DNA of 54,532 nucleotides, taken from positions 1 to 54,532 of the forward strand of contig JAGQQG010000036.1 of the NCBI GenBank assembly GCA_020426325.1. Reading direction: 5' to 3'. Positions 1 to 54,532 of the stretch are shown here, piece after piece. This stretch comes from Planctomycetaceae bacterium. GTDB lineage: Bacteria > Planctomycetota > Planctomycetia > Planctomycetales > Planctomycetaceae. The position numbers and the translations under genes are program-made. How positions within the stretch are numbered: position 1 is the first letter of the stretch; each line of letters opens with the position of its first letter. The notes beneath the pieces are model-generated. The model made no database searches and had not been told where the DNA came from. It saw only the letters and a program-made list of their open reading frames with translations.

Positions 1-259
1 CGCCCGTGTCCAGCCGTGCGAACACGCGCCCAAACGTGTCGTGCGACGGCACCCCATGCGGCAATTCGATGTATTGTCGGAACCAGTCGAGCTTGGCCTT
101 GGCGAACCGCTCGACATCGGCCCAGCCGTTCGCTCCACAGATTGCAGCGGTCAACGCCACGAAAACCATCTCCAACAGATCATGATTGCACCCCCGATCG
201 GCTCGCGGGTCTGTCACATGTTCAAAATGACGTTGTACATATTTCGCTGGACCACCCAT
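1..259 (-). CDS. ISAs1-family transposase, N-terminal part (cut by window edge)
   Basis: The minus strand is open from an ATG at 259 to the left edge, about 86 residues. The product has the DDE_Tnp_1-associated (H-repeat) N-terminus: a conserved HFEHVTDPRADRGCNHDLLE block, then a hydrophobic stretch with AAICGANGW, then VERFAKAKLDWFRQY and GVPSHDTFGRVFARLD. These blocks are typical of ISAs1-type transposases. A GGAGG ribosome site lies 8 nt before the ATG. The DDE catalytic core would lie outside the window, so intactness cannot be judged. No terminal inverted repeat was recognised in the flank. Confidence 0.85.
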   Translation of the reverse strand, partial: MGGPAKYVQRHFEHVTDPRADRGCNHDLLEMVFVALTAAICGANGWADVERFAKAKLDWFRQYIELPHGVPSHDTFGRVFARLDTG

Positions 260-1005
260 GTTGCATTCCTCCGTGCTGAAAACCCCAACTGACCACCACG
301 GCCAGTTGACTTCAACACAGAAGACGCAATCCTGAGACCAAACCCATCACCAACGTGCGATTGCCGTGGCGGTAACTGGGCTGCTGGTCTCTGACGATTC
401 TCAATTATTGAGTGGTATCGAAGAGCAGTGGAGATCCCATATCGTCAAAAATAAATCCTACTGATTGTTACGACATTCTGAAGTATGTTGTCCAAATTTC
501 TGGCGCCCAGTCCGTCGTAATTCCACTCTTCACCAGAAGCTCCGGCTCTCTCGTTTTGACTAACCCGTAGAGTGAAAAACTCCGACGACATTCAATTCGC
601 TGAAACTGAGGGATTTCCAGGATAGCTGATTCCCATGGAACGCTTAATATTGGCAAGATCAAGCGGATCGTGGATGGTTTCCTGAGCGTGTCTCGTGTGA
701 GCCCATGACGCTGGTTGACAAGGCCGCAGTCGACAGCAAGCAGGATTTTCTATTGCTGGAGCAGAAAGGACATGGTCGGCGCCGGAATCGGCCAGTGTCC
801 AGTGCCAAGAAAGGTAATCAAGCGGAGGAAATGAGAGAATCTGGGGTTGAGATAATACCATGTATTACAGCATTTTTAGTTCGGTTTGGTTTTTGTCCCT
901 ACGGGCTGGCATGTTGCGTGTGTTCTACGAGTTCCTGCCCAGGTAGGGTCTGCCGAACTCCAAACAGTTGGGCGACAGCGCGCGTGAGCACGACAGACAC
1001 GCAGC
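260..1005. other. Gene-poor stretch beside the transposase
   Basis: About 750 bases between the transposase start and the stop of the next gene. Short open frames exist on both strands (for example 705-1028 plus, 592-861 minus), but none has a convincing ribosome site, composition or recognisable motif. The stretch may contain the end of the insertion element and decayed sequence. Confidence 0.5.
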
Positions 1006-3699
1006 CTATTTCCCGTCGAAGAGGTTGAAGGTTGGCAATTGAACCTCTGGCTCACTTTCTTTACGCAGCATGTCGAGTTCTACGTGCATCAACATGCGAT
1101 CCTCCACCTTGGTCAAATCAACAGAAGCGCCTCGAAACCACTTCAGCAACGGGGCTGCGTAGTCGGACGGCATTTGCTGGAGCGATTCAGGCCACGCGGT
1201 CGACCACCACTTGCGGGTGCCGTTCTCATCCTCGACGAGTTCATACTCACCATCAAGTGCGCAGACAAGCTGTGTATCGAGCAGTCGGTTTGCCAAATCG
1301 AGTGCCTGAGGTTGTGACACACGCAGTTGTTGGCTCAACGACTGCAACAAGAGCACATTCCCGTGAGAGACTTGATAGGCGCGGCTGAAATTCAACATCG
1401 TGATCCAACTCGCGAGTTGGGAATGGGCGAGATCACTGATACGGATCCGAATCTGAGCCATGTTTTCGGTAGGAACAGGCTGAAGGTGTGCAGATGCCTC
1501 TTCCAGCACGCGACGGTGAAAGGATAACACCGAGAAACCTCCGCCTTGCCATCGCCAGAGCCCCAGGGGAAGAGACGAAAAACCAAGCACGTCCGGTTGA
1601 GAAGTGAGGATGGGGATCAGATCGAGCAGGCCCAATTTTGGCCATGCTCCCAGGTAGCCGGGTGTCATTCTCAGGATCTGCAATGGTTTGAGGAAGCCGC
1701 CCGGGATCAAGTTGACTCCGGGATCGACATCTCGAACACTCAGGAACAGCTGATGTGCAGGAATGTCCGGCCAGAGGAGGCCGCCACGAAGTGACATCTG
1801 TACCGTGATAGCATCGTTTGGATTCGACTCGATCTTCACTTCGCTGGGAGGACCGATCATGGACAACATCCAGCCGTACTTCTTTTCAACGAGTGGAGAG
1901 ACATGTGCGTCGACGACGACCCGCTCGTGACGTTCCTGTTCGAGTGCATAGCGCTTGATGCCGATCATCAGTGGATCCATCTGTTGCCACTCATCTTGAA
2001 GAAACTGGGCGCATCGGTTGAAGAGTTCTGACTCCGTGGGTGTGATCGCCGACAGCGGCATGTCGGGAATCGGTGTGAACGTGCCGCGTGCACCGCGGAG
2101 CGGGTCGATGAAACCATGATCGGTGATGAGGAGTGGCCCACGGTCACCGCGCTGTCCAAAGCCTTGCGGCAGAAATCCTCCCGCGATCAAATCCTCAATG
2201 GTCTCATGATCGCAACCTTCGGAGAGTGCCGCCAATTGCGCAAGTTGCACCAATTCCATATCTGTGATGGACTGCAGGCGGCGAGACAACTCGATCTGAT
2301 ATTGTGGACTCAGTAAGCTGCGAAAGAACGCCGACGAAAAGTAGGCGAAGATCGTGTCCTCTCGAGACAGCGGCATCTCTACGCGGGCATGCTGGAACTC
2401 GGCAGACGTCCCCAGTGATCCCTGACCACGTCCCGCCACGTAGAACTCTTCCACCATGGACTGCGATGTCGTCACCAGATGATAGTCGCCATCAACCGCG
2501 TAAAACGATCGCAACTGATTATCGGGGGTCGAGAGAAGCGATACCTCGTGACCAGCAATCGTCAGAGTCTTCAGCGTCGCTCTCTCCGCTTGCCGCTCTT
2601 GCAGGATGGTCTGGCGATCCGACGCAAGGCTCACCCCAACAAGGGCTGAATTGCTGGCTTCAAACAGAATCCCCAATGCGGCCCCCTCCTTGAGATACAA
2701 GTCGCGGCCAATGAGCGCGACGTCCGAGATCACCGTCGGTCCCATGACCTCAGCGAGTGCAGTTTGCTTGAGAGCCAGCTGACGCTGAACTCGCTCGTCC
2801 AAACGAGCGTTATGCCCTCGCAGAGTGACCATGCGGCTGATGTCGCCGCCGTAGTCATCCTTCAGATGATCGAACCAGAGATAGTTCGTGAAGCTCCCGA
2901 AGCGGAGATAGAAACACTCTTGGGGTACATGTTGGGCGATCGGTTCGACCTCAACCGGCGGCGCATCGCTCGGCATGCTGAGGGGCTGCCAAACAACCTC
3001 TGGAGACATCGGGAGACTGGCCACTTCACCAAGTCCGTCCCCACGCATCGTCTCTCGCAGCACGGCGTAACGCAATTCCTCGGTACCAAACAATAGTCCC
3101 ATTGTCTGCTGAACTTCACTCTGATCCGGTTCCGCGATGCGAGTCAGTAAGGGCGACCGCAGCTTCAATCGCTGCGAAAGCATCGACGTAAGATATGAAT
3201 GGATCAGTGGCGGGTAGTCGCTCTTTCGCTGCTGCTCACGCGCGAAGGCGTTGTAAGTTCTCCACCATCTTGCCAGGGACATGTCGTACTCCCGTGGTCT
3301 CCGTGCAGGAGCGGGCGTCAACACAAACTCATGGGGCTCGGGCGTAAACACGGTCACATTGAGTGGTTGATTTCCAGTGAACAGAAAAAAGACTTGCAAC
3401 AGGCTTGGTAGCTCCGGCAATCGATCGCCGAACACTTCCGATGCAAGTTGTCCGAACTTGCCCGTTGTCAGCACCGGGTAGAACGCACGACCATTGGCTT
3501 CGATCAAGTCGAATCGAAGGGAGTCTCCATTCCCGGATTCCGTATGGGGTGCGATCGGAATTGTGACGTGCGCAACTCCAAACGGCTGGCCAGAGATCGC
3601 TCGCGGGCCGGGTTGGCCCTCAGCAATTGTCGGGGTCCCGATGAAAAACGCCCCTGACACAAGGAGACAGAACAGCCGCAGGTCGTATTGCATGTCCAT
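1006..3699 (-). CDS. Large secreted protein of unknown function
   Basis: 897 residues from the ATG at 3699. An AAGGAG ribosome site lies 9 nt upstream of it, and a hydrophobic signal peptide (residues about 6-25, ending near a small-residue site) follows. The frame is open further upstream, but that part looks non-coding and lacks a ribosome site. The mature part is soluble-looking with no catalytic motif I recognise and no other membrane segment. Repeated hydrophobic/aspartate patterns and several references to beta-rich segments are all that can be said. It is probably a planctomycete-type exported protein. Stop codon TAG. It is transcribed alone, away from the catabolic island. Confidence 0.85.
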   Translation of the reverse strand: MDMQYDLRLFCLLVSGAFFIGTPTIAEGQPGPRAISGQPFGVAHVTIPIAPHTESGNGDSLRFDLIEANGRAFYPVLTTGKFGQLASEVFGDRLPELPSLLQVFFLFTGNQPLNVTVFTPEPHEFVLTPAPARRPREYDMSLARWWRTYNAFAREQQRKSDYPPLIHSYLTSMLSQRLKLRSPLLTRIAEPDQSEVQQTMGLLFGTEELRYAVLRETMRGDGLGEVASLPMSPEVVWQPLSMPSDAPPVEVEPIAQHVPQECFYLRFGSFTNYLWFDHLKDDYGGDISRMVTLRGHNARLDERVQRQLALKQTALAEVMGPTVISDVALIGRDLYLKEGAALGILFEASNSALVGVSLASDRQTILQERQAERATLKTLTIAGHEVSLLSTPDNQLRSFYAVDGDYHLVTTSQSMVEEFYVAGRGQGSLGTSAEFQHARVEMPLSREDTIFAYFSSAFFRSLLSPQYQIELSRRLQSITDMELVQLAQLAALSEGCDHETIEDLIAGGFLPQGFGQRGDRGPLLITDHGFIDPLRGARGTFTPIPDMPLSAITPTESELFNRCAQFLQDEWQQMDPLMIGIKRYALEQERHERVVVDAHVSPLVEKKYGWMLSMIGPPSEVKIESNPNDAITVQMSLRGGLLWPDIPAHQLFLSVRDVDPGVNLIPGGFLKPLQILRMTPGYLGAWPKLGLLDLIPILTSQPDVLGFSSLPLGLWRWQGGGFSVLSFHRRVLEEASAHLQPVPTENMAQIRIRISDLAHSQLASWITMLNFSRAYQVSHGNVLLLQSLSQQLRVSQPQALDLANRLLDTQLVCALDGEYELVEDENGTRKWWSTAWPESLQQMPSDYAAPLLKWFRGASVDLTKVEDRMLMHVELDMLRKESEPEVQLPTFNLFDGK

Positions 3700-4520
3700 G
3701 GCGTCAAACTCCTTTGCGTCGATTTTCCGTTTAGTGATGTTGGGATTTGATTCACATTGAAGTCGCGTTGGCGATTCGCCAGACACCGCGATCGTTCTCA
3801 GCGGTGCTATCACAGGCTTCGTGGAGCATACACACGGGCGTTGCTCCTCGAACATTCAGGAGTCGTTAGATACACATTTTCGAACAATTCACTGCATCCC
3901 ATTTGTCGAAGCCCGACCCTGTGCGAGTCCACTTCCACTTCAATCAGTGGCAGCGTCTGGATCTCCTCCGGTAATACTCGAATGGGTGGTCAGTGATCAC
4001 GCACCACGCTTGAGCGATCCTGTTGTCATAGTCAGTGAACGCTTGCAGGATGAAAGCCGATCGCCGTTGTAGAACCATCAAGTCTCACTCACTGATTTTG
4101 AAGCCTGCAATGGCTGCTCAGTTTTGACACACCAACCATCCGAATGACGCAATTGACGTTCGTGACGCAAATCCCGAGGCACTGCACGCGGCAAGTGGGT
4201 GACTCGTCGTCAAAGGCAACAACAAATGTGCCCGTCGAGCAACCCGCACATCGCTGCCCGACCGATACGCCTTCAACACCCTCTTGCGTTCCCGTTCCGT
4301 GAGTTGGATACTGCCTTTCATGGCTTGGCCTCCCTGTTCGTGATCCGTACCAAAACCACACGAACTCTAAAGCCAAGCCACGTTCTTTCGCCACCCTCAC
4401 TTCGATTCGAGAGTGGAACTATATAGTAAACTCCTGTCGCCACCGTCTCGAAATCGATTATGACGCAGCATCGCAGCACCAGCTGGATGAAGTGCCCCGT
4501 TGACCTGAAGGCCATTCACG
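3700..4520. other. Intergenic region containing an IS630 remnant
   Basis: About 820 bases between divergent genes. Apart from the transposase fragment at about 4118-4321, nothing recognisable was seen. Promoters for the secreted protein (minus) and the peptidase (plus) should lie at its two ends. Confidence 0.5.
4118..4321 (-). pseudogene. IS630-like transposase N-terminal remnant, frameshifted
   Basis: From an ATG at 4321 the minus strand reads a helix-turn-helix style start (MKGSIQLTERERKRVLKAY, then RRAHLLL), as in IS630-family transposases. After about 37 residues the expected continuation (an L-DDE-P-type segment) moves into the neighbouring frame (seen in 4089-4400), showing a frameshift. 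The catalytic DDE domain is absent. Only about 200 bases remain, so this is a decayed copy. Confidence 0.55.
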
Positions 4521-5897
4521 ATGCTTAGCTGGAATCCGATTGACCGTTGGCTGATGGGCAATGCTTGGATCGGATCATCGATTGGCTCACATGTTGCTGA
4601 GTTGTGTGACCGGATTGGAGTTCGCTGGGCAGGCACGGCCGCAGAACAGCTCGCTATTGAGTATATCGCCAATCAGTTTCAGGAAGCGTCACTCCGGGAA
4701 ACGGTGATCGAGCCGTTCGACCTGCAAAGTTGGGAGTGCAATCAGGCGTCGCTGGCGATCGGCGAGAATCAGAGGCTCGAAGTACGACCTTGCATGTTCT
4801 GCCCCTCAGTCAACGTGAGTGGTGAACTGATCGACGTCGGATTCGGGATGCCGCACGATCTGGATCAGATTCCGAAGGAACTAATCAAAGGAAAGATCGC
4901 CCTAATTGATGCAGGTCACGAACCGTTCTCAGAACCGACCACGTTCCCACAACGGCTGCGCAGACTGGCCGATGCGGGGGTCGTGGCCGCAATGACGCCA
5001 TCGACTGCCGGGGGGCGCAGAACGGCTGACTTCACTGTCACGGACTGGCGTGACGCTGATCCGTATCAAGTGCCTCTGCCCGTGGTGCAGACCTCACGGG
5101 AGGTTGGCGCCCGGTTGCGCCATCACATGTCGGATCCCCGAGTGGTGACCTTACAAGTCGAGGCGAGACGCATACAAGGAACCTCATCGAACGTGATTGG
5201 CGATCTGATCGGAAGCGAGTGGCCTGACGAGTTGCTAGCCCTCTCCTCGCATCACGACACGACGACTGATTCGTTCGGAGCAAACGATAACGCCGCCGGA
5301 GTCGCTGTGATGCTGGAGACGGCCCGGGTGTTGTCGCAGTTGCAACAGGAAGTGGGCATTCGGCCCGGTCGGACCATTCGCTTTATCTCGTTCGGAGCGG
5401 AGGAACAGGTCCTGCAGGGATCGAGCAGCTATGTTGCCACGCATCACGGACCAGAGCCATTGCCCCGCTTGATGATCAATCTGGACGAACTCGCAACCGG
5501 GACCATGAAAGGGGTTGTGCTCCAGTTCCCGGAACTCCGTCAGCTGGTGCAGTCACAACTCAATACGATGAACGAGGGGTTGGCCTGTCATGTCCTGTCG
5601 CAACTCGACGTATCGGGGGACATGTTTCCGTTTTCCCGTCGAGGCATCCCGTCGGCCATTCTCTGGCGATGGCGGTTCGTCGGCCGACATCCGGATGTGG
5701 CATTCGGTCATTCCGATGCGGATACGCCGGACAAGCTGCGGTTTCGAGAATTGAAGGAGTACGCCGGAAATCTGGCGCGCCTGTTGCTGCGGCTCTCTCA
5801 CGTGCCGCCCGAAGAGTGGCCTGAGAATTGTCTCGATCCTGATGAGATCGAAATGCGTATTGGGGCAGAACGCGGCACCGTCTTTCGGACCATGTGA
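4521..5897 (+). CDS. M28-family zinc peptidase with PA-type insert
   Basis: 458 residues, no clear signal peptide. The order is an N-terminal alpha/beta part (1-80), a PA-like insert (about 85-215, GKIALID and DAGVVAAMTP) and the M28 catalytic domain (about 222-430). The co-catalytic zinc set is visible: H244 and D246 in SSHHD, bridging D256 in GANDNAAG, the E294-E295 pair in GAEEQ, D322 in INLDE and H397 in the GHSDADTPDKL block. All expected ligands are present, so an active aminopeptidase or amide hydrolase is likely. It is first in the plus-strand catabolic island and converges on the amidohydrolase at 5915-6760, 17 bases away. The substrate is unknown; a peptide or an N-acylated amino acid would fit. 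Confidence 0.85.
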   Translation: MLSWNPIDRWLMGNAWIGSSIGSHVAELCDRIGVRWAGTAAEQLAIEYIANQFQEASLRETVIEPFDLQSWECNQASLAIGENQRLEVRPCMFCPSVNVSGELIDVGFGMPHDLDQIPKELIKGKIALIDAGHEPFSEPTTFPQRLRRLADAGVVAAMTPSTAGGRRTADFTVTDWRDADPYQVPLPVVQTSREVGARLRHHMSDPRVVTLQVEARRIQGTSSNVIGDLIGSEWPDELLALSSHHDTTTDSFGANDNAAGVAVMLETARVLSQLQQEVGIRPGRTIRFISFGAEEQVLQGSSSYVATHHGPEPLPRLMINLDELATGTMKGVVLQFPELRQLVQSQLNTMNEGLACHVLSQLDVSGDMFPFSRRGIPSAILWRWRFVGRHPDVAFGHSDADTPDKLRFRELKEYAGNLARLLLRLSHVPPEEWPENCLDPDEIEMRIGAERGTVFRTM

Positions 5898-5914
5898 CCG
5901 TCGGCTTGGGTGTG

Positions 5915-6760
5915 TCAATTCAGTCCCAACAGCGCCAGGCTGTCTTGGTGGATCAGCGATTCGATCGCGTCGTGCTCCAGGCGAGGCAGTAACGTCCCTT
6001 CGAGTTGGTCGTTGAGTCTTCGCAGCCCGTCAATCGAGGCATCAACGTTGGTGAAGGGATAGTCGCTGCCGAACAGGAGTTTGTGCCACACCCCGTACTC
6101 CTGCACGAGCATGAGACTGTGGTAGAGCTGAAACGACCGGTAGTGAAGCGCGCTCACGTCGGCATAGACGTGCGGGTGCTTGCGGATGACGGCGACGCAT
6201 TCCCCTTCGTACGGATGGCCGAGATGAGCCATGATGATCCTGACCTGTGGGTGGCGGATGGCGACCCGGTCGATGTGTCGAGGCAATGTACAATCAAGAG
6301 GCGCCTGCGAGACAAAAGTCGTGCCGGTGTGGAGAAGTACGGGGAGTGAGTGAGCTTCTGCGTACTTCCAGAGTGGGGCCAGCCGTTCATCATCGGGCTG
6401 GAATCCTGCATACATGGGCATCAGCTTGATGCCTCGCAGGCCCAATCGCTCATGGCCGTCACGCATCTCCTTTTGCCAGTCGTCCTGAGTTGGATCGAGT
6501 GACAGGAAGCCGATCAGCCGGTCGGGGTGAGCGGAGACATAATCAGCGACAAACTCATCGTCGACCCACAGACCGCTCAAGCGGGCCTTGCCTCCGAAGA
6601 CGATTGTGCTTTCTGCGTGTGTGGCGGTGGCCCGGTATTCCGAGTAACGCACACTCAAGTCAACCTCTGCTCCCGCCCGCGCCCGGCGTGCCTGCTCTCG
6701 AAAATCGTCGTTGAAGTGAGTGGGATACTCCCACGTGTGACTGTGCACATCAACAATCAT
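5915..6760 (-). CDS. Amidohydrolase family 2 protein (TIM-barrel metal hydrolase)
   Basis: 281 residues, starting directly with the first barrel strand. The metal and catalytic motifs of COG2159-type amidohydrolases are present: H6-x-H8 in DVHSH, H144 in LLHTGTTF, H179 in MAHLGHP and D233 in FGSDYP. The family hydrolyses or decarboxylates cyclic amides, lactones or aromatic acids, so the reaction cannot be fixed here. It is a clear paralogue of 8433-9332; both share the AHxGHP, SALHYR and FGSD(Y/F)P blocks. It is divergent from the MFS gene, with about 140 bp between them that should hold both promoters. Confidence 0.85.
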   Translation of the reverse strand: MIVDVHSHTWEYPTHFNDDFREQARRARAGAEVDLSVRYSEYRATATHAESTIVFGGKARLSGLWVDDEFVADYVSAHPDRLIGFLSLDPTQDDWQKEMRDGHERLGLRGIKLMPMYAGFQPDDERLAPLWKYAEAHSLPVLLHTGTTFVSQAPLDCTLPRHIDRVAIRHPQVRIIMAHLGHPYEGECVAVIRKHPHVYADVSALHYRSFQLYHSLMLVQEYGVWHKLLFGSDYPFTNVDASIDGLRRLNDQLEGTLLPRLEHDAIESLIHQDSLALLGLN

Positions 6761-6900
6761 GCTCGCCTCACAGGCATTGATCGGGGAAACCGTGTAAGTT
6801 GGTGCGTGTTGCTGCGGTTTACGATCGCAGATCGCTTATGTCGAGGCAACGTTGTCGACAGTGCTCGGAGACGTTTCTGCCCACACAGACAAGCAATGGC

Positions 6901-8217
6901 ATGAACTACTCCCGACATGACGCACCCACAACCAGGCCGACCAGCTTTCGCTGGGTGGTCCTTGGGCTCGTCTCGTCGGCAGCGGCGAGTGCCTATCTCA
7001 CGCGTTACTGCATCTCGGCTGCCAACACGACCATGCAGGACGAACTGGGCTTCGACAATGCTGAGATGGGAGGCCTGATGAGCGCCTTCATGCTGGGCTA
7101 CTTCCTGTTTCAGATTCCAGGGGGCTGGCTGGGAAATCGATTCGGCACACGAGCTGCGTTTGTGGCCATCGCAGTCTGCTGGTCACTATGCAATTTGTGG
7201 ACAGCTGCTGCTTCTCTTTTGGGAATGCTCTGGGCTTCTCGGTTCATGCTCGGCGTCTTTCAAGCGGGCATGACGCCCTTGTCAGCCAAGATCGTGAAGG
7301 ACTGGATTCCCCTGTCCAACCGGGGCATGAGTAGCGCGACGATCGGTGCTGCGATGTCTCTGGGAGGAGCTTTTACGATCGGCCTGACCGGCTGGTTGCT
7401 TGATCATAATTTCGGCTGGCGGGAGATCTTCGCCGCATACTCGTTGGTCGCAATTGTGTGGGCGATCCTGTTCGCATGGTTCTTTCGCACGTCCCCCCGT
7501 CAACATGCTTGGGTCAATAACGCAGAGTTAGCACTGATCGAGGGGACAGACTTCGAAGGCGTTGTGCGCTCAGCTGGACGTCCGGAGGAGTCCACATGGG
7601 TACTTACTTGCCGGATCGCGGGGAGCCTGAGTCTGTGGAGCTTGTGCGTGCAGTCATTCTTCCGAGCCGCCGGATACGTCTTTTTCGTCACGTGGTTCTT
7701 TGCTTTTCTGGAATACGTCTATCATATCGACAAAGAAGAAGCGGGGTTGCTGAACAGTCTCCCGCTGATAGCCGTGGTCCTCGGAAGCCTGGCCGGGGGA
7801 GTGGTCGTCGATCGTATTCTCACGGCGACCGGAAGCAGATGGATCAGCCGATCGGGGACTGCAGTTGTCGCGATGTTCGTGTGTGGCCTGTTGACGATGG
7901 CCTCCGCCTGGACAGCGTCGGCGATGCAACTCTCCATCGTGATCGCAATTGGGGCCTTTTACTCAGGGATCGGACTCCCGGCAGCCTGGGCCGCGACGAT
8001 CGACATTGGCGGAAAGCACACGGCGATCGCGATGGCTATTATGAACATGGCTGGTTGTTTGGCCGGTATCATTCTGCCAATCGTTCTGGGAAACTGGTTC
8101 GACGACATCCGCCAAGCCGATGGTGACTGGAACCAGGTGATCTACCTGCACGCGGCGTTCTACTTCATCTGTTCGGCAAGTTGGCTGATGGTGAACCCGA
8201 ACAGGAGTATTGACTGA
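6901..8217 (+). CDS. MFS transporter, anion:cation symporter (ACS) type
   Basis: 438 residues from the ATG at 6901; the frame is open upstream but that part is not membrane-like. About 12 hydrophobic segments. The first loop after TM2 carries GGWLGNRFGTR, the MFS motif A signature. RFMLGVFQAGMTP resembles the substrate-region helix of the ACS (DgoT/GudP/ExuT-like) family, which imports organic anions such as sugar acids. Its position between two amidohydrolases and upstream of lyase and enolase-superfamily genes suggests it imports the substrate of this island. That substrate is inferred to be a carboxylate but is not identified. Confidence 0.88.
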   Translation: MNYSRHDAPTTRPTSFRWVVLGLVSSAAASAYLTRYCISAANTTMQDELGFDNAEMGGLMSAFMLGYFLFQIPGGWLGNRFGTRAAFVAIAVCWSLCNLWTAAASLLGMLWASRFMLGVFQAGMTPLSAKIVKDWIPLSNRGMSSATIGAAMSLGGAFTIGLTGWLLDHNFGWREIFAAYSLVAIVWAILFAWFFRTSPRQHAWVNNAELALIEGTDFEGVVRSAGRPEESTWVLTCRIAGSLSLWSLCVQSFFRAAGYVFFVTWFFAFLEYVYHIDKEEAGLLNSLPLIAVVLGSLAGGVVVDRILTATGSRWISRSGTAVVAMFVCGLLTMASAWTASAMQLSIVIAIGAFYSGIGLPAAWAATIDIGGKHTAIAMAIMNMAGCLAGIILPIVLGNWFDDIRQADGDWNQVIYLHAAFYFICSASWLMVNPNRSID

Positions 8218-8250
8218 TAACAAACCACGATACCCAACAATGTCGAACTC

Positions 8251-8391
8251 GAATGACGAATGTCGAAGGAAGCACGAATTCCGAATGACGAAACGGTTTT
8301 GCAAACTGTGAAGCGATCATCACTCCATCACATTTCGGGCATTCGACATTTGGACATTCCTTCGACATTCTGATTTCGACATTCGTCATTC
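8251..8391. repeat. Intergenic inverted-repeat element with 17-bp perfect arms
   Basis: GAATGACGAATGTCGAA at 8251-8267 is exactly complementary to TTCGACATTCGTCATTC at 8375-8391. A second overlapping pair is GAATGTCGAAGGAA at 8258-8271 and its complement at 8357-8370. Partial copies of the CATTCGACATT motif fill the right half (8340-8375). The RNA would fold into alternative long hairpins between the MFS stop and the next amidohydrolase start. It looks like a non-coding dispersed intergenic repeat (REP-like). Confidence 0.75.
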
Positions 8392-8432
8392 CCTGCCACA
8401 AGTCAGACTCCCAATCAACCCACGAGTCTCTC

Positions 8433-9332
8433 ATGTTGTTTGACACGCACACCAATCTGATGTGGTATCCGGACCATCTCTCTGATGAGTTCGTCGAGTT
8501 TGCCTGGGAAGCCAAGCGGGCCAAGATGAAACTCTCGAAAGATGTGTACTTCGCCGGCAGCGATGTGCAGGAAGCAAATGCCTTCGATTCCAAACCAGAC
8601 CAACTGCTGGAAGCGACCGCTGATGCGGACAAGGTGATCGTCTTTGGGATCAAAGCGCCCTTCACAGGCATCAATGCCGATCAGGAACTGATTGCACAGT
8701 TTGCCCGAAAGCACTCGGACAAGTTCATTGGCTGGTGTTCGGTCGATCCGAACGATGCGGACTGTGTCGAGCAACTCGAATACTACGTGAATGACCTCGG
8801 ACTGCGGGGACTCAAGTGTTCGCCCATCTATCAGAATTGGGACCCGCAAGATTCGAAGCATCTGCCGTTGTTCAAAAAGGCGGAGTCGCTCGGCATCCCG
8901 GTCAACATCCATCAGGGAACATCGTTTGTGCGCCCCGGCCCGCTGAAGTATGCCAACCCGATTCAACTGGAGGACATCGCGATTGCTTGCCCGGACCTCC
9001 GGATCGTGATCGCCCACATGGGGCATCCGTGGGAGGATGAATGCGTGGTGCTGATCCGCAAACATCCCAACCTGTATACGAACATCTCTGCCCTGCACTA
9101 TCGACCGCTTCGGCACTATCAGGCATTCATGACGGCGATCGAATACGGCGTCGAACACAAACTGATCTTCGGCTCGGATTTCCCCTCTGCGACTGCTGCC
9201 CAGGTCATCGCGGGGCAACATAAGGTAAACGACATCGTGGCCGGCACCAATCTTCCCAAGGTGCCTGACGAGATGATTCACAATATCATCTACGAGAATT
9301 GGAAACGCTTTCTTCCTGAGTACGCGTCGTGA
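8433..9332 (+). CDS. Amidohydrolase family 2 paralogue with altered metal motif
   Basis: 299 residues, similar along its length to the product of 5915-6760. H160 (NIHQGTSF), H195 (IAHMGHP) and D249 (FGSDFP) are kept. The first motif reads D-T-H6-T-N8, so the second histidine of the usual HxH pair is asparagine. A metal could still bind as in mononuclear members, or the activity may have changed. The preceding gap holds the inverted-repeat element. The Kelch gene follows with a possible GTG start that overlaps its stop, so these two probably share a transcript. Confidence 0.85.
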   Translation: MLFDTHTNLMWYPDHLSDEFVEFAWEAKRAKMKLSKDVYFAGSDVQEANAFDSKPDQLLEATADADKVIVFGIKAPFTGINADQELIAQFARKHSDKFIGWCSVDPNDADCVEQLEYYVNDLGLRGLKCSPIYQNWDPQDSKHLPLFKKAESLGIPVNIHQGTSFVRPGPLKYANPIQLEDIAIACPDLRIVIAHMGHPWEDECVVLIRKHPNLYTNISALHYRPLRHYQAFMTAIEYGVEHKLIFGSDFPSATAAQVIAGQHKVNDIVAGTNLPKVPDEMIHNIIYENWKRFLPEYAS

Positions 9333-9340
9333 GAGTGACC

Positions 9341-10420
9341 ATGAGTCTATTCAATTGGTGTCGATGTTGGGTGCCTTTTCTCGTCCTGACGATGATGTCA
9401 GAAAGTGACCAGAATGCCGTTGCCGCGGATCAAGTCCCGCAATACGAGTGGGTGAACGTCACGATGAATGCGGCCTTCGCGCCTCGTGACGGGGCGGGGG
9501 CACTGTCTTATGACGGTCGCATGTGGTTCATCGGCGGCTGGAATCCGATCGACACATATCGGGAGTTCTTCCCACGCATCTGCAACAACGAGGTCTGGAG
9601 TTCGCGTGATGGTGACGACTGGACGCTCGTGAAGCCCAATACATTCAACGACCAGTCGTTCGACTCAACATCGGACTGGGAAGGTCGGCACACCGCCGGT
9701 TACGCAGTTTATAGGGACCACATATGGATCATCGGCGGCGATGTCAATCAGGGCCATTACCAGAATGACGTCTGGAACTCAGTCGACGGGAAAAAATGGG
9801 AGTTCGTCAATCGCGACAAGCCCCTTCCGTGGTCGCCGAGAGCACTCCACTACACCGTCGTGCATGATGATCGAATCTGGGTGATCGGCGGTCAGACGAT
9901 GCCCGCATTCGCTAAGGAGTCAGACGTCGAGGCTTTCTATCGGGACATCTGGACCACGCAAAATGGTATCGACTGGCAAGAGGTGAAGCCTCAGGAACCA
10001 TACTGGTCGCCACGAGGGATGATCGGCGGAAGTGCTGTGATGAACGGACGCATCTGGATTCTGGGTGGCGGCACCTACGACACGCCCCAGACGCCGAAAC
10101 GCAACTTCTACAATGACGTCTGGAGTTCGGCGGACGGCGTGAGCTGGACCTGTCACATTGAATCGGCCCCTTGGGAACCGAGACAGTATCACGACGTCGC
10201 GGCCTGGGACGACCGCTTGTGGGTCATGGAGGGATACAACGGCACAAGTGGAAACCGCAAGGACGTCTGGCACTCAACCGACGGCGTCGAATGGCACGAA
10301 CTCCCGGAAACCCCCTGGAAGCCACGTCACGCGGCCAGCCTGTACGTTCACATCGACGCCCTCTGGATGGTCGCCGGGAACAACATGGAACCGGATGTCT
10401 GGAAGCTCGTTCGCAAGTGA
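9341..10420 (+). CDS. Secreted Kelch-type beta-propeller protein
   Basis: 359 residues from ATG 9341; a GTG at 9329 in the same frame is an alternative start. An N-terminal hydrophobic signal segment precedes an AAADQ-like cleavage region. The rest consists of Kelch-like blades of about 50-60 residues, each with an (R/D)-x-W-x-(I/M)-G-G motif (WFIGG, WIIGG, WVIGG, WILGG) followed by NDVW-S-DG-x-W. Such propellers bind carbohydrate or act as mutarotases/isomerases (NanM type), but no catalytic assignment is possible. In this island it could capture or isomerise an external substrate before uptake. Confidence 0.85.
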   Translation: MSLFNWCRCWVPFLVLTMMSESDQNAVAADQVPQYEWVNVTMNAAFAPRDGAGALSYDGRMWFIGGWNPIDTYREFFPRICNNEVWSSRDGDDWTLVKPNTFNDQSFDSTSDWEGRHTAGYAVYRDHIWIIGGDVNQGHYQNDVWNSVDGKKWEFVNRDKPLPWSPRALHYTVVHDDRIWVIGGQTMPAFAKESDVEAFYRDIWTTQNGIDWQEVKPQEPYWSPRGMIGGSAVMNGRIWILGGGTYDTPQTPKRNFYNDVWSSADGVSWTCHIESAPWEPRQYHDVAAWDDRLWVMEGYNGTSGNRKDVWHSTDGVEWHELPETPWKPRHAASLYVHIDALWMVAGNNMEPDVWKLVRK

Positions 10421-10501
10421 CTCGCCGTCTGCCGTGTACTCAACTCCCTTGTGTTCTCTCAGAGATAAGATTTGAAATCCGAAACCTGAAACATCCTTCC
10501 A

Positions 10502-11440
10502 ATGAACACATTACCAATCACTCCTGAAATACTCTCCTCCTCCGTCATCGCGGTGCCGCCGCTGGCACGAAATGCGGACTACTCGCTCAATCGCGATGAG
10601 AATCAGACGTTGATTCGTCATCTCGAAGCGGGCGGCGTAACTACTCTGCTCTATGGCGGAAATGCCATTCTGTATCACGTCGCGCTCAGCGAGTACGCCG
10701 AGTTGCTCGGCCTGTTGAGTGACGCGGCAGATGACGACACGCTGATGATCCCGTCGGTCGGACCGGCGTACGGGACAATGATTGATCAGGCAGCAGTCTT
10801 GCGGGACTTCGACTTCCCAACGGCCATGATCCTCCCTCAACGGGATGTCTGTACGGCGGCCGGGATTGCCACGGGCGTGCGAAAATTCGTCGACGCTTAC
10901 GGTCGCCCGGCAGTGCTATACATCAAACACGACGGCTTCATCGACGTCGGATCAGTGAAGCGTCTGATGGACGACGGGCTGCTGTCCTGGATCAAGTATG
11001 CCATTGTGCGAGATGACACGTCCGATGATCCCTATCTCAAGGAACTCGTGGACACCATCGGCCCGGATCGAGTTGTCAGTGGCATCGGTGAGCAGCCGGC
11101 ACGAGCGCACCTCCAAGAGTTTGGCCTGTGCGGCTTTACCTCCGGCTGTGTGTGCATCGCACCGGGACAGTCTATGCAAATGCTGCGTTCGTTGAAGTCG
11201 GGAGACACCGAGACTGCGGACCGCATTCGCAGGACGTTCCAACCGCTTGAGGACCTGCGGAACTCGATCAACCCTGTCCGCATACTGCATGCAGCGGTCA
11301 CCCTTGCCGGAATTGCGGAGATGGGCCCCGTCCTGCCGTTGCTGAGCGAGATCGACGCGAGTGATCGGGATCGCGTCCAGAGAGCGGCGAGGGAACTTTT
11401 GGCCCAAGAGGCTCCGCACGATGAAAGTGTTCACGCATGA
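10502..11440 (+). CDS. DapA/NanA-family (class I aldolase-fold) lyase
   Basis: 312 residues with the dihydrodipicolinate synthase/N-acetylneuraminate lyase fold. K165 in SWIKYAIVR is at the Schiff-base lysine position, and Y140 in VLYIKHDG is at the YNxP tyrosine position, though the NP residues are not kept. The GTTGE-like loop reads YGGNA. The enzyme therefore probably forms a lysine-bound intermediate with a 2-oxo acid; aldolase, dehydratase and deaminase reactions all occur in this family. Its stop overlaps the next start as ATGA, indicating translational coupling with the enolase-superfamily enzyme. Confidence 0.82.
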   Translation: MNTLPITPEILSSSVIAVPPLARNADYSLNRDENQTLIRHLEAGGVTTLLYGGNAILYHVALSEYAELLGLLSDAADDDTLMIPSVGPAYGTMIDQAAVLRDFDFPTAMILPQRDVCTAAGIATGVRKFVDAYGRPAVLYIKHDGFIDVGSVKRLMDDGLLSWIKYAIVRDDTSDDPYLKELVDTIGPDRVVSGIGEQPARAHLQEFGLCGFTSGCVCIAPGQSMQMLRSLKSGDTETADRIRRTFQPLEDLRNSINPVRILHAAVTLAGIAEMGPVLPLLSEIDASDRDRVQRAARELLAQEAPHDESVHA

Positions 11441-12603
11441 AAATCACCCGCATTGAAGCGATCCCGGTCAATGTCCCGCTCAAGCCGGGCATGACGACCA
11501 AGACATCACACGGCGTTCATGCGACGTCACCCTATGTCATCGTCCGGATCCATACCGATGATGGGCATATCGGACTGGGTGAGGCGACCGTCGCCCCGCG
11601 CTGGAGTGGCGAGACCAGCCTCGGCAGCATCGCGATCATCGAAGGCCTGTTCGCTCCGTTGCTCGTGGGCGAAGATCCGAGAGAGGTCACGCGGCTGCGC
11701 GGTCTGCTGGAATCGGCGATCCGACTCAACCCGTTCACCAAGGCGGCCGTTGAAATGGCTCTCTGGGACCTCTCTGGAAAAGCGGCGGGCGTGCCTGTTT
11801 ACCAACTGCTGGGAGGTAAGGTTCGGGACTTAATGCCAATCCGCATGGTTGTCGGTTCGATCGATGTGGCCGGTGCAGTGGAACTCGCGAAGTCATTTCT
11901 GGATCGAGGAGTGAAGTGCCTGAAGGTCAAAGTAGGACTTGATCCACAGCAGGACATCGAACGGGTACGGGCTGTCCGAGAACTCGCAGGGCCTGACATC
12001 CCGATCAGCGTCGATGCCAACTGCGGCTGGACCGTCTCGCAGGCGACGGAAACCCTTCAGCGGTTGCGTCAGTTCAACATTCTGTTCGCGGAGCAGCCGA
12101 TTGCGACCGGCGATCCGTCTGAACTGGCTGCACTGCGTCGACGGACCGAAATCCCCCTGATGGCCGACGAGAGTGCCTTCACGCCGGGTGATGTCTGGAC
12201 GCTGAGTACCCATCGAGCTGTGGACATCATCAGCGTCTACCCCGGCAAGAACGGCGGAATTTGCGGAACAGTGGAATGCGTTCACGCAGCCAAGGCGGCC
12301 GGGCTGCCCTGTGCAATGGGAAGCAATCTCGAACTGGGTGTCGGCACCGCAGCCATGCTGCATCTGGGTGCCGCACTCCCGACCATCGCCAGCGAACACT
12401 TCCCCGGCGACTTCATCGGCCCATTGTATCATCAGGTCGACCTCTTAAAGACTCCACTTCAGCTAGGACCTGCCGCTGCAACCGCCCCTAATGGACCAGG
12501 CTTAGGAGTGGAACTTGATGAAGCGCAACTGGAACAATACCGCGACCATTCCAAAGTCGCCCGAGCAACCGGATCCACAACCACAATCACATTTGAAGGG
12601 TGA
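11437..12603 (+). CDS. Enolase-superfamily enzyme, muconate-lactonizing (MLE) subgroup
   Basis: 388 residues with a capping domain (1-130) and a modified TIM barrel. K163-x-K165 (CLKVKVG) is the acid/base pair on strand 2. D193 (SVDANCGW), E219 (FAEQP) and D244 (MADES) are the magnesium ligands. K271 (YPGKNGG) is the opposing lysine on strand 6. This lysine-lysine layout marks the MLE subgroup (cycloisomerases, N-acylamino acid racemases, dipeptide and proline-derivative epimerases/dehydratases) rather than the histidine-based mandelate racemase/sugar-acid dehydratase subgroup. It is coupled to the DapA-like gene by an ATGA overlap and ends the island. Confidence 0.88.
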   Translation: MKITRIEAIPVNVPLKPGMTTKTSHGVHATSPYVIVRIHTDDGHIGLGEATVAPRWSGETSLGSIAIIEGLFAPLLVGEDPREVTRLRGLLESAIRLNPFTKAAVEMALWDLSGKAAGVPVYQLLGGKVRDLMPIRMVVGSIDVAGAVELAKSFLDRGVKCLKVKVGLDPQQDIERVRAVRELAGPDIPISVDANCGWTVSQATETLQRLRQFNILFAEQPIATGDPSELAALRRRTEIPLMADESAFTPGDVWTLSTHRAVDIISVYPGKNGGICGTVECVHAAKAAGLPCAMGSNLELGVGTAAMLHLGAALPTIASEHFPGDFIGPLYHQVDLLKTPLQLGPAAATAPNGPGLGVELDEAQLEQYRDHSKVARATGSTTTITFEG

Positions 12604-13444
12604 TGCTCACGGACATTCAGCAGATTGAGTAGATCACGGTTATCAAACGCCAGGACAATGCCGTCGAGAAGAAAACCTCCACCGCTATCGAATCGCGACG
12701 GCCAAATTTGGTCGGTTCCATCCGATAATCGGTTTCCCCTCCCCGTACAAAACACACACGCGAACAGGTCCTTGAGAGCGCTTTCGCCGCAAATCATTAC
12801 CCGGTAACGTTCTCGTAGATTCGTGATCAGAGCGATGCAAGCGGCTCGATCACGCGAATCTTGAACGCTGCGTCAACTGCTCAACAGATTGGCAAGTGGA
12901 AAAGAGAATTTGTTGAACAGTTTTGAGAGCGCAGAGGCTTATTCGGGCATTCTAAAGAAGCGTCGCTTAACAGCATGCTGCCTGTGACTCTGCCGGACCT
13001 GCTGATCGTCCGGCGAACGAGCAACGCAACCGGTCTTGACCGAAATAGCGCGCACCATAGGATCGGTGGTGTTCAACAGCGTGGCTACGCTCGGCGGCTT
13101 TCCAGCGGGATATAAACACGTTGTATCCCGTGAGTTTCCAAATTCTGCAAGAGAGTGGACGGTACCAAGAGACCCCACGCGTTCCGCGACGACCTACCGC
13201 CCGCGTGCGAGCGACCACAGGAACAGATCGAGTCCATCACAACCAGCGACATCGTCAGCAAGTCGCGGTTTGGTGGACTGTTCAACTCGTCCTCGCGCCA
13301 GTTGTCGTAAATACCCGCATTCCCAAACCTTCGATTTGAATCCGAGGCTGTTGGCGTTCTCCGATACGGCGCGCTTGATCTCGTCGGAGACACCATCCAG
13401 AAATTCGGCATAAGACACCAACTCACGCACAACAGGAGAAACGA
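12604..13444. other. Long non-coding or decayed stretch
   Basis: About 840 bases with no supported gene. Minus-strand open frames (12459-12797, 13194-13457 and the 239-codon frame 13085-13804) run antisense to, or across, real gene remnants and show no family motifs. The stretch marks the change from the catabolic island to the decayed mobile zone. Confidence 0.5.
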
Positions 13445-13654
13445 ATGCGACAACCAATCATACGACACGGCGGAAAACATTATCTTGCGGAGCGAATTGT
13501 TGTGTTGATGCCCCCGCGATCCAAAAACTCCAATGCTCCGGCTCCAGACGATCCCGGCTGTGTACACTATGTCGAGCCGTTCTTCGGCGACGGCTCTGTC
13601 CTGTTCGCGATGGCCCCTGAGGATATCTCGGAAGTCGTCAACGATCTTGACGGT
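13445..13654 (+). pseudogene. D12-class DNA adenine methyltransferase, N-terminal fragment
   Basis: An ATG at 13445 follows a GGAG ribosome site at 6 nt. About 70 residues match the start of Dam-like (MethyltransfD12) N6-adenine methyltransferases: GGKHYLAERIV, then HYVEPFFGDGSVLFA (the SAM-binding FxGxG-type motif) and VVNDLDG. The match stops abruptly at about 13654, where IS66 sequence takes over in another frame; the methylase frame ends at a stop at 13667-13669. The catalytic DPPY motif and the rest are missing, so this is a broken gene. Confidence 0.75.
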
Positions 13655-13853
13655 GAATCGTCGTGCTGATCGCGTGAAGCTGTTGTACTGGGACCGCGAC
13701 GGGGTGTGCATCTGGTTCAAGCGGCTAGAAGCCGGCACGTTTCGCTTTCCGGCGTCCCAAGAGGGACAGACGAGCATCACCATCTCCGCCGCGGAGTCGG
13801 CCATGCTGCTGGATGGCGTGCATCTGGCCAGTGTGCGTCGACGGAAGCGTTAG
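13653..13853 (+). pseudogene. IS66 accessory protein TnpB, C-terminal fragment
   Basis: From about 13653 the frame reads VNRRADRVKLLYWDRDG, then a W-F-K-R-L-E-A-G-T-F segment, and finally SAMLLDGVHL-x-SVRRRKR before a TAG. This is the characteristic C-terminal half of IS66-family TnpB (Orf2). The N-terminal half and the large TnpC transposase are absent. The fragment abuts the methylase fragment with no gap. Confidence 0.8.
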
Positions 13854-14007
13854 GTGTCGAAATACTCCGGTCGAATGAACGCATGTCACATCATTATCAG
13901 CAAATAGCAGTCGTAAATATCGCTACATGGCTCTGGCTCTCACGCATACGTATCTGTCAACCAATACCGTGTGTCAGAATTCTGACGGACCGTGAAATGA
14001 CAGCGGT

Positions 14008-14418
14008 TCAGAACGACTCACCAATTAACAGCGGCATTCGTTCGCTGCGGGTCATCACCCGGTAGTAGTGCGACGCGGGCTGCGTGATTGGATAAACCTG
14101 ATTCTGCACAATCACTCCCCGGATACCTTCCTTGACCTGATACCAGATTCCTCGGTCCACACAATACGTTGCTGGAATGTCCGCTTGCTTCGGCCTGCGT
14201 TCGGACCATGCCCTTGATTCCAGTTCCTCAAGTGGACACCACCCAGCCCATGGCATGATGACCAACCGTCCGTGATGCCAGACCGGGAGCACTCGGGGAC
14301 GCTGCCGGTAGAGGAACTGCACTTCCGGTTCACCGTCCCCACGATGCGTGACACGGTTCGATAACCGGTCAACCAGCTCGTCCGGCACTTCACATCTGGC
14401 TAAGGCAATGCCCATCAT
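14008..14418 (-). CDS. Small protein of unknown function coupled to the Y-family polymerase
   Basis: 136 residues from the ATG at 14418, which overlaps the polymerase stop in a TGATG arrangement; a GTG at 14427 is an alternative start. I recognise no family. It is not UmuD-like: there is no Ser-Lys autoprotease pattern. Visible features are VLPVWHHGRLVIMPWAGW and a later Y-Q-V-KEGIRGVIV segment, suggesting a small beta-rich fold. Tight coupling to the polymerase implies a shared role in the DNA damage response, perhaps as a partner or regulator; this is inference. Confidence 0.75.
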   Translation of the reverse strand: MMGIALARCEVPDELVDRLSNRVTHRGDGEPEVQFLYRQRPRVLPVWHHGRLVIMPWAGWCPLEELESRAWSERRPKQADIPATYCVDRGIWYQVKEGIRGVIVQNQVYPITQPASHYYRVMTRSERMPLLIGESF

Positions 14419-15578
14419 CAGAAACACGACTTCCCGTACACATCGCAGATATCGTAGCCGTAGGCTTCGTCCCCGTAGATATCGTTGATAGCCAGTGTCT
14501 CGGCACTGCGAACCGTGAACCGTCCCAACTTCTCATTCACGGTTCGCTTCAGTTCGTCCAGTTCCGGTTTGACCGGCTCAAACAGCGATCGTTGTTGACT
14601 CCCGATCACTTGTAACTCGTCAGCGACAATGTGCATGTGAGTGACCGGCTGACCTCGCCAGCCGATGACGAACAATTCCTTGGCAGCCGGTAACAACATC
14701 TCGCTGGCTCCCGTGGATGAAATCAGAGCCGTCTGACCGGACCACCCACCGGTCTTGAACGACAACCAGAGAGACAGCTTCCGTGTCACGTACCGATGCC
14801 AGAACATGGCCTCAACCAGTCGTTCCACGTTGCGGGCCACCCAACCCATGAGCCGGTCCCGGTCATCAGTCGTTCGTCCTACGCTCCCGCCACGGGCAAT
14901 CCGCTTGTGCATCGGTCGACTAATGGTGATCGGAGTGATGGGCGTCCCGTTCAATTCCCACCACAGGCCCTCACCCACTTTCGTCAGCAGTCGATTGACC
15001 AGTTGCCTGTCAGCCTGTCGAAAGTCGCCCACAGTCCGAATGTCATGGGCAGACAGCTTGATGGAACTCCGCAGCGCGATCCCGGTGATTTCCGTGACGG
15101 GGAGTTCATCAAAGTCACCCACGGCTGAGACCGAACACCCGAACGGCTTGCGGGCATCGGATGCCAGCTTGGCGAGTGTCCGGGATGCCGCAACACCAAT
15201 GCTGACCGGGACACCGACGCGGGTCAGGATGGTCTTCTGCATGGACCACGGATCAACGCCGGTCGCATCGAAGAACATCTCATCAATCGAGTAGTATTCA
15301 ACAGTCGGGCTGAACTCCCGCACGACGTCCAGCATGGACCGGGACAGCACTTCGTACCATCGGAAGTCCCGCTTGACGTACACGCCATGCGGACACACCT
15401 TGACCGCTTCCCAGATGGGTTGCCCGGTCTTCACACCGGCAGCCTTCATTTCGTAGGACTTCGCAATGACACACGCCCCTTGATTCCCCAGAACCCCGAC
15501 CGGGATTCCGCGCAGAGACGGGTAGCGAACCCGCTCGGCGGAAGCGTAAAAACAGTCTGCATCGACGTGTCCGATCAT
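14418..15578 (-). CDS. Y-family (UmuC/DinB-like) translesion DNA polymerase
   Basis: 386 residues. The palm motifs of Y-family polymerases are complete: D6 in HVDADCFYASAE and D99-E100 in YYSIDEMFFD, the metal-binding carboxylates. VSIGVAASRTLAKLAS lies in the following helix and a helix-hairpin-helix thumb follows. Q329-R-S-L-F333 resembles the sliding-clamp binding peptide (QxxLF). The C-terminus ends YDICDVYGKSCF. It would copy damaged DNA templates. The ATG at 15578 is 13 bp from the GAAC-N4-GTTC palindrome, so repression by a LexA-type protein is likely. It is first in a two-gene minus-strand unit and divergent from the SRAP gene. Confidence 0.92.
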   Translation of the reverse strand: MIGHVDADCFYASAERVRYPSLRGIPVGVLGNQGACVIAKSYEMKAAGVKTGQPIWEAVKVCPHGVYVKRDFRWYEVLSRSMLDVVREFSPTVEYYSIDEMFFDATGVDPWSMQKTILTRVGVPVSIGVAASRTLAKLASDARKPFGCSVSAVGDFDELPVTEITGIALRSSIKLSAHDIRTVGDFRQADRQLVNRLLTKVGEGLWWELNGTPITPITISRPMHKRIARGGSVGRTTDDRDRLMGWVARNVERLVEAMFWHRYVTRKLSLWLSFKTGGWSGQTALISSTGASEMLLPAAKELFVIGWRGQPVTHMHIVADELQVIGSQQRSLFEPVKPELDELKRTVNEKLGRFTVRSAETLAINDIYGDEAYGYDICDVYGKSCF

Positions 15579-15591
15579 GGCCGGACTTTAC

Positions 15592-15605
15592 TGAACATGT
15601 GTTCA
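15592..15605. promoter_or_regulatory. Candidate LexA/SOS operator (TGAACATGTGTTCA)
   Basis: A 14-bp palindrome with perfect 6-bp arms (TGAACA and TGTTCA, two-base centre). It contains GAAC-N4-GTTC, the core of the Bacillus-type LexA (DinR) box. It sits in the 43-bp gap between two divergent DNA-damage genes, where one bound repressor dimer would block both. The matching LexA gene is not in the window. Confidence 0.7.
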
Positions 15606-15621
15606 CAAGTACAGTGCAAAA

Positions 15622-16239
15622 ATGTGCCACCGATATCGAGCTGAATTGCGGGCAAGCCAGCTTGCCGAACTGCTCAAAATAGAGCTGTCGAGACTCGACA
15701 GCTTGCCGGACGGAGACCTTTACCCGACGTACGACGTCCCTGTCGTTCGGCTGACCGACGATGGCCGGGAACTGGTTGCGATGTCATGGGGCTTGCTGCC
15801 GTTCTGGTGGAAGCCGGGAAAGGGAGCCAGGTCAACTTTCCAACGCAAGACATTCAACGCCCGGTGTGAGACGATCCACGAGAAGCCCACGTTCCGGACC
15901 GCGTTCAAAACCCGTCGATGCGTCATCCCTGCAAGCGAGTTCTACGAAGGTCCGACAGGCCATGCTGCCTATTTCCGATTGAAGGATTCCACGGTGATGT
16001 CCTTCGCGGGCTTGTGGGAGTCATGCAGCATCGAAGGCGAGACGGTCGAATCATGCACGATCGTCACGACGTCTGCGAACTCACTCGTGGCCGATTATCA
16101 TCCCCGCAAGCGGATGCCTGTTATTCTGGACAGCGATGGTGTGCAACGTTGGCTTGATCCCGACGTGATCGAGAGACCAGCATTAGAATATCTGTTTGAA
16201 CCCTTCGATTCGTCGTTGATGGAATATCTTGGTGTGTGA
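15622..16239 (+). CDS. yedK: SRAP-domain protein (YedK/HMCES family), abasic-site shield
   Basis: 205 residues with the family's usual length and catalytic set. C2 directly follows the initiator Met and would be exposed by Met removal. N79 lies in FNARCET, E106 in PASEFYEG and H160 before PRKRMP. In known members Cys2 forms a thiazolidine crosslink with abasic sites in single-stranded DNA, protecting them during replication. Strict need for Cys at position 2 fixes the start at 15622. The gene is divergent from the polymerase and shares the GAAC-N4-GTTC palindrome, which lies 16 bp upstream. Confidence 0.93.
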   Translation: MCHRYRAELRASQLAELLKIELSRLDSLPDGDLYPTYDVPVVRLTDDGRELVAMSWGLLPFWWKPGKGARSTFQRKTFNARCETIHEKPTFRTAFKTRRCVIPASEFYEGPTGHAAYFRLKDSTVMSFAGLWESCSIEGETVESCTIVTTSANSLVADYHPRKRMPVILDSDGVQRWLDPDVIERPALEYLFEPFDSSLMEYLGV

Positions 16240-16355
16240 TTCGATTCAGCTGTGGAATTCCGCACAAGCAACTGTCCGGATCCCTCCACTTTTTGCTTGC
16301 GTTGAACTCTGTCACAATGCAACCGTCTATGGTGGCATAGGGGGCCAGCAGAGCA

Positions 16356-16787
16356 ATGCAAGTTCACTGTCCAGATTGTTCGACACGCTACCGGGTGGAT
16401 GATGAACACGGCGGACGCTGGAGAGATTGCTCCAAATGCGGGGCAAAGTTCATGCTGCCAATTCCGGTCGCCTCCTGCTTACCTGAATGGGCCTTAAGTG
16501 CACCGTGGCCGAAGTTGCTTCGATTCGTCAACAACAGCGGTGCCCGTGGTCATAGTCCGGGAACCATTAATGAATTCACTCGCATCATCGAACAGAGACG
16601 CTGGGAGGAGGAAGCACGCGTCCGATATCGGGCAGCGACTTCTGAGGGGCGTCCTGTGCTGTCTCAGCGTGAACGGATCTGGGAGGTCTCTGAAAGCCGG
16701 CTTCGGAGACGTCACAAGCTGGAAGAACTGCAAAGGCTTTGTCCGCACGAATTCGAGCGGTTGAATGCCGACCTGTTTAGGATGTAG
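16356..16787 (+). CDS. Small zinc-ribbon protein of unknown function
   Basis: 143 residues. The N-terminus has a CPDC...CSKC zinc ribbon (residues 5-8 and 25-28) of the MJ0042 type, with the usual YRVDDEHGG spacer. The rest is charged and rich in Arg and Glu, with a probable helical region (about 75-140). There is no membrane segment and no catalytic motif. The ribosome site is weak. It lies between the SRAP gene and a decayed transposase; a link to the SOS cassette cannot be shown. Confidence 0.65.
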   Translation: MQVHCPDCSTRYRVDDEHGGRWRDCSKCGAKFMLPIPVASCLPEWALSAPWPKLLRFVNNSGARGHSPGTINEFTRIIEQRRWEEEARVRYRAATSEGRPVLSQRERIWEVSESRLRRRHKLEELQRLCPHEFERLNADLFRM

Positions 16788-17048
16788 GGATATCTGGCCA
16801 ATGCCGTTGGCGGGACGTCAGACGATAGAATCGACATTGAAATTCGACAGAGCAGTAGTGAACTGTGTGGCGTTGCTCGGTGCAAACGCTACTCGAATGG
16901 AACGTGCGCTTCCGCCGGAGATGTTCGGGACTTTACAGCGGCTTTCATGTTGAGCAAGGCTCCACACGGCTTGTCGAGCAGCGATGCGAGCGAGTCCACC
17001 CGGTCTCCCGCACATTTGTGTATAAGCGTGCAAGATCATATTAACTGC

Positions 17049-17556
17049 TCGCGGGGTGGGTTGGTGACGTTCTATGTGCTGAACTCAATGCGGTTGAAGT
17101 CGCGGGAGAATGTGGCGGCGGGGGTGACGGCCAGTCCAGATGCGGCTTGGGGCCGGCAGATGGCTTGGAACCTGACGTGTGACGAGGATGGCTTTCTGAT
17201 TGGGACGACGCATCTGATTCTGGATCGGGACACGAAGTTTGTGCCGCTGAGGCGGTATCTGCAGGAGCACACAGTGGTGAATCCGGTGTTGTTACCGCCT
17301 CTGTCGCCCGATTTGAATGCTCATCTGGAGAGGCAATTCAGAAGCATGAAGTCCGAGTGTCTGGGCCGGATTGATCTTCTTCAGTGAACGTGCATTGCGG
17401 CAGTGGGGCGCTCACTACCATGCGGAGCGAAATCATCAGGAGCTTTGCAGTCAGTTAATCGTAATGCAAGATGAGGGGGTGAATTCAGCAGGTGAGGTCA
17501 AACTCAGCGAACGGCTGGGTGGTCTGCTGCGGTACTACCACCGACGTGCAGCCTGA
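17049..17556 (+). pseudogene. Decayed transposase with rve (integrase) core
   Basis: The first frame (to about 17387) gives GGLVTFYVL, then NLTCDEDGFLIG, LILDRDTKF and LLPPLSPDLNAHLERQFRS-KSECL. This is the integrase-core D-D-E region of a transposase type common in planctomycetes. The match then jumps to a second frame (from about 17371: FFSERALR, HYHAERNHQ, ERLGGLLRYYHRRAA) that ends at 17556. The N-terminal DNA-binding part is missing and the central part is frameshifted, so the gene is dead. Confidence 0.8.
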
Positions 17557-17801
17557 TGCCCTTTGCTGGCTCATGATTGACGAGTGACGCTGGTTGTGAG
17601 TGCACCTTTCTACGAGTTCAACCGTCATCAGCGATCGATTTCATCGGGAACCTACCACTGCTGTGACGGATCAACCCGACAACTCCACCGCCCTGGCACC
17701 AAGTCTCGGTTCCGACTGATCCGGCTTCTCATCGGATCAGTTTTGACCATACTAAGCACTTCTTTCTGCCGGGTAGTCGCCTCAGACGTAGTTCATCTGA
17801 T

Positions 17802-19253
17802 TCAGGGCTTCGACTGGATCTTCTCGAGCACCTGCTCAGCCCGAAAGACGACTTCCGCATCTTCACTTTTGAGAGCTTCCTCAAGTTTGGGCTTACCGGC
17901 GAGGCCCAGTTCTTCCAGCTCTTCCTGAGCATCCACTCGGCGTGACCAGTCATCGTCTCCCAACTGCTTGACTAATGCGTCTATGCGTGACTGAAGATCC
18001 GGGTCGGCGTCCTGGACAATGACCAAAGCCACGCGGAAGAGCCGATCAGGGTACGGAGTGATCTCCAACGGAAGCAGCTTCTCCAGTTGGGCCTCATCCA
18101 TCCGATAAACGAGCATCGTGGCGGCGTTACGCAGCGCGTGGGTTTTGAGAATCGTCGTGGTGTGATCAGCCTCGACATCTCCCATTCCCAACTCATGTAG
18201 GCGCTCGGTCCACGACTGCAGCACCTCCTCGGATGTCTTGGCTCCCAGTTCCGAAGCATCGGCAGTTGCAGACCCTTCATCCTTTGCATTTTTTTCCTCT
18301 GAGTCTTCACCTTCTCCTTTCGAGGGAAGTTCGCCCGATTTGATCTTGTCGACAAATGCAGGCAGTCCTTTCTTTTCGTCCTTTGCCGGTGCGGCTTCTC
18401 TTCCCGCATTAGAGTCGTCACTGGCTTCTCCCTCCGAAGCTTTTCCTTCGACTGCCTCATCGCTTGCTTCCACTGACGCTGCTTCAGGCTTTTCAAAAAC
18501 TTCCTCCGCTGTCTCCCCTTCCTCGTCTTGTTCTTCCTCGTCAGCGGCCTTCTTCGCCTTGCTGGAGCGATCGACCGTATTGACGGACCACACGTTCCAC
18601 TGCCCGTCCTCGGTCGGGCGATAGACAAACACATCATGAACTGGGAACTCGCCGCTGTTCTTCACGCGAAAGTTGCCCTCAGCCCGTTCGAGCGTGACAT
18701 GAGGCGCAAACTTCAATTCTGCGTCATAAAGCAGTGCCCTGTCGCTCCGGCCGCGTACGGTCTCGAAGAGTCGGCCACTGTCTCGCAAGGGAGATAACCA
18801 GTGATGATCTGGCATCCGGGCCGGGACATCCGGAGCATCCATACTCACCGAGAGCCCTGCCCAAAGGAGTCGCTTGGAACGCATTTGAGCAGGCGGCCAA
18901 TGCGACAGGAAACGGCCATTGTCGAACTCAAGCAGAACGTCAATATCCTCCATCGGCGGGCCGGAGAACGTGATCATACTGACTGGAGACGGCGTGTTCG
19001 AATCCTTCCGCGGAGCAGAGGGACGACGGGAAAGCGTATACCCCGGCAAGGTCGACTGGAACAGGCCACGGTCGTTCAAATTGGTTCCATAGGCGGAAAG
19101 CAGATACACCCCCGCATCACGCACCGTGAGAGGCTCTGGACTCTCAACCGGATCGTCGTCCGCAAGAGTGACGGACCAACAGAGTAGGCACATTGCCCAT
19201 ACGCAGCTGGCGGCCATCCCTCGCAGCCGGTTCCAATTGCACTTCGAACTCAT
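17802..19253 (-). CDS. Secreted acidic protein with HEAT-like C-terminus
   Basis: 483 residues with a signal peptide (about 11-31, ending LADDD). The N-terminal region (35-230) looks globular. The middle (about 235-345) is low-complexity and very rich in Glu, Ala, Asp and Lys. The C-terminus (about 420-483) has HEAT-like helices (DDDWSRRVDAQEELEELG). It is the last gene of the minus-strand series. Its ATG overlaps the upstream stop as ATGA, so it is translationally coupled to the 598-residue protein. Function unknown; probably an extracytoplasmic scaffold or binding protein. Confidence 0.85.
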   Translation of the reverse strand: MSSKCNWNRLRGMAASCVWAMCLLCWSVTLADDDPVESPEPLTVRDAGVYLLSAYGTNLNDRGLFQSTLPGYTLSRRPSAPRKDSNTPSPVSMITFSGPPMEDIDVLLEFDNGRFLSHWPPAQMRSKRLLWAGLSVSMDAPDVPARMPDHHWLSPLRDSGRLFETVRGRSDRALLYDAELKFAPHVTLERAEGNFRVKNSGEFPVHDVFVYRPTEDGQWNVWSVNTVDRSSKAKKAADEEEQDEEGETAEEVFEKPEAASVEASDEAVEGKASEGEASDDSNAGREAAPAKDEKKGLPAFVDKIKSGELPSKGEGEDSEEKNAKDEGSATADASELGAKTSEEVLQSWTERLHELGMGDVEADHTTTILKTHALRNAATMLVYRMDEAQLEKLLPLEITPYPDRLFRVALVIVQDADPDLQSRIDALVKQLGDDDWSRRVDAQEELEELGLAGKPKLEEALKSEDAEVVFRAEQVLEKIQSKP

Positions 19254-21046
19254 GGTGTTTCCTCGCCGCGAAGCAGATGAGCATTCGCCCAGACCACATG
19301 ATCGCCGATATTCAGGTTCTTTCCGAAGTCCACCAGTAATGTCAATCGCTGTCTCCCCGAGACATCCAGATCCACCTCTTGTGGTTCCTGCCCACCGGTT
19401 AACTCGTCGATCTCCAACAGGACATCCGAATCAGCCATCACCTTGACGATTGCATTTCCATCATCTCCTTCGCTGTCCTGCAAACCAAGCTTGCAGCGAA
19501 AGCGGTCGTACTCGCCATCCAGGGCATAGGAAAGCACGGTCCGTGACGGCAGACAAAGTCCCTTGTCGTACGTCTTCTCACCAATCTGCAACTTCGCACC
19601 GGTCAACGATTTGTCGATCGTCATCGCAATCACCCGATCGAAAAAGGGCGTTTGCGTGACCTCCAATGGCTCGATCTCAGAAAGCGACTGAAACCGCCCC
19701 TTCGCAATGACGACTTCGCGAACATCTTCTCGAATTGCCTCAAGCGTTTCCCTCCAGGGCAACCTGAACGTCACTTTTTCATCGCTGATGTCAGACAATT
19801 GTCCGGGGAGGGTTAACTCGTTGAGGAGTACGAGCCGATGCGCGACCAGCTGCATGTCCGCATCGGGGCGGTCGACCTTTCGCATCACAATCCCCATGAT
19901 GCGGTCCATGGAAATGGTGCGTTCCTGATCCTTGTACTCGAAGCGAAACGACTTGTCGGTGATGCCGAGTACCGTGCCACTCACACGTTGGATGCGATCT
20001 CCCTTCCCCTTCGCATAGACTGAGTCCAGATCGCCGGGCTCATCCTCGCGTTCACTCTTCATCTCTTCGGGCTTCGACGTCGTGGGCCATAGTTCTGTCA
20101 GCTCGATGGCAGGAATTGAGAGTTCATGGGACTGTTTGTCGAGTTGATATTTGACCAGACAATGCTCGCTTTCCCACGATTCCAGCTTCCCTCGGACGTG
20201 ACCGCCATCACGAAAGCGGACCAGCCACTGACCGGCGGACTTCTCCTCTGTCAAGGGCATCAACGCTGCTGGAGTGGGACCGACGAAAAGCTGCGAGTTG
20301 CCCGTACTCTTGAGCTTCGCTCCATACTCTCCGTCTTCCTGGATTGAGAAGTAACCTCGCAGGATCACCGCAAAGTCTCGGTCCGGATGCTTCATGGACA
20401 GGTCGAGCATCCGATGTCCACCCGACGAATTCTGAGTCACGCCTCGTAACTCAGCAAGGCTCGTGATTGAATGGTCTCCCAAGTCTCGAATCTCATAGTG
20501 CACCCCCGCTTCAAATCCTTCGCCCTTCGAGGACAGGCGAAACCCTTCATCGTCATTGCCCGCGGATGGCTCGATCTCGACACTCTCGTTGACGCGAAAC
20601 AAGACCTCCGGAGTGATGGCGCCGAACTCGCCGCCGGGGCCGGCCACTTCTATCGAGAGTTTTGCCGGTTCGTCCTTCTGCCAATAGACGAGCGTGAATG
20701 CATGATGTCCTTTCCGCAGCTTGATCTTTGCTGAGGCCTCGTGCTCCTCGCTGGCCTTGTGCTCATCGGTGCGGCGATTGTCGACAAGCAGTTCAGTTTT
20801 GTCATCCTCGTCGAACAGTTCAGGGATGAGCCGAATACTCCGCAGATCACTTAGAGAAAGACTCTGCGACTCGGACGCCTCGTCTTTGGTCACATCGATG
20901 CTTACTTGTCCTTCTGCGACGGAGTTCACTTTTCCGGCCAGGGTCTCTCCATCGATCGTCACCAGTTCGTCGCCCCGGGATTCCAACGCCGCACACATGA
21001 ATGCAGCGAGGAAGGCCAGCAGAACATAGAGAGATGATTGACGCAT
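19250..21046 (-). CDS. Secreted protein with PA14-like region and NPCBM-like C-terminus
   Basis: 598 residues from the ATG at 21046. A GTG at 21100 extends the frame but places the signal peptide internally. A signal peptide (about 6-22) precedes an LVTIDGETLAGKV-type N-terminal segment. A PA14-like motif (KGHHAFTLVYWQ...GPGG) follows, and near the C-terminus an NPCBM/NEW2-like block with YDKGL, LSYAL and EYDRFRCKLGLQD. These are carbohydrate-binding-type modules. The start is 57 nt from the upstream stop and the stop overlaps the downstream start. It probably works at the cell surface with its neighbours. Confidence 0.82.
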   Translation of the reverse strand: MRQSSLYVLLAFLAAFMCAALESRGDELVTIDGETLAGKVNSVAEGQVSIDVTKDEASESQSLSLSDLRSIRLIPELFDEDDKTELLVDNRRTDEHKASEEHEASAKIKLRKGHHAFTLVYWQKDEPAKLSIEVAGPGGEFGAITPEVLFRVNESVEIEPSAGNDDEGFRLSSKGEGFEAGVHYEIRDLGDHSITSLAELRGVTQNSSGGHRMLDLSMKHPDRDFAVILRGYFSIQEDGEYGAKLKSTGNSQLFVGPTPAALMPLTEEKSAGQWLVRFRDGGHVRGKLESWESEHCLVKYQLDKQSHELSIPAIELTELWPTTSKPEEMKSEREDEPGDLDSVYAKGKGDRIQRVSGTVLGITDKSFRFEYKDQERTISMDRIMGIVMRKVDRPDADMQLVAHRLVLLNELTLPGQLSDISDEKVTFRLPWRETLEAIREDVREVVIAKGRFQSLSEIEPLEVTQTPFFDRVIAMTIDKSLTGAKLQIGEKTYDKGLCLPSRTVLSYALDGEYDRFRCKLGLQDSEGDDGNAIVKVMADSDVLLEIDELTGGQEPQEVDLDVSGRQRLTLLVDFGKNLNIGDHVVWANAHLLRGEETP

Positions 21047-21103
21047 GAGAGTCTCAATCGGCACGAGTCTAAAAAACAGAGGCGTGGCAATGTTCGTCAC
21101 GGA

Positions 21104-21793
21104 TTACTTGCCAGCGTCCGGTGTCGCGGTGTCGTCCTTGGGTGCTGTTGATTCCTGACCACGGGCGACCCGTCGGAAGTAATCAGCAAGGACCGCATCG
21201 AAACCAGAGGGAAAGCCGTCCGTCCGGGATTGAAGAATCTTTTCCCGTTCCTTCGGTGTCAGTTCGGCCCAGTCACGTCCATCGTTCGCAGGGGCACGCA
21301 TCTCCCCACGGCCTCCGGGGCCCGGCTTGAGTGTCGACATGCTTGCAGGGTCCGGTCCTCCGCCGTTTCCTGCGCCCATGTTTCTCTTCTCCAACTCCGC
21401 GATGAAGACGTCGAGATGGGACAGGATTCGCGGCTGAGTCACCTCCGCCGGTGGATGCGTACGTCCATCTTTGAGGTCCACCACAGCCGACTGCATGTCC
21501 GACTCCAGATAGGAAAACGGATCACTCAGAAACTCTTCCTCAGAGACTTCGTCTATGGGCGGATCGGCGTCTTCCTCTGCGCTCGGCTCGTCGGACGGAG
21601 TCGTCTCTGGTGATGTGTCGGACTCCGAACCAACCTCGCCCGGCGGCAGATCCACCGGGTCGGTGTCCAACTCGGACGGCAACACAACCGGCGACTCCTC
21701 GACCGACTCCGCCTCGTCACCTCGTCCGACTGACGAAAGGCTCAAACAGCAGGCGATCATCAGGCAAATAACGGGCATCCAATCTCGAGACAT
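21104..21793 (-). CDS. Small secreted Pro/Glu-rich protein of unknown function
   Basis: 229 residues with an N-terminal signal peptide (about 8-25). Residues 28-85 are disordered and rich in Glu, Asp, Pro and Ser. A short conserved-looking helix follows (HLDVFIAELEKRNMG), then a Gly-rich linker and a helical end (ELTPKEREKILQSR, DAVLADYFRRVA). That C-terminal pattern recurs in planctomycete envelope clusters. No enzyme motif is present. It is co-directional with the coiled-coil gene upstream (129 bp gap) and the PA14-like gene downstream. Confidence 0.8.
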   Translation of the reverse strand: MSRDWMPVICLMIACCLSLSSVGRGDEAESVEESPVVLPSELDTDPVDLPPGEVGSESDTSPETTPSDEPSAEEDADPPIDEVSEEEFLSDPFSYLESDMQSAVVDLKDGRTHPPAEVTQPRILSHLDVFIAELEKRNMGAGNGGGPDPASMSTLKPGPGGRGEMRAPANDGRDWAELTPKEREKILQSRTDGFPSGFDAVLADYFRRVARGQESTAPKDDTATPDAGK

Positions 21794-21922
21794 TGCTCAA
21801 ACTCCCAACAGACTTGCTGTTTGATGATTTCAGAATACTCGTTGATTCAAATGAGTTGTCATGCGACTCGTCCGAGCCAGACTTGGTATTTCCAGCGGCG
21901 ACTTCTCGATCGCACACCGACT

Positions 21923-23374
21923 TCACTGGTTCTGCTGGGAGTATTCGAGCTGGATCTGTTCTGTCAGATCTCGGATCTCAGATTGCCTCCCGCTCAGCGG
22001 CTCCGTTCGTTTTCTCTGTTGATTGGCATCGATCTTCTGCTCCGCGAGCAGACGGTCTGCCGTCATGGTCTGCCCGTGAAGCGACTTCTGCATCCAGCGC
22101 ACCATCTTCAACTCGCCAAGCAGTTTGTTCGCGTTTCCTCGCAGTCCCAGGCCGGCCGCATTGTTCTGGTTGCCCAGTTGAGGACGTGATGCCTGTTTCA
22201 AAGCGTCCAGCAGGTCCTTGAGGTCGGACTCAATCTGCCGTTCATCTGCGATCACAGTTTCGTCAACGCGAGCGTCCTGCAGATTCTCCGACACGAGTTC
22301 CATTATGTCCGCCACGGCCTCAAGTGCCGGTGGGAACGCGAGGCTGAACTCGGTCAGCACACACAAATCGATCGACTCTTCTGCAAGTGCGAGAATCCGG
22401 TCCTCAGCATCAGCGAGGTGACGAATGGAAAGAATCGCCTGCCGCTGCCGGTCCGCGACCCGTGGCGATAACTTCTCGGTAATCTCACGCACCTGCATTT
22501 GCTGGGCGATCATTTCGACGACGTTTTCCATGACCTGCTGACGAACGAGCGCCTCCAACTCGGCCTTGAGATCGCGTTCCGCTTCCGCAATTTGAGCCGC
22601 TGCCCGATTGAGCTTCTCCAATGCCTCCGACTGTTCCGTGGAGGCATCGCCGGAGTTCATCTGACCGAGTGCCGAGCCGGCTGCACTCATGTCCTGCGTG
22701 GCCCCATTGACGCTGCCAGCTGCGGGTGCGGCCAGTTGCCCCAGTTGACGAAGGGCCTGCTCTAAATCTTCCCCCGAACGCTCATTTCGATGCTCAGCGG
22801 TTTCCAGCGCATCAAATTCCTCTTTCGTCGCCTTCTCGTCATCGACTCGCTCGGTCGTTTCGTGCTGCGTTGTCTCCTTGCGGATCAATTGCTCCAACTG
22901 CTGCTTGGCGTTTAACAGGTTCCTCAGCTGCTCGAGCTTGATCTGAAGGCTAATGTCGGAGGTCAGCAACAACCGCTTGAGTTCTTCCAGTTTTTCGATG
23001 ATCTCCTTCTGTTCGTTCGATGCCCGGTCGAGCTTGAGACTGGCGAGCAGTTCCGATGTGGAACTCATTTGATCAGCAATCAACTGCTCCTTCGCCTTCC
23101 GCAGCCCGAGGAGGAGACGGTCCGCGTCCTCGGGCTGTGCCTCCCGGAGCAGTTCCGACAGCTTGAACATGCGACCTTCCAGTTCCCGCATGTGGGCTTC
23201 TGCCTGATCCTGTCCAAACTTGATCCGTTCATTCTCCCCGACCTCCCCGCGAGAACGAGCCGGGTTGAACACCTCCGCTTCTTCCGCATTTGCAGACTCT
23301 TTGTCTGCCGCATCGAGGAAAGCGGGAAGGCACGCGAACAGACATGCCAGCAGCAGCCGTTGAGCAGTCACCAT
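21923..23374 (-). CDS. Secreted coiled-coil protein of unknown function
   Basis: 483 residues with a signal peptide (about 6-22, ending LDAAD). Nearly the whole mature protein is predicted helical with long heptad patterns, for example 55-165 and 235-300. It is rich in Glu, Gln, Leu and Lys, with a Gln/Asn-rich C-terminus. It contains no cysteine pairs or catalytic motifs. Its character matches the helical C-terminal half of the DUF4175-like neighbour (23720-26014), so the two may interact in the periplasm; this is inference. Confidence 0.85.
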   Translation of the reverse strand: MVTAQRLLLACLFACLPAFLDAADKESANAEEAEVFNPARSRGEVGENERIKFGQDQAEAHMRELEGRMFKLSELLREAQPEDADRLLLGLRKAKEQLIADQMSSTSELLASLKLDRASNEQKEIIEKLEELKRLLLTSDISLQIKLEQLRNLLNAKQQLEQLIRKETTQHETTERVDDEKATKEEFDALETAEHRNERSGEDLEQALRQLGQLAAPAAGSVNGATQDMSAAGSALGQMNSGDASTEQSEALEKLNRAAAQIAEAERDLKAELEALVRQQVMENVVEMIAQQMQVREITEKLSPRVADRQRQAILSIRHLADAEDRILALAEESIDLCVLTEFSLAFPPALEAVADIMELVSENLQDARVDETVIADERQIESDLKDLLDALKQASRPQLGNQNNAAGLGLRGNANKLLGELKMVRWMQKSLHGQTMTADRLLAEQKIDANQQRKRTEPLSGRQSEIRDLTEQIQLEYSQQNQ

Positions 23375-23490
23375 GGTCGCACTCCTGTGAACCTTCTGAA
23401 CTGTGTCAGCAGTATTGATCTCAAACGAGTTTCCGGTTAACGATTTTTTCCCGCGATCGTTCTCAACAAATCAGTGTCGATGAGCGTCAA

Positions 23491-23727
23491 TTAGTGTTCC
23501 TTTTCATCACCACGATCAGGTGCTGCCAAAATCTGACTTGCGCGTTCGATCTGATGCTGAGGCACTTGCAGACGAATCCCCGTCGGGTCGGCAGCATAAG
23601 GGACCATCTGAAATACGTGTTCTCCCTGCAGGAACGACTCGATGCCCGCTTCCTCCAGACGGCTCTGAGCCAGATGGGCTTCCCATGCCAACCCGAACGT
23701 CGCGACATCGACCAGTTCATTACTCAT
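23491..23727 (-). CDS. DUF2007-type small protein
   Basis: 78 residues with the DUF2007 pattern: an aliphatic start (LVDVATFGLAWEAHLAQSRLEEAGIES), then FLQGEH and a second half with IRLQVPQHQIERASQIL. The family is called putative signal-transducing, but its function is not established. Its start overlaps the end of the DUF4175-like gene by 8 bp, so it is coupled to it. A 116-bp gap separates it from the downstream coiled-coil gene. Confidence 0.85.
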   Translation of the reverse strand: MSNELVDVATFGLAWEAHLAQSRLEEAGIESFLQGEHVFQMVPYAADPTGIRLQVPQHQIERASQILAAPDRGDEKEH

Positions 23728-26014
23728 CGAAGATGTCCTCCACCTGTTCCTGTCGCAATGCCTCCGTCTCCTGACGGACGTTCGTCTCCAGCTTGATGAC
23801 GGCGTTCAATTGATTCACGACGTCAATAAAGCTGTCCCACTGGGCCATATTATCCAGGATGCGTTTCAGCGAGTCCACCAGAGATTGCTGCTGATTCGCA
23901 ATTTGCTCAATCGATTCCGGTTCGCTGCCGGTCAACGAAACCAGTGACTGCCGCTGCAATTCCATCTCGGAATCGTGCAGACGCGTCAGCGGTTCGAGCA
24001 CGTTCGTCTCAATCAGATCCCACGACTCCGGTCCCCCCAGTTTGTTAAGACGCATCTCCAGCACCGTGGCATCGAGTGCCCGGCTGACCTGTCCGACCTC
24101 TCGTCGTATCAGTTGATGCGTCCTCAACAACGTCGAGGCATCGTCGGGAAGAGTGGCTGTGCGAATGGAATCACGCAACACAATGGCCCCATCGTACTGC
24201 TTCCGGAGACGTGCCCGCAGTTGCTGTTGCCGCAGCCGAATCTCTTTGAACAACTCCTCGGGACTGACGACACGAAACACCGTCTTTCGAGATTGTGTCA
24301 ACTGCGATCCAGTGAAGCAGTCGTCCTCGGCAAGCGCCTGTACGCTCACAACTCCTCCTGCTCCAACCTTCAGATCACCGACCTCAATCGAATGCGACTG
24401 CTCGACAGCTGTCTCGGTCGCGGGTTCTTGCGGACCGAATAACACGATTGCATTATCTGGAATCGCTCCCATGTCGCCCGATATATTCGCTCCACTTGGT
24501 TCTTCGTCCGACACATTCTCCTGGGACGATTCGTCCGCCGCGTGAGATTCGTTGTCGCTGTCGATGGAATCTGTCTCCGCCTCGTCATCGGCCGGTTCAT
24601 CGTCAACAGACTGTTCGTCAAAGACTTCCTCTTCCAAATCAGACGTCCCTTTGGAGGGCATCTCGACGAGTAAAGCGACACGTTTAACGCCAAAATCGTC
24701 CCGGGCGATCACTTCCATCGGGATCGTCGCAACCGGGGTTATCCGTTGACGAACTCCCGAGTGCCTCAGGCTCAGTCGCGGCTGACGGTCCGGCTGTTCT
24801 CCGATGGTCAATGGACGCGGATGGGAGACGAGTCCGGCCTCCTGTGAGGTCATGCTGATCCGCATCTTGACTGGCCCGTCGTGCGTCCATTCCGTCACAA
24901 ACGTGGTCTCGCCGGTCTGTCGGAACTCATGTGGCCCCGGCCCGTCGTTCTCGATTTCAATCATCGAGACCGGAACATTGGATGTCAGTTCGAGGACGGC
25001 TGCCGTCTGAGGCAACAGGCGAACCGAGCCTTCCTCACCGGTGAACCCGAACACCTGCGGTTCCGAGAGTCGCGGATGAGTCGCTGTCAGTTTGAGGTCG
25101 GTGATCCGCGGTCGATCGATGGGAACAATCTGAAACGGTTCCGCTCGCCCGTCTCCTCCCCAGATGTCGACGCTCACTGTTTGCTGAAGCGGCGGCAGAT
25201 CATACCGGAAGTCCCCCTCCTCGAAACGGGTGAGTGTGATTGTCTCATCGCGACCCGAGGAAGACCTCATCCGCATGTGGACAATCTCGGTCGGCGACTC
25301 CTTGTCATGTACGAGCACCTGCAAGCTCGATGGTTCTCCCCGGGGCACAACGTATCTTCCATCCTCCACGCCGATGACCTCGATCCGCGTGTTGCGAGGC
25401 CATGGCTGATCGGATCCCTGAAGCCAGCGAGCTGCCCACAACCGGGCAGGCCCCGGAGCCGCCAGACTGAACAGCATCGGCAAGACGAGCGTCGCAAGAG
25501 TGATCCCCAGACTCGTGGCCAGATGTTTTCCATTGAGGGCACTGCGAAAATCGACCCCTTCCAATGATGCGAAGTTGTGACGGACCGCATTCTCGATCAT
25601 GTCGGTCGAACTGCCGCGAGGTTGGTTCATGTGATCGGGCAATTGCAACACGCTCGCTACTCGGGGGGCGACGGCCTCACGTGCTGATGCGGACCGCGAG
25701 CGATCGACGGCTGCAGCAACATCGAGCGGTGCCAACGACAGACTCAGCGGCTGCACCATATATCGCCATGCAATCCATCCGAGCAGGCCAAACCCCACCA
25801 CTGCATAGCCTGCTCGACCGACACGGCTCAGCTCCAGCCACCAGTCCAGAAGCAGACTCAATGCCAACAGCGCGACCAACGTCGAGACCACCCAGGCACC
25901 CGCCTCTGCAACAAAGTGCGCTCGCATCGCCCGCCGCACAGCAGACAACCTCGACACCAACCGCTCACGCAGATCGGTCAACGAAGTTCGAGAATCGAGA
26001 GGAGCGGTACTCAT
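23720..26014 (-). CDS. DUF4175-like membrane protein of the MoxR/VWA cluster
   Basis: 764 residues. The N-terminus has two or three membrane helices (about 37-58, 70-85 and 166-186) with a DVAAAVDRS motif between them. A beta-rich periplasmic part follows (about 200-430), then a strongly acidic linker (about 440-495, Asp/Glu/Ser) and a helical C-terminus (about 570-764). This layout matches the large DUF4175-like proteins next to MoxR, DUF58 and VWA genes in planctomycetes. The gap to the upstream VWA gene is 1 bp and it overlaps DUF2007. Likely an envelope-anchored structural component. Confidence 0.82.
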   Translation of the reverse strand: MSTAPLDSRTSLTDLRERLVSRLSAVRRAMRAHFVAEAGAWVVSTLVALLALSLLLDWWLELSRVGRAGYAVVGFGLLGWIAWRYMVQPLSLSLAPLDVAAAVDRSRSASAREAVAPRVASVLQLPDHMNQPRGSSTDMIENAVRHNFASLEGVDFRSALNGKHLATSLGITLATLVLPMLFSLAAPGPARLWAARWLQGSDQPWPRNTRIEVIGVEDGRYVVPRGEPSSLQVLVHDKESPTEIVHMRMRSSSGRDETITLTRFEEGDFRYDLPPLQQTVSVDIWGGDGRAEPFQIVPIDRPRITDLKLTATHPRLSEPQVFGFTGEEGSVRLLPQTAAVLELTSNVPVSMIEIENDGPGPHEFRQTGETTFVTEWTHDGPVKMRISMTSQEAGLVSHPRPLTIGEQPDRQPRLSLRHSGVRQRITPVATIPMEVIARDDFGVKRVALLVEMPSKGTSDLEEEVFDEQSVDDEPADDEAETDSIDSDNESHAADESSQENVSDEEPSGANISGDMGAIPDNAIVLFGPQEPATETAVEQSHSIEVGDLKVGAGGVVSVQALAEDDCFTGSQLTQSRKTVFRVVSPEELFKEIRLRQQQLRARLRKQYDGAIVLRDSIRTATLPDDASTLLRTHQLIRREVGQVSRALDATVLEMRLNKLGGPESWDLIETNVLEPLTRLHDSEMELQRQSLVSLTGSEPESIEQIANQQQSLVDSLKRILDNMAQWDSFIDVVNQLNAVIKLETNVRQETEALRQEQVEDIFDE

Positions 26015-26015
26015 T

Positions 26016-28517
26016 TCAAATCAATCGGTTCCTCTTGCGAACGATCCACTCGATACACAGCAGAACGAAGATCGAGGCGTAAATGATCGGGGCGTCCCAG
26101 ATCTCCTCGCGGTGTTCCAGCTGCCGGGCGATCGTGCCGATTTTGAAGGCGGCCGGGATCTGATCTGCTTCCGTGAGATCAAACGACGTGCCACCTGTCG
26201 CGACCGACAGTGCCTGCAAGGATGAGCGATCGAGTCCCGGGTTGTCATACTCAAGATTGGGCAACTCGACCTCCAACGGGAGAGTCGCTGCCCGCACGGA
26301 CGCCCCTGCGGCCTCGTCCCCCATCCAGACACGAATGAAATGCGTGCCGGGACGCGATACGGGGAAGGTCGTCGAGAACACACCCGGTTGCTCATCGGGG
26401 ACGAGTGTGAGCGGCACCGGTTCGTCATCCCCGCGCTCAACCTCGCCGTGCAGGGCTTCCAGTCCCGGCTCGATCGATTCGATCTCGTGGAATCGTGCAA
26501 GCACCTTCACGGTCGTCCCCGGTTTGTAAGTGGAACGTGCGGTTGATAGCCGGAACGGGTACGAGCCCCCCAGCCGTTTGTTGCGACCGGCTCGATCGAC
26601 CACGCGCGCCCAGAACCCGTCGAAGAACTGCTCTGACAGATATCTCCAGCGGTAAGTGCTGTCGAAGCCGACGAACATCGTCCGTCCCGGACCGACAAGT
26701 TGTGTCGCGAGCAGGACCTCCGGACCGAATTCGTTTCGCATGCGGGGATCGCCGTGCACAGCCAAGACCGTCGCCCCCGGCTTCGCTCGTGTGACAGGGA
26801 AGTGCCAGAACATGCCAGGCAGGCTCTCCAGGATGCGGCGGTTCGCTTCGCTGTCTTCCGAAAAGGCAAACACCGGATCGGTTATGCCCTGTTCAGTCAC
26901 CACGAACTTCCAGGGTTGACGAGCACTGAGTTTCAACTGCACTTCGGACCGAAACAGGCCCGGTTCGCGAATCACGGGCAGCATGTCAAGCCACGCCAAC
27001 TGCGGGTCGAGCTGACGATCAAACAGTCCACCGGTCTGCATCTCGCCCGCCGTCAGCACCAGTCCGCCTCCGGCCTTCGTGACAAAGTTGACCAACAGCT
27101 CCGGAAAGTTCGCAGGCCACTTCTCGGGGTTCGGGTCGTACAACAGCACGCAGTCGTAATCGTCCAGTTCCTCCTGCGTGACGGGCAGACGTTGAATCGG
27201 CGTGTCGCCCGGATGCTCGTAGTCTTCATCCGCTGCCATGTTCCAGGTCGAGAGTTCGATGCTCCGATCCCGGAGGAACGTGTTTCGCAGAAATTGCACT
27301 TCCGGAAACGTCGACCCGGCAATGAACAGTACCCGGAGCCGTTGTCGGACAATCCGCGTCTCCGCATGACCGACATTGTCGTCCTCCGACAACTCCGGCC
27401 CGAGGTCCTCAAGGGTTGCCCGGAATTCCAGCTTTGATGGTCGTGCTTCGCTGTAATCGAATACGAATGTTTGCTGTGCCCCATCAAGACCGAGGATGAC
27501 ATCCTCACGTCCAAGTTCCTGCCACGGTCCGCCGTTGCGACGCATATCGAGAACCAGGCCGCAACTGACGTCCTGCATGCCTCGTGATTGCACCTGAACC
27601 GTGACCTGATTCGTGTCGCGCACAAAAGCGACGGGACTCGACTCGACACTCGTGATCATCGCATTACGGGGACCTTCGAGTGTGCCAATCGCAGCCGTCA
27701 CCACGGGAACATTCTCGTCAGCCGCCAGTTTGGCCACCGCCTCCATCGGTTCGCCGCTGGTGGACTGGCCGTCACTCACGATCAACACCCCCGCCAACGG
27801 CATGCCCGCATAGGCCAGTAACGCCTGTTTGAGCGCCGACCCAATCGCGGTCGTCTCGCCAATCGGAGTCAAGGGTTGAGGGTTAAGAGTTAAGAGTTGA
27901 GAGTCGGGTGCACTTTCATCCACCGCTTGCGGATTAGCGACACTCTCGTTGTCCGATTGATCGACAAACGACGAAACCGCATCCTCTTCCATCCGATCAG
28001 CAAACCGATGAACGTGAACGATACGCTCCCCATCTCCTTCCAGTGCCTCAATCATCGACGGATCGAGCAACCGCGACACCAGATCAAGCCGCGTCAGCTT
28101 ACGGAGTCCCTCTTGTCCCTCTTCGATTCCCAGCTGTTCTGCCGTACGCGTTGCTGCGACCTCATCCTGCCAGGCATCGCGCAGACCCATTGACTGAGAA
28201 GAATCGACCAGCACCAGCAGATTGGACGGCACCTGTTCTTCTTTCACGAGAACGAGCACCGGCTCCAGCAACATGCCGACCACGAGCCCCAACACAGTCA
28301 GCCGCACTCCCCACAACAGGACCCGTTTGGCCAGGTGGAGGTGTTTGCCTTCCCAGCGATAGAGCGTCCACAGCCCCAGCGCGGCGACGAGCAACCCCGC
28401 GAGCAACAGGAGCATGCGGTCGCCATCGGGCAGCGACAACCACTCCAGACGCCACGACCCGCCTGAAGTCCAGGAGGGGGCATCGATGCCGAACAGAGTT
28501 TCGATCAGACGTTTCAC
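26016..28517 (-). CDS. VWA/glutamine-amidotransferase-like membrane protein
   Basis: 833 residues from a GTG at 28517. A GGGAGG ribosome site lies 5 nt upstream, and the GTG overlaps the previous stop as GTGA. Two N-terminal membrane helices (about 36-54 and 64-90) precede a VWA domain whose MIDAS motif DSSQS starts at D105. A loop at about 205-218 is encoded by a heptamer repeat. The middle holds a GATase1-like segment (VLLYDPNPEKWP, LVLTAGEMQTGG), and a C-terminal membrane helix precedes WIVRKRNRLI. It acts at the membrane with the BatA-like protein encoded immediately upstream. Confidence 0.85.
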   Translation of the reverse strand: MKRLIETLFGIDAPSWTSGGSWRLEWLSLPDGDRMLLLLAGLLVAALGLWTLYRWEGKHLHLAKRVLLWGVRLTVLGLVVGMLLEPVLVLVKEEQVPSNLLVLVDSSQSMGLRDAWQDEVAATRTAEQLGIEEGQEGLRKLTRLDLVSRLLDPSMIEALEGDGERIVHVHRFADRMEEDAVSSFVDQSDNESVANPQAVDESAPDSQLLTLNPQPLTPIGETTAIGSALKQALLAYAGMPLAGVLIVSDGQSTSGEPMEAVAKLAADENVPVVTAAIGTLEGPRNAMITSVESSPVAFVRDTNQVTVQVQSRGMQDVSCGLVLDMRRNGGPWQELGREDVILGLDGAQQTFVFDYSEARPSKLEFRATLEDLGPELSEDDNVGHAETRIVRQRLRVLFIAGSTFPEVQFLRNTFLRDRSIELSTWNMAADEDYEHPGDTPIQRLPVTQEELDDYDCVLLYDPNPEKWPANFPELLVNFVTKAGGGLVLTAGEMQTGGLFDRQLDPQLAWLDMLPVIREPGLFRSEVQLKLSARQPWKFVVTEQGITDPVFAFSEDSEANRRILESLPGMFWHFPVTRAKPGATVLAVHGDPRMRNEFGPEVLLATQLVGPGRTMFVGFDSTYRWRYLSEQFFDGFWARVVDRAGRNKRLGGSYPFRLSTARSTYKPGTTVKVLARFHEIESIEPGLEALHGEVERGDDEPVPLTLVPDEQPGVFSTTFPVSRPGTHFIRVWMGDEAAGASVRAATLPLEVELPNLEYDNPGLDRSSLQALSVATGGTSFDLTEADQIPAAFKIGTIARQLEHREEIWDAPIIYASIFVLLCIEWIVRKRNRLI
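27868..27905. repeat. Heptamer repeat (TYAACYC)n inside a coding sequence
   Basis: Read on the minus strand the bases are TCAACTC, TTAACTC, TTAACCC, TCAACCC, TTGAC: four and a half degenerate 7-bp units. They keep the VWA protein in frame and encode SQLLTLNPQPLT. The unit length is not a multiple of three. The repeat looks like an insertion into a loop of the VWA domain. Confidence 0.8.
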
Positions 28518-30649
28518 CGCACCCTCCCGACCCAGGGGGCGAGCAGACTCTCGACGACGATCAGACTCACAAGCATCAGCACCACGTACCGCCACAACTC
28601 GGTTCCAGCCGTCGTCACATCCATCGACTCACCGGTAAACCGGATCAGCTGCGGTGTCAGTCGGCCGAGGAACTGTTCCAGTTCGCTGCCGTCGAGACGT
28701 TCCAGCTCACTGTCGGAGACATCAGGTCGGGCAGCGAACGGATGCATCTGCTCCCCGATTCCCGCTTCCTCCCACGACGCCAGATAGTGGCCGGCCCGCC
28801 GTGTCGATTCGGAGACCAACATCGGGATACCGTCCGCCTCACGTTCAATTGAAAGCGGGACTTCGTCACCCGTCGGCGGAATTGAGAGTTTGGCCGTCTG
28901 CGGTGCGAACTCCGGGTCGAGAGGGTATCGCAAGGGCTGACCGGCCGTCACGTTCTCCCAGCGGAGCAGCCGAGCCGCGACCGAGTCCGCTGCCATACGC
29001 ATCGCGAGGACGTAACTCGCTTCGGTCGGCCAGTCGCTCCAGTCACGATCGGCTGTCATTGTCCAGAACAACACACGTCCGTCGCCGAACCGTTTCTCGA
29101 TCACTGCGGGAGAACTGGCCGGATTGTTCCATCGCGCCAACACCCGGACATCAGGATTCAACTCTTCCTCGACACTCGTGCTGACAAACCGCCGGGGACG
29201 GACCCGTCCGAGTGACTCGGGCGACAGCTTTAACAGCGGACTCAGGGGTGAGTCCGCATGCGGCTCGATCACCAGACCGCTCGTGTCTGCGTCACGCACC
29301 TCGGTGATGCGCATCGGCAGCAGTCCCTCTCCGCCACGGTACAGCAACCGGTTGTACTCTTCGACATCTACCTGTTCGCCGCTGAAGATCATCAACCCTG
29401 AACCAGCCTCGACCAGACTCTGCAGTTCCTGCACCCGCTCGGGGGACAACGTTTCGAGGTTGCCGAGCACGATGACATCCGGAGCACCGATCGGCTGATT
29501 TCCCCACTCGGACGCCAGCACCGTGTTGATCTGCCACGGGGCATTGCCCGCTGTCAGTGCCACCGCCAGGAAATCGAGTTCACTTTCAAACGGCCCCAAC
29601 CCCGGCTCGCCATCGACCAGCGACACCTCGACCATACGTCGAACGTCGACGATCAAATGCGAGTCATCATCGTTCGGGAGGTTGTCATGCGGGATCGACA
29701 AAGACACGCGGTGCAGGCCCGGCTCATCAAACGTTAAGGCAATCGGCACCTCGATCGTCTCACCTGTCGGCAGGTCGGGAAGCGTGAGGGCCTGCACTTC
29801 ATCATCGACAATGAGCGTCGCCTGTCCCGCCAGCAGTGGCTCAGCCCGGTCATTTTGAATTTCCGCAGTGAACCGGACTTCTGTGTCGACCAGGGCCACC
29901 GGATCGGACTGTGTGAAACTCAAGATTCGCCGGTTCGACTCCGGTTCCTGCCCGACATCCACAATCCGCAGCGTGATCTCTTCCGACGCCCAGCGGTCAC
30001 ACAGTTCGTTGAGGTCAGACGACCAGCCGTTCGCCCAGAGGTCGGTAATGACGATCACTTCCTTGAGCGGAAAGACGGCCGTTTCCAGGTGCCGATTTAC
30101 CGCATCGAATGTCGAGGTCCAACTGCTTGCCTGATCGCTGACATCGAGCTCACGAATCGTGGTCTCCATTCTCGAGAGATCTGCATCTTCCAGTTGCGCG
30201 TGGCGGACCAATGGATGTGCCGGTCGTGACGACGTAACGACGGTCAGACTGTCCTGGGCTCCGACAGCACGGACGATGCTGCTCGCTGCCAGCTGAGCCT
30301 GTTCAAATGCTGACCGTCCGTCTGTCTGAGAGGACATGCTGAGCGAGTCATCGATCACAATCACTCGACTAGCCCGGCCCTGGACCTTCAAAAACCCCGC
30401 CAGATTCGCCCCGGAACTTATCGGTCGTGCGACTGCGAGGAACAACATTGCGACCGCAAGTGTTCGCACGGCCAGCAGCAGCCATTGTTCCAACCGCAGT
30501 CGACGTCGGTTCGTCTTGAGGGTCAGCTTGAGGTACTTCATCGGTGCCCAGTCCACCCGCAGGAACCGACGACGGTTCAGCAGATGAATGATGATCGGTG
30601 CGGACGCGAGTGCGAGACCGAACAACAGAGCTGGGGCGAGGAAAGACAT
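28514..30649 (-). CDS. BatA-like VWA protein
   Basis: 711 residues. The N-terminus is the aerotolerance-regulator (BatA) type: a first membrane helix, then LLNRRRFLRVDWAPMKYL and a second helix (about 55-76). The VWA domain follows with a complete MIDAS start, D100-D-S-L-S104. A beta-rich region and a GATase-like part (about 330-480) come next, and a C-terminal membrane helix (about 687-703) ends the protein. No Shine-Dalgarno is seen: a 17-bp repeat shared with the DUF58 leader lies directly before the ATG. It is coupled to the downstream VWA gene by GTGA. Confidence 0.88.
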   Translation of the reverse strand: MSFLAPALLFGLALASAPIIIHLLNRRRFLRVDWAPMKYLKLTLKTNRRRLRLEQWLLLAVRTLAVAMLFLAVARPISSGANLAGFLKVQGRASRVIVIDDSLSMSSQTDGRSAFEQAQLAASSIVRAVGAQDSLTVVTSSRPAHPLVRHAQLEDADLSRMETTIRELDVSDQASSWTSTFDAVNRHLETAVFPLKEVIVITDLWANGWSSDLNELCDRWASEEITLRIVDVGQEPESNRRILSFTQSDPVALVDTEVRFTAEIQNDRAEPLLAGQATLIVDDEVQALTLPDLPTGETIEVPIALTFDEPGLHRVSLSIPHDNLPNDDDSHLIVDVRRMVEVSLVDGEPGLGPFESELDFLAVALTAGNAPWQINTVLASEWGNQPIGAPDVIVLGNLETLSPERVQELQSLVEAGSGLMIFSGEQVDVEEYNRLLYRGGEGLLPMRITEVRDADTSGLVIEPHADSPLSPLLKLSPESLGRVRPRRFVSTSVEEELNPDVRVLARWNNPASSPAVIEKRFGDGRVLFWTMTADRDWSDWPTEASYVLAMRMAADSVAARLLRWENVTAGQPLRYPLDPEFAPQTAKLSIPPTGDEVPLSIEREADGIPMLVSESTRRAGHYLASWEEAGIGEQMHPFAARPDVSDSELERLDGSELEQFLGRLTPQLIRFTGESMDVTTAGTELWRYVVLMLVSLIVVESLLAPWVGRVR

Positions 30650-30653
30650 GGGG

Positions 30654-30682
30654 AGTTTTCAGTTGTCAGTATTCAGTTGGTG
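30654..30682. repeat. TTTTCAGTTGTCAGT repeat before the BatA-like start
   Basis: The 17 bases AGTTTTCAGTTGTCAGT at 30654-30670 continue as ATTCAGTTGG. On the minus strand they end 4 nt before the BatA-like ATG and at the same time encode the last residues and stop of DUF58. The identical 17-mer occurs at 31630-31646. Confidence 0.8.
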
Positions 30683-31628
30683 GATCACTTGATGATTGCG
30701 GTGTTTCGTCTTTCAGGTTGGTCATGCGTCCTCGGTGTTTCGTTGGTCCTCGGAGTTGGCGGTTGTGCAGGAAGTGGCTCAGTTTCAGGCCAAGGTCGTC
30801 GTCGGTCATCACCTGCAGATAATCGATCCCGCAGAAGTGGCAACGCTCGCGGACTTCATCAATGAAAGTGGTCATCGCTCCCTGATACGCTGTGCGAAAC
30901 GACCACGGTTCAGCAAACAGTTCTTCATTCCCTTCAATGTCGCGAAAGATGACTGAGTCCTTGAACGGCATCTCGATCTCATCGCGATGAAGCACGTGCA
31001 GCAGGATGACCTCATGCCCGAAGTACTGCAGCTTGCCGAGTGATCCATAAAAGGCATCGAGGTCCGTCAGCAGGTCAGAGATCACAATGATCACACCCCG
31101 ACGCGGGACCTTCTCCGCAATGATCGACACCGCCGGAGCAAGGTCTGTTTCTCCGACACACTTTGTCCGTTCGAGCGTCTCGACGACCTGTGCCAGTTGT
31201 GATGACGTGCCGCTCGGCCGTAGTTCCGTGTGGATGTGACGCCCCACGGTCGACAGGCCAACCGCATCGCGCTGCCGTAGTAAAGTCGCCGCGAGCGAAC
31301 AGGCAATCGTCGCTGCGCAATGGAACTTGTTCCGTTCTCCCTCGCCATAGTTCATCGAAGCCGAGTCATCGACGACGAGAAACGCCCGTAAATTCGACTC
31401 CTCCTCGAACCGTTTGACATAGAAACGATCCGAACGCCCATATGCTTTCCAGTCAAGATTCTTGAGATCATCTCCCGGAGTGTAGGCCCGGTAGTCGGCG
31501 AACTCCGGCGACAACCCATGCAAAGGCGACCGATGCTGCCCCGCAATCGTCCCCTCCACCGGCTGATTGGCCTTGAAACCAATGCCTGCGAGCCGACCGA
31601 TGATGTCGGGATTGATGTAATTCGCCAT
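30666..31628 (-). CDS. DUF58-domain protein
   Basis: 320 residues with the DUF58 signature FADYRAYTPGDDLKNLDWKAYGR (residues about 43-65) preceded by HRSPLHGLS. A VWA-like fold follows with a MIDAS-type D87-D-S-A-S91 and VISDLLTDLDAF. The protein is soluble in the cytoplasm. DUF58 proteins occur directly after MoxR ATPases and are thought to work with them on VWA substrates. The last codons and stop come from the intergenic repeat at 30654-30682. The start codon has no ribosome site and is preceded by a copy of the same repeat. Confidence 0.92.
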   Translation of the reverse strand: MANYINPDIIGRLAGIGFKANQPVEGTIAGQHRSPLHGLSPEFADYRAYTPGDDLKNLDWKAYGRSDRFYVKRFEEESNLRAFLVVDDSASMNYGEGERNKFHCAATIACSLAATLLRQRDAVGLSTVGRHIHTELRPSGTSSQLAQVVETLERTKCVGETDLAPAVSIIAEKVPRRGVIIVISDLLTDLDAFYGSLGKLQYFGHEVILLHVLHRDEIEMPFKDSVIFRDIEGNEELFAEPWSFRTAYQGAMTTFIDEVRERCHFCGIDYLQVMTDDDLGLKLSHFLHNRQLRGPTKHRGRMTNLKDETPQSSSDPPTEY

Positions 31629-31629
31629 T

Positions 31630-31690
31630 AGTTTTCAGTTGTCAGTTTTCAGTCGTCAGTCACCTAGTGACAGAAAACTGATCACTGGTA
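31630..31690. repeat. Second TTTTCAGTTGTCAGT repeat block with inverted copy
   Basis: Tandem decamer-like units (GTTTTCAGTT, GTCAGTTTTC, AGTCGTCAGT) at 31631-31660 are followed by a partial inverted copy (GTGACAGAAAACTG). A short hairpin GTCAC-CTA-GTGAC lies at the join. The block fills the MoxR-DUF58 gap and ends 1 nt before the DUF58 ATG. Confidence 0.75.
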
Positions 31691-31695
31691 ACTCC

Positions 31696-32742
31696 CTACT
31701 TGAGCACTCGCTGGACTCGGCCGTCACCTGCGGATGTGCTGTTGTCGAGAGGGGTGGTGTCGATGAGTTTGGCGATGACGCTGTCCGGGGTTTGGCCGTC
31801 GGCTTCGGCGTTGTAGGAGAGGACAATGCGGTGACGCAGGACGCTGGGGGCCATCTCCTGGAGGTCCTCAGCGGTCACTTCCGACCGGCCGTAGAGGGCT
31901 GCTCGGGCTTTGGCAGCGAGGATGAGTGACTGGCCGCCACGCGGGCCGACACCCCAGAGGACCCATTGCTTGACGAAGTCAGCGGCCTCCGGATCATCGC
32001 GACGGGTGGCACGCACAAGCGACATCGTGTAGTCAATGAGCATGTCACTGATTGGCACCTTACGGACGAGGTCCTGAAGTTCGAGGACCTCTTCACCCGA
32101 GAGCACCCGTTCCGGCTCGCCGTGTTCGATGCCTGTCGTCGTGCGATAGATCTCCCGCTCCTCATCACGGGTCGGGTAATTCACAATGACCTTCATGAGG
32201 AACCGGTCCAGCTGAGCTTCCGGCAGCGGATAGGTCCCTTCCTGCTCGATCGGATTCTGCGTGGCGAGGACGAAGAACGGACGCGGCAGGTCGTACTGAT
32301 GTCCGCCTGCGGAGATGTGCCGTTCCTGCATCCCTTGCAAAAGAGCCGACTGCGTCTTCGGCGGCGTGCGGTTGATTTCGTCCGCAAGCAGGATGTTTGT
32401 GAAGATCGGCCCCTGTACAAACTTGAACTCTCGTTTGCCGCTTTCACGGTCCTCGAAGATGACCTCGGTGCCGGTGATGTCAGCGGGCATCAGGTCTGGT
32501 GTGAACTGGATGCGTCCGAAGTCGAGTGACAATGACCGGGAGAGTGTCTGCACAAGCAGTGTCTTCGCGAGACCGGGGACACCTTCAAGAATGCAGTGGC
32601 CTCCCGCAAAGATACTCACCAGCAGTTGCTCGACGACGTCGTCCTGACCGACGACGACCGTGCGAATCTGGTCGCGAACCCGTTGTTGCGCGGCCTTGAG
32701 TTTTTCCAGGGCTGCAAGATCAGCAGAGATGGTGGCAGTCAA
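31696..32742 (-). CDS. moxR: MoxR-family AAA+ ATPase
   Basis: 348 residues from a TTG at 32742, chosen because GAGGAG lies 6 nt before it and no ATG fits. The frame is open to 32820, but that part overlaps the upstream gene. Walker A GVPGLAKT (about 54-61), Walker B LADEINR (about 119-125), sensor-1 region ATQNPIEQEGTYPLPEAQLD and the MoxR lid are all present. MoxR ATPases act as chaperones for assembly of VWA-containing complexes. The gene is 10 bp after the prenyltransferase-repeat gene and just before DUF58. Confidence 0.93.
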   Translation of the reverse strand: MTATISADLAALEKLKAAQQRVRDQIRTVVVGQDDVVEQLLVSIFAGGHCILEGVPGLAKTLLVQTLSRSLSLDFGRIQFTPDLMPADITGTEVIFEDRESGKREFKFVQGPIFTNILLADEINRTPPKTQSALLQGMQERHISAGGHQYDLPRPFFVLATQNPIEQEGTYPLPEAQLDRFLMKVIVNYPTRDEEREIYRTTTGIEHGEPERVLSGEEVLELQDLVRKVPISDMLIDYTMSLVRATRRDDPEAADFVKQWVLWGVGPRGGQSLILAAKARAALYGRSEVTAEDLQEMAPSVLRHRIVLSYNAEADGQTPDSVIAKLIDTTPLDNSTSAGDGRVQRVLK

Positions 32743-32752
32743 AAGGTGCTCC

Positions 32753-33799
32753 TCATCGTTGGTAGATGGGCAGATACTTGAAGGGGAGTTGAAGAACGAT
32801 GCAGTGCAGGCAGGTTCCATAGACGTTGCCCGCCCAGTCGCCGTTCCAGCTTCCGTCGGAATTCTGAGACTTCACGAGTGCATCGCGGACGGCTGGGAAG
32901 TACTCATCCCAGTACTCATCACCGGCCTGATAAAAGGCCTGGGTGGCATAGAGATACAGGTAGGCACTGTGTCCGCTGGTGAACTCACGGCCACTCGCCT
33001 TGAACTGGTTATAAGTGTATTCGAGACACTCATCAGCAAGGGTCGACTCGTATTCACCCGCTGAGTAGAGACAACAGATGGCAGCCGCTGTGATCGGGAG
33101 CCGCGTATCGTTGCCCGAGTCGAACGAATAGCGAATGCCGCCTTCGGGGGTGCGGCAGATTTCGAGATAGTGCACGGCTCCTTCCATCGTTCCCTTGGGC
33201 ACGGTGAAGCCCGCATCGTGTGCAGCCCGCAGACCCTGAAGTTGGGTGACAGTGACACTCCCCTCGTCATAGCCACTGCCGGGCGTGTAGTACCAGCCCC
33301 CACGAACACTCTGCGAGGACGCGGTAAGCGTGACCGCCTTCTTTACTGCGGCACCGATTCGTTCTCGGGTTCGTTCATCGGTTTCCATGCCATACACAGT
33401 TGCGAGGAACAGCAGGGAAAAACCGTGACCGTACATCGGACGTCCATTCTCCGGCCCTGCTGCCAGCAGACCGTCGTCACCCGCGTTGCCGAGGATGAAC
33501 GACAGGCATCGCCGGACCTGCTCAGCATGCGGTCCGCGACTGGTGGTGTTGCCCCCAGACAAATAGGCGAGGCCCGCGAGCGCCGTCATTGCGACTGGAT
33601 AAGCGGCTCCGTCCTCGGATGACTGAAAGCTGCCGTCGGGCGATTGCATCTTGGTGAGGTATTCGAGCCCCTTCTGCGTCGCCTTGAGGCACGCGACATT
33701 GACGTGCTTCGGCAAGAGGTCGTCGTCTGCAGAGACGCTTTGTGGCGGTGTCATGAGCAGTGCTGCACACAACATCGCAATCAGGCTGACTCTAAACAT
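32753..33799 (-). CDS. Secreted prenyltransferase/squalene-oxidase-repeat protein
   Basis: 348 residues from the ATG at 33799 (GGAG 6 nt upstream); a TTG at 33811 is less likely. A signal peptide (about 4-24, VSA-D) is followed by alpha/alpha-toroid repeats: QKGLEYLTKMQSPDGSFQ, AAHDAG...KGTMEGAVHYLEICRTPEGGIRY and LVKSQNSDGSWNGDW. The DGSW-type QW motifs recall terpene cyclases, but no DxDD catalytic motif is seen, so it is probably a non-enzymatic toroid protein. It precedes moxR by 10 bp, so it is likely co-transcribed with the envelope cluster. Confidence 0.85.
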   Translation of the reverse strand: MFRVSLIAMLCAALLMTPPQSVSADDDLLPKHVNVACLKATQKGLEYLTKMQSPDGSFQSSEDGAAYPVAMTALAGLAYLSGGNTTSRGPHAEQVRRCLSFILGNAGDDGLLAAGPENGRPMYGHGFSLLFLATVYGMETDERTRERIGAAVKKAVTLTASSQSVRGGWYYTPGSGYDEGSVTVTQLQGLRAAHDAGFTVPKGTMEGAVHYLEICRTPEGGIRYSFDSGNDTRLPITAAAICCLYSAGEYESTLADECLEYTYNQFKASGREFTSGHSAYLYLYATQAFYQAGDEYWDEYFPAVRDALVKSQNSDGSWNGDWAGNVYGTCLHCIVLQLPFKYLPIYQR

Positions 33800-33844
33800 G
33801 CCACACTCCAACTCAGGAATGGATGGACCGACAGTGGGACTGGA

Positions 33845-34678
33845 TTACTCTTCAACAATGGAGAAGTCGACCTGCAGGGAAATGGTGACGGTAATATCGC
33901 GGAGGTCGGTCGAGGTGAACTGATCGTCGTCGTCCTGCTGCTGCATGTAAGGGTTGTAATAGACAACCTGCTGATTGTTTTTTCCTGGCAAGTTGCCTTC
34001 ACGAATACCGGTGATCGGGCCCAGCTTCACTCCAGAGATTTCTGCCAGCCGTTCGGCCTGTGTGCGGGCATCAGCAATTGCCTGCTCATAGGCCCGTGCT
34101 TTGACCTCGTTGACGTTGCTCAACTTGAACTTCGCCAATGGCGTGCGTGTATTGCCGGAGCGATAGTAGAAGTTCATGTTTGTGGGCATGGTGCCGATAA
34201 CGATGCCCGAGTCCTTACCCGCATCGACGATTTTGACGAGAGTCTCCAGCAGCTGTTCGGTGTCCATGTCCTCGACGCCGACGAGGGTCAGCTTAAGCGG
34301 CTCAGAGACCGCGAGCTTTCCGGCTGAGTCTCCCTGAGCGGGCATCCCCTGCATGATGGCCTGCATCTGCTGCTGGGTCATGGCCGAGTTGACGGACACA
34401 CCCGTCCCTTCGATGGTGAGTCCCGGAATCTCAAGGGCTTCAATTGCCTCAATCGCTGTCTGTCGATTGCCGCGGAATTTCGTGACAGCATCCCCCGCGA
34501 GTTCCGCCTCGCCGTTGATCGTGCCGGTCAACTCGACGATGGTCGGCTTGGCATCGATCTTCCCAACCCCCATCACTGTGATTCCCGACCTCTCTTCTGC
34601 CTGAGTCGTCGTCAAACAGGTCGTCGAGACAAACGCCGAGAACAACACCGTGTGGACCAGGTGATGTCGAAGAGTCAT
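33845..34678 (-). CDS. SIMPL (DUF541) domain protein, secreted
   Basis: 277 residues from the ATG at 34678 with AAGGA about 7-8 nt upstream; the frame extends upstream into another gene but without support. A signal peptide (about 8-27) is followed by the SIMPL pattern: ITVMGVGKIDAKPTIVELTG, then ARAYEQAIADARTQAERLAEISGVKLG and a final DITVTISLQVDF strand. SIMPL proteins form periplasmic oligomeric shells or channels. A Met/Gln-rich insert lies at about 98-115. It is co-directional with its neighbours (45-bp gap downstream). Confidence 0.88.
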   Translation of the reverse strand: MTLRHHLVHTVLFSAFVSTTCLTTTQAEERSGITVMGVGKIDAKPTIVELTGTINGEAELAGDAVTKFRGNRQTAIEAIEALEIPGLTIEGTGVSVNSAMTQQQMQAIMQGMPAQGDSAGKLAVSEPLKLTLVGVEDMDTEQLLETLVKIVDAGKDSGIVIGTMPTNMNFYYRSGNTRTPLAKFKLSNVNEVKARAYEQAIADARTQAERLAEISGVKLGPITGIREGNLPGKNNQQVVYYNPYMQQQDDDDQFTSTDLRDITVTISLQVDFSIVEE

Positions 34679-34736
34679 GTGGATATCCTTACTTTGTAGT
34701 GATCGTCGAAGTGTTGCCTGCGTTGGTGTTGATGAC

Positions 34737-36935
34737 TCAGCCGGACGTGTCCTTGGCGGCGTCTGATGTCTCGGAAGTCTCTGTCGAATCGGTGTCTTCG
34801 TCTGACTGACTGTTTTGTGAATCATCGACCCAGGGAGGTGTGTACGCAGTGACTGTCGAGTTGGAGACGCAGACCAGTCGGTCCCCCACGACTTCGATCC
34901 AACCACCGTTCGACTCCAGATCAGCACCGCGGTAGATGGCCTTCTGGTCTCCGTTCTGCTTGTCGAGACAATAGATGCCCCGATTGGTGAAGACGTAAAC
35001 CGTGTCGCGTCCGACAACCGTGCTCAGCCCCCCGCCCACGATGGGCAGCCGCCGTGCCCATCGGAGTTTCTGCGACTCGCGGTCGATCGCCATCATCTCG
35101 CGGGTCATGACGTAAAGATGGTTCTCATCCACGCCAGCGAGCACCGCTTCGACTTCGACCGGTCTCTTCCATACGACTTCGGGCTTACTGAGATCAACCG
35201 CGAACAACTCGTTGCTGCAGGCTTCCTTGAAGTAAACAGTGCCATCTTCTTCCAGGATTGCCCCTTGAGAGTGTAACGCAATCACGTCTTCCAGTGGTTC
35301 GTTGCCATACCAGAAGAAGTTGTCACCGGCAGAACTTGGCGGACCTTTGAATTTGAGAATCCATTGGACCTCTTTGCCTAACGAGTCCAGTGCAATGAGG
35401 GCACCGTTGTTCGTCAGGACCAGGACGGCGTCATTCGTCTTCAAGAAAATCGGGACAGGGTTCTGTTGCTGATATCGTCTGCTCTTCTGGATCTGAGTCG
35501 CTGTGCCCAGTTCCTTTGACCAGTCCTCCGATCCGTCAGACAACTTGAGTGACCTCAGTGTCATCTTGCTTCCGTTTCGTTCATGCGTGGCCACCAGCAC
35601 GTTGTCGCCAACCATTAACGGCTGCCCGATGAAACTCTCGCTGGAAAGAGAACTCACTTTCTCCGAGTTCCAACGCTCCTTACCCGTGTCCAGTTCGTAA
35701 GCGATGAGACGGAACGGCTCTCGATAGTTATTCAGTTTCTCGGGATTCAGAGAAATGGCCAGAACGGTGTTGCCGCCTGCAACGACTGCGAACTGTTCGA
35801 TGTTCGTCTGCGAATGGGGCATCTGACCGAACTGAGAATTCAGTTTGTCGAACTTCTCACTTCGCCATTGCAACTTGCCGGTCGTAACATCGATTGCAAA
35901 CACGATCCCGAACCAGTTGCAGATCAAACGCCCTCCAATCGCGGTGAACGGCGGAACATAGGTCTCAACTCCGTTACGATACCAGTAGTTGCTGCGCACA
36001 GACTGGTCCAACATCTTTTTACCGGCATCGGAAAGATACTGGACCTGCCATGCGATTGGAGTGTCCTCCGGCAAAACTCCCTCTGCAAGGACGGGTTCCT
36101 CGTTCGACTCACCGAGAGTCGACTCAGAGGACTCACTGTCGGATTGCAGTGACTTGAGAAACTCCACTGGTTCGACGTCCTGTCCGCCGAGCGTGACCAT
36201 CTCTCCGGGAAAACGCTGCTCGATGTCGTTGACGATCGCGGCAAACTGTTTGGCTCGACCTGAACGCAACAAGGCGATGGCACGTTTGACCTGGAGGCGA
36301 AGTTCGCCGATCTCCGTGTTGGGCTGATGATCCAGGATGGCACGCCAGTAACGTTCAGCTCCACGAAAGTCCCCCTGCTCAAACGCCGCATCTCCCAGTA
36401 GATTGGCAGCATCATCACCGACGGAGGTCAAAAAGAACTCGTCGAACACCTGCCGGGCCACTTTGACATCATTTCCCGGCTCTGGGTTTTCTTGTTCAAT
36501 CTGACGGAACAGTTCGCGAGCCTTGGCGTCGAAGAAGACCCGAAATGCTTCCCGCCCTTCCGCGGGAAGTTCTGCTACGACCTGCCAGATGAGACTATGA
36601 GCCGGGACGATCATCCCTCCACTTGCTTTGAGCATGCCCACACGCTTGTCGGAGGGAATCTCCTCAATCGCTCGAAATGCTTTCTCCCAGTCCTTCCGCT
36701 CCGCGAACCGCTCAAAGTCTTTGAATGACGTTTCCAGAGAGTCGTCCACCTGAACCTGAAACCCGCCAAGGTTCTTTTCTTCGTCGTCGGACGCAGAAAC
36801 AGCAGGAGTCGCCATCACGATTTGAGCAACAGCTGTGGTCGGGACATTCGCAAGTCCGATGGGGACGACGGCGATCCAAAAGATGAAACCCCACAACTCA
36901 CGACGTCGATGGCTATTTGATGAGAGTCTTGCCAT
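34737..36935 (-). CDS. Exported TPR-like plus PQQ-type beta-propeller protein
   Basis: 732 residues. An N-terminal Arg-rich signal segment (hydrophobic about 14-37) is followed by a helical TPR-like region (about 60-260, FERFAERKDWEKAFRAIEEI and AERYWRAIL). The C-terminal propeller (about 290-700) has blades with DVTTGKLQWRSE, LDTGKERWNSE and LSDGSEDWSKE. The end is acidic and rich in Ser/Thr. Such proteins serve as extracytoplasmic scaffolds; no PQQ enzyme residues were identified. It is first in the long minus-strand series and divergent from another PQQ-type protein. Confidence 0.88.
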   Translation of the reverse strand: MARLSSNSHRRRELWGFIFWIAVVPIGLANVPTTAVAQIVMATPAVSASDDEEKNLGGFQVQVDDSLETSFKDFERFAERKDWEKAFRAIEEIPSDKRVGMLKASGGMIVPAHSLIWQVVAELPAEGREAFRVFFDAKARELFRQIEQENPEPGNDVKVARQVFDEFFLTSVGDDAANLLGDAAFEQGDFRGAERYWRAILDHQPNTEIGELRLQVKRAIALLRSGRAKQFAAIVNDIEQRFPGEMVTLGGQDVEPVEFLKSLQSDSESSESTLGESNEEPVLAEGVLPEDTPIAWQVQYLSDAGKKMLDQSVRSNYWYRNGVETYVPPFTAIGGRLICNWFGIVFAIDVTTGKLQWRSEKFDKLNSQFGQMPHSQTNIEQFAVVAGGNTVLAISLNPEKLNNYREPFRLIAYELDTGKERWNSEKVSSLSSESFIGQPLMVGDNVLVATHERNGSKMTLRSLKLSDGSEDWSKELGTATQIQKSRRYQQQNPVPIFLKTNDAVLVLTNNGALIALDSLGKEVQWILKFKGPPSSAGDNFFWYGNEPLEDVIALHSQGAILEEDGTVYFKEACSNELFAVDLSKPEVVWKRPVEVEAVLAGVDENHLYVMTREMMAIDRESQKLRWARRLPIVGGGLSTVVGRDTVYVFTNRGIYCLDKQNGDQKAIYRGADLESNGGWIEVVGDRLVCVSNSTVTAYTPPWVDDSQNSQSDEDTDSTETSETSDAAKDTSG

Positions 36936-37363
36936 GATCCTCGACCGTTGGTTAAGGGAGCATTGCCGAATATTTCTCGATGAGCTGAATGCTCACCGGC
37001 AGCTGTTGAACTTCAGACTCTAATTTGCCGTTTCTCTGGTCGATGCACGCACCTTGTTCGCAGTTGGTTCGCCTTCCTTTACGAAAAACACGACGATCTG
37101 TTGGATCATTCTCTCCAAAGTTTTTTCCGAAATCCTTTGATGACCAATCAGGAGATAGTTCCCGTTCGTTCGCGAATTGCCGACTGATCAGCTGAATTTG
37201 ATGCGTCAAGATTGCTGTTCATCTCAGCCTATCCACGTGATTGCGACCTGACAACTACCGCAAGGGAGCGACAGCAATTCGATTTCAAATTTGCTAACAT
37301 GCATCCGATAGCTGCCTCATTAATCTGTCGTAGGCTGCCTTTGAATCACTCAGAAATTCCCTG
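36936..37363. other. Divergent promoter region between two PQQ-type genes
   Basis: 428 bases without a supported gene; the minus-strand frame 36952-37209 has no motif. It should hold the promoters for the 19-kb minus-strand series and for the plus-strand propeller gene. No clear -35/-10 pair was identified by eye. Confidence 0.5.
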
Positions 37364-38659
37364 ATGACCAGACAAATTGATAAGTCAATGCAGCATCATT
37401 CTTTCCGCCTGTTAGTTCTTTTTCTGAGCCTCATTTACATTGGATGGGGGAGCGCTCAACACACTCATCTGCGGGCTGGAGACTGGCCTCAGATTTTAGG
37501 ACCTTCCCGAAATGGAATTGCTGACGATGAGACGCTCGCGCCTTCCTGGCCCAAATCAGGACCGAAGGTCGTCTGGTCACGACCCGTTGGATCCGGCCTC
37601 GCGGGTGTCGCCATCCTGGGGAACAAGGGGGTTCTCTTTCATCGATTGGAAGACCGTGAAGTGGTGGAAGGCTTCGACGTCGCGACCGGCGAGTCGACAT
37701 GGACACAATCCTATGCAAGCTCGTTTCTTCCACAGGTCGGATCAGAGGACGGCCCGCTCTGCGTTCCCACGATCGCTGGCGACCTTGTTGTTACCTTCGG
37801 TGCGCAAGGAGTTTTGTCCTGTTTTGACTTGAAGACCGGCCGACAGCTCTGGCAACGAAAGACTCACACAGAGTTTGAAGCACTCGAAGGCTACTTTGGA
37901 GCCGGGAGTTGTCCGCTCGTGGTCGGCGATCGGGTTTTTGTGAACGTCGGAGGCCATAAGACGGACGCTGGCATTGTTGCAATCGACTTGCGAGATGGTG
38001 AGACACTTTGGCATGTCACGAATGAACGTGCCAGCTATGCAGCTCCGATCGACGCCACCATTACAGGCCAGCAGACAATCATTTGTCTCGCACGGACCAA
38101 GTGCCTCGGTCTCGATCCGAAAGATGGAGCAGTCCGCTTTGAAATCCCATTCGGTCGTCTGGGGCCGACAGTCAATGCAGCCCTACCGATTATCGATGAC
38201 GATCGGCTGTTCCTGACGGCCAGCTACGGAATCGGCGCGCTTTCTGCCCGGCTGTCCGCTGACGGAGCTAAGGAACTCTGGAGACGCGCAGACTCACTTG
38301 CCAGTCAGTACACGACTCCCATTCTGCATGACGATGTGTATTACGCCATCGATGGTCGACAGGACGGACCGCCCGCTGACCTTGTCTGTCTCGACCCGAA
38401 CACCGGCGATCGTTTGTGGACCGAGGAGGGATTTGGCTACGCCACGCTGATCCGGGCCGGTGATCAGATGATTGCGGTCAAGACTGACGGCGAATTGGTG
38501 CTCATGAAGACAAGCCAAGTTGGTTTCGAGCCCCTCAGCCAATCTCGCCTGACTTCCCGCACGATGCGCCCGCTACCCGCACTGTCGAATGGCCGCCTCT
38601 ATGTGCGCGACACGAAGACTCTGTATTGCGTTGATGTCGGCAAGCGTCCTTCGGATTGA
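37364..38659 (+). CDS. Exported PQQ-type beta-propeller protein
   Basis: 431 residues. A hydrophobic signal segment (about 14-30) is followed by the planctomycete GDWPQILGPSRNG motif, a hallmark of these outer propeller proteins. The blades carry DVATGESTWTQ, DLKTGRQLWQR, DLRDGETLWHV and DPNTGDRLWTE. It resembles the propeller half of 34737-36935 but lacks the TPR-like part. Its stop touches the stop of the convergent DedA-like gene (38660) with no gap and no terminator between. ATG 37364 or the ATG at 37388 could be the start. Confidence 0.87.
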   Translation: MTRQIDKSMQHHSFRLLVLFLSLIYIGWGSAQHTHLRAGDWPQILGPSRNGIADDETLAPSWPKSGPKVVWSRPVGSGLAGVAILGNKGVLFHRLEDREVVEGFDVATGESTWTQSYASSFLPQVGSEDGPLCVPTIAGDLVVTFGAQGVLSCFDLKTGRQLWQRKTHTEFEALEGYFGAGSCPLVVGDRVFVNVGGHKTDAGIVAIDLRDGETLWHVTNERASYAAPIDATITGQQTIICLARTKCLGLDPKDGAVRFEIPFGRLGPTVNAALPIIDDDRLFLTASYGIGALSARLSADGAKELWRRADSLASQYTTPILHDDVYYAIDGRQDGPPADLVCLDPNTGDRLWTEEGFGYATLIRAGDQMIAVKTDGELVLMKTSQVGFEPLSQSRLTSRTMRPLPALSNGRLYVRDTKTLYCVDVGKRPSD

Positions 38660-39325
38660 TCAATTCTGCTCGTCCGTCAAATGCGAGTTCCGACGGATTC
38701 GCTTGCGGACGAGGATAGCAATCCCAAGTGGCAGGAGAACTGAAGCGATGACTGCCACTGCCAGTGAGTCCCGTTCGACGAAGTATGCACCGAATGCTGC
38801 GTAAGCCATTGAGATCACGAGATTGCTCAACAACACGGCTGGCAGAAAATTTCTCCATGGGAGTTTCAGCACGCCCATCAACAGCACACATGCTTCTGCG
38901 AGGATCGGCAGGGCCCGAGTGAAGACAAGGACTGCTGGTCCAAACTGCAGTTGAGCCCCCTCAATTGCAGAGACATCCCGGCCGCCGAAACGGAGTGCGA
39001 ACGGTCTGCCCAGCCAACGGGCCAATGCGAACCCCAGGACGGCACCGAGTGACATCCCCAACCAGGAGGCAAGAGTTCCCGAGAGGAAACCGAGTTTGCC
39101 TCCCGCATACGTGCTGACTCCGCTGGAGGGGATGGGAAGCAATATGTCGAGCGACAATACCAGCACGATCATCCAGAACCGAGTCCGAGTCGACCACTCC
39201 TGCTGCACCCACTCCTGGACCTCAGCCTCAAAGCTGTCTCCCAGCAGGAGGAACGGCATGATCGGCACCAGCAACACCAGGCTGATGAGGATTAACGGCC
39301 TCCGTAGATCATGAGCGCGTCTCAC
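38660..39325 (-). CDS. DedA/VTT-type membrane protein
   Basis: 221 residues with about five or six hydrophobic segments. The VTT (SNARE-associated) features are visible: LLPIPSSGVSTYAGGKLGFLSGTL, then GAVLGFALARWLGR and FTRALPILAEACVLLMGVLKLPWRNFL. DedA-family proteins move polyprenyl-phosphate or lipids across the membrane and affect envelope integrity. Its ATG overlaps the stop of the lysine-rich protein gene by 4 bases, so the two are translated together. Confidence 0.85.
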   Translation of the reverse strand: MRRAHDLRRPLILISLVLLVPIMPFLLLGDSFEAEVQEWVQQEWSTRTRFWMIVLVLSLDILLPIPSSGVSTYAGGKLGFLSGTLASWLGMSLGAVLGFALARWLGRPFALRFGGRDVSAIEGAQLQFGPAVLVFTRALPILAEACVLLMGVLKLPWRNFLPAVLLSNLVISMAYAAFGAYFVERDSLAVAVIASVLLPLGIAILVRKRIRRNSHLTDEQN

Positions 39326-39780
39326 CGGATTTGCTTTATGAACTCGACTGCGAACTTCTGGTCGCCCGCCAGGAAGCGGTTGTTGACAGCCAGAGCCTTT
39401 CGAATTCGCTCGACCGTCCGCATCAGGGGTGCTGTCAGCTCATGGATGATGATCTCGGGAGAGTGTTCTTCGAGTTCCTTGACCGTTTTGACTTTCAGGA
39501 ATTCGAAGACCTGCCGTGCTTCGTAGTCATTGCGAAACATTCGATCGAGATCTGCCGTGCCGGGGACTCGGGGGCGTCCCAGTGCAACGGGGCGCTTGGC
39601 AGCCTTCCGCTTGACTGGAACTTTCTTCTTGGTCTTGGAAACCTTCTTGGCAACTCGCTTCGCAGCTGGCTTCTTTTTGACCGCTTGCTTGGGAGCCGCC
39701 TTTGTTGACGCCTTCCGAACCTTGCTGGACTTCGGTGCCTGCCTGGTGTTCTTCACGCGACGGACGCTCTTCTTGGCCAT
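39322..39780 (-). CDS. Lysine-rich histone-H1-like protein
   Basis: 152 residues. Residues 1-68 are strongly basic (Lys, Arg, Ala, Pro, Val) with KKxxAKR- and PxKxxxK-type repeats, like the tails of eukaryotic H1 and bacterial Hc1-like proteins. Residues 75-152 form a separate compact helical domain (DLDRMFRNDYEARQVFEFL...EIIIHELTAPLMRTVERIR). Binding to DNA through the tail is likely; the role of the C-terminal domain is unknown. An AGGAG ribosome site lies 7 nt before the ATG. It is coupled by an ATGA overlap to a membrane protein gene. Confidence 0.85.
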   Translation of the reverse strand: MAKKSVRRVKNTRQAPKSSKVRKASTKAAPKQAVKKKPAAKRVAKKVSKTKKKVPVKRKAAKRPVALGRPRVPGTADLDRMFRNDYEARQVFEFLKVKTVKELEEHSPEIIIHELTAPLMRTVERIRKALAVNNRFLAGDQKFAVEFIKQIR

Positions 39781-39807
39781 CGCCGAACTCCTGGATTCCT
39801 GCCAGAT

Positions 39808-40461
39808 CTATGTCGTTTGCGAAGAGGTCGTCCGGTCCAAGCCGAGTACCTGCGCGGCTTGTGTGACCTCAGCGGCCAGCAACAACCCTTCTGCATTGTG
39901 ACGGAAAGCTGGTGAGACATGCCAGCGACCGAGGACATCGAACATTGGCTCGCATTCCGACGGTGTCATGCCGAAGTTTGACTTCAAGCGTTCTCCCTCA
40001 TCCGGCGCGACATCCTGGAATTGGCTGATCAGGAGAAAATGGCCTTCATTCGGCAGGCTGAGATGCAGGAACCGTAAATGATCCGGCAGCGATCGAACCA
40101 ATCCCGCTGGCTGAACGCGAGGACCCGAGGCCAGAAAATGAGTGGCGAATTCAGTGTCGGCATCAACAATTCTTGCGGAAGACTCGCAAACTGCGTACAC
40201 GACACTCTCATCGACGAGAGTCGCTGGATGTGATTCCTGTGAGCAAACTTTTGACCAGCAGTCCACCAGCAAATCGAGTTGGATCTGCGGAGCCACGTTT
40301 CTCAGGAAGGGCACCTCGGAGAGATAGCCCAATGCCCCTTCACCCACGAGTCCCATCTGGTCGGCCAGAGAGATGCGTTCCAGAGTCTCGAAGAACGCCA
40401 GCCGGAAAGCGACGTACGCGAGGTCGGAGTCGGTCAGGTGATCACCATTGATGTTGAGCAT
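39808..40461 (-). CDS. Protein of unknown function
   Basis: 217 residues, soluble, with no signal peptide or membrane segment. Leu-rich helical stretches and a C-terminal EGLLLAAEVTQAAQVLGLD segment are visible, and Cys is sparse. I recognise no family. It lies 27 bp upstream of the lysine-rich protein gene on the same strand, so all three genes (this one, the nucleoid-like protein and the DedA-like protein) may form one transcript. Confidence 0.7.
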   Translation of the reverse strand: MLNINGDHLTDSDLAYVAFRLAFFETLERISLADQMGLVGEGALGYLSEVPFLRNVAPQIQLDLLVDCWSKVCSQESHPATLVDESVVYAVCESSARIVDADTEFATHFLASGPRVQPAGLVRSLPDHLRFLHLSLPNEGHFLLISQFQDVAPDEGERLKSNFGMTPSECEPMFDVLGRWHVSPAFRHNAEGLLLAAEVTQAAQVLGLDRTTSSQTT

Positions 40462-40660
40462 GTCTCCATGCTGCCGGTGACTCGAACGAGACTCAAGGAA
40501 AATGTTTCAACTTGAATTCTGTCCGCGAAGAATCGCGGAGTTTGCCCGTACTTGCTGGTTTAGCTGAGCCTCTTCTCCAGACGGCATGGTCGCTCCATGT
40601 TGCCGAGATTGAACATGGTCGCAGGGCCGCGTCAGGCGGAACAGCCATCGACGGAGCGGT

Positions 40661-42787
40661 TTAGAAGTGATTCGACAGTCGTTGGTAGCGTGCCAGCGCC
40701 ATGAGCGGGAAGTATTGCCTGTACATGTGATAGCGGAGGTAAAACACTCTCGGGAAACCGGTTCCGGTGAATTGCTCCTCGTTCCACGTGCCGTCTTCCT
40801 GCTGTGTGCGGATGAGATACTCGATCCCGCGATTGACTGCATCCGAGTCGACCTCACCGGCTGCCATCAACCCCAGGAGGGCCCAGGCCGTCTGAGAAGC
40901 AGTCGTTTTTCCTTGCCCACGAAGCTCGGGCGAGTCGTAAGATTCGGGTGTCTCTCCCCAGCCGCCGTCAGCCTGCTGATAAGACTTGAACCATGCGACA
41001 GCTTTGCGAATACGGGGATCATCTGCTGGGACGCCGATCTCTCGCAGGCCGACAATGACCTGCCAGGTCCCGTAGATGTAATTCACCCCCCAGCGACCAT
41101 ACCAGCAGTGGTCCCGTTCCTGTTCATTCCAGACAAAGTCGATCGCCGTCCGGATCACTGCATGATCCGCATTGATTCCGAGGACTCCAAACATCTCCAG
41201 CGTGCGAGCAGTGATGTCGGCAGTCGGTGGGTCGATCATCGCGTTGTGATCGGCAAAGGGGACGCGAGTCAGCAATTCTCGGTCGTTGTTGGCGTCGAAG
41301 GCACCCCAGCCACCGTTGCGACTCTGCATGGCCAGCACCCAGCGAACACCCCGCTGCATCGCGGCAAGCATCGGTGCCATCCTCTCGATGTCCGCGACCG
41401 CTTGTACGGTGCTGGACGCTTCACCGGTAACGATTGTTCGCAACTCGGCGTTCGGCGTATGACCCTGCGGACCGGTCGGAGTCAGCGTGGCTTTCCACGA
41501 TCGATGTCGTTCTCCCGGCAGGCAGCGAGCCAGTGCCATCGTCACCATGATCGTATCGTCGATATCCGGATAGAACTCGTTGTTAAATTCAAAGCACCAT
41601 CCCCCCGGCTCGACCTCGGGAATTTTGACTGACCAGTCCCCGGCGCGTCGAACCTCTTGAGTCAGTAGCCAGTCGACGGATTTTCGGATCGAGGCATGGT
41701 CGCTAGGCACATTGGCTTCTCGCAATGCGATCGTGGTGAGAGCTGTGTCCCAAACGGGGGATCGGCAGGGTTCCAGCCGGACTGTGTCTCCCTCGCGAAT
41801 CATGAGCTTGTCCAACTCATTGAGCTGTTGCATCACCTCCGGAGAATCGTCTTCGTAGCCCAAACATCGCAAGGCTACGATACTCCAGACGATGGGGGGG
41901 AAGATGGCCCCCAGTCCGTCGCTGTCCGCAAAGCGGTCGAACATCCATTGTTTCGCCTTTCGAATCGCGACGCGGCGAAACGGGGTCAGCCGACATGTCT
42001 CCAATACTTTCCAAATCCGATCTCCGGCCCGGAAGAATTTGCTCCAGTTGATCAGGGTTCGCTTTGCAAGGCCATCCAGCTGTTCCGACTCCGGCATCGT
42101 GACCGGTAGCTCCTCGGGAGACCTGACGAACAACTCTCGAATGCTCAACTCCTCGGGCAGTTCACGCACTGGCTGGTATGCCCACAAGAGGCTGAGCGGG
42201 ACAACGATCGTCCGCGACCAGGAAGACATCTCATAAATGTTGAACGGCATCCAGAGCGGCAGAAGCGTCAACTCCGGTGGAACGACAGGGCACTGTCGGT
42301 ACTCAATCTGTCCCAGCAGGGCGAGGTAGTAGCGGGTAAAACTGTTCACCTTCTCGGCACCGCCAGCCGAGAGAATGGCATGTCGCGCACGAGCCATTTC
42401 TTCCGAGGCAGGATCATGCCCGGTCAGCTTGAGCGCGAAGTACGCCTTGACCGAGACGCTCATCTCCAGCGGACCGCCGGGATATTGACTCCATCCTCCC
42501 TCGGGGCGTTGCTGTCTGCGGAGATATTCGGCCGCCTGCAGGGCGACCTCCGACTTCTCACGCTTCATCCAGGCAAGCAGCAGGATGTACTCCGATTCGA
42601 GGATCGTGTCCCCTTGTAGTTCACCCAGCCAATAACCCTCCGGGTGCTGCTGAGCAAGCAGGTAATCCCGAGATTTCCGAACGGCCTGCTCGACCTGTGC
42701 TGCTGATTCGTTGAGATGGGAGTGAAGGACATCGACATGCGCACCGTCAAAGCGGACGCGTCCTTGCGAAAGACGGCTGGAACTCAT
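40661..42787 (-). CDS. shc: Squalene-hopene cyclase
   Basis: 708 residues from the ATG at 42787 (AAGGA 6 nt upstream). The frame continues to 42847, but without a ribosome site. The acid catalytic motif D-I-D-D is at about 408-411 (FYPDIDDTIMV). QW repeats recur (QRPEGGWSQ, QSRNGGWGAFD, QQADGGWGE, QQEDGTWNE). The substrate-side GNPY-like and WYGRWGVNYIYGTW blocks are present. It converts squalene into hopanoids at the membrane. An extra segment of about 35-45 residues (about 430-475) lies between the catalytic region and the next QW repeat. Transcribed alone. Confidence 0.95.
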   Translation of the reverse strand: MSSSRLSQGRVRFDGAHVDVLHSHLNESAAQVEQAVRKSRDYLLAQQHPEGYWLGELQGDTILESEYILLLAWMKREKSEVALQAAEYLRRQQRPEGGWSQYPGGPLEMSVSVKAYFALKLTGHDPASEEMARARHAILSAGGAEKVNSFTRYYLALLGQIEYRQCPVVPPELTLLPLWMPFNIYEMSSWSRTIVVPLSLLWAYQPVRELPEELSIRELFVRSPEELPVTMPESEQLDGLAKRTLINWSKFFRAGDRIWKVLETCRLTPFRRVAIRKAKQWMFDRFADSDGLGAIFPPIVWSIVALRCLGYEDDSPEVMQQLNELDKLMIREGDTVRLEPCRSPVWDTALTTIALREANVPSDHASIRKSVDWLLTQEVRRAGDWSVKIPEVEPGGWCFEFNNEFYPDIDDTIMVTMALARCLPGERHRSWKATLTPTGPQGHTPNAELRTIVTGEASSTVQAVADIERMAPMLAAMQRGVRWVLAMQSRNGGWGAFDANNDRELLTRVPFADHNAMIDPPTADITARTLEMFGVLGINADHAVIRTAIDFVWNEQERDHCWYGRWGVNYIYGTWQVIVGLREIGVPADDPRIRKAVAWFKSYQQADGGWGETPESYDSPELRGQGKTTASQTAWALLGLMAAGEVDSDAVNRGIEYLIRTQQEDGTWNEEQFTGTGFPRVFYLRYHMYRQYFPLMALARYQRLSNHF

Positions 42788-43020
42788 TTCCTGTCCTTGA
42801 TCTGCCCGCGTGATGCGAGATGAACCGGGTCGAAGGTTTCCGACCAACGTGCCTGCGCTAACCCGGAATATGGGCGGATGTTATGGACACTCAACTATTT
42901 GGGGCAAGGGCAAAACATCCCGCCTGAACATTCAGGGCCCACCTGTGTTACGCATACTGCATAACTTCAAATGGCAAGCGGCTTGAAGATATGCCACGAG
43001 GTCGATCTGGAGCCCGAGAT

Positions 43021-43038
43021 ATCGGCCAGATGGCCGAT
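43021..43038 (-). terminator. Hairpin after the giant cytochrome gene
   Basis: ATCGGCC-AGAT-GGCCGAT forms a 7-bp perfect stem with a 4-base loop, 14 bp beyond the stop of the minus-strand gene at 43053. It has no clear U-tract, so a transcript-end role is possible but weak. Confidence 0.35.
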
Positions 43039-43052
43039 TCATTGGTCAAAGA

Positions 43053-46000
43053 TCAAGATCCCGGCGAAATGGGTGGAACGAATCGCAGATAATCAATTCC
43101 AACCATAAAGAGTTTTTTCGCTTGAGGGTTCGTTCCCACGATTTCCAGGGTCAGAGTGTGCTTTCCTGGAGATATCTCACGTGCTGGGAATGTCAGCACC
43201 CCGGTCGTCTCCACTCGATGAGAGAACAGGTCGACCGGCTCCCCAAGCGGTTCGCCATCCAGAGACAACTGGACAATGCCGTAGTCGTCCGCTCTGGTCA
43301 GCAAGACCTCGGGGATCAGCAGGCCTCCCTGCTGAAGTTCAAATTCCAGTTCCAGCTGATCACCCGCCTGAGCTCCGGTCCACCACAGATGGTCATCGCC
43401 GCTCCAGTGGTCACTCGTGAACTGTGTCATGACCTGACGTCTCGCAGCGCCTGCGCTGGTGCGAATGACTGGCAGCGAGTGAGCCTCAATGCCCCCAGTG
43501 ACCACTCCGGTCGATTCATCGATCTCCGCCTTGGGCCCGCGCAAGGGAACTTGCGACGGACTTGCGAGATAGGCCACCAGGTCCCTGACGTCATCTAAAG
43601 TCAGCGTCTCCAAGAGACGTTCGGGCATCAGCGACTTGTCCGATAAACGACGTTCCTCGATTTCTGCCAGTGGAACTACGATCGTATCATTGATCGTCCT
43701 TAACGTGACCGCGCTGTCGGTCTCCTTCTGAACGAGCCCTGTCACCACACGCCCATCCTCGGTAACGATTACCGTCTGCTGATAGTCTTTCCCCAGCACG
43801 GCACTCGGATCGACCACATTCTGCAAAACATAGTCGAGGTTCGTCCGATTCGATCCGGTGAGGTCCGGGGCGATTTGCTCACCGGAGCCGAACAAGCGGT
43901 GACAGGATGCACAGGTTTTTGTGAACACCATGCGGCCATGGCCGACATCAGCCCGGCGAAGAGCCTTGCCGTCAAGCGACCTCTTGAGTTTGGCGATCAA
44001 CTCCTGCTTGTCTGCGGACGTCTCGCGAACGGAACCCCAGACTGCTTCGATCCGGTCACGCAGTTTCTTATCATCGAGTTGCAGCATCTGCTGGACGTTG
44101 AACGCGTGCAGATCGGTCCGCGGCACCCGCTTCTCATCGACCGCTGTGAGCAGCGCATTGGCAGAGCCGACTCGCCCCGTGAGTGTCGAGACAGCGTCTC
44201 GTTTTTCGTCAGCGGTGAGCTGTGCGTAGCGATCAAGAATGGCCGAGGTGACCGACTCTCCGTCATGAGCGGCAAGAGCCCGGATGGCGCTGCCGCGAAG
44301 CTGCGGATCTTCGAGGGCCGCGATGAGACTCCCGGTCGCCTGGGAGTCCCGACCGCGAACGAGAATCTCCATCGCCTGCTGTCGCTCTGACAGTGGAGCG
44401 CTTGCGTCAGCTAGAACTGCTCGCATCTTGGGGAAGACTCTCTGGTCACCGAAGATCACAGCCAATTGGTCCGACAGATGAGCGACCTCTGACACATCGC
44501 TGCTTGCCAGACGTTCATAGGCCGCACTCCAGGCCTTGGGCATCGGGATGTTCACCCGCCCTTCAAACGCTTTCTGCATCTCCTGCAGGATCATCAGTTG
44601 TTCCGACGTTTCTACAACCTCGGCCAGTTTCGCCACCAGCGGCGCGAGCGATGAATCTTCGGCCGCTGCCCGCCTGACGATGAACCGCTTCAGGAGCGGA
44701 ATTCTTGTCTGCTCCGCGAGTTGCAGGGCTCGCACGGGATCAGCAGTGACGAGCGGCTCGATCGCATACCAGTCCATCAACGGCAGGTTATGGTCCTCAG
44801 CATCCTCGCCGTGCATCACCAGAGCTTGGACAATTTCCCAACGGTCCTTCAGCGGCGTCCGTTGCAAGGCAGAGGCAATGTACAACCGCACGACGGGGGA
44901 CGGATCGTTTTTAGCCAGTTCAAGCATGTCCTGCAGGCACACTGCACTGGGACCATGTTGCTCCAACTCCAGTTGGAGTGTCCAGGCGCGGACGTACTCG
45001 TCTCCATGTGTGCGCAACTGATACAGTTGCTCGCCTGACAACTCTCCAATGGCATGCAACGTCCACAGGGCTCGCAACACATTGGTGACGTCTGCTTCCG
45101 AATTCAGCATCTTCTGCAAATGACCGATGGCTGCCGGCTCGAGTTTGCCCTTCGCTGCTCGCGCTTGAAGCAACCTTCGTGACATGCGGACATGCCATTC
45201 ATTTTTGTGATCATGAAGTTCTGCGAGTTCCACATCCGACAAACGACCGAGGTCGATCGGCTGACGTTGTACCGTTCCATAGGAAATGTTGTAGATGCGA
45301 CCGTTGGTGCGGTCCCAGATCTCCGGCTGATTGCGATGGCACGCGTTGGGATCGTACCAGTCGAGTGACCAGACCGTGCCATACGGTCCGTAACGCAGAC
45401 CAATCCCCCGGAACCAGCGATCGTTTGCCAGCATCAAGTCCGGCCCGTGATCGCCGACGTACCCAGACCCCTCGTGGAACACGAGGTCCTCGTTGATCCG
45501 GTTGCCATGAATGTTGTGCATGAATACCTGATTGCGATAGCGCTCGGGGAAATTGTCTCCGAGATAGACCATTGCTCCGCAGTGGGCATGGCCGCCACCA
45601 GCGGCAAGCGTATCCGTGGGAGTCGTCGGTTCGTTGCCCCACCAGGCATGGTCGCGGATGTCTCCGACGTAGTGCCGATGTTTGGCAATGGTCTTGATGT
45701 CGTCAAACACATAAGGGTTGAAGTGCTGTCCTCCCTGGCGGTGATAACGCGCCCCTTGGATCATGTGCCACAGATGAGGAATCACGCAGGCTGTGATGAA
45801 CGTCTGCCCGCGATCATTGAAGTCCACTCCCCAAGGGTTACTGGTTCCGCGAGCGAAGACGTCGAACTCATGCCTTGTGGGATGGTATCGCCAGACGCCC
45901 GCATTCAGGGGGATTCTCGCTTCGTCGGGCGTGCCCGGTTTGCCGACGCGCGAATGGGTGAAGACGCCGTGACATCCGTACAACCATCCATCTGGACCCC

Positions 46001-46589
46001 AGATGAATGAGTTGAGCGTCTCGTGCGTGTCCTGATAGCCAAATCCATCGAGCAGAACCTCAGGCTCGGCGTCAGGTCGGTCATCACCATCCTGATCGGG
46101 AACGAATAACAAGTACGGAGCCGCCCCGATATAGACGCCTCCGAATCCGACCTCGATCCCACTGACGAGATTCAACCCTTCCATGAAGACTTTTCGTGAG
46201 TCGAGAGTGCCGTCGTGGTCCGTGTCTTCCAGGATGATGATCTTATCTCGCCCCTCGCCTACCGGAGCACGTTGTGGATAGGTGTAAGCTTCGGCAATCC
46301 ACAGTCGACCTCGTTCGTCGATCGCGAACGCGATTGGCTGATGAATCTGTGGCTCTCCTGCAGCAAGGGTGACATGAAAACCCTGAGGCACCGACATCTG
46401 TGCGGCGGCCTCCGCAGGAGCGAGTCCGGATGCCAATGGTCTCACTGGCTGCGGGATTTCATTCTTGGCGAATTGCGAGATGGGGGCATTCGTCGACTCT
46501 TCAGCAGCTTTCATGAAGCCGTGATGAGTCAAAACAATGATCAGCACTCCAAGCGAACGAACAATCCTGGTCATGGATTCGTTTTCCAT
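43053..46589 (-). CDS. PVC-type membrane-bound dehydrogenase with HEAT region and cytochrome c domain
   Basis: 1178 residues with a signal segment (about 8-30). The N-terminal six-bladed propeller (about 60-450) has the typical FAIDERGRLWIAEAYTYPQR, DTDHDGT and DWYDPNACHR blocks of PVC-superphylum dehydrogenase-like proteins. A HEAT-type region (about 450-860) follows. The cytochrome c domain has its CASCH haem site at about 893-897 and a later Met (SLMPE) as possible axial ligand. A C-terminal beta-sandwich module follows. The family is thought to oxidise carbohydrates or alcohols in the envelope; the substrate is unknown. Planctomycete genomes carry many copies. An in-frame ATG at 46574 is an alternative start. 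Confidence 0.92.
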   Translation of the reverse strand: MENESMTRIVRSLGVLIIVLTHHGFMKAAEESTNAPISQFAKNEIPQPVRPLASGLAPAEAAAQMSVPQGFHVTLAAGEPQIHQPIAFAIDERGRLWIAEAYTYPQRAPVGEGRDKIIILEDTDHDGTLDSRKVFMEGLNLVSGIEVGFGGVYIGAAPYLLFVPDQDGDDRPDAEPEVLLDGFGYQDTHETLNSFIWGPDGWLYGCHGVFTHSRVGKPGTPDEARIPLNAGVWRYHPTRHEFDVFARGTSNPWGVDFNDRGQTFITACVIPHLWHMIQGARYHRQGGQHFNPYVFDDIKTIAKHRHYVGDIRDHAWWGNEPTTPTDTLAAGGGHAHCGAMVYLGDNFPERYRNQVFMHNIHGNRINEDLVFHEGSGYVGDHGPDLMLANDRWFRGIGLRYGPYGTVWSLDWYDPNACHRNQPEIWDRTNGRIYNISYGTVQRQPIDLGRLSDVELAELHDHKNEWHVRMSRRLLQARAAKGKLEPAAIGHLQKMLNSEADVTNVLRALWTLHAIGELSGEQLYQLRTHGDEYVRAWTLQLELEQHGPSAVCLQDMLELAKNDPSPVVRLYIASALQRTPLKDRWEIVQALVMHGEDAEDHNLPLMDWYAIEPLVTADPVRALQLAEQTRIPLLKRFIVRRAAAEDSSLAPLVAKLAEVVETSEQLMILQEMQKAFEGRVNIPMPKAWSAAYERLASSDVSEVAHLSDQLAVIFGDQRVFPKMRAVLADASAPLSERQQAMEILVRGRDSQATGSLIAALEDPQLRGSAIRALAAHDGESVTSAILDRYAQLTADEKRDAVSTLTGRVGSANALLTAVDEKRVPRTDLHAFNVQQMLQLDDKKLRDRIEAVWGSVRETSADKQELIAKLKRSLDGKALRRADVGHGRMVFTKTCASCHRLFGSGEQIAPDLTGSNRTNLDYVLQNVVDPSAVLGKDYQQTVIVTEDGRVVTGLVQKETDSAVTLRTINDTIVVPLAEIEERRLSDKSLMPERLLETLTLDDVRDLVAYLASPSQVPLRGPKAEIDESTGVVTGGIEAHSLPVIRTSAGAARRQVMTQFTSDHWSGDDHLWWTGAQAGDQLELEFELQQGGLLIPEVLLTRADDYGIVQLSLDGEPLGEPVDLFSHRVETTGVLTFPAREISPGKHTLTLEIVGTNPQAKKLFMVGIDYLRFVPPISPGS

Positions 46590-47129
46590 CCGGTCTCATT
46601 GAGGTCAAAGCAGTGAGTGTTTTGAGGCTGTCATTATGTCAAACAGACAGGCGACTTGCATGTCTCACTGTTTGGCGACCGAAGATTCGGATGATGCCGG
46701 AAGTAGCATCTTCGCGGGACAATTGTAGAGCCCACCGGCAGCATCACGTGAAAGACCGCAGATTCCGAGTCGGATTCCGACGATTTGTTTCATTAGGAAG
46801 GTATGTTTCACGACAACAACACTAAACGATAACCAACAAGAGCAGCCATTTCAGTGGTCGACTTCTGTAAGGGAATCATGGGCCCTGCTGTCACTGGGGG
46901 AACAAAACGGCACGATCCGCCTGTCAGGTGAAAGTCCGTTTAACCGTTATTTGCTTCCCATTCTTGGGAATTCCCCCAAACCATGCCAAAACTCGGATGC
47001 GAAGGATTTCCATCTCTCTAAACTCAATTGACACGATTCGGGAAAGCCTTCAAAGTGCCCGCAATGGCGGACCAAGAAAATATTCCAAATAAACCAAACG
47101 CTTCATTTTAACAGATCGGTGCGATTCAA
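46590..47129. other. Intergenic region
   Basis: 540 bases without a supported gene. It contains a GGGAATTCCC palindrome near 46970 and a TTGACA-like box near 47029. No convincing -10 element follows at the usual distance. Confidence 0.45.
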
Positions 47130-47399
47130 ATGACTGGAGAAGATGCGACAGGAATGTTGTCCCTGCGGACCATGGTTCCGGCGGCGATTGCCGTCTGGGC
47201 GGCGACTTTCTGGTTCGTCCATGGACCGATGGTCTTCGCTTACCTGGCGATGCACGCAGCGACCACGGGAGTCTTCCTGGCAGCGATTTACTTTGCTGAT
47301 CGTGCTCGACATAACGCAGCGCCCTTGCAGACCCTGCGAGTAACTCCCCAATCCAGCTTCGAATCTCAGACACCGGCCAAGCGATCTGTTGCCAGCTGA
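47130..47399 (+). CDS. Possible small two-helix membrane protein
   Basis: 89 residues. Two hydrophobic stretches (about 14-31 and 34-53) separated by HGP suggest a membrane hairpin, followed by a polar tail with ADRARHN. The ribosome site is weak and no family is recognised. It stands between the giant cytochrome gene and the aminotransferase, both on the other strand. A chance open frame cannot be excluded. Confidence 0.4.
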   Translation: MTGEDATGMLSLRTMVPAAIAVWAATFWFVHGPMVFAYLAMHAATTGVFLAAIYFADRARHNAAPLQTLRVTPQSSFESQTPAKRSVAS

Positions 47400-47535
47400 T
47401 TTCAGAAGTCGCCAGAAAAGATCGATTCAAGCGTATTGTGCTTGAGTCGATGCGGCTTCGTGGAGATTCTTGAAATCCTTTCTGATCACGAGTGACAAGG
47501 CCTTGGAATCTCGATTTCAAGCGGTTGTCATAGAA

Positions 47536-48816
47536 TTAAAGTTGCGCGCGGACAGCGGATGCAAGACGACGCATCCCATCTGCAATGCCTTCAGGGCTTT
47601 GCACGCCGAAACTCAGCCGCATCTGATGGCGCGGACGTTCCGAGAGTGGGCCTGCATAGCACAACTCGCCCGGAACGTACATCACACCATGCTGCTTTGT
47701 GGCTGCCTGAAACAGCTCGCTTCGGAAGCCTGTTTCGAGCCTTTTCGGCAGACTCATCCACACGTACAGACCTCCGTGCGGATGAACCCAGCTTACTCCT
47801 TCCATGTCCGAGAATTCGCGATCGGCCGCTTCGAGCATCGCGTCCCGTTTTCTGCGGTAAGCCAGACACACTTCTTCGACGTGTGACTCGTAGAGACCGC
47901 TTTCCAAAACCCGCGACAGCAAGTGTTGATTGAAGTTCGCGGAACCGAAGTCCTCGTTCCCTTTGCGATCGCAGAGCGGAACAACAAGTTCCTGAGGGAC
48001 CACGCCAAATCCAATCCTCAGGCCGGGAGAATAGCTCTTGGAGAATGTCTGAGTATAAATCACCGTGTCGCCGGTTGTGTCGTGACTCAACACACTCGGA
48101 ATTGTCGGCCCGTTGTAGTGCAACTCCCGATAGGCCGCATCTTCGAGGATAAGAATGCGTTGATGCTTCGACCACTTGCGAGCGATCTCCACAATGGGGC
48201 CGCGTCGCTCGGCGCTCAGGCAACGACCGCTGGGGTTGTCATAGTAACTGACAAGATAGATCAGCTTGACGCGCTCAAGTTGACCGTCCTGTTCCAGTTG
48301 AGCCAGTTGTGCATCAAGCGATTGAGGACACATTCCGTCGTCATCGGTGTGCACCGTCACCGTCCTGGCCCCGACTCCATGGAGGTTTCCGAGAAAGACG
48401 AAGTAAGTCGGGCCGGCCACCAGGCAAATATCACCCGGATCGAGAAGCACCTCACAAACCAGCGATAGCAACTGCTGTGACCCGGTTGTGAGAATCAGTC
48501 GATTTCGATCGATCCCCAGCCCAGAGACGTCGGTCCCCTCCAGACGCGCCAGGTGTTTCAAGAGTAGTCCCCGCAGATGCTCCGAACCAGCGGTTGTGCC
48601 ATATTGCAGAGCCTTACGAGCAGACGCATCGTCGGACAACAACAGCAGAGCGGCTTCACGCGTTTCCTTAACCGGCAGACTGGCAAAGTCGACCAAGCCG
48701 GCGGCGAGTGACACGACATCTGTGTTCTCGACCGCCTGCTGCATCAAAAAGCTGATCGCCTGCTCGCTCGCGTAATGCCATCGCTGAGAAAGCTTGAGCG
48801 GAGGTAAGTTGCTCAT
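47536..48816 (-). CDS. PLP-dependent aminotransferase, class I/II fold
   Basis: 426 residues with the 2-aminoadipate aminotransferase/MocR-like fold. K260 (TFSKSYSPGLRIGF) binds pyridoxal phosphate, D226 (LEDAAYR) and N194 (YDNPSG) contact the cofactor, and the C-terminal MRLSF segment carries the substrate carboxylate arginine. There is no N-terminal helix-turn-helix, so it is an enzyme rather than a regulator. Its ATG overlaps the stop of the SufE-SufS gene by 4 bases, so the two are coupled. The amino acid substrate is unknown. Confidence 0.88.
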   Translation of the reverse strand: MSNLPPLKLSQRWHYASEQAISFLMQQAVENTDVVSLAAGLVDFASLPVKETREAALLLLSDDASARKALQYGTTAGSEHLRGLLLKHLARLEGTDVSGLGIDRNRLILTTGSQQLLSLVCEVLLDPGDICLVAGPTYFVFLGNLHGVGARTVTVHTDDDGMCPQSLDAQLAQLEQDGQLERVKLIYLVSYYDNPSGRCLSAERRGPIVEIARKWSKHQRILILEDAAYRELHYNGPTIPSVLSHDTTGDTVIYTQTFSKSYSPGLRIGFGVVPQELVVPLCDRKGNEDFGSANFNQHLLSRVLESGLYESHVEEVCLAYRRKRDAMLEAADREFSDMEGVSWVHPHGGLYVWMSLPKRLETGFRSELFQAATKQHGVMYVPGELCYAGPLSERPRHQMRLSFGVQSPEGIADGMRRLASAVRAQL

Positions 48817-50603
48817 GAGTCGAGCTTCAACTCCTCACGCACGAAGTGGAGCGCATCGACCAGAACATCAACATCATCCTTTGTGTTATACATGCCAAAA
48901 CTCGCCCGGACTGTTGCCGGAACACCAAGCCGCTCGTGTAGCGGCATCGTGCAGTGATGACCGTGACGCACGAAGACGCCTTTCAGGTCCAGCAATTGAG
49001 CCACATCTTGTGCAGCGACGTCCTCCAGGGTGAAACTGATGATGGCCCCGCGCTGTGAAGTGCCAGGACCATAAATCGTCAGTCCGGGCACCTTCTTGAG
49101 TCGGTCCCAGGCATGTCGCAACACGGATTGTTCATGCCGATGAATGGGACAGAAACCCAAGTCTGTGACAAACTCGATGGCTCTTCCCAGTGCGATCGCC
49201 TGGGCAATGGGGAGAGTCCCTGCTTCAAACTTGGCAGGCAGATGGGCGACGGTGAATCCGTCTGTCGAGACCCGATCGATCATGTGTCCGCCACACAAGA
49301 ACGGGTCCATCACATCGAGCAACTCTCGCCGTCCATACAACGCTCCGATTCCCGACGGCCCGTAAAGCTTGTGACCTGAGAACGCGAGAAAATCGATGTG
49401 ATCGTTCGCGACGTGCGTAGGCATGTGCGGCACGCTCTGGGCACCGTCAACCAACACGAGTGCACCCACCGCTTTTGCTTTGCTGATCACCTCAGCCAAC
49501 GGCGGGACGGTTCCAAGAACATTCGACATGCCTGTCACAGCGACGAGTTTGGTTTTTTCAGACATCACCTGGTCAGCGGCGTCGATGTCGAGCTGTCCAT
49601 CGGTTGTGAGTGGCCAGTAGCGGATGACCGCTCCCATCTGCTGAGCGACCCATTGCCAGGGAACGATGTTCGCGTGATGCTCCATCTCGTTCAGAACGAC
49701 CTCGTCGCCGGCCTTCAGGAACTTTCGTCCCCATGCATTGGCCACGAGGTTGATGCCCGCCGTTGTGCCAGATGTGAAGACCACTTCGTCGGTGCTGGCT
49801 GCTCCAATGAACTGCCTGATCTGCTCCCGGGAATGCTCTAGTTCACGGCTGACTCGGTCGCCGTAGCGGTAAACGCCGCGATAGGCATTGGCGTAATACT
49901 GCTCGTAAACTTCCCGTTCCTTGTCGATCACACACTGCGGCTTCTGAGCAGAAGATGCCGAATCGAGGAACGTGACGGGAACTCCTCCTTCCAGCTTGTG
50001 GTGGAGGGCCGGGAATTGGGCGCGGACAGCTTCGATGTCCAGCACCCTTGTGTCGTCTGCAACCGGCAGTGAGGGCTTCTCTGTCTGAGAACCGGCCTTT
50101 CCCTGAAGGCTGACCTTGTTCGGACTCTGTCCATTAACGCCCAAAGACTCGATTCGGTCCTTTGACAACGGGGCGAGGTTCGCCTGGGCGATCACCTTGA
50201 TCCGTTCCACCATCGAGTACAGGCCGTTGCGACGTTGCGGGACGAGGTGTGATTCCAGTCCCAATCGCTCGAAGGCAGCTTCGAAGTCGGTGTTGAGGAT
50301 CTGTTCCGGTGACTTTCCGTTGGCGAGCGTGAGCAACACCACGATCAGACCGTCTACGATCCGGGCATCGCTTTTCGCTCGAATTTCGATGGTCGTTCCA
50401 GCCGCATCCTTGTGGACTTCCGGGATGAACCAGACCTGCGATTGACACCCATAAACCCGGTTTTTCTCGACCATTTCCGAGGCATCAAGCGGCGGGAGTT
50501 CTTCTCCCAGCTCGATCAGATATCGACACTGGTCCTCCCAGAGACCGAGGAAGTCAAACTCCTCGGTCAATTCCTCAATCGTCATATCCTGCAGTCCGGG
50601 CAC
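48813..50603 (-). CDS. sufS: SufE-SufS fusion cysteine desulfurase
   Basis: 596 residues. Residues 7-145 are SufE (MTIEELTEEFDFL, active C53 in YGCQSQVW). A linker of about 35 residues leads to a full SufS class-V desulfurase (185-596). D386 in VDGAQ and K412 in FSGHKLYGPSG hold pyridoxal phosphate, and C551 in RHGHHCTMP is the persulfide cysteine. Sulfur would pass from C551 to C53 within one chain and then to Fe-S assembly. The GTG at 50603 (GGGAG 9 nt upstream) is chosen; the in-frame ATG at 50585 fits the SufE family start. It is first in a two-gene unit with the aminotransferase. Confidence 0.93.
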   Translation of the reverse strand: MPGLQDMTIEELTEEFDFLGLWEDQCRYLIELGEELPPLDASEMVEKNRVYGCQSQVWFIPEVHKDAAGTTIEIRAKSDARIVDGLIVVLLTLANGKSPEQILNTDFEAAFERLGLESHLVPQRRNGLYSMVERIKVIAQANLAPLSKDRIESLGVNGQSPNKVSLQGKAGSQTEKPSLPVADDTRVLDIEAVRAQFPALHHKLEGGVPVTFLDSASSAQKPQCVIDKEREVYEQYYANAYRGVYRYGDRVSRELEHSREQIRQFIGAASTDEVVFTSGTTAGINLVANAWGRKFLKAGDEVVLNEMEHHANIVPWQWVAQQMGAVIRYWPLTTDGQLDIDAADQVMSEKTKLVAVTGMSNVLGTVPPLAEVISKAKAVGALVLVDGAQSVPHMPTHVANDHIDFLAFSGHKLYGPSGIGALYGRRELLDVMDPFLCGGHMIDRVSTDGFTVAHLPAKFEAGTLPIAQAIALGRAIEFVTDLGFCPIHRHEQSVLRHAWDRLKKVPGLTIYGPGTSQRGAIISFTLEDVAAQDVAQLLDLKGVFVRHGHHCTMPLHERLGVPATVRASFGMYNTKDDVDVLVDALHFVREELKLDS

Positions 50604-50907
50604 AAGCTGGCTCCCTGGAAGGCGTTTGTTCGCTCGAATGCCATTCTACGCACTCCCCCAAGGCATTCCAACTGGCGACCAGCAGCAGTCTGAAATCACT
50701 CGGAGAAAGGTTGCCCCTGTCGGCAATCTCTCGTCAATCGGACGACTGATTTTTCTGAACCCTCACGGGAGGTTCCTCAATTCTGCGGAAGTCCCCCGGT
50801 TTCCATCTTCTGAATTCGTATTCCGCGACTTAGAATGTCGTCGTTCTATTTTCTTTCTGAAGTGTTCGGCCTTCGGGCCGAACCAACGCAAGAGGAGTTT
50901 CTTTACA
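50604..50907. other. Divergent intergenic region upstream of the 63-residue gene
   Basis: About 300 bases between the SufE-SufS start and a tiny gene. A TAGAAT box at 50831-50836 could be a -10 element, but its -35 is weak. The region ends with the hairpin at 50864-50883. Confidence 0.4.
50864..50883 (+). promoter_or_regulatory. 5' leader hairpin with UUCG tetraloop
   Basis: GTTCGGCC-TTCG-GGCCGAAC is a perfect 8-bp stem closed by a UUCG loop, 24 nt before the ATG at 50908. No U-tract follows, so it is not a classical terminator. It may stabilise the mRNA or bind a regulator. Confidence 0.65.
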
Positions 50908-51099
50908 ATGTTACATCGAGAAAAGGTCCTGACCCCCTGGATGGGTGAGTTGGCTGACCGTTTCGCTCGTTTGAGGAACGCGCGATTCGGGCAGTGGCAA
51001 CTCGTCTCTCCCCGTGTGATTCAATCACACAACACCCCTGCTGACGATTCAACAATCGACTTGGATTGTGAGTCGGAGTTGATCCTGTCAGCAAGCTGA
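50908..51099 (+). CDS. 63-residue protein of unknown function
   Basis: An ATG preceded by AGAGGAG at about 10 nt opens a 63-codon frame that ends just before a strong terminator. The N-terminal half is basic and amphipathic (VLTPWMGELADRFARLRNAR). The C-terminal half is acidic (DDSTIDLDCESE) with one Cys. There is no signal or membrane segment and no family is recognised. A 5' hairpin, ribosome site and terminator frame it as its own transcription unit, so a real small gene is likely. Confidence 0.7.
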   Translation: MLHREKVLTPWMGELADRFARLRNARFGQWQLVSPRVIQSHNTPADDSTIDLDCESELILSAS

Positions 51100-51121
51100 C
51101 AGCGACAGAAAACGACGATTG

Positions 51122-51159
51122 AAGGCCCACGGCACCAGATTGGTCCGTGGGCCTTTTTT
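51122..51159 (+). terminator. Rho-independent terminator of the 63-residue gene
   Basis: An 11-bp stem (AAGGCCCACGG with CCGTGGGCCTT), with further pairing inside the loop (ACCA with TGGT), is followed directly by a run of T. It lies 22 nt after the stop codon. Confidence 0.92.
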
Positions 51160-51184
51160 GTGGAATGGCTTCGCTTTCAGGAAC

Positions 51185-51784
51185 TCATCTGAGTTCATCG
51201 ACCAGGAAGACCGTCAGTGAACGGGCACCGTGAGCTCCGATCACCAGCGACTGTTCGATGTCCGCCGTCTTCGATGGCCCGGAAATCCATGAGCCAAATG
51301 CTGACTGACCGATCGCGATCCGCTCGTACGCCTCGTGCAGGTTGCTCACGACATGACCACTCGGCACGACCAACGACAGATGTTGTGTGATGAAATGGAG
51401 AATGCGATGGATCGGATCTTCAGCTGTCACCCAGACAGCTCCGTTCTCTGCGACGGCCCACTGTCCCGGGAGAATGGCGTAGTCCACGTCTTTCAGTTCA
51501 TGGGGATCCGAAATCGACCCGAGATCAAAGGTCGTGGCTCCGAGACCTTCCATCAACGTGCATGTCTTTTCGGCGTTCGAGTACGTTTCGATCCCCTCAA
51601 GTAATCGAGAGGCGTCGCCGAGGGTTGCCACACGCTCACACCGTCCGCCGACCGTGCCGAGCACCTCGGCGAAATGGGCGTGAGGGTCAGCAAAGGTGAT
51701 GCCCTCCGTGAACGGGGCGGGTGAGGGGAAGTCCTGCCGCTGATGACGGCGAACACGACTGAGAATCTCATCACGGGATGACAC
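51185..51784 (-). CDS. LUD-domain protein (LutC/YkgG type)
   Basis: 199 residues. The LUD pattern is clear: an N-terminal MSSRDEILSRVRRH, then DYAILPGQWAVAENGAVWV, LVVPSGHVVSNLHEAYERI and ISGPSKTADIEQSLVIGAHG. LutC-type proteins take part in lactate oxidation to pyruvate with LutA and LutB, but those genes are not here, so the role is not certain. It stands alone, divergent from YggU by 35-140 bp depending on the YggU start. Confidence 0.87.
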   Translation of the reverse strand: MSSRDEILSRVRRHQRQDFPSPAPFTEGITFADPHAHFAEVLGTVGGRCERVATLGDASRLLEGIETYSNAEKTCTLMEGLGATTFDLGSISDPHELKDVDYAILPGQWAVAENGAVWVTAEDPIHRILHFITQHLSLVVPSGHVVSNLHEAYERIAIGQSAFGSWISGPSKTADIEQSLVIGAHGARSLTVFLVDELR

Positions 51785-51924
51785 AGTAACAGTTTGGGGT
51801 TAAGGTCTGAGGCGAAGTCATGATACAGGACTTCAATTTAGCCAATGCTCACACTCCTCGTCGACCTCAGGGATTGGCCACTGAGATGTCGCAGTCCCTG
51901 AGACACGCCCTGACCAGAGCTGTA

Positions 51925-52224
51925 ATGATTGAACTGACCAACTCCGCAGCGGGTGTCTTGCTTCCGGTGCATGCTCAGCCGAACGCTCGGCAGGACGGCA
52001 TAGTGGGAATTCACGATGGCCGGCTCAAAGTCGCAGTCACTCAGGCTCCGGAAAAGGGCAAGGCCAACAAGCAGTTCATCCGCGTGATTGCCACGGCCCT
52101 CGGCCTCAAACGCTCCCAGATCGAGTTGGTCAAAGGACAGACCTCTTCGACGAAGACCTTCGCCGTCAGTGGGATCTCGCAAGCCGAACTGCAGTCACGA
52201 ATCGCCACGATTTTGAAAGACTGA
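51925..52224 (+). CDS. yggU: YggU/DUF167 family protein
   Basis: 99 residues from the ATG at 51925; the family usually has about 95-100. The frame is open to 51820, but the extra 35 residues are not family-like. Key blocks are VHAQPNARQDGIVG, LKVAVTQAPEKGKANKQFIRVIA and IELVKGQTSSTKTFAV. The family is conserved but has no firm biochemical role. An ATG at 51886 is also possible. Confidence 0.87.
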   Translation: MIELTNSAAGVLLPVHAQPNARQDGIVGIHDGRLKVAVTQAPEKGKANKQFIRVIATALGLKRSQIELVKGQTSSTKTFAVSGISQAELQSRIATILKD

Positions 52225-52239
52225 ACCGAGATCGCCCGC

Positions 52240-52674
52240 TCAGCGAGTGGTTGCGAACGGGGTCTTCCGCTCGTGCTGAGCTTCCCATTCCTCCGGAGTC
52301 CATTCGTCGGCGGTGTCCTGCTCCTCGAGGGGAATACCTCGATGCAGGTCGTACCATCCATCGACGTCTGCGACAAAAAACTGTCGAAACCACAACATTT
52401 GAGTGACGCGCTCCTGCGGTGCAAACAGGCGAACACCGATTCCTTTGTCGAACCAGTCGAACAGCATCCCGAAAAAGCCGCTGGGAACGTACTTCACACA
52501 GCTCATGTCAATCGCGACCGAACGACGTTTTTCATTCAGGATGACATGGTTCAAGCCGTCACGAAGCAGGGACAGGTCTGCCCCGTCCCAGATCTCCATG
52601 TCGCCGAGTTTCATGAGTCTCGTTCCATCATGGTCGCTGAGGGTCAGTCCTTCGAGGCTCTTGCGTTCGGCCAT
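52240..52674 (-). CDS. STAS-like (anti-sigma-factor-antagonist type) protein
   Basis: 144 residues from the ATG at 52674 (GGAG 5 nt upstream); the frame extends to 52752 without support. The fold resembles STAS: GLTLSDHDGTRLMKLGDMEIWDGADLSLLRDGL, then SVAIDMSCVKYVPSGFFGML, whose aliphatic-Asp-Met-Ser pattern matches the STAS phospho-loop, and IGVRLFAPQERVTQML. The C-terminal tail is acidic. The candidate phospho-site is the Ser in DMSCV. No partner kinase or anti-sigma gene is adjacent. It converges on YggU, 15 bp away. Confidence 0.75.
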   Translation of the reverse strand: MAERKSLEGLTLSDHDGTRLMKLGDMEIWDGADLSLLRDGLNHVILNEKRRSVAIDMSCVKYVPSGFFGMLFDWFDKGIGVRLFAPQERVTQMLWFRQFFVADVDGWYDLHRGIPLEEQDTADEWTPEEWEAQHERKTPFATTR

Positions 52675-52709
52675 TGCGTCTCCAGGCGTACTGCTCGTTG
52701 AGAGGTTTC

Positions 52710-52733
52710 CCCCCGTGCTCACGAACACGGGGG
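52710..52733. promoter_or_regulatory. Hairpin upstream of the STAS-like gene
   Basis: CCCCCGTG and CACGGGGG form an 8-bp stem around an 8-base loop, 36 bp upstream of the minus-strand ATG at 52674. There is no U-tract in either direction. It could be a leader structure or an operator-like palindrome. Confidence 0.5.
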
Positions 52734-52982
52734 ATGCACGACTCACACGCAATCAGCACGCCAGTGAAGATTGTTCTGTGCCGAACAGCTCGTGAAATAC
52801 CACAAAGGCATATCTCGCAAGAACTTCGGCGAGACGCCGTCGCCAGGCGGTAACGAACTGCATGATGCACTTTGGCAACATCATTGTTGCACGCACGCAA
52901 CGTGGCGCGATCTCACGAACACCGCAACAGCTCAGCCTCGATCGTGGAGGCCTTCGAGACATCTGTCGAAGACCAAGATCGG

Positions 52983-53687
52983 TCACTTTCCTTCAGGCAC
53001 GAACAGCAGACGGCTGCAGTTGCAGAAGATCACTTTGCCGGAGTTCAGTCCGACTCGCATTTGGGGAGTGATCGCGACGTAACAGTTCGTGCAGATCGTC
53101 CCGTCGACAGCTGCCAGTGCGTCCGCTCCATAGGCGTCGACGAGGCGGCGGTAGTTCGCAGCGGCATCTCCGCTGAGGATCTTTTCGGCGTCTTTGACTT
53201 TGACTTCCAACTCGCTGATTTGCGATTTCAGTCCAGCCTCAGCGGCAGCGACCTCTTTGGCCCGCTTGTCGCGTTCCTCTCGGGTTTGTGTGACCTGCTG
53301 CTCGGCTTCCCCGACAGCAATCTGCATTCGATCGACGGTCTCAAGGGCCTCCAGGATTTCATCTTCCAGGACGCTGTTGGCGACGGTGTCCGCTTCGATC
53401 TGCCCCTTGATGATATCGAACTCTTTATTGGATGATGCTGCATTCAACTTGGCCCGCAAACCGGCGATCTTGCCTTCGTTGGTCTTGAGATCCAGGGCCT
53501 TCCGATCTGCACTCGCCTTGGCCTGTTTGAGAGCTTCACGCTTTGAGGCCAATTCCGCCTCCGCCTTTTGCATCAGAGCTTCGCGGGCTTTGACCTGTCG
53601 GGGACCGCGGGCAAGTTCCTCTCGCACTTCCCCCAGTTTTGAAAGCAGACCATGCAGATTCCGCAAACCAACGTTCATGTCCGTCAT
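52983..53687 (-). CDS. Coiled-coil protein with C-terminal zinc ribbon (COG1579 type)
   Basis: 234 residues. A long coiled coil (about 12-180) with Lys/Glu/Ala heptads leads to a C-terminal ribbon. Its first pair is normal (CTNC near 202-205). The second reads FCNCSRLLF, so the spacing is CxC rather than the CxxC usual in this family. SNKEFDIIKGQIE is the conserved loop of the family. Related proteins act as adaptors near nucleic-acid machinery, but the role is unproven. It is followed downstream by the STAS-like gene after about 300 bp without features other than a hairpin. Confidence 0.85.
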   Translation of the reverse strand: MTDMNVGLRNLHGLLSKLGEVREELARGPRQVKAREALMQKAEAELASKREALKQAKASADRKALDLKTNEGKIAGLRAKLNAASSNKEFDIIKGQIEADTVANSVLEDEILEALETVDRMQIAVGEAEQQVTQTREERDKRAKEVAAAEAGLKSQISELEVKVKDAEKILSGDAAANYRRLVDAYGADALAAVDGTICTNCYVAITPQMRVGLNSGKVIFCNCSRLLFVPEGK

Positions 53688-53735
53688 TGACTGTCGACTC
53701 CGTGCGGTCCGTCATGGGACCACCACCAGGGATGT

Positions 53736-53771
53736 CAAAAAGTAACCCGGCCTTCCTGGAAAAGCCGGGTT
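53736..53771 (-). terminator. Second, distal terminator after the sigma factor gene
   Basis: In the minus direction AACCCGGC pairs with GCCGGGTT (8 bp) across a 12-base loop and is followed by A-C-TTTTT-G. It lies about 40 bp beyond the first terminator and just before the zinc-ribbon gene. Confidence 0.75.
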
Positions 53772-53810
53772 TCATATGAGTTCGTACTCAACTTTAATCG
53801 TGGTGACCAC

Positions 53811-53847
53811 ATAAAAAACCGCCGATTGCGAAAGTGCCATCGGCGGT
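53811..53847 (-). terminator. Rho-independent terminator of the sigma factor gene
   Basis: Read on the minus strand, ACCGCCGAT and ATCGGCGGT form a 9-bp stem with a 12-base loop, followed by a run of six T. It begins 6 bp after the sigma factor stop codon. Confidence 0.9.
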
Positions 53848-53853
53848 GGGTCA

Positions 53854-54532
53854 TCAGTTTGGTGCTCCTGCTGACAACCGTTCGAGGAACCCCTTCAATT
53901 GATGGCTCCTCACCGGATGCTGAAGTTTCCGTACAGCCTTGGCCTCAATCTGCCGCACCCGCTCGCGCGTCACTCGAAAGATCCGACCGACTTCTTCCAA
54001 CGTATACGTGTAACCGTCGCCCAAGCCGTATCTCAGCTTGATGATCTCGCGTTCGCGATAAGTCAGGGTTTTGAGCACGTGATCGATCTTGTCCTTGAGC
54101 ATCTCTTGAGCAGCGGCGCTGACAGGATTGTCACCACGGTTGTCCTCGATGAAGTCACCGAAGTAACTGTCCTCCCCTTCGCCGATCGGCCTGTCCAAAC
54201 TAATGGGGTGACGAGAGATTTTCAACACGCGCTGGGTTTCTTCGAGGCTGACACCGGCTGCGGCAGCCGTCTCTTCCATGGTCGGTTCGCGACCAAGTTG
54301 CTGGACCAGTTCCTTGCTGATGCGACGGAGACGGGACATGGTCTCGATCATATGCACAGGAATACGGATGGTCCGCGCCTGATCAGCGATGGCTCGTGTG
54401 ATTGCCTGGCGAATCCACCAAGTGGCATACGTCGAAAATTTGTATCCTCGACGATACTCGTACTTGTCGACTGCCCGCATCAGTCCCGTGTTCCCCTCCT
54501 GAATGAGGTCGAGGAAGCTGAGTCCCCGGTTG
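53854..54532 (-). CDS. rpoD: RpoD-type principal sigma factor, C-terminal part (cut by window edge)
   Basis: About 226 residues are visible; the N-terminus lies beyond the right edge. Region 2 is clear: [19 protein letters not shown], then [20 protein letters not shown] (regions 2.3-2.4). Region 3 follows ([17 protein letters not shown], then GREPTMEE), and region 4 has [15 protein letters not shown] and the helix-turn-helix [18 protein letters not shown]. It directs RNA polymerase to housekeeping promoters. Tandem terminators follow the stop. The short C-terminal tail ([11 protein letters not shown]) differs from most. Confidence 0.95.

Follow-up and report, generated by a model that had tools for sequence, protein, structure and literature searches.

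The locus raises the question of whether a Y-family polymerase and an SRAP protein, encoded back to back in a planctomycete genome, are held by a single LexA-type control site. The window, meaning the whole stretch analyzed, has 54,532 nucleotides, and its source contig is contig 295 in a genome of 424 contigs. A first-pass annotation had described a Y-family polymerase with a small coupled gene, and an SRAP gene, all pointing away from a 43-bp gap, and both the coordinates and the Pfam matches agree (Table 1). The gap is at 15579-15621 and contains TGAACATGTGTTCA, a palindrome with perfect arms as was claimed, with an inner N4 (ATGT) that is itself asymmetric. From its center at 15598.5 the coding starts are 20.5 and 23.5 bp away, within the 24 bp first given. 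The small gene overlaps the polymerase stop, with a probable start at ATG 14416-14418 (MMGI...). The nearest named relative of the polymerase, in a Planctomycetaceae MAG (locus L039), is 74% identical. The observation is real, largely explained, and richer than it was on first reading. The best explanation, which we put at a probability of roughly 0.7, is an SOS-inducible translesion unit under one LexA-gated switch; what we computed for it comprises the gene identities, the host LexA, operator conservation, the promoter and start geometry of orthologues, and the remote SRAP relationship and neighborhood of the partner.

Table 1. Features of the cassette, in window coordinates.
Feature	Position	Strand	Basis
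Small partner ORF (read as mini-SRAP relative), translationally coupled, Cys2 absent	14008..14427	-	AlphaFold2, Foldseek, profile match
Y-family (UmuC/DinB-like) polymerase, 386 aa	14418..15578	-	Pfam IMS E = 1.1 × 10−36, IMS_C E = 4.3 × 10−8
Putative -10, polymerase promoter (TAAAGT, 4/6), spacer 17, ends 6 nt before ATG	15585..15590	-	
Putative -35, SRAP promoter (TTTACT, 4/6)	15587..15592	+	By eye; absent from scan-tool output
Palindromic operator TGAACATGTGTTCA, LexA-type	15592..15605	.	Sequence and conservation in orthologous upstreams
Putative -35, polymerase promoter (TGTACT, 3/6)	15608..15613	-	Weak; absent from scan-tool output
Putative -10, SRAP promoter (TACAGT, 4/6), spacer 17, ends 6 nt before ATG	15610..15615	+	By eye
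Full-size SRAP (YedK/HMCES-like, MCHRY subtype), Cys2 Asn79 Glu109 His160	15622..16239	+	Pfam SRAP E = 1.4 × 10−48

The Bacillus-type LexA box is GAAC-N4-GTTC, and TGAACATGTGTTCA is the only match to that pattern in the window. Genome-wide, it is found at 173 places in 6.85 Mb (about 8 × 10−4 expected per 43-bp gap) versus 82 for the reversed control, and after examination of the first 50 places the strict pattern was rejected as the regulon motif of the host. A wider form, TGWACN4GTWCA, has 11 places in the same 6.85 Mb (about 5 × 10−5 expected per 43-bp gap), which barely exceeds the 8 of its reversed control, and by eye only the window site and one other among the 11 look intergenic. A narrower pattern following TTGAC gave 7 places in the host genome and, judged by eye, no clear repair promoter.

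Conservation was scored as the best match, out of 10, to TGWAC-N4-GTWCA within 120 bp. The 96 polymerase loci give 95 usable upstreams and 60 non-redundant ones, 29 of which score 9-10 against 1.1% of 3000 dinucleotide shuffles, a proportion that leans upward because the motif had been spotted by eye in many of the same upstreams before counting. Segments from inside the polymerase genes, used as a coding control, score 9-10 in 0 of 60 cases. Conservation in orthologous gaps had been named as a check at the outset, and in those 29 of 60 upstreams the palindrome is kept in the form TGWAC-N4-GTWCA. Gimesia-type polymerase upstreams (L017, L018, L026, and L185) reach 7. For recA (300 bp upstream), 10 of 29 score 9, versus 1.5% of shuffles, and for the best-scoring SRAPs (200 bp), 6 of 29 score 9-10, versus 1.0%; these two counts are free of the bias of having seen the motif beforehand. 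Upstreams of lexA (200 bp) are weakly enriched, with 3 of 24 at 9 versus 1.8%.

In the host itself, recA has AGTACACCTGTACA at 30-50 bp before its probable ATG, scoring 9 by hand count; the scripted recA scan covered the region further upstream, where it returned 7. The second Y-polymerase of the host is preceded by TGTATATTTGTACA, also scoring 9. Upstream of host lexA there is no site of the TGWAC-N4-GTWCA type, the best score being 7, and autoregulation of lexA through the same site was rejected. The expectation that the motif would recur before recA, lexA, and other repair genes thus holds, as related sites, for recA and the second Y-polymerase, but fails for lexA. The Bacillus-type core is present in the window, but the planctomycete site is the wider one, with orthologous sites using GTAC as well as GTTC-type arms. 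By resemblance, recA and further SOS genes may have this operator type in common.

The host has one full copy of LexA, with 200 aa containing HTH and S24 domains, and it scores 213 bits against the NCBIfam lexA equivalog, for which the cut-off is 111. A canonical LexA, whose lack would have undone the idea of LexA control, is therefore present, and each of the 118 class genomes sampled has a LexA. On contig C61 the host also encodes another HTH protein of the LexA type, with no S24 domain found. Planctomycete LexA is described as not using the E. coli motif (PMC3108266). The claim that this is a cassette of the SOS type sharing a single LexA-type operator is supported by the host LexA, the conserved operator, the enrichment before recA, and the SRAP/imuA sites described below, and we infer that LexA would bind TGAACATGTGTTCA and that both transcripts would be induced by damage.

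In the 29 upstreams with good sites, -35/-10 pairs were picked by looking for the -10 only 8-20 bp downstream of where the site begins, ignoring the start codon. The start rule yielded a start in 25 of them and none in the other 4; counted from the end of the -10, the first in-frame start comes after 6-9 nt in 22 of these 25 and after 34-47 nt in the remaining 3. L011 has TTGACA-N16-TATAAT and L015 has TTGACA-N17-TACACT, with the operator occupying the promoter spacer. In the window, the polymerase side reads TGTACT-N17-TAAAGT-6 nt-ATG (7 of 12 consensus positions) and the SRAP side, picked by eye, TTTACT-N17-TACAGT-6 nt-ATG (8 of 12). A stricter promoter scan tool returned no promoter in the window gap. 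The 2 putative promoters overlap symmetrically, each -10 overlapping the opposite -35. With so short a distance from the -10 to the start, transcription would initiate on the start codon or right next to it, and the polymerase mRNA is probably leaderless. Very short leaders had been proposed initially; the starts do lie close to the operator, but there are probably no leaders at all.

The rightward gene is an SRAP by its score of 165.7 bits to the Pfam model (cut-off 27.1), and it has C2, N79, E109, and H160, residues invariant across a set of 26 SRAPs. It thereby keeps the Cys2, Asn, Glu, and His of YedK and HMCES, from which it differs as an MCHRY subtype. An SRAP gene is found in the fetched stretch at 10 of the 96 polymerase loci, head-to-head with the polymerase in the window, L039, L051, and L203 (0.6 kb off) and with other placement in the rest. 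Transposase-like sequence interrupts the L039 SRAP, leaving about 71 residues. In other planctomycetes, SRAP is head-to-head with imuA in 8 of the 30 best-scoring SRAP loci, and the gaps between them have an operator score of at least 8 in 8/8 and 9-10 in 6/8. The imuA of L210 matches NCBIfam ImuA at E = 6.4 × 10−33, below the curated cut-off. Because of these SRAP/imuA pairs around the operator, we regard an SRAP and a translesion module set back to back on one site as a recurring design.

The small partner was known at first only as a small coupled gene; it is indeed present and coupled, and what is newly added is its identity. The window partner has no match in Pfam, NCBIfam, or PHROG, and a YolD or UmuD identity was rejected, with no match to either family. 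Its 38 homologues align end to end, most of them beginning MCxGI. AlphaFold2 models have pLDDT 95.3 for the window partner and 94.0 for the L042 partner. Foldseek against PDB places SRAPs as the first 4 of 195 matches for the window partner (2f20 A, 2bdv, YedK 6kbz, and 2f20 B; probability 0.89-0.99, E = 0.048-0.15) and the first 3 of 144 for the L042 partner (HMCES 6oeb and 6oea, and 2f20; probability 1.00, E = 1.6 × 10−3 to 2.5 × 10−3), and 2f20 and 2bdv were confirmed as SRAP relatives. All matches stay above E = 0.001, with query TM-scores of 0.47-0.60 and loose superpositions (rmsd 6-10). The models, through their leading matches, point to an SRAP fold.

Profile comparison goes the same way. 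Aligning the partner profile to the 26 SRAPs, hhalign scores 33.9 (probability 52.6), whereas 10 column shuffles score 11.8-21.5 and the reversed profile 11.2. When a global alignment is forced, each of MC, WG, and RMPV is matched to its counterpart in the SRAPs. The curated Pfam SRAP model recognizes 1 of 38 partner members, at E = 0.066, so by that sequence model the family falls outside SRAP. In an alignment to 5 SRAPs (probability 22.8), the partner IPA..D/E pairs with SRAP IPA.FYE, which contains the catalytic Glu, a match made uncertain because the global alignment with 26 SRAPs does not pair those positions. The profile score being well above shuffles, we interpret the partner as a distant SRAP relative of reduced length, the window SRAP being longer by about 70 residues. 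A match of the profile to beta-lactamase-inhibitor repeats among PDB sequences (42 residues, E = 3 × 10−5) was judged to be chance, since it involves repeats and the folds ranked by Foldseek are other ones. A BFVD fold search with the partner gave a best E = 0.062, to an unnamed marine-virus protein.

Of the 66 genomes with a partner, 55 keep its Cys2 and 11 do not, including that of the window, where the partner starts MMGI and so lacks the residue of the thiazolidine cross-link. For YedK, Glu105 is given as the most important residue besides Cys2, with a modest effect of E105D and an approximately ten-fold cost of changes at His160 (PMC9436759). By analogy with these effects, the Cys2-bearing partners could be active, and the window partner should not make a Cys2 cross-link. 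A tie between Cys2 loss and a full SRAP in the genome was considered and rejected, with 8/12 Cys-less versus 30/54 Cys2-bearing genomes having SRAP (p = 0.54, belonging to these counts; after reassignment of L031 they become 7/11 versus 31/55).

The polymerase has the DxD and SIDE motifs, a stretch that resembles RecA-NT by eye, and a conserved C-terminal tail, YDICDVYGKSCF; judged from these, it is apparently active, with a conserved tail beside a small partner. Polymerase matches at E = 10−40 occur in 90 of the 297 genomes of the class, and three polymerase loci are from Candidatus Peregrinibacteria (L060-L062). The partner is in the fetched stretch at 93 of the 96 polymerase loci (some loci repeat a genome), downstream of the polymerase and on its strand in 83 cases (within about 0.4 kb), divergent from it in 9, and 2.7 kb away in 1; the fetched stretch of the other 3 has none. 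In a partner search of 392 genomes, all 14 with a match also bear the polymerase, and the 20 listed with no match include none of the 90 polymerase-bearing genomes; the listing comprises 34 of the 392, so the converse, that polymerase implies partner, is outside its scope. A regular expression finds the tail at 88 of the 93 partner-bearing loci, with a near variant at the other 5. There are 3 loci with the tail and no partner in the stretch, and 54 with neither; phylogeny may explain part of this co-occurrence because those 54 are distant relatives. AlphaFold models reported for YqjW have its tail not touching its partner (PMC12926913), which counts against the tail as a partner docking site.

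The switch we propose would operate as follows. In the undamaged cell, a LexA dimer on TGAACATGTGTTCA, lying within the -35/-10 spacers of 2 overlapping outward promoters, would block both. On DNA damage LexA would be cleaved, and RNA polymerase could then load in either direction, never in both at once. A leftward leaderless mRNA would yield the Y-polymerase and its coupled mini-SRAP, and a rightward one the full SRAP. The polymerase would bypass lesions with the partner bound as a UmuD/YolD-like small subunit, and the full SRAP would covalently cap abasic sites in single-stranded DNA. We count against this explanation the absence of the site from host lexA and the weak enrichment at lexA generally, the near-background genome-wide count, the weak window promoters, the score of 7 in the Gimesia type, and the presence of SRAP in just 10/96 fetched stretches.

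Several other readings compete with the LexA-gated switch. One, for which the first-pass annotation had argued, is a mobile cassette gained by transfer with its control site carried along, and we consider it unlikely. Fragments of mobile elements are real on both flanks, consisting of a TnpB_IS66 C-terminal fragment (13533-13853, E = 1.8 × 10−18), a D12-methylase fragment (13550-13666, E = 0.0019), and a DDE_3/rve_3 fragment (16947-17387, E = 0.0095 and 0.019), but the latter two are weak and below the Pfam cut-off. The sole same-genus genome sampled (G219) has no polymerase match at E = 10−40, which fits gain or loss. Against transfer, the cassette G+C of 57.2% equals that of the window (56.8%), the polymerase and its partner are widespread in the class, and the partner was not found on plasmids, its single pattern match among viral contigs having failed confirmation. 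A different possibility is that the operator is real and shared but is bound by another HTH protein in place of the host LexA. The bare lexA upstream and the second LexA-type protein suit this idea, which we nevertheless hold to be quite unlikely, with the site type enriched before recA and sitting between SRAP and imuA, classical LexA targets, and with LexA in every class genome sampled.

It is improbable, too, that the operator serves the polymerase-partner operon alone and that SRAP is a chance neighbor with its own or constitutive expression. The operator is kept before polymerases that have no adjoining SRAP, SRAP genes are as infrequent in the stretches as stated, and the window SRAP promoter is weak and was picked by eye with none from the scan tool. 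However, the gap is just 43 bp, the SRAP side mirrors the polymerase side in its 17-bp spacer and the 6 nt from -10 to ATG, L039 has the same head-to-head order, and the SRAP/imuA pairs surround such a site elsewhere. Very unlikely, in our estimate, is a decaying window partner that lost Cys2 when the full SRAP took over its task; the MMGI start departs from the family majority, and the nearest relatives, the L039, L010, and L011 partners, also have no Cys2, but the ORF is intact and aligns end to end, it keeps the invariant columns of the family, its predicted fold is confident, and Cys2 loss does not follow the presence of a full SRAP.

Compared with known systems, the parts are of known kinds, and the compact arrangement and control site look new. 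UmuC-like polymerases were specifically linked in February 2026 in NAR with SRAP-like proteins, proposed as PolY-binding regulatory small subunits of a putative module (PMC12926913). The likeness to our cassette is the UmuC-like Y-polymerase with an SRAP-related small protein; compared by description only, and as far as the accessible part of that description goes, the lineage, promoter, operator, Cys2 status, and divergent full SRAP are absent from it. SRAP (DUF159) is also reported to adjoin umuC, dinB, or imuA-imuB-dnaE2 (PMC3765255); a place beside SOS mutagenic polymerases is shared with that account, and in our cassette two SRAP-fold genes, one miniature and one full, are both on the switch of the polymerase. 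Given these published links, the polymerase-SRAP pairing is not new in kind. Y-polymerases with a RecA-NT motif, a tail, and small partners have likewise been described (PMC6511836). E. coli UmuDC (Pol V) and the Bacillus YqjW-YqjX and UvrX-YolD pairs resemble the cassette in the RecA-NT-like stretch, the C-terminal tail, LexA-type control, and a small co-transcribed partner, but the partner here is SRAP-like, not UmuD- or YolD-like. Among the best 10-20 matches in the open literature, we found neither the operator, the leaderless geometry, the Cys2 history, nor the divergent double-SRAP arrangement, and nothing on the cassette or the planctomycete LexA site beyond the works cited.

SRAP proteins, HMCES in humans, are described as protecting abasic sites and restraining mutagenic bypass (PMC9436759). 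As a tentative and doubtful extension, most planctomycetes with the pair may have a polymerase equipped with a covalent trap for abasic sites: the mini-SRAP subunit, through Cys2 and an acidic catalytic residue, could bind the lesion covalently right at the polymerase, so that protection and bypass would be coupled within a single complex. The clade of the window may have split this, the subunit losing Cys2 and staying structural, and a full SRAP being placed back to back on the shared pair of leaderless, mutually exclusive promoters gated by LexA, with one site deciding between capping and bypass. The cassette offers a candidate planctomycete LexA site and suggests leaderless transcripts, and with a mini-SRAP as the constant companion of an SOS-type polymerase and a full SRAP on the same switch, it makes the choice between capping and bypass testable at one control point.

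In the closest relative, a Planctomycetaceae MAG (L039), the SRAP gene lying head-to-head with the polymerase ends after about 71 residues, interrupted by transposase-like sequence; the reading frames of the polymerase and its partner are still open. Extra, divergent copies of the partner, the mini-SRAP, are found at L286, L287 and L288 (genomes G108 and G008; 43-62 bits), with no Y-family polymerase seen within the approximately 3.4 kb fetched around them. The SRAP cross-linking residue Cys2 is kept in 2 of these 3 (MCDAV and MCDAI), and the third starts MSDSI.

Features in the window, the host genome (G000) and the closest relative
Feature	Location	Remark
Small zinc-ribbon (MJ0042-type) protein	window 16356-16787	between SRAP gene and transposase fragment
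LexA-type HTH protein	G000:C61 (L006:1471-2034)	
TGWACN4GTWCA place TGAACATCGGTTCA	G000:C133:30339-30352 (L158:1501-1514)	host pattern match, intergenic-looking
Interrupted head-to-head SRAP	L039:3735-3947	

The polymerase genes of Gimesia-type genomes (L017-L019, L021, L023-L026) have no TGWAC-N4-GTWCA site in front of them but, some 50 bp upstream, a palindrome resembling ACTGTTCAGT that is conserved among them. Among the class genomes sampled for LexA, 9 of the Gimesia-type genus have 2 LexA-like genes; it is as though a duplicated LexA had taken on another site. In Candidatus Peregrinibacteria (L060, L061 and L062), the same polymerase-partner pair is preceded by a different palindrome, GGTGAG-N6-CTCACC, positioned immediately 3' of TTGAC in 2 of the 3 loci.

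The second LexA-type HTH protein of the host, in which an S24 domain was not detected, has as neighbours two genes that, judged by eye, appear to encode a metallopeptidase-like protein and the helicase of a type I restriction system. TGAACATCGGTTCA is the only TGWACN4GTWCA place of the host besides that of the window that looked intergenic, and an ORF about 230 bp downstream, whose start by eye resembles an ATP-cone ribonucleotide reductase, is possibly a further SOS gene.
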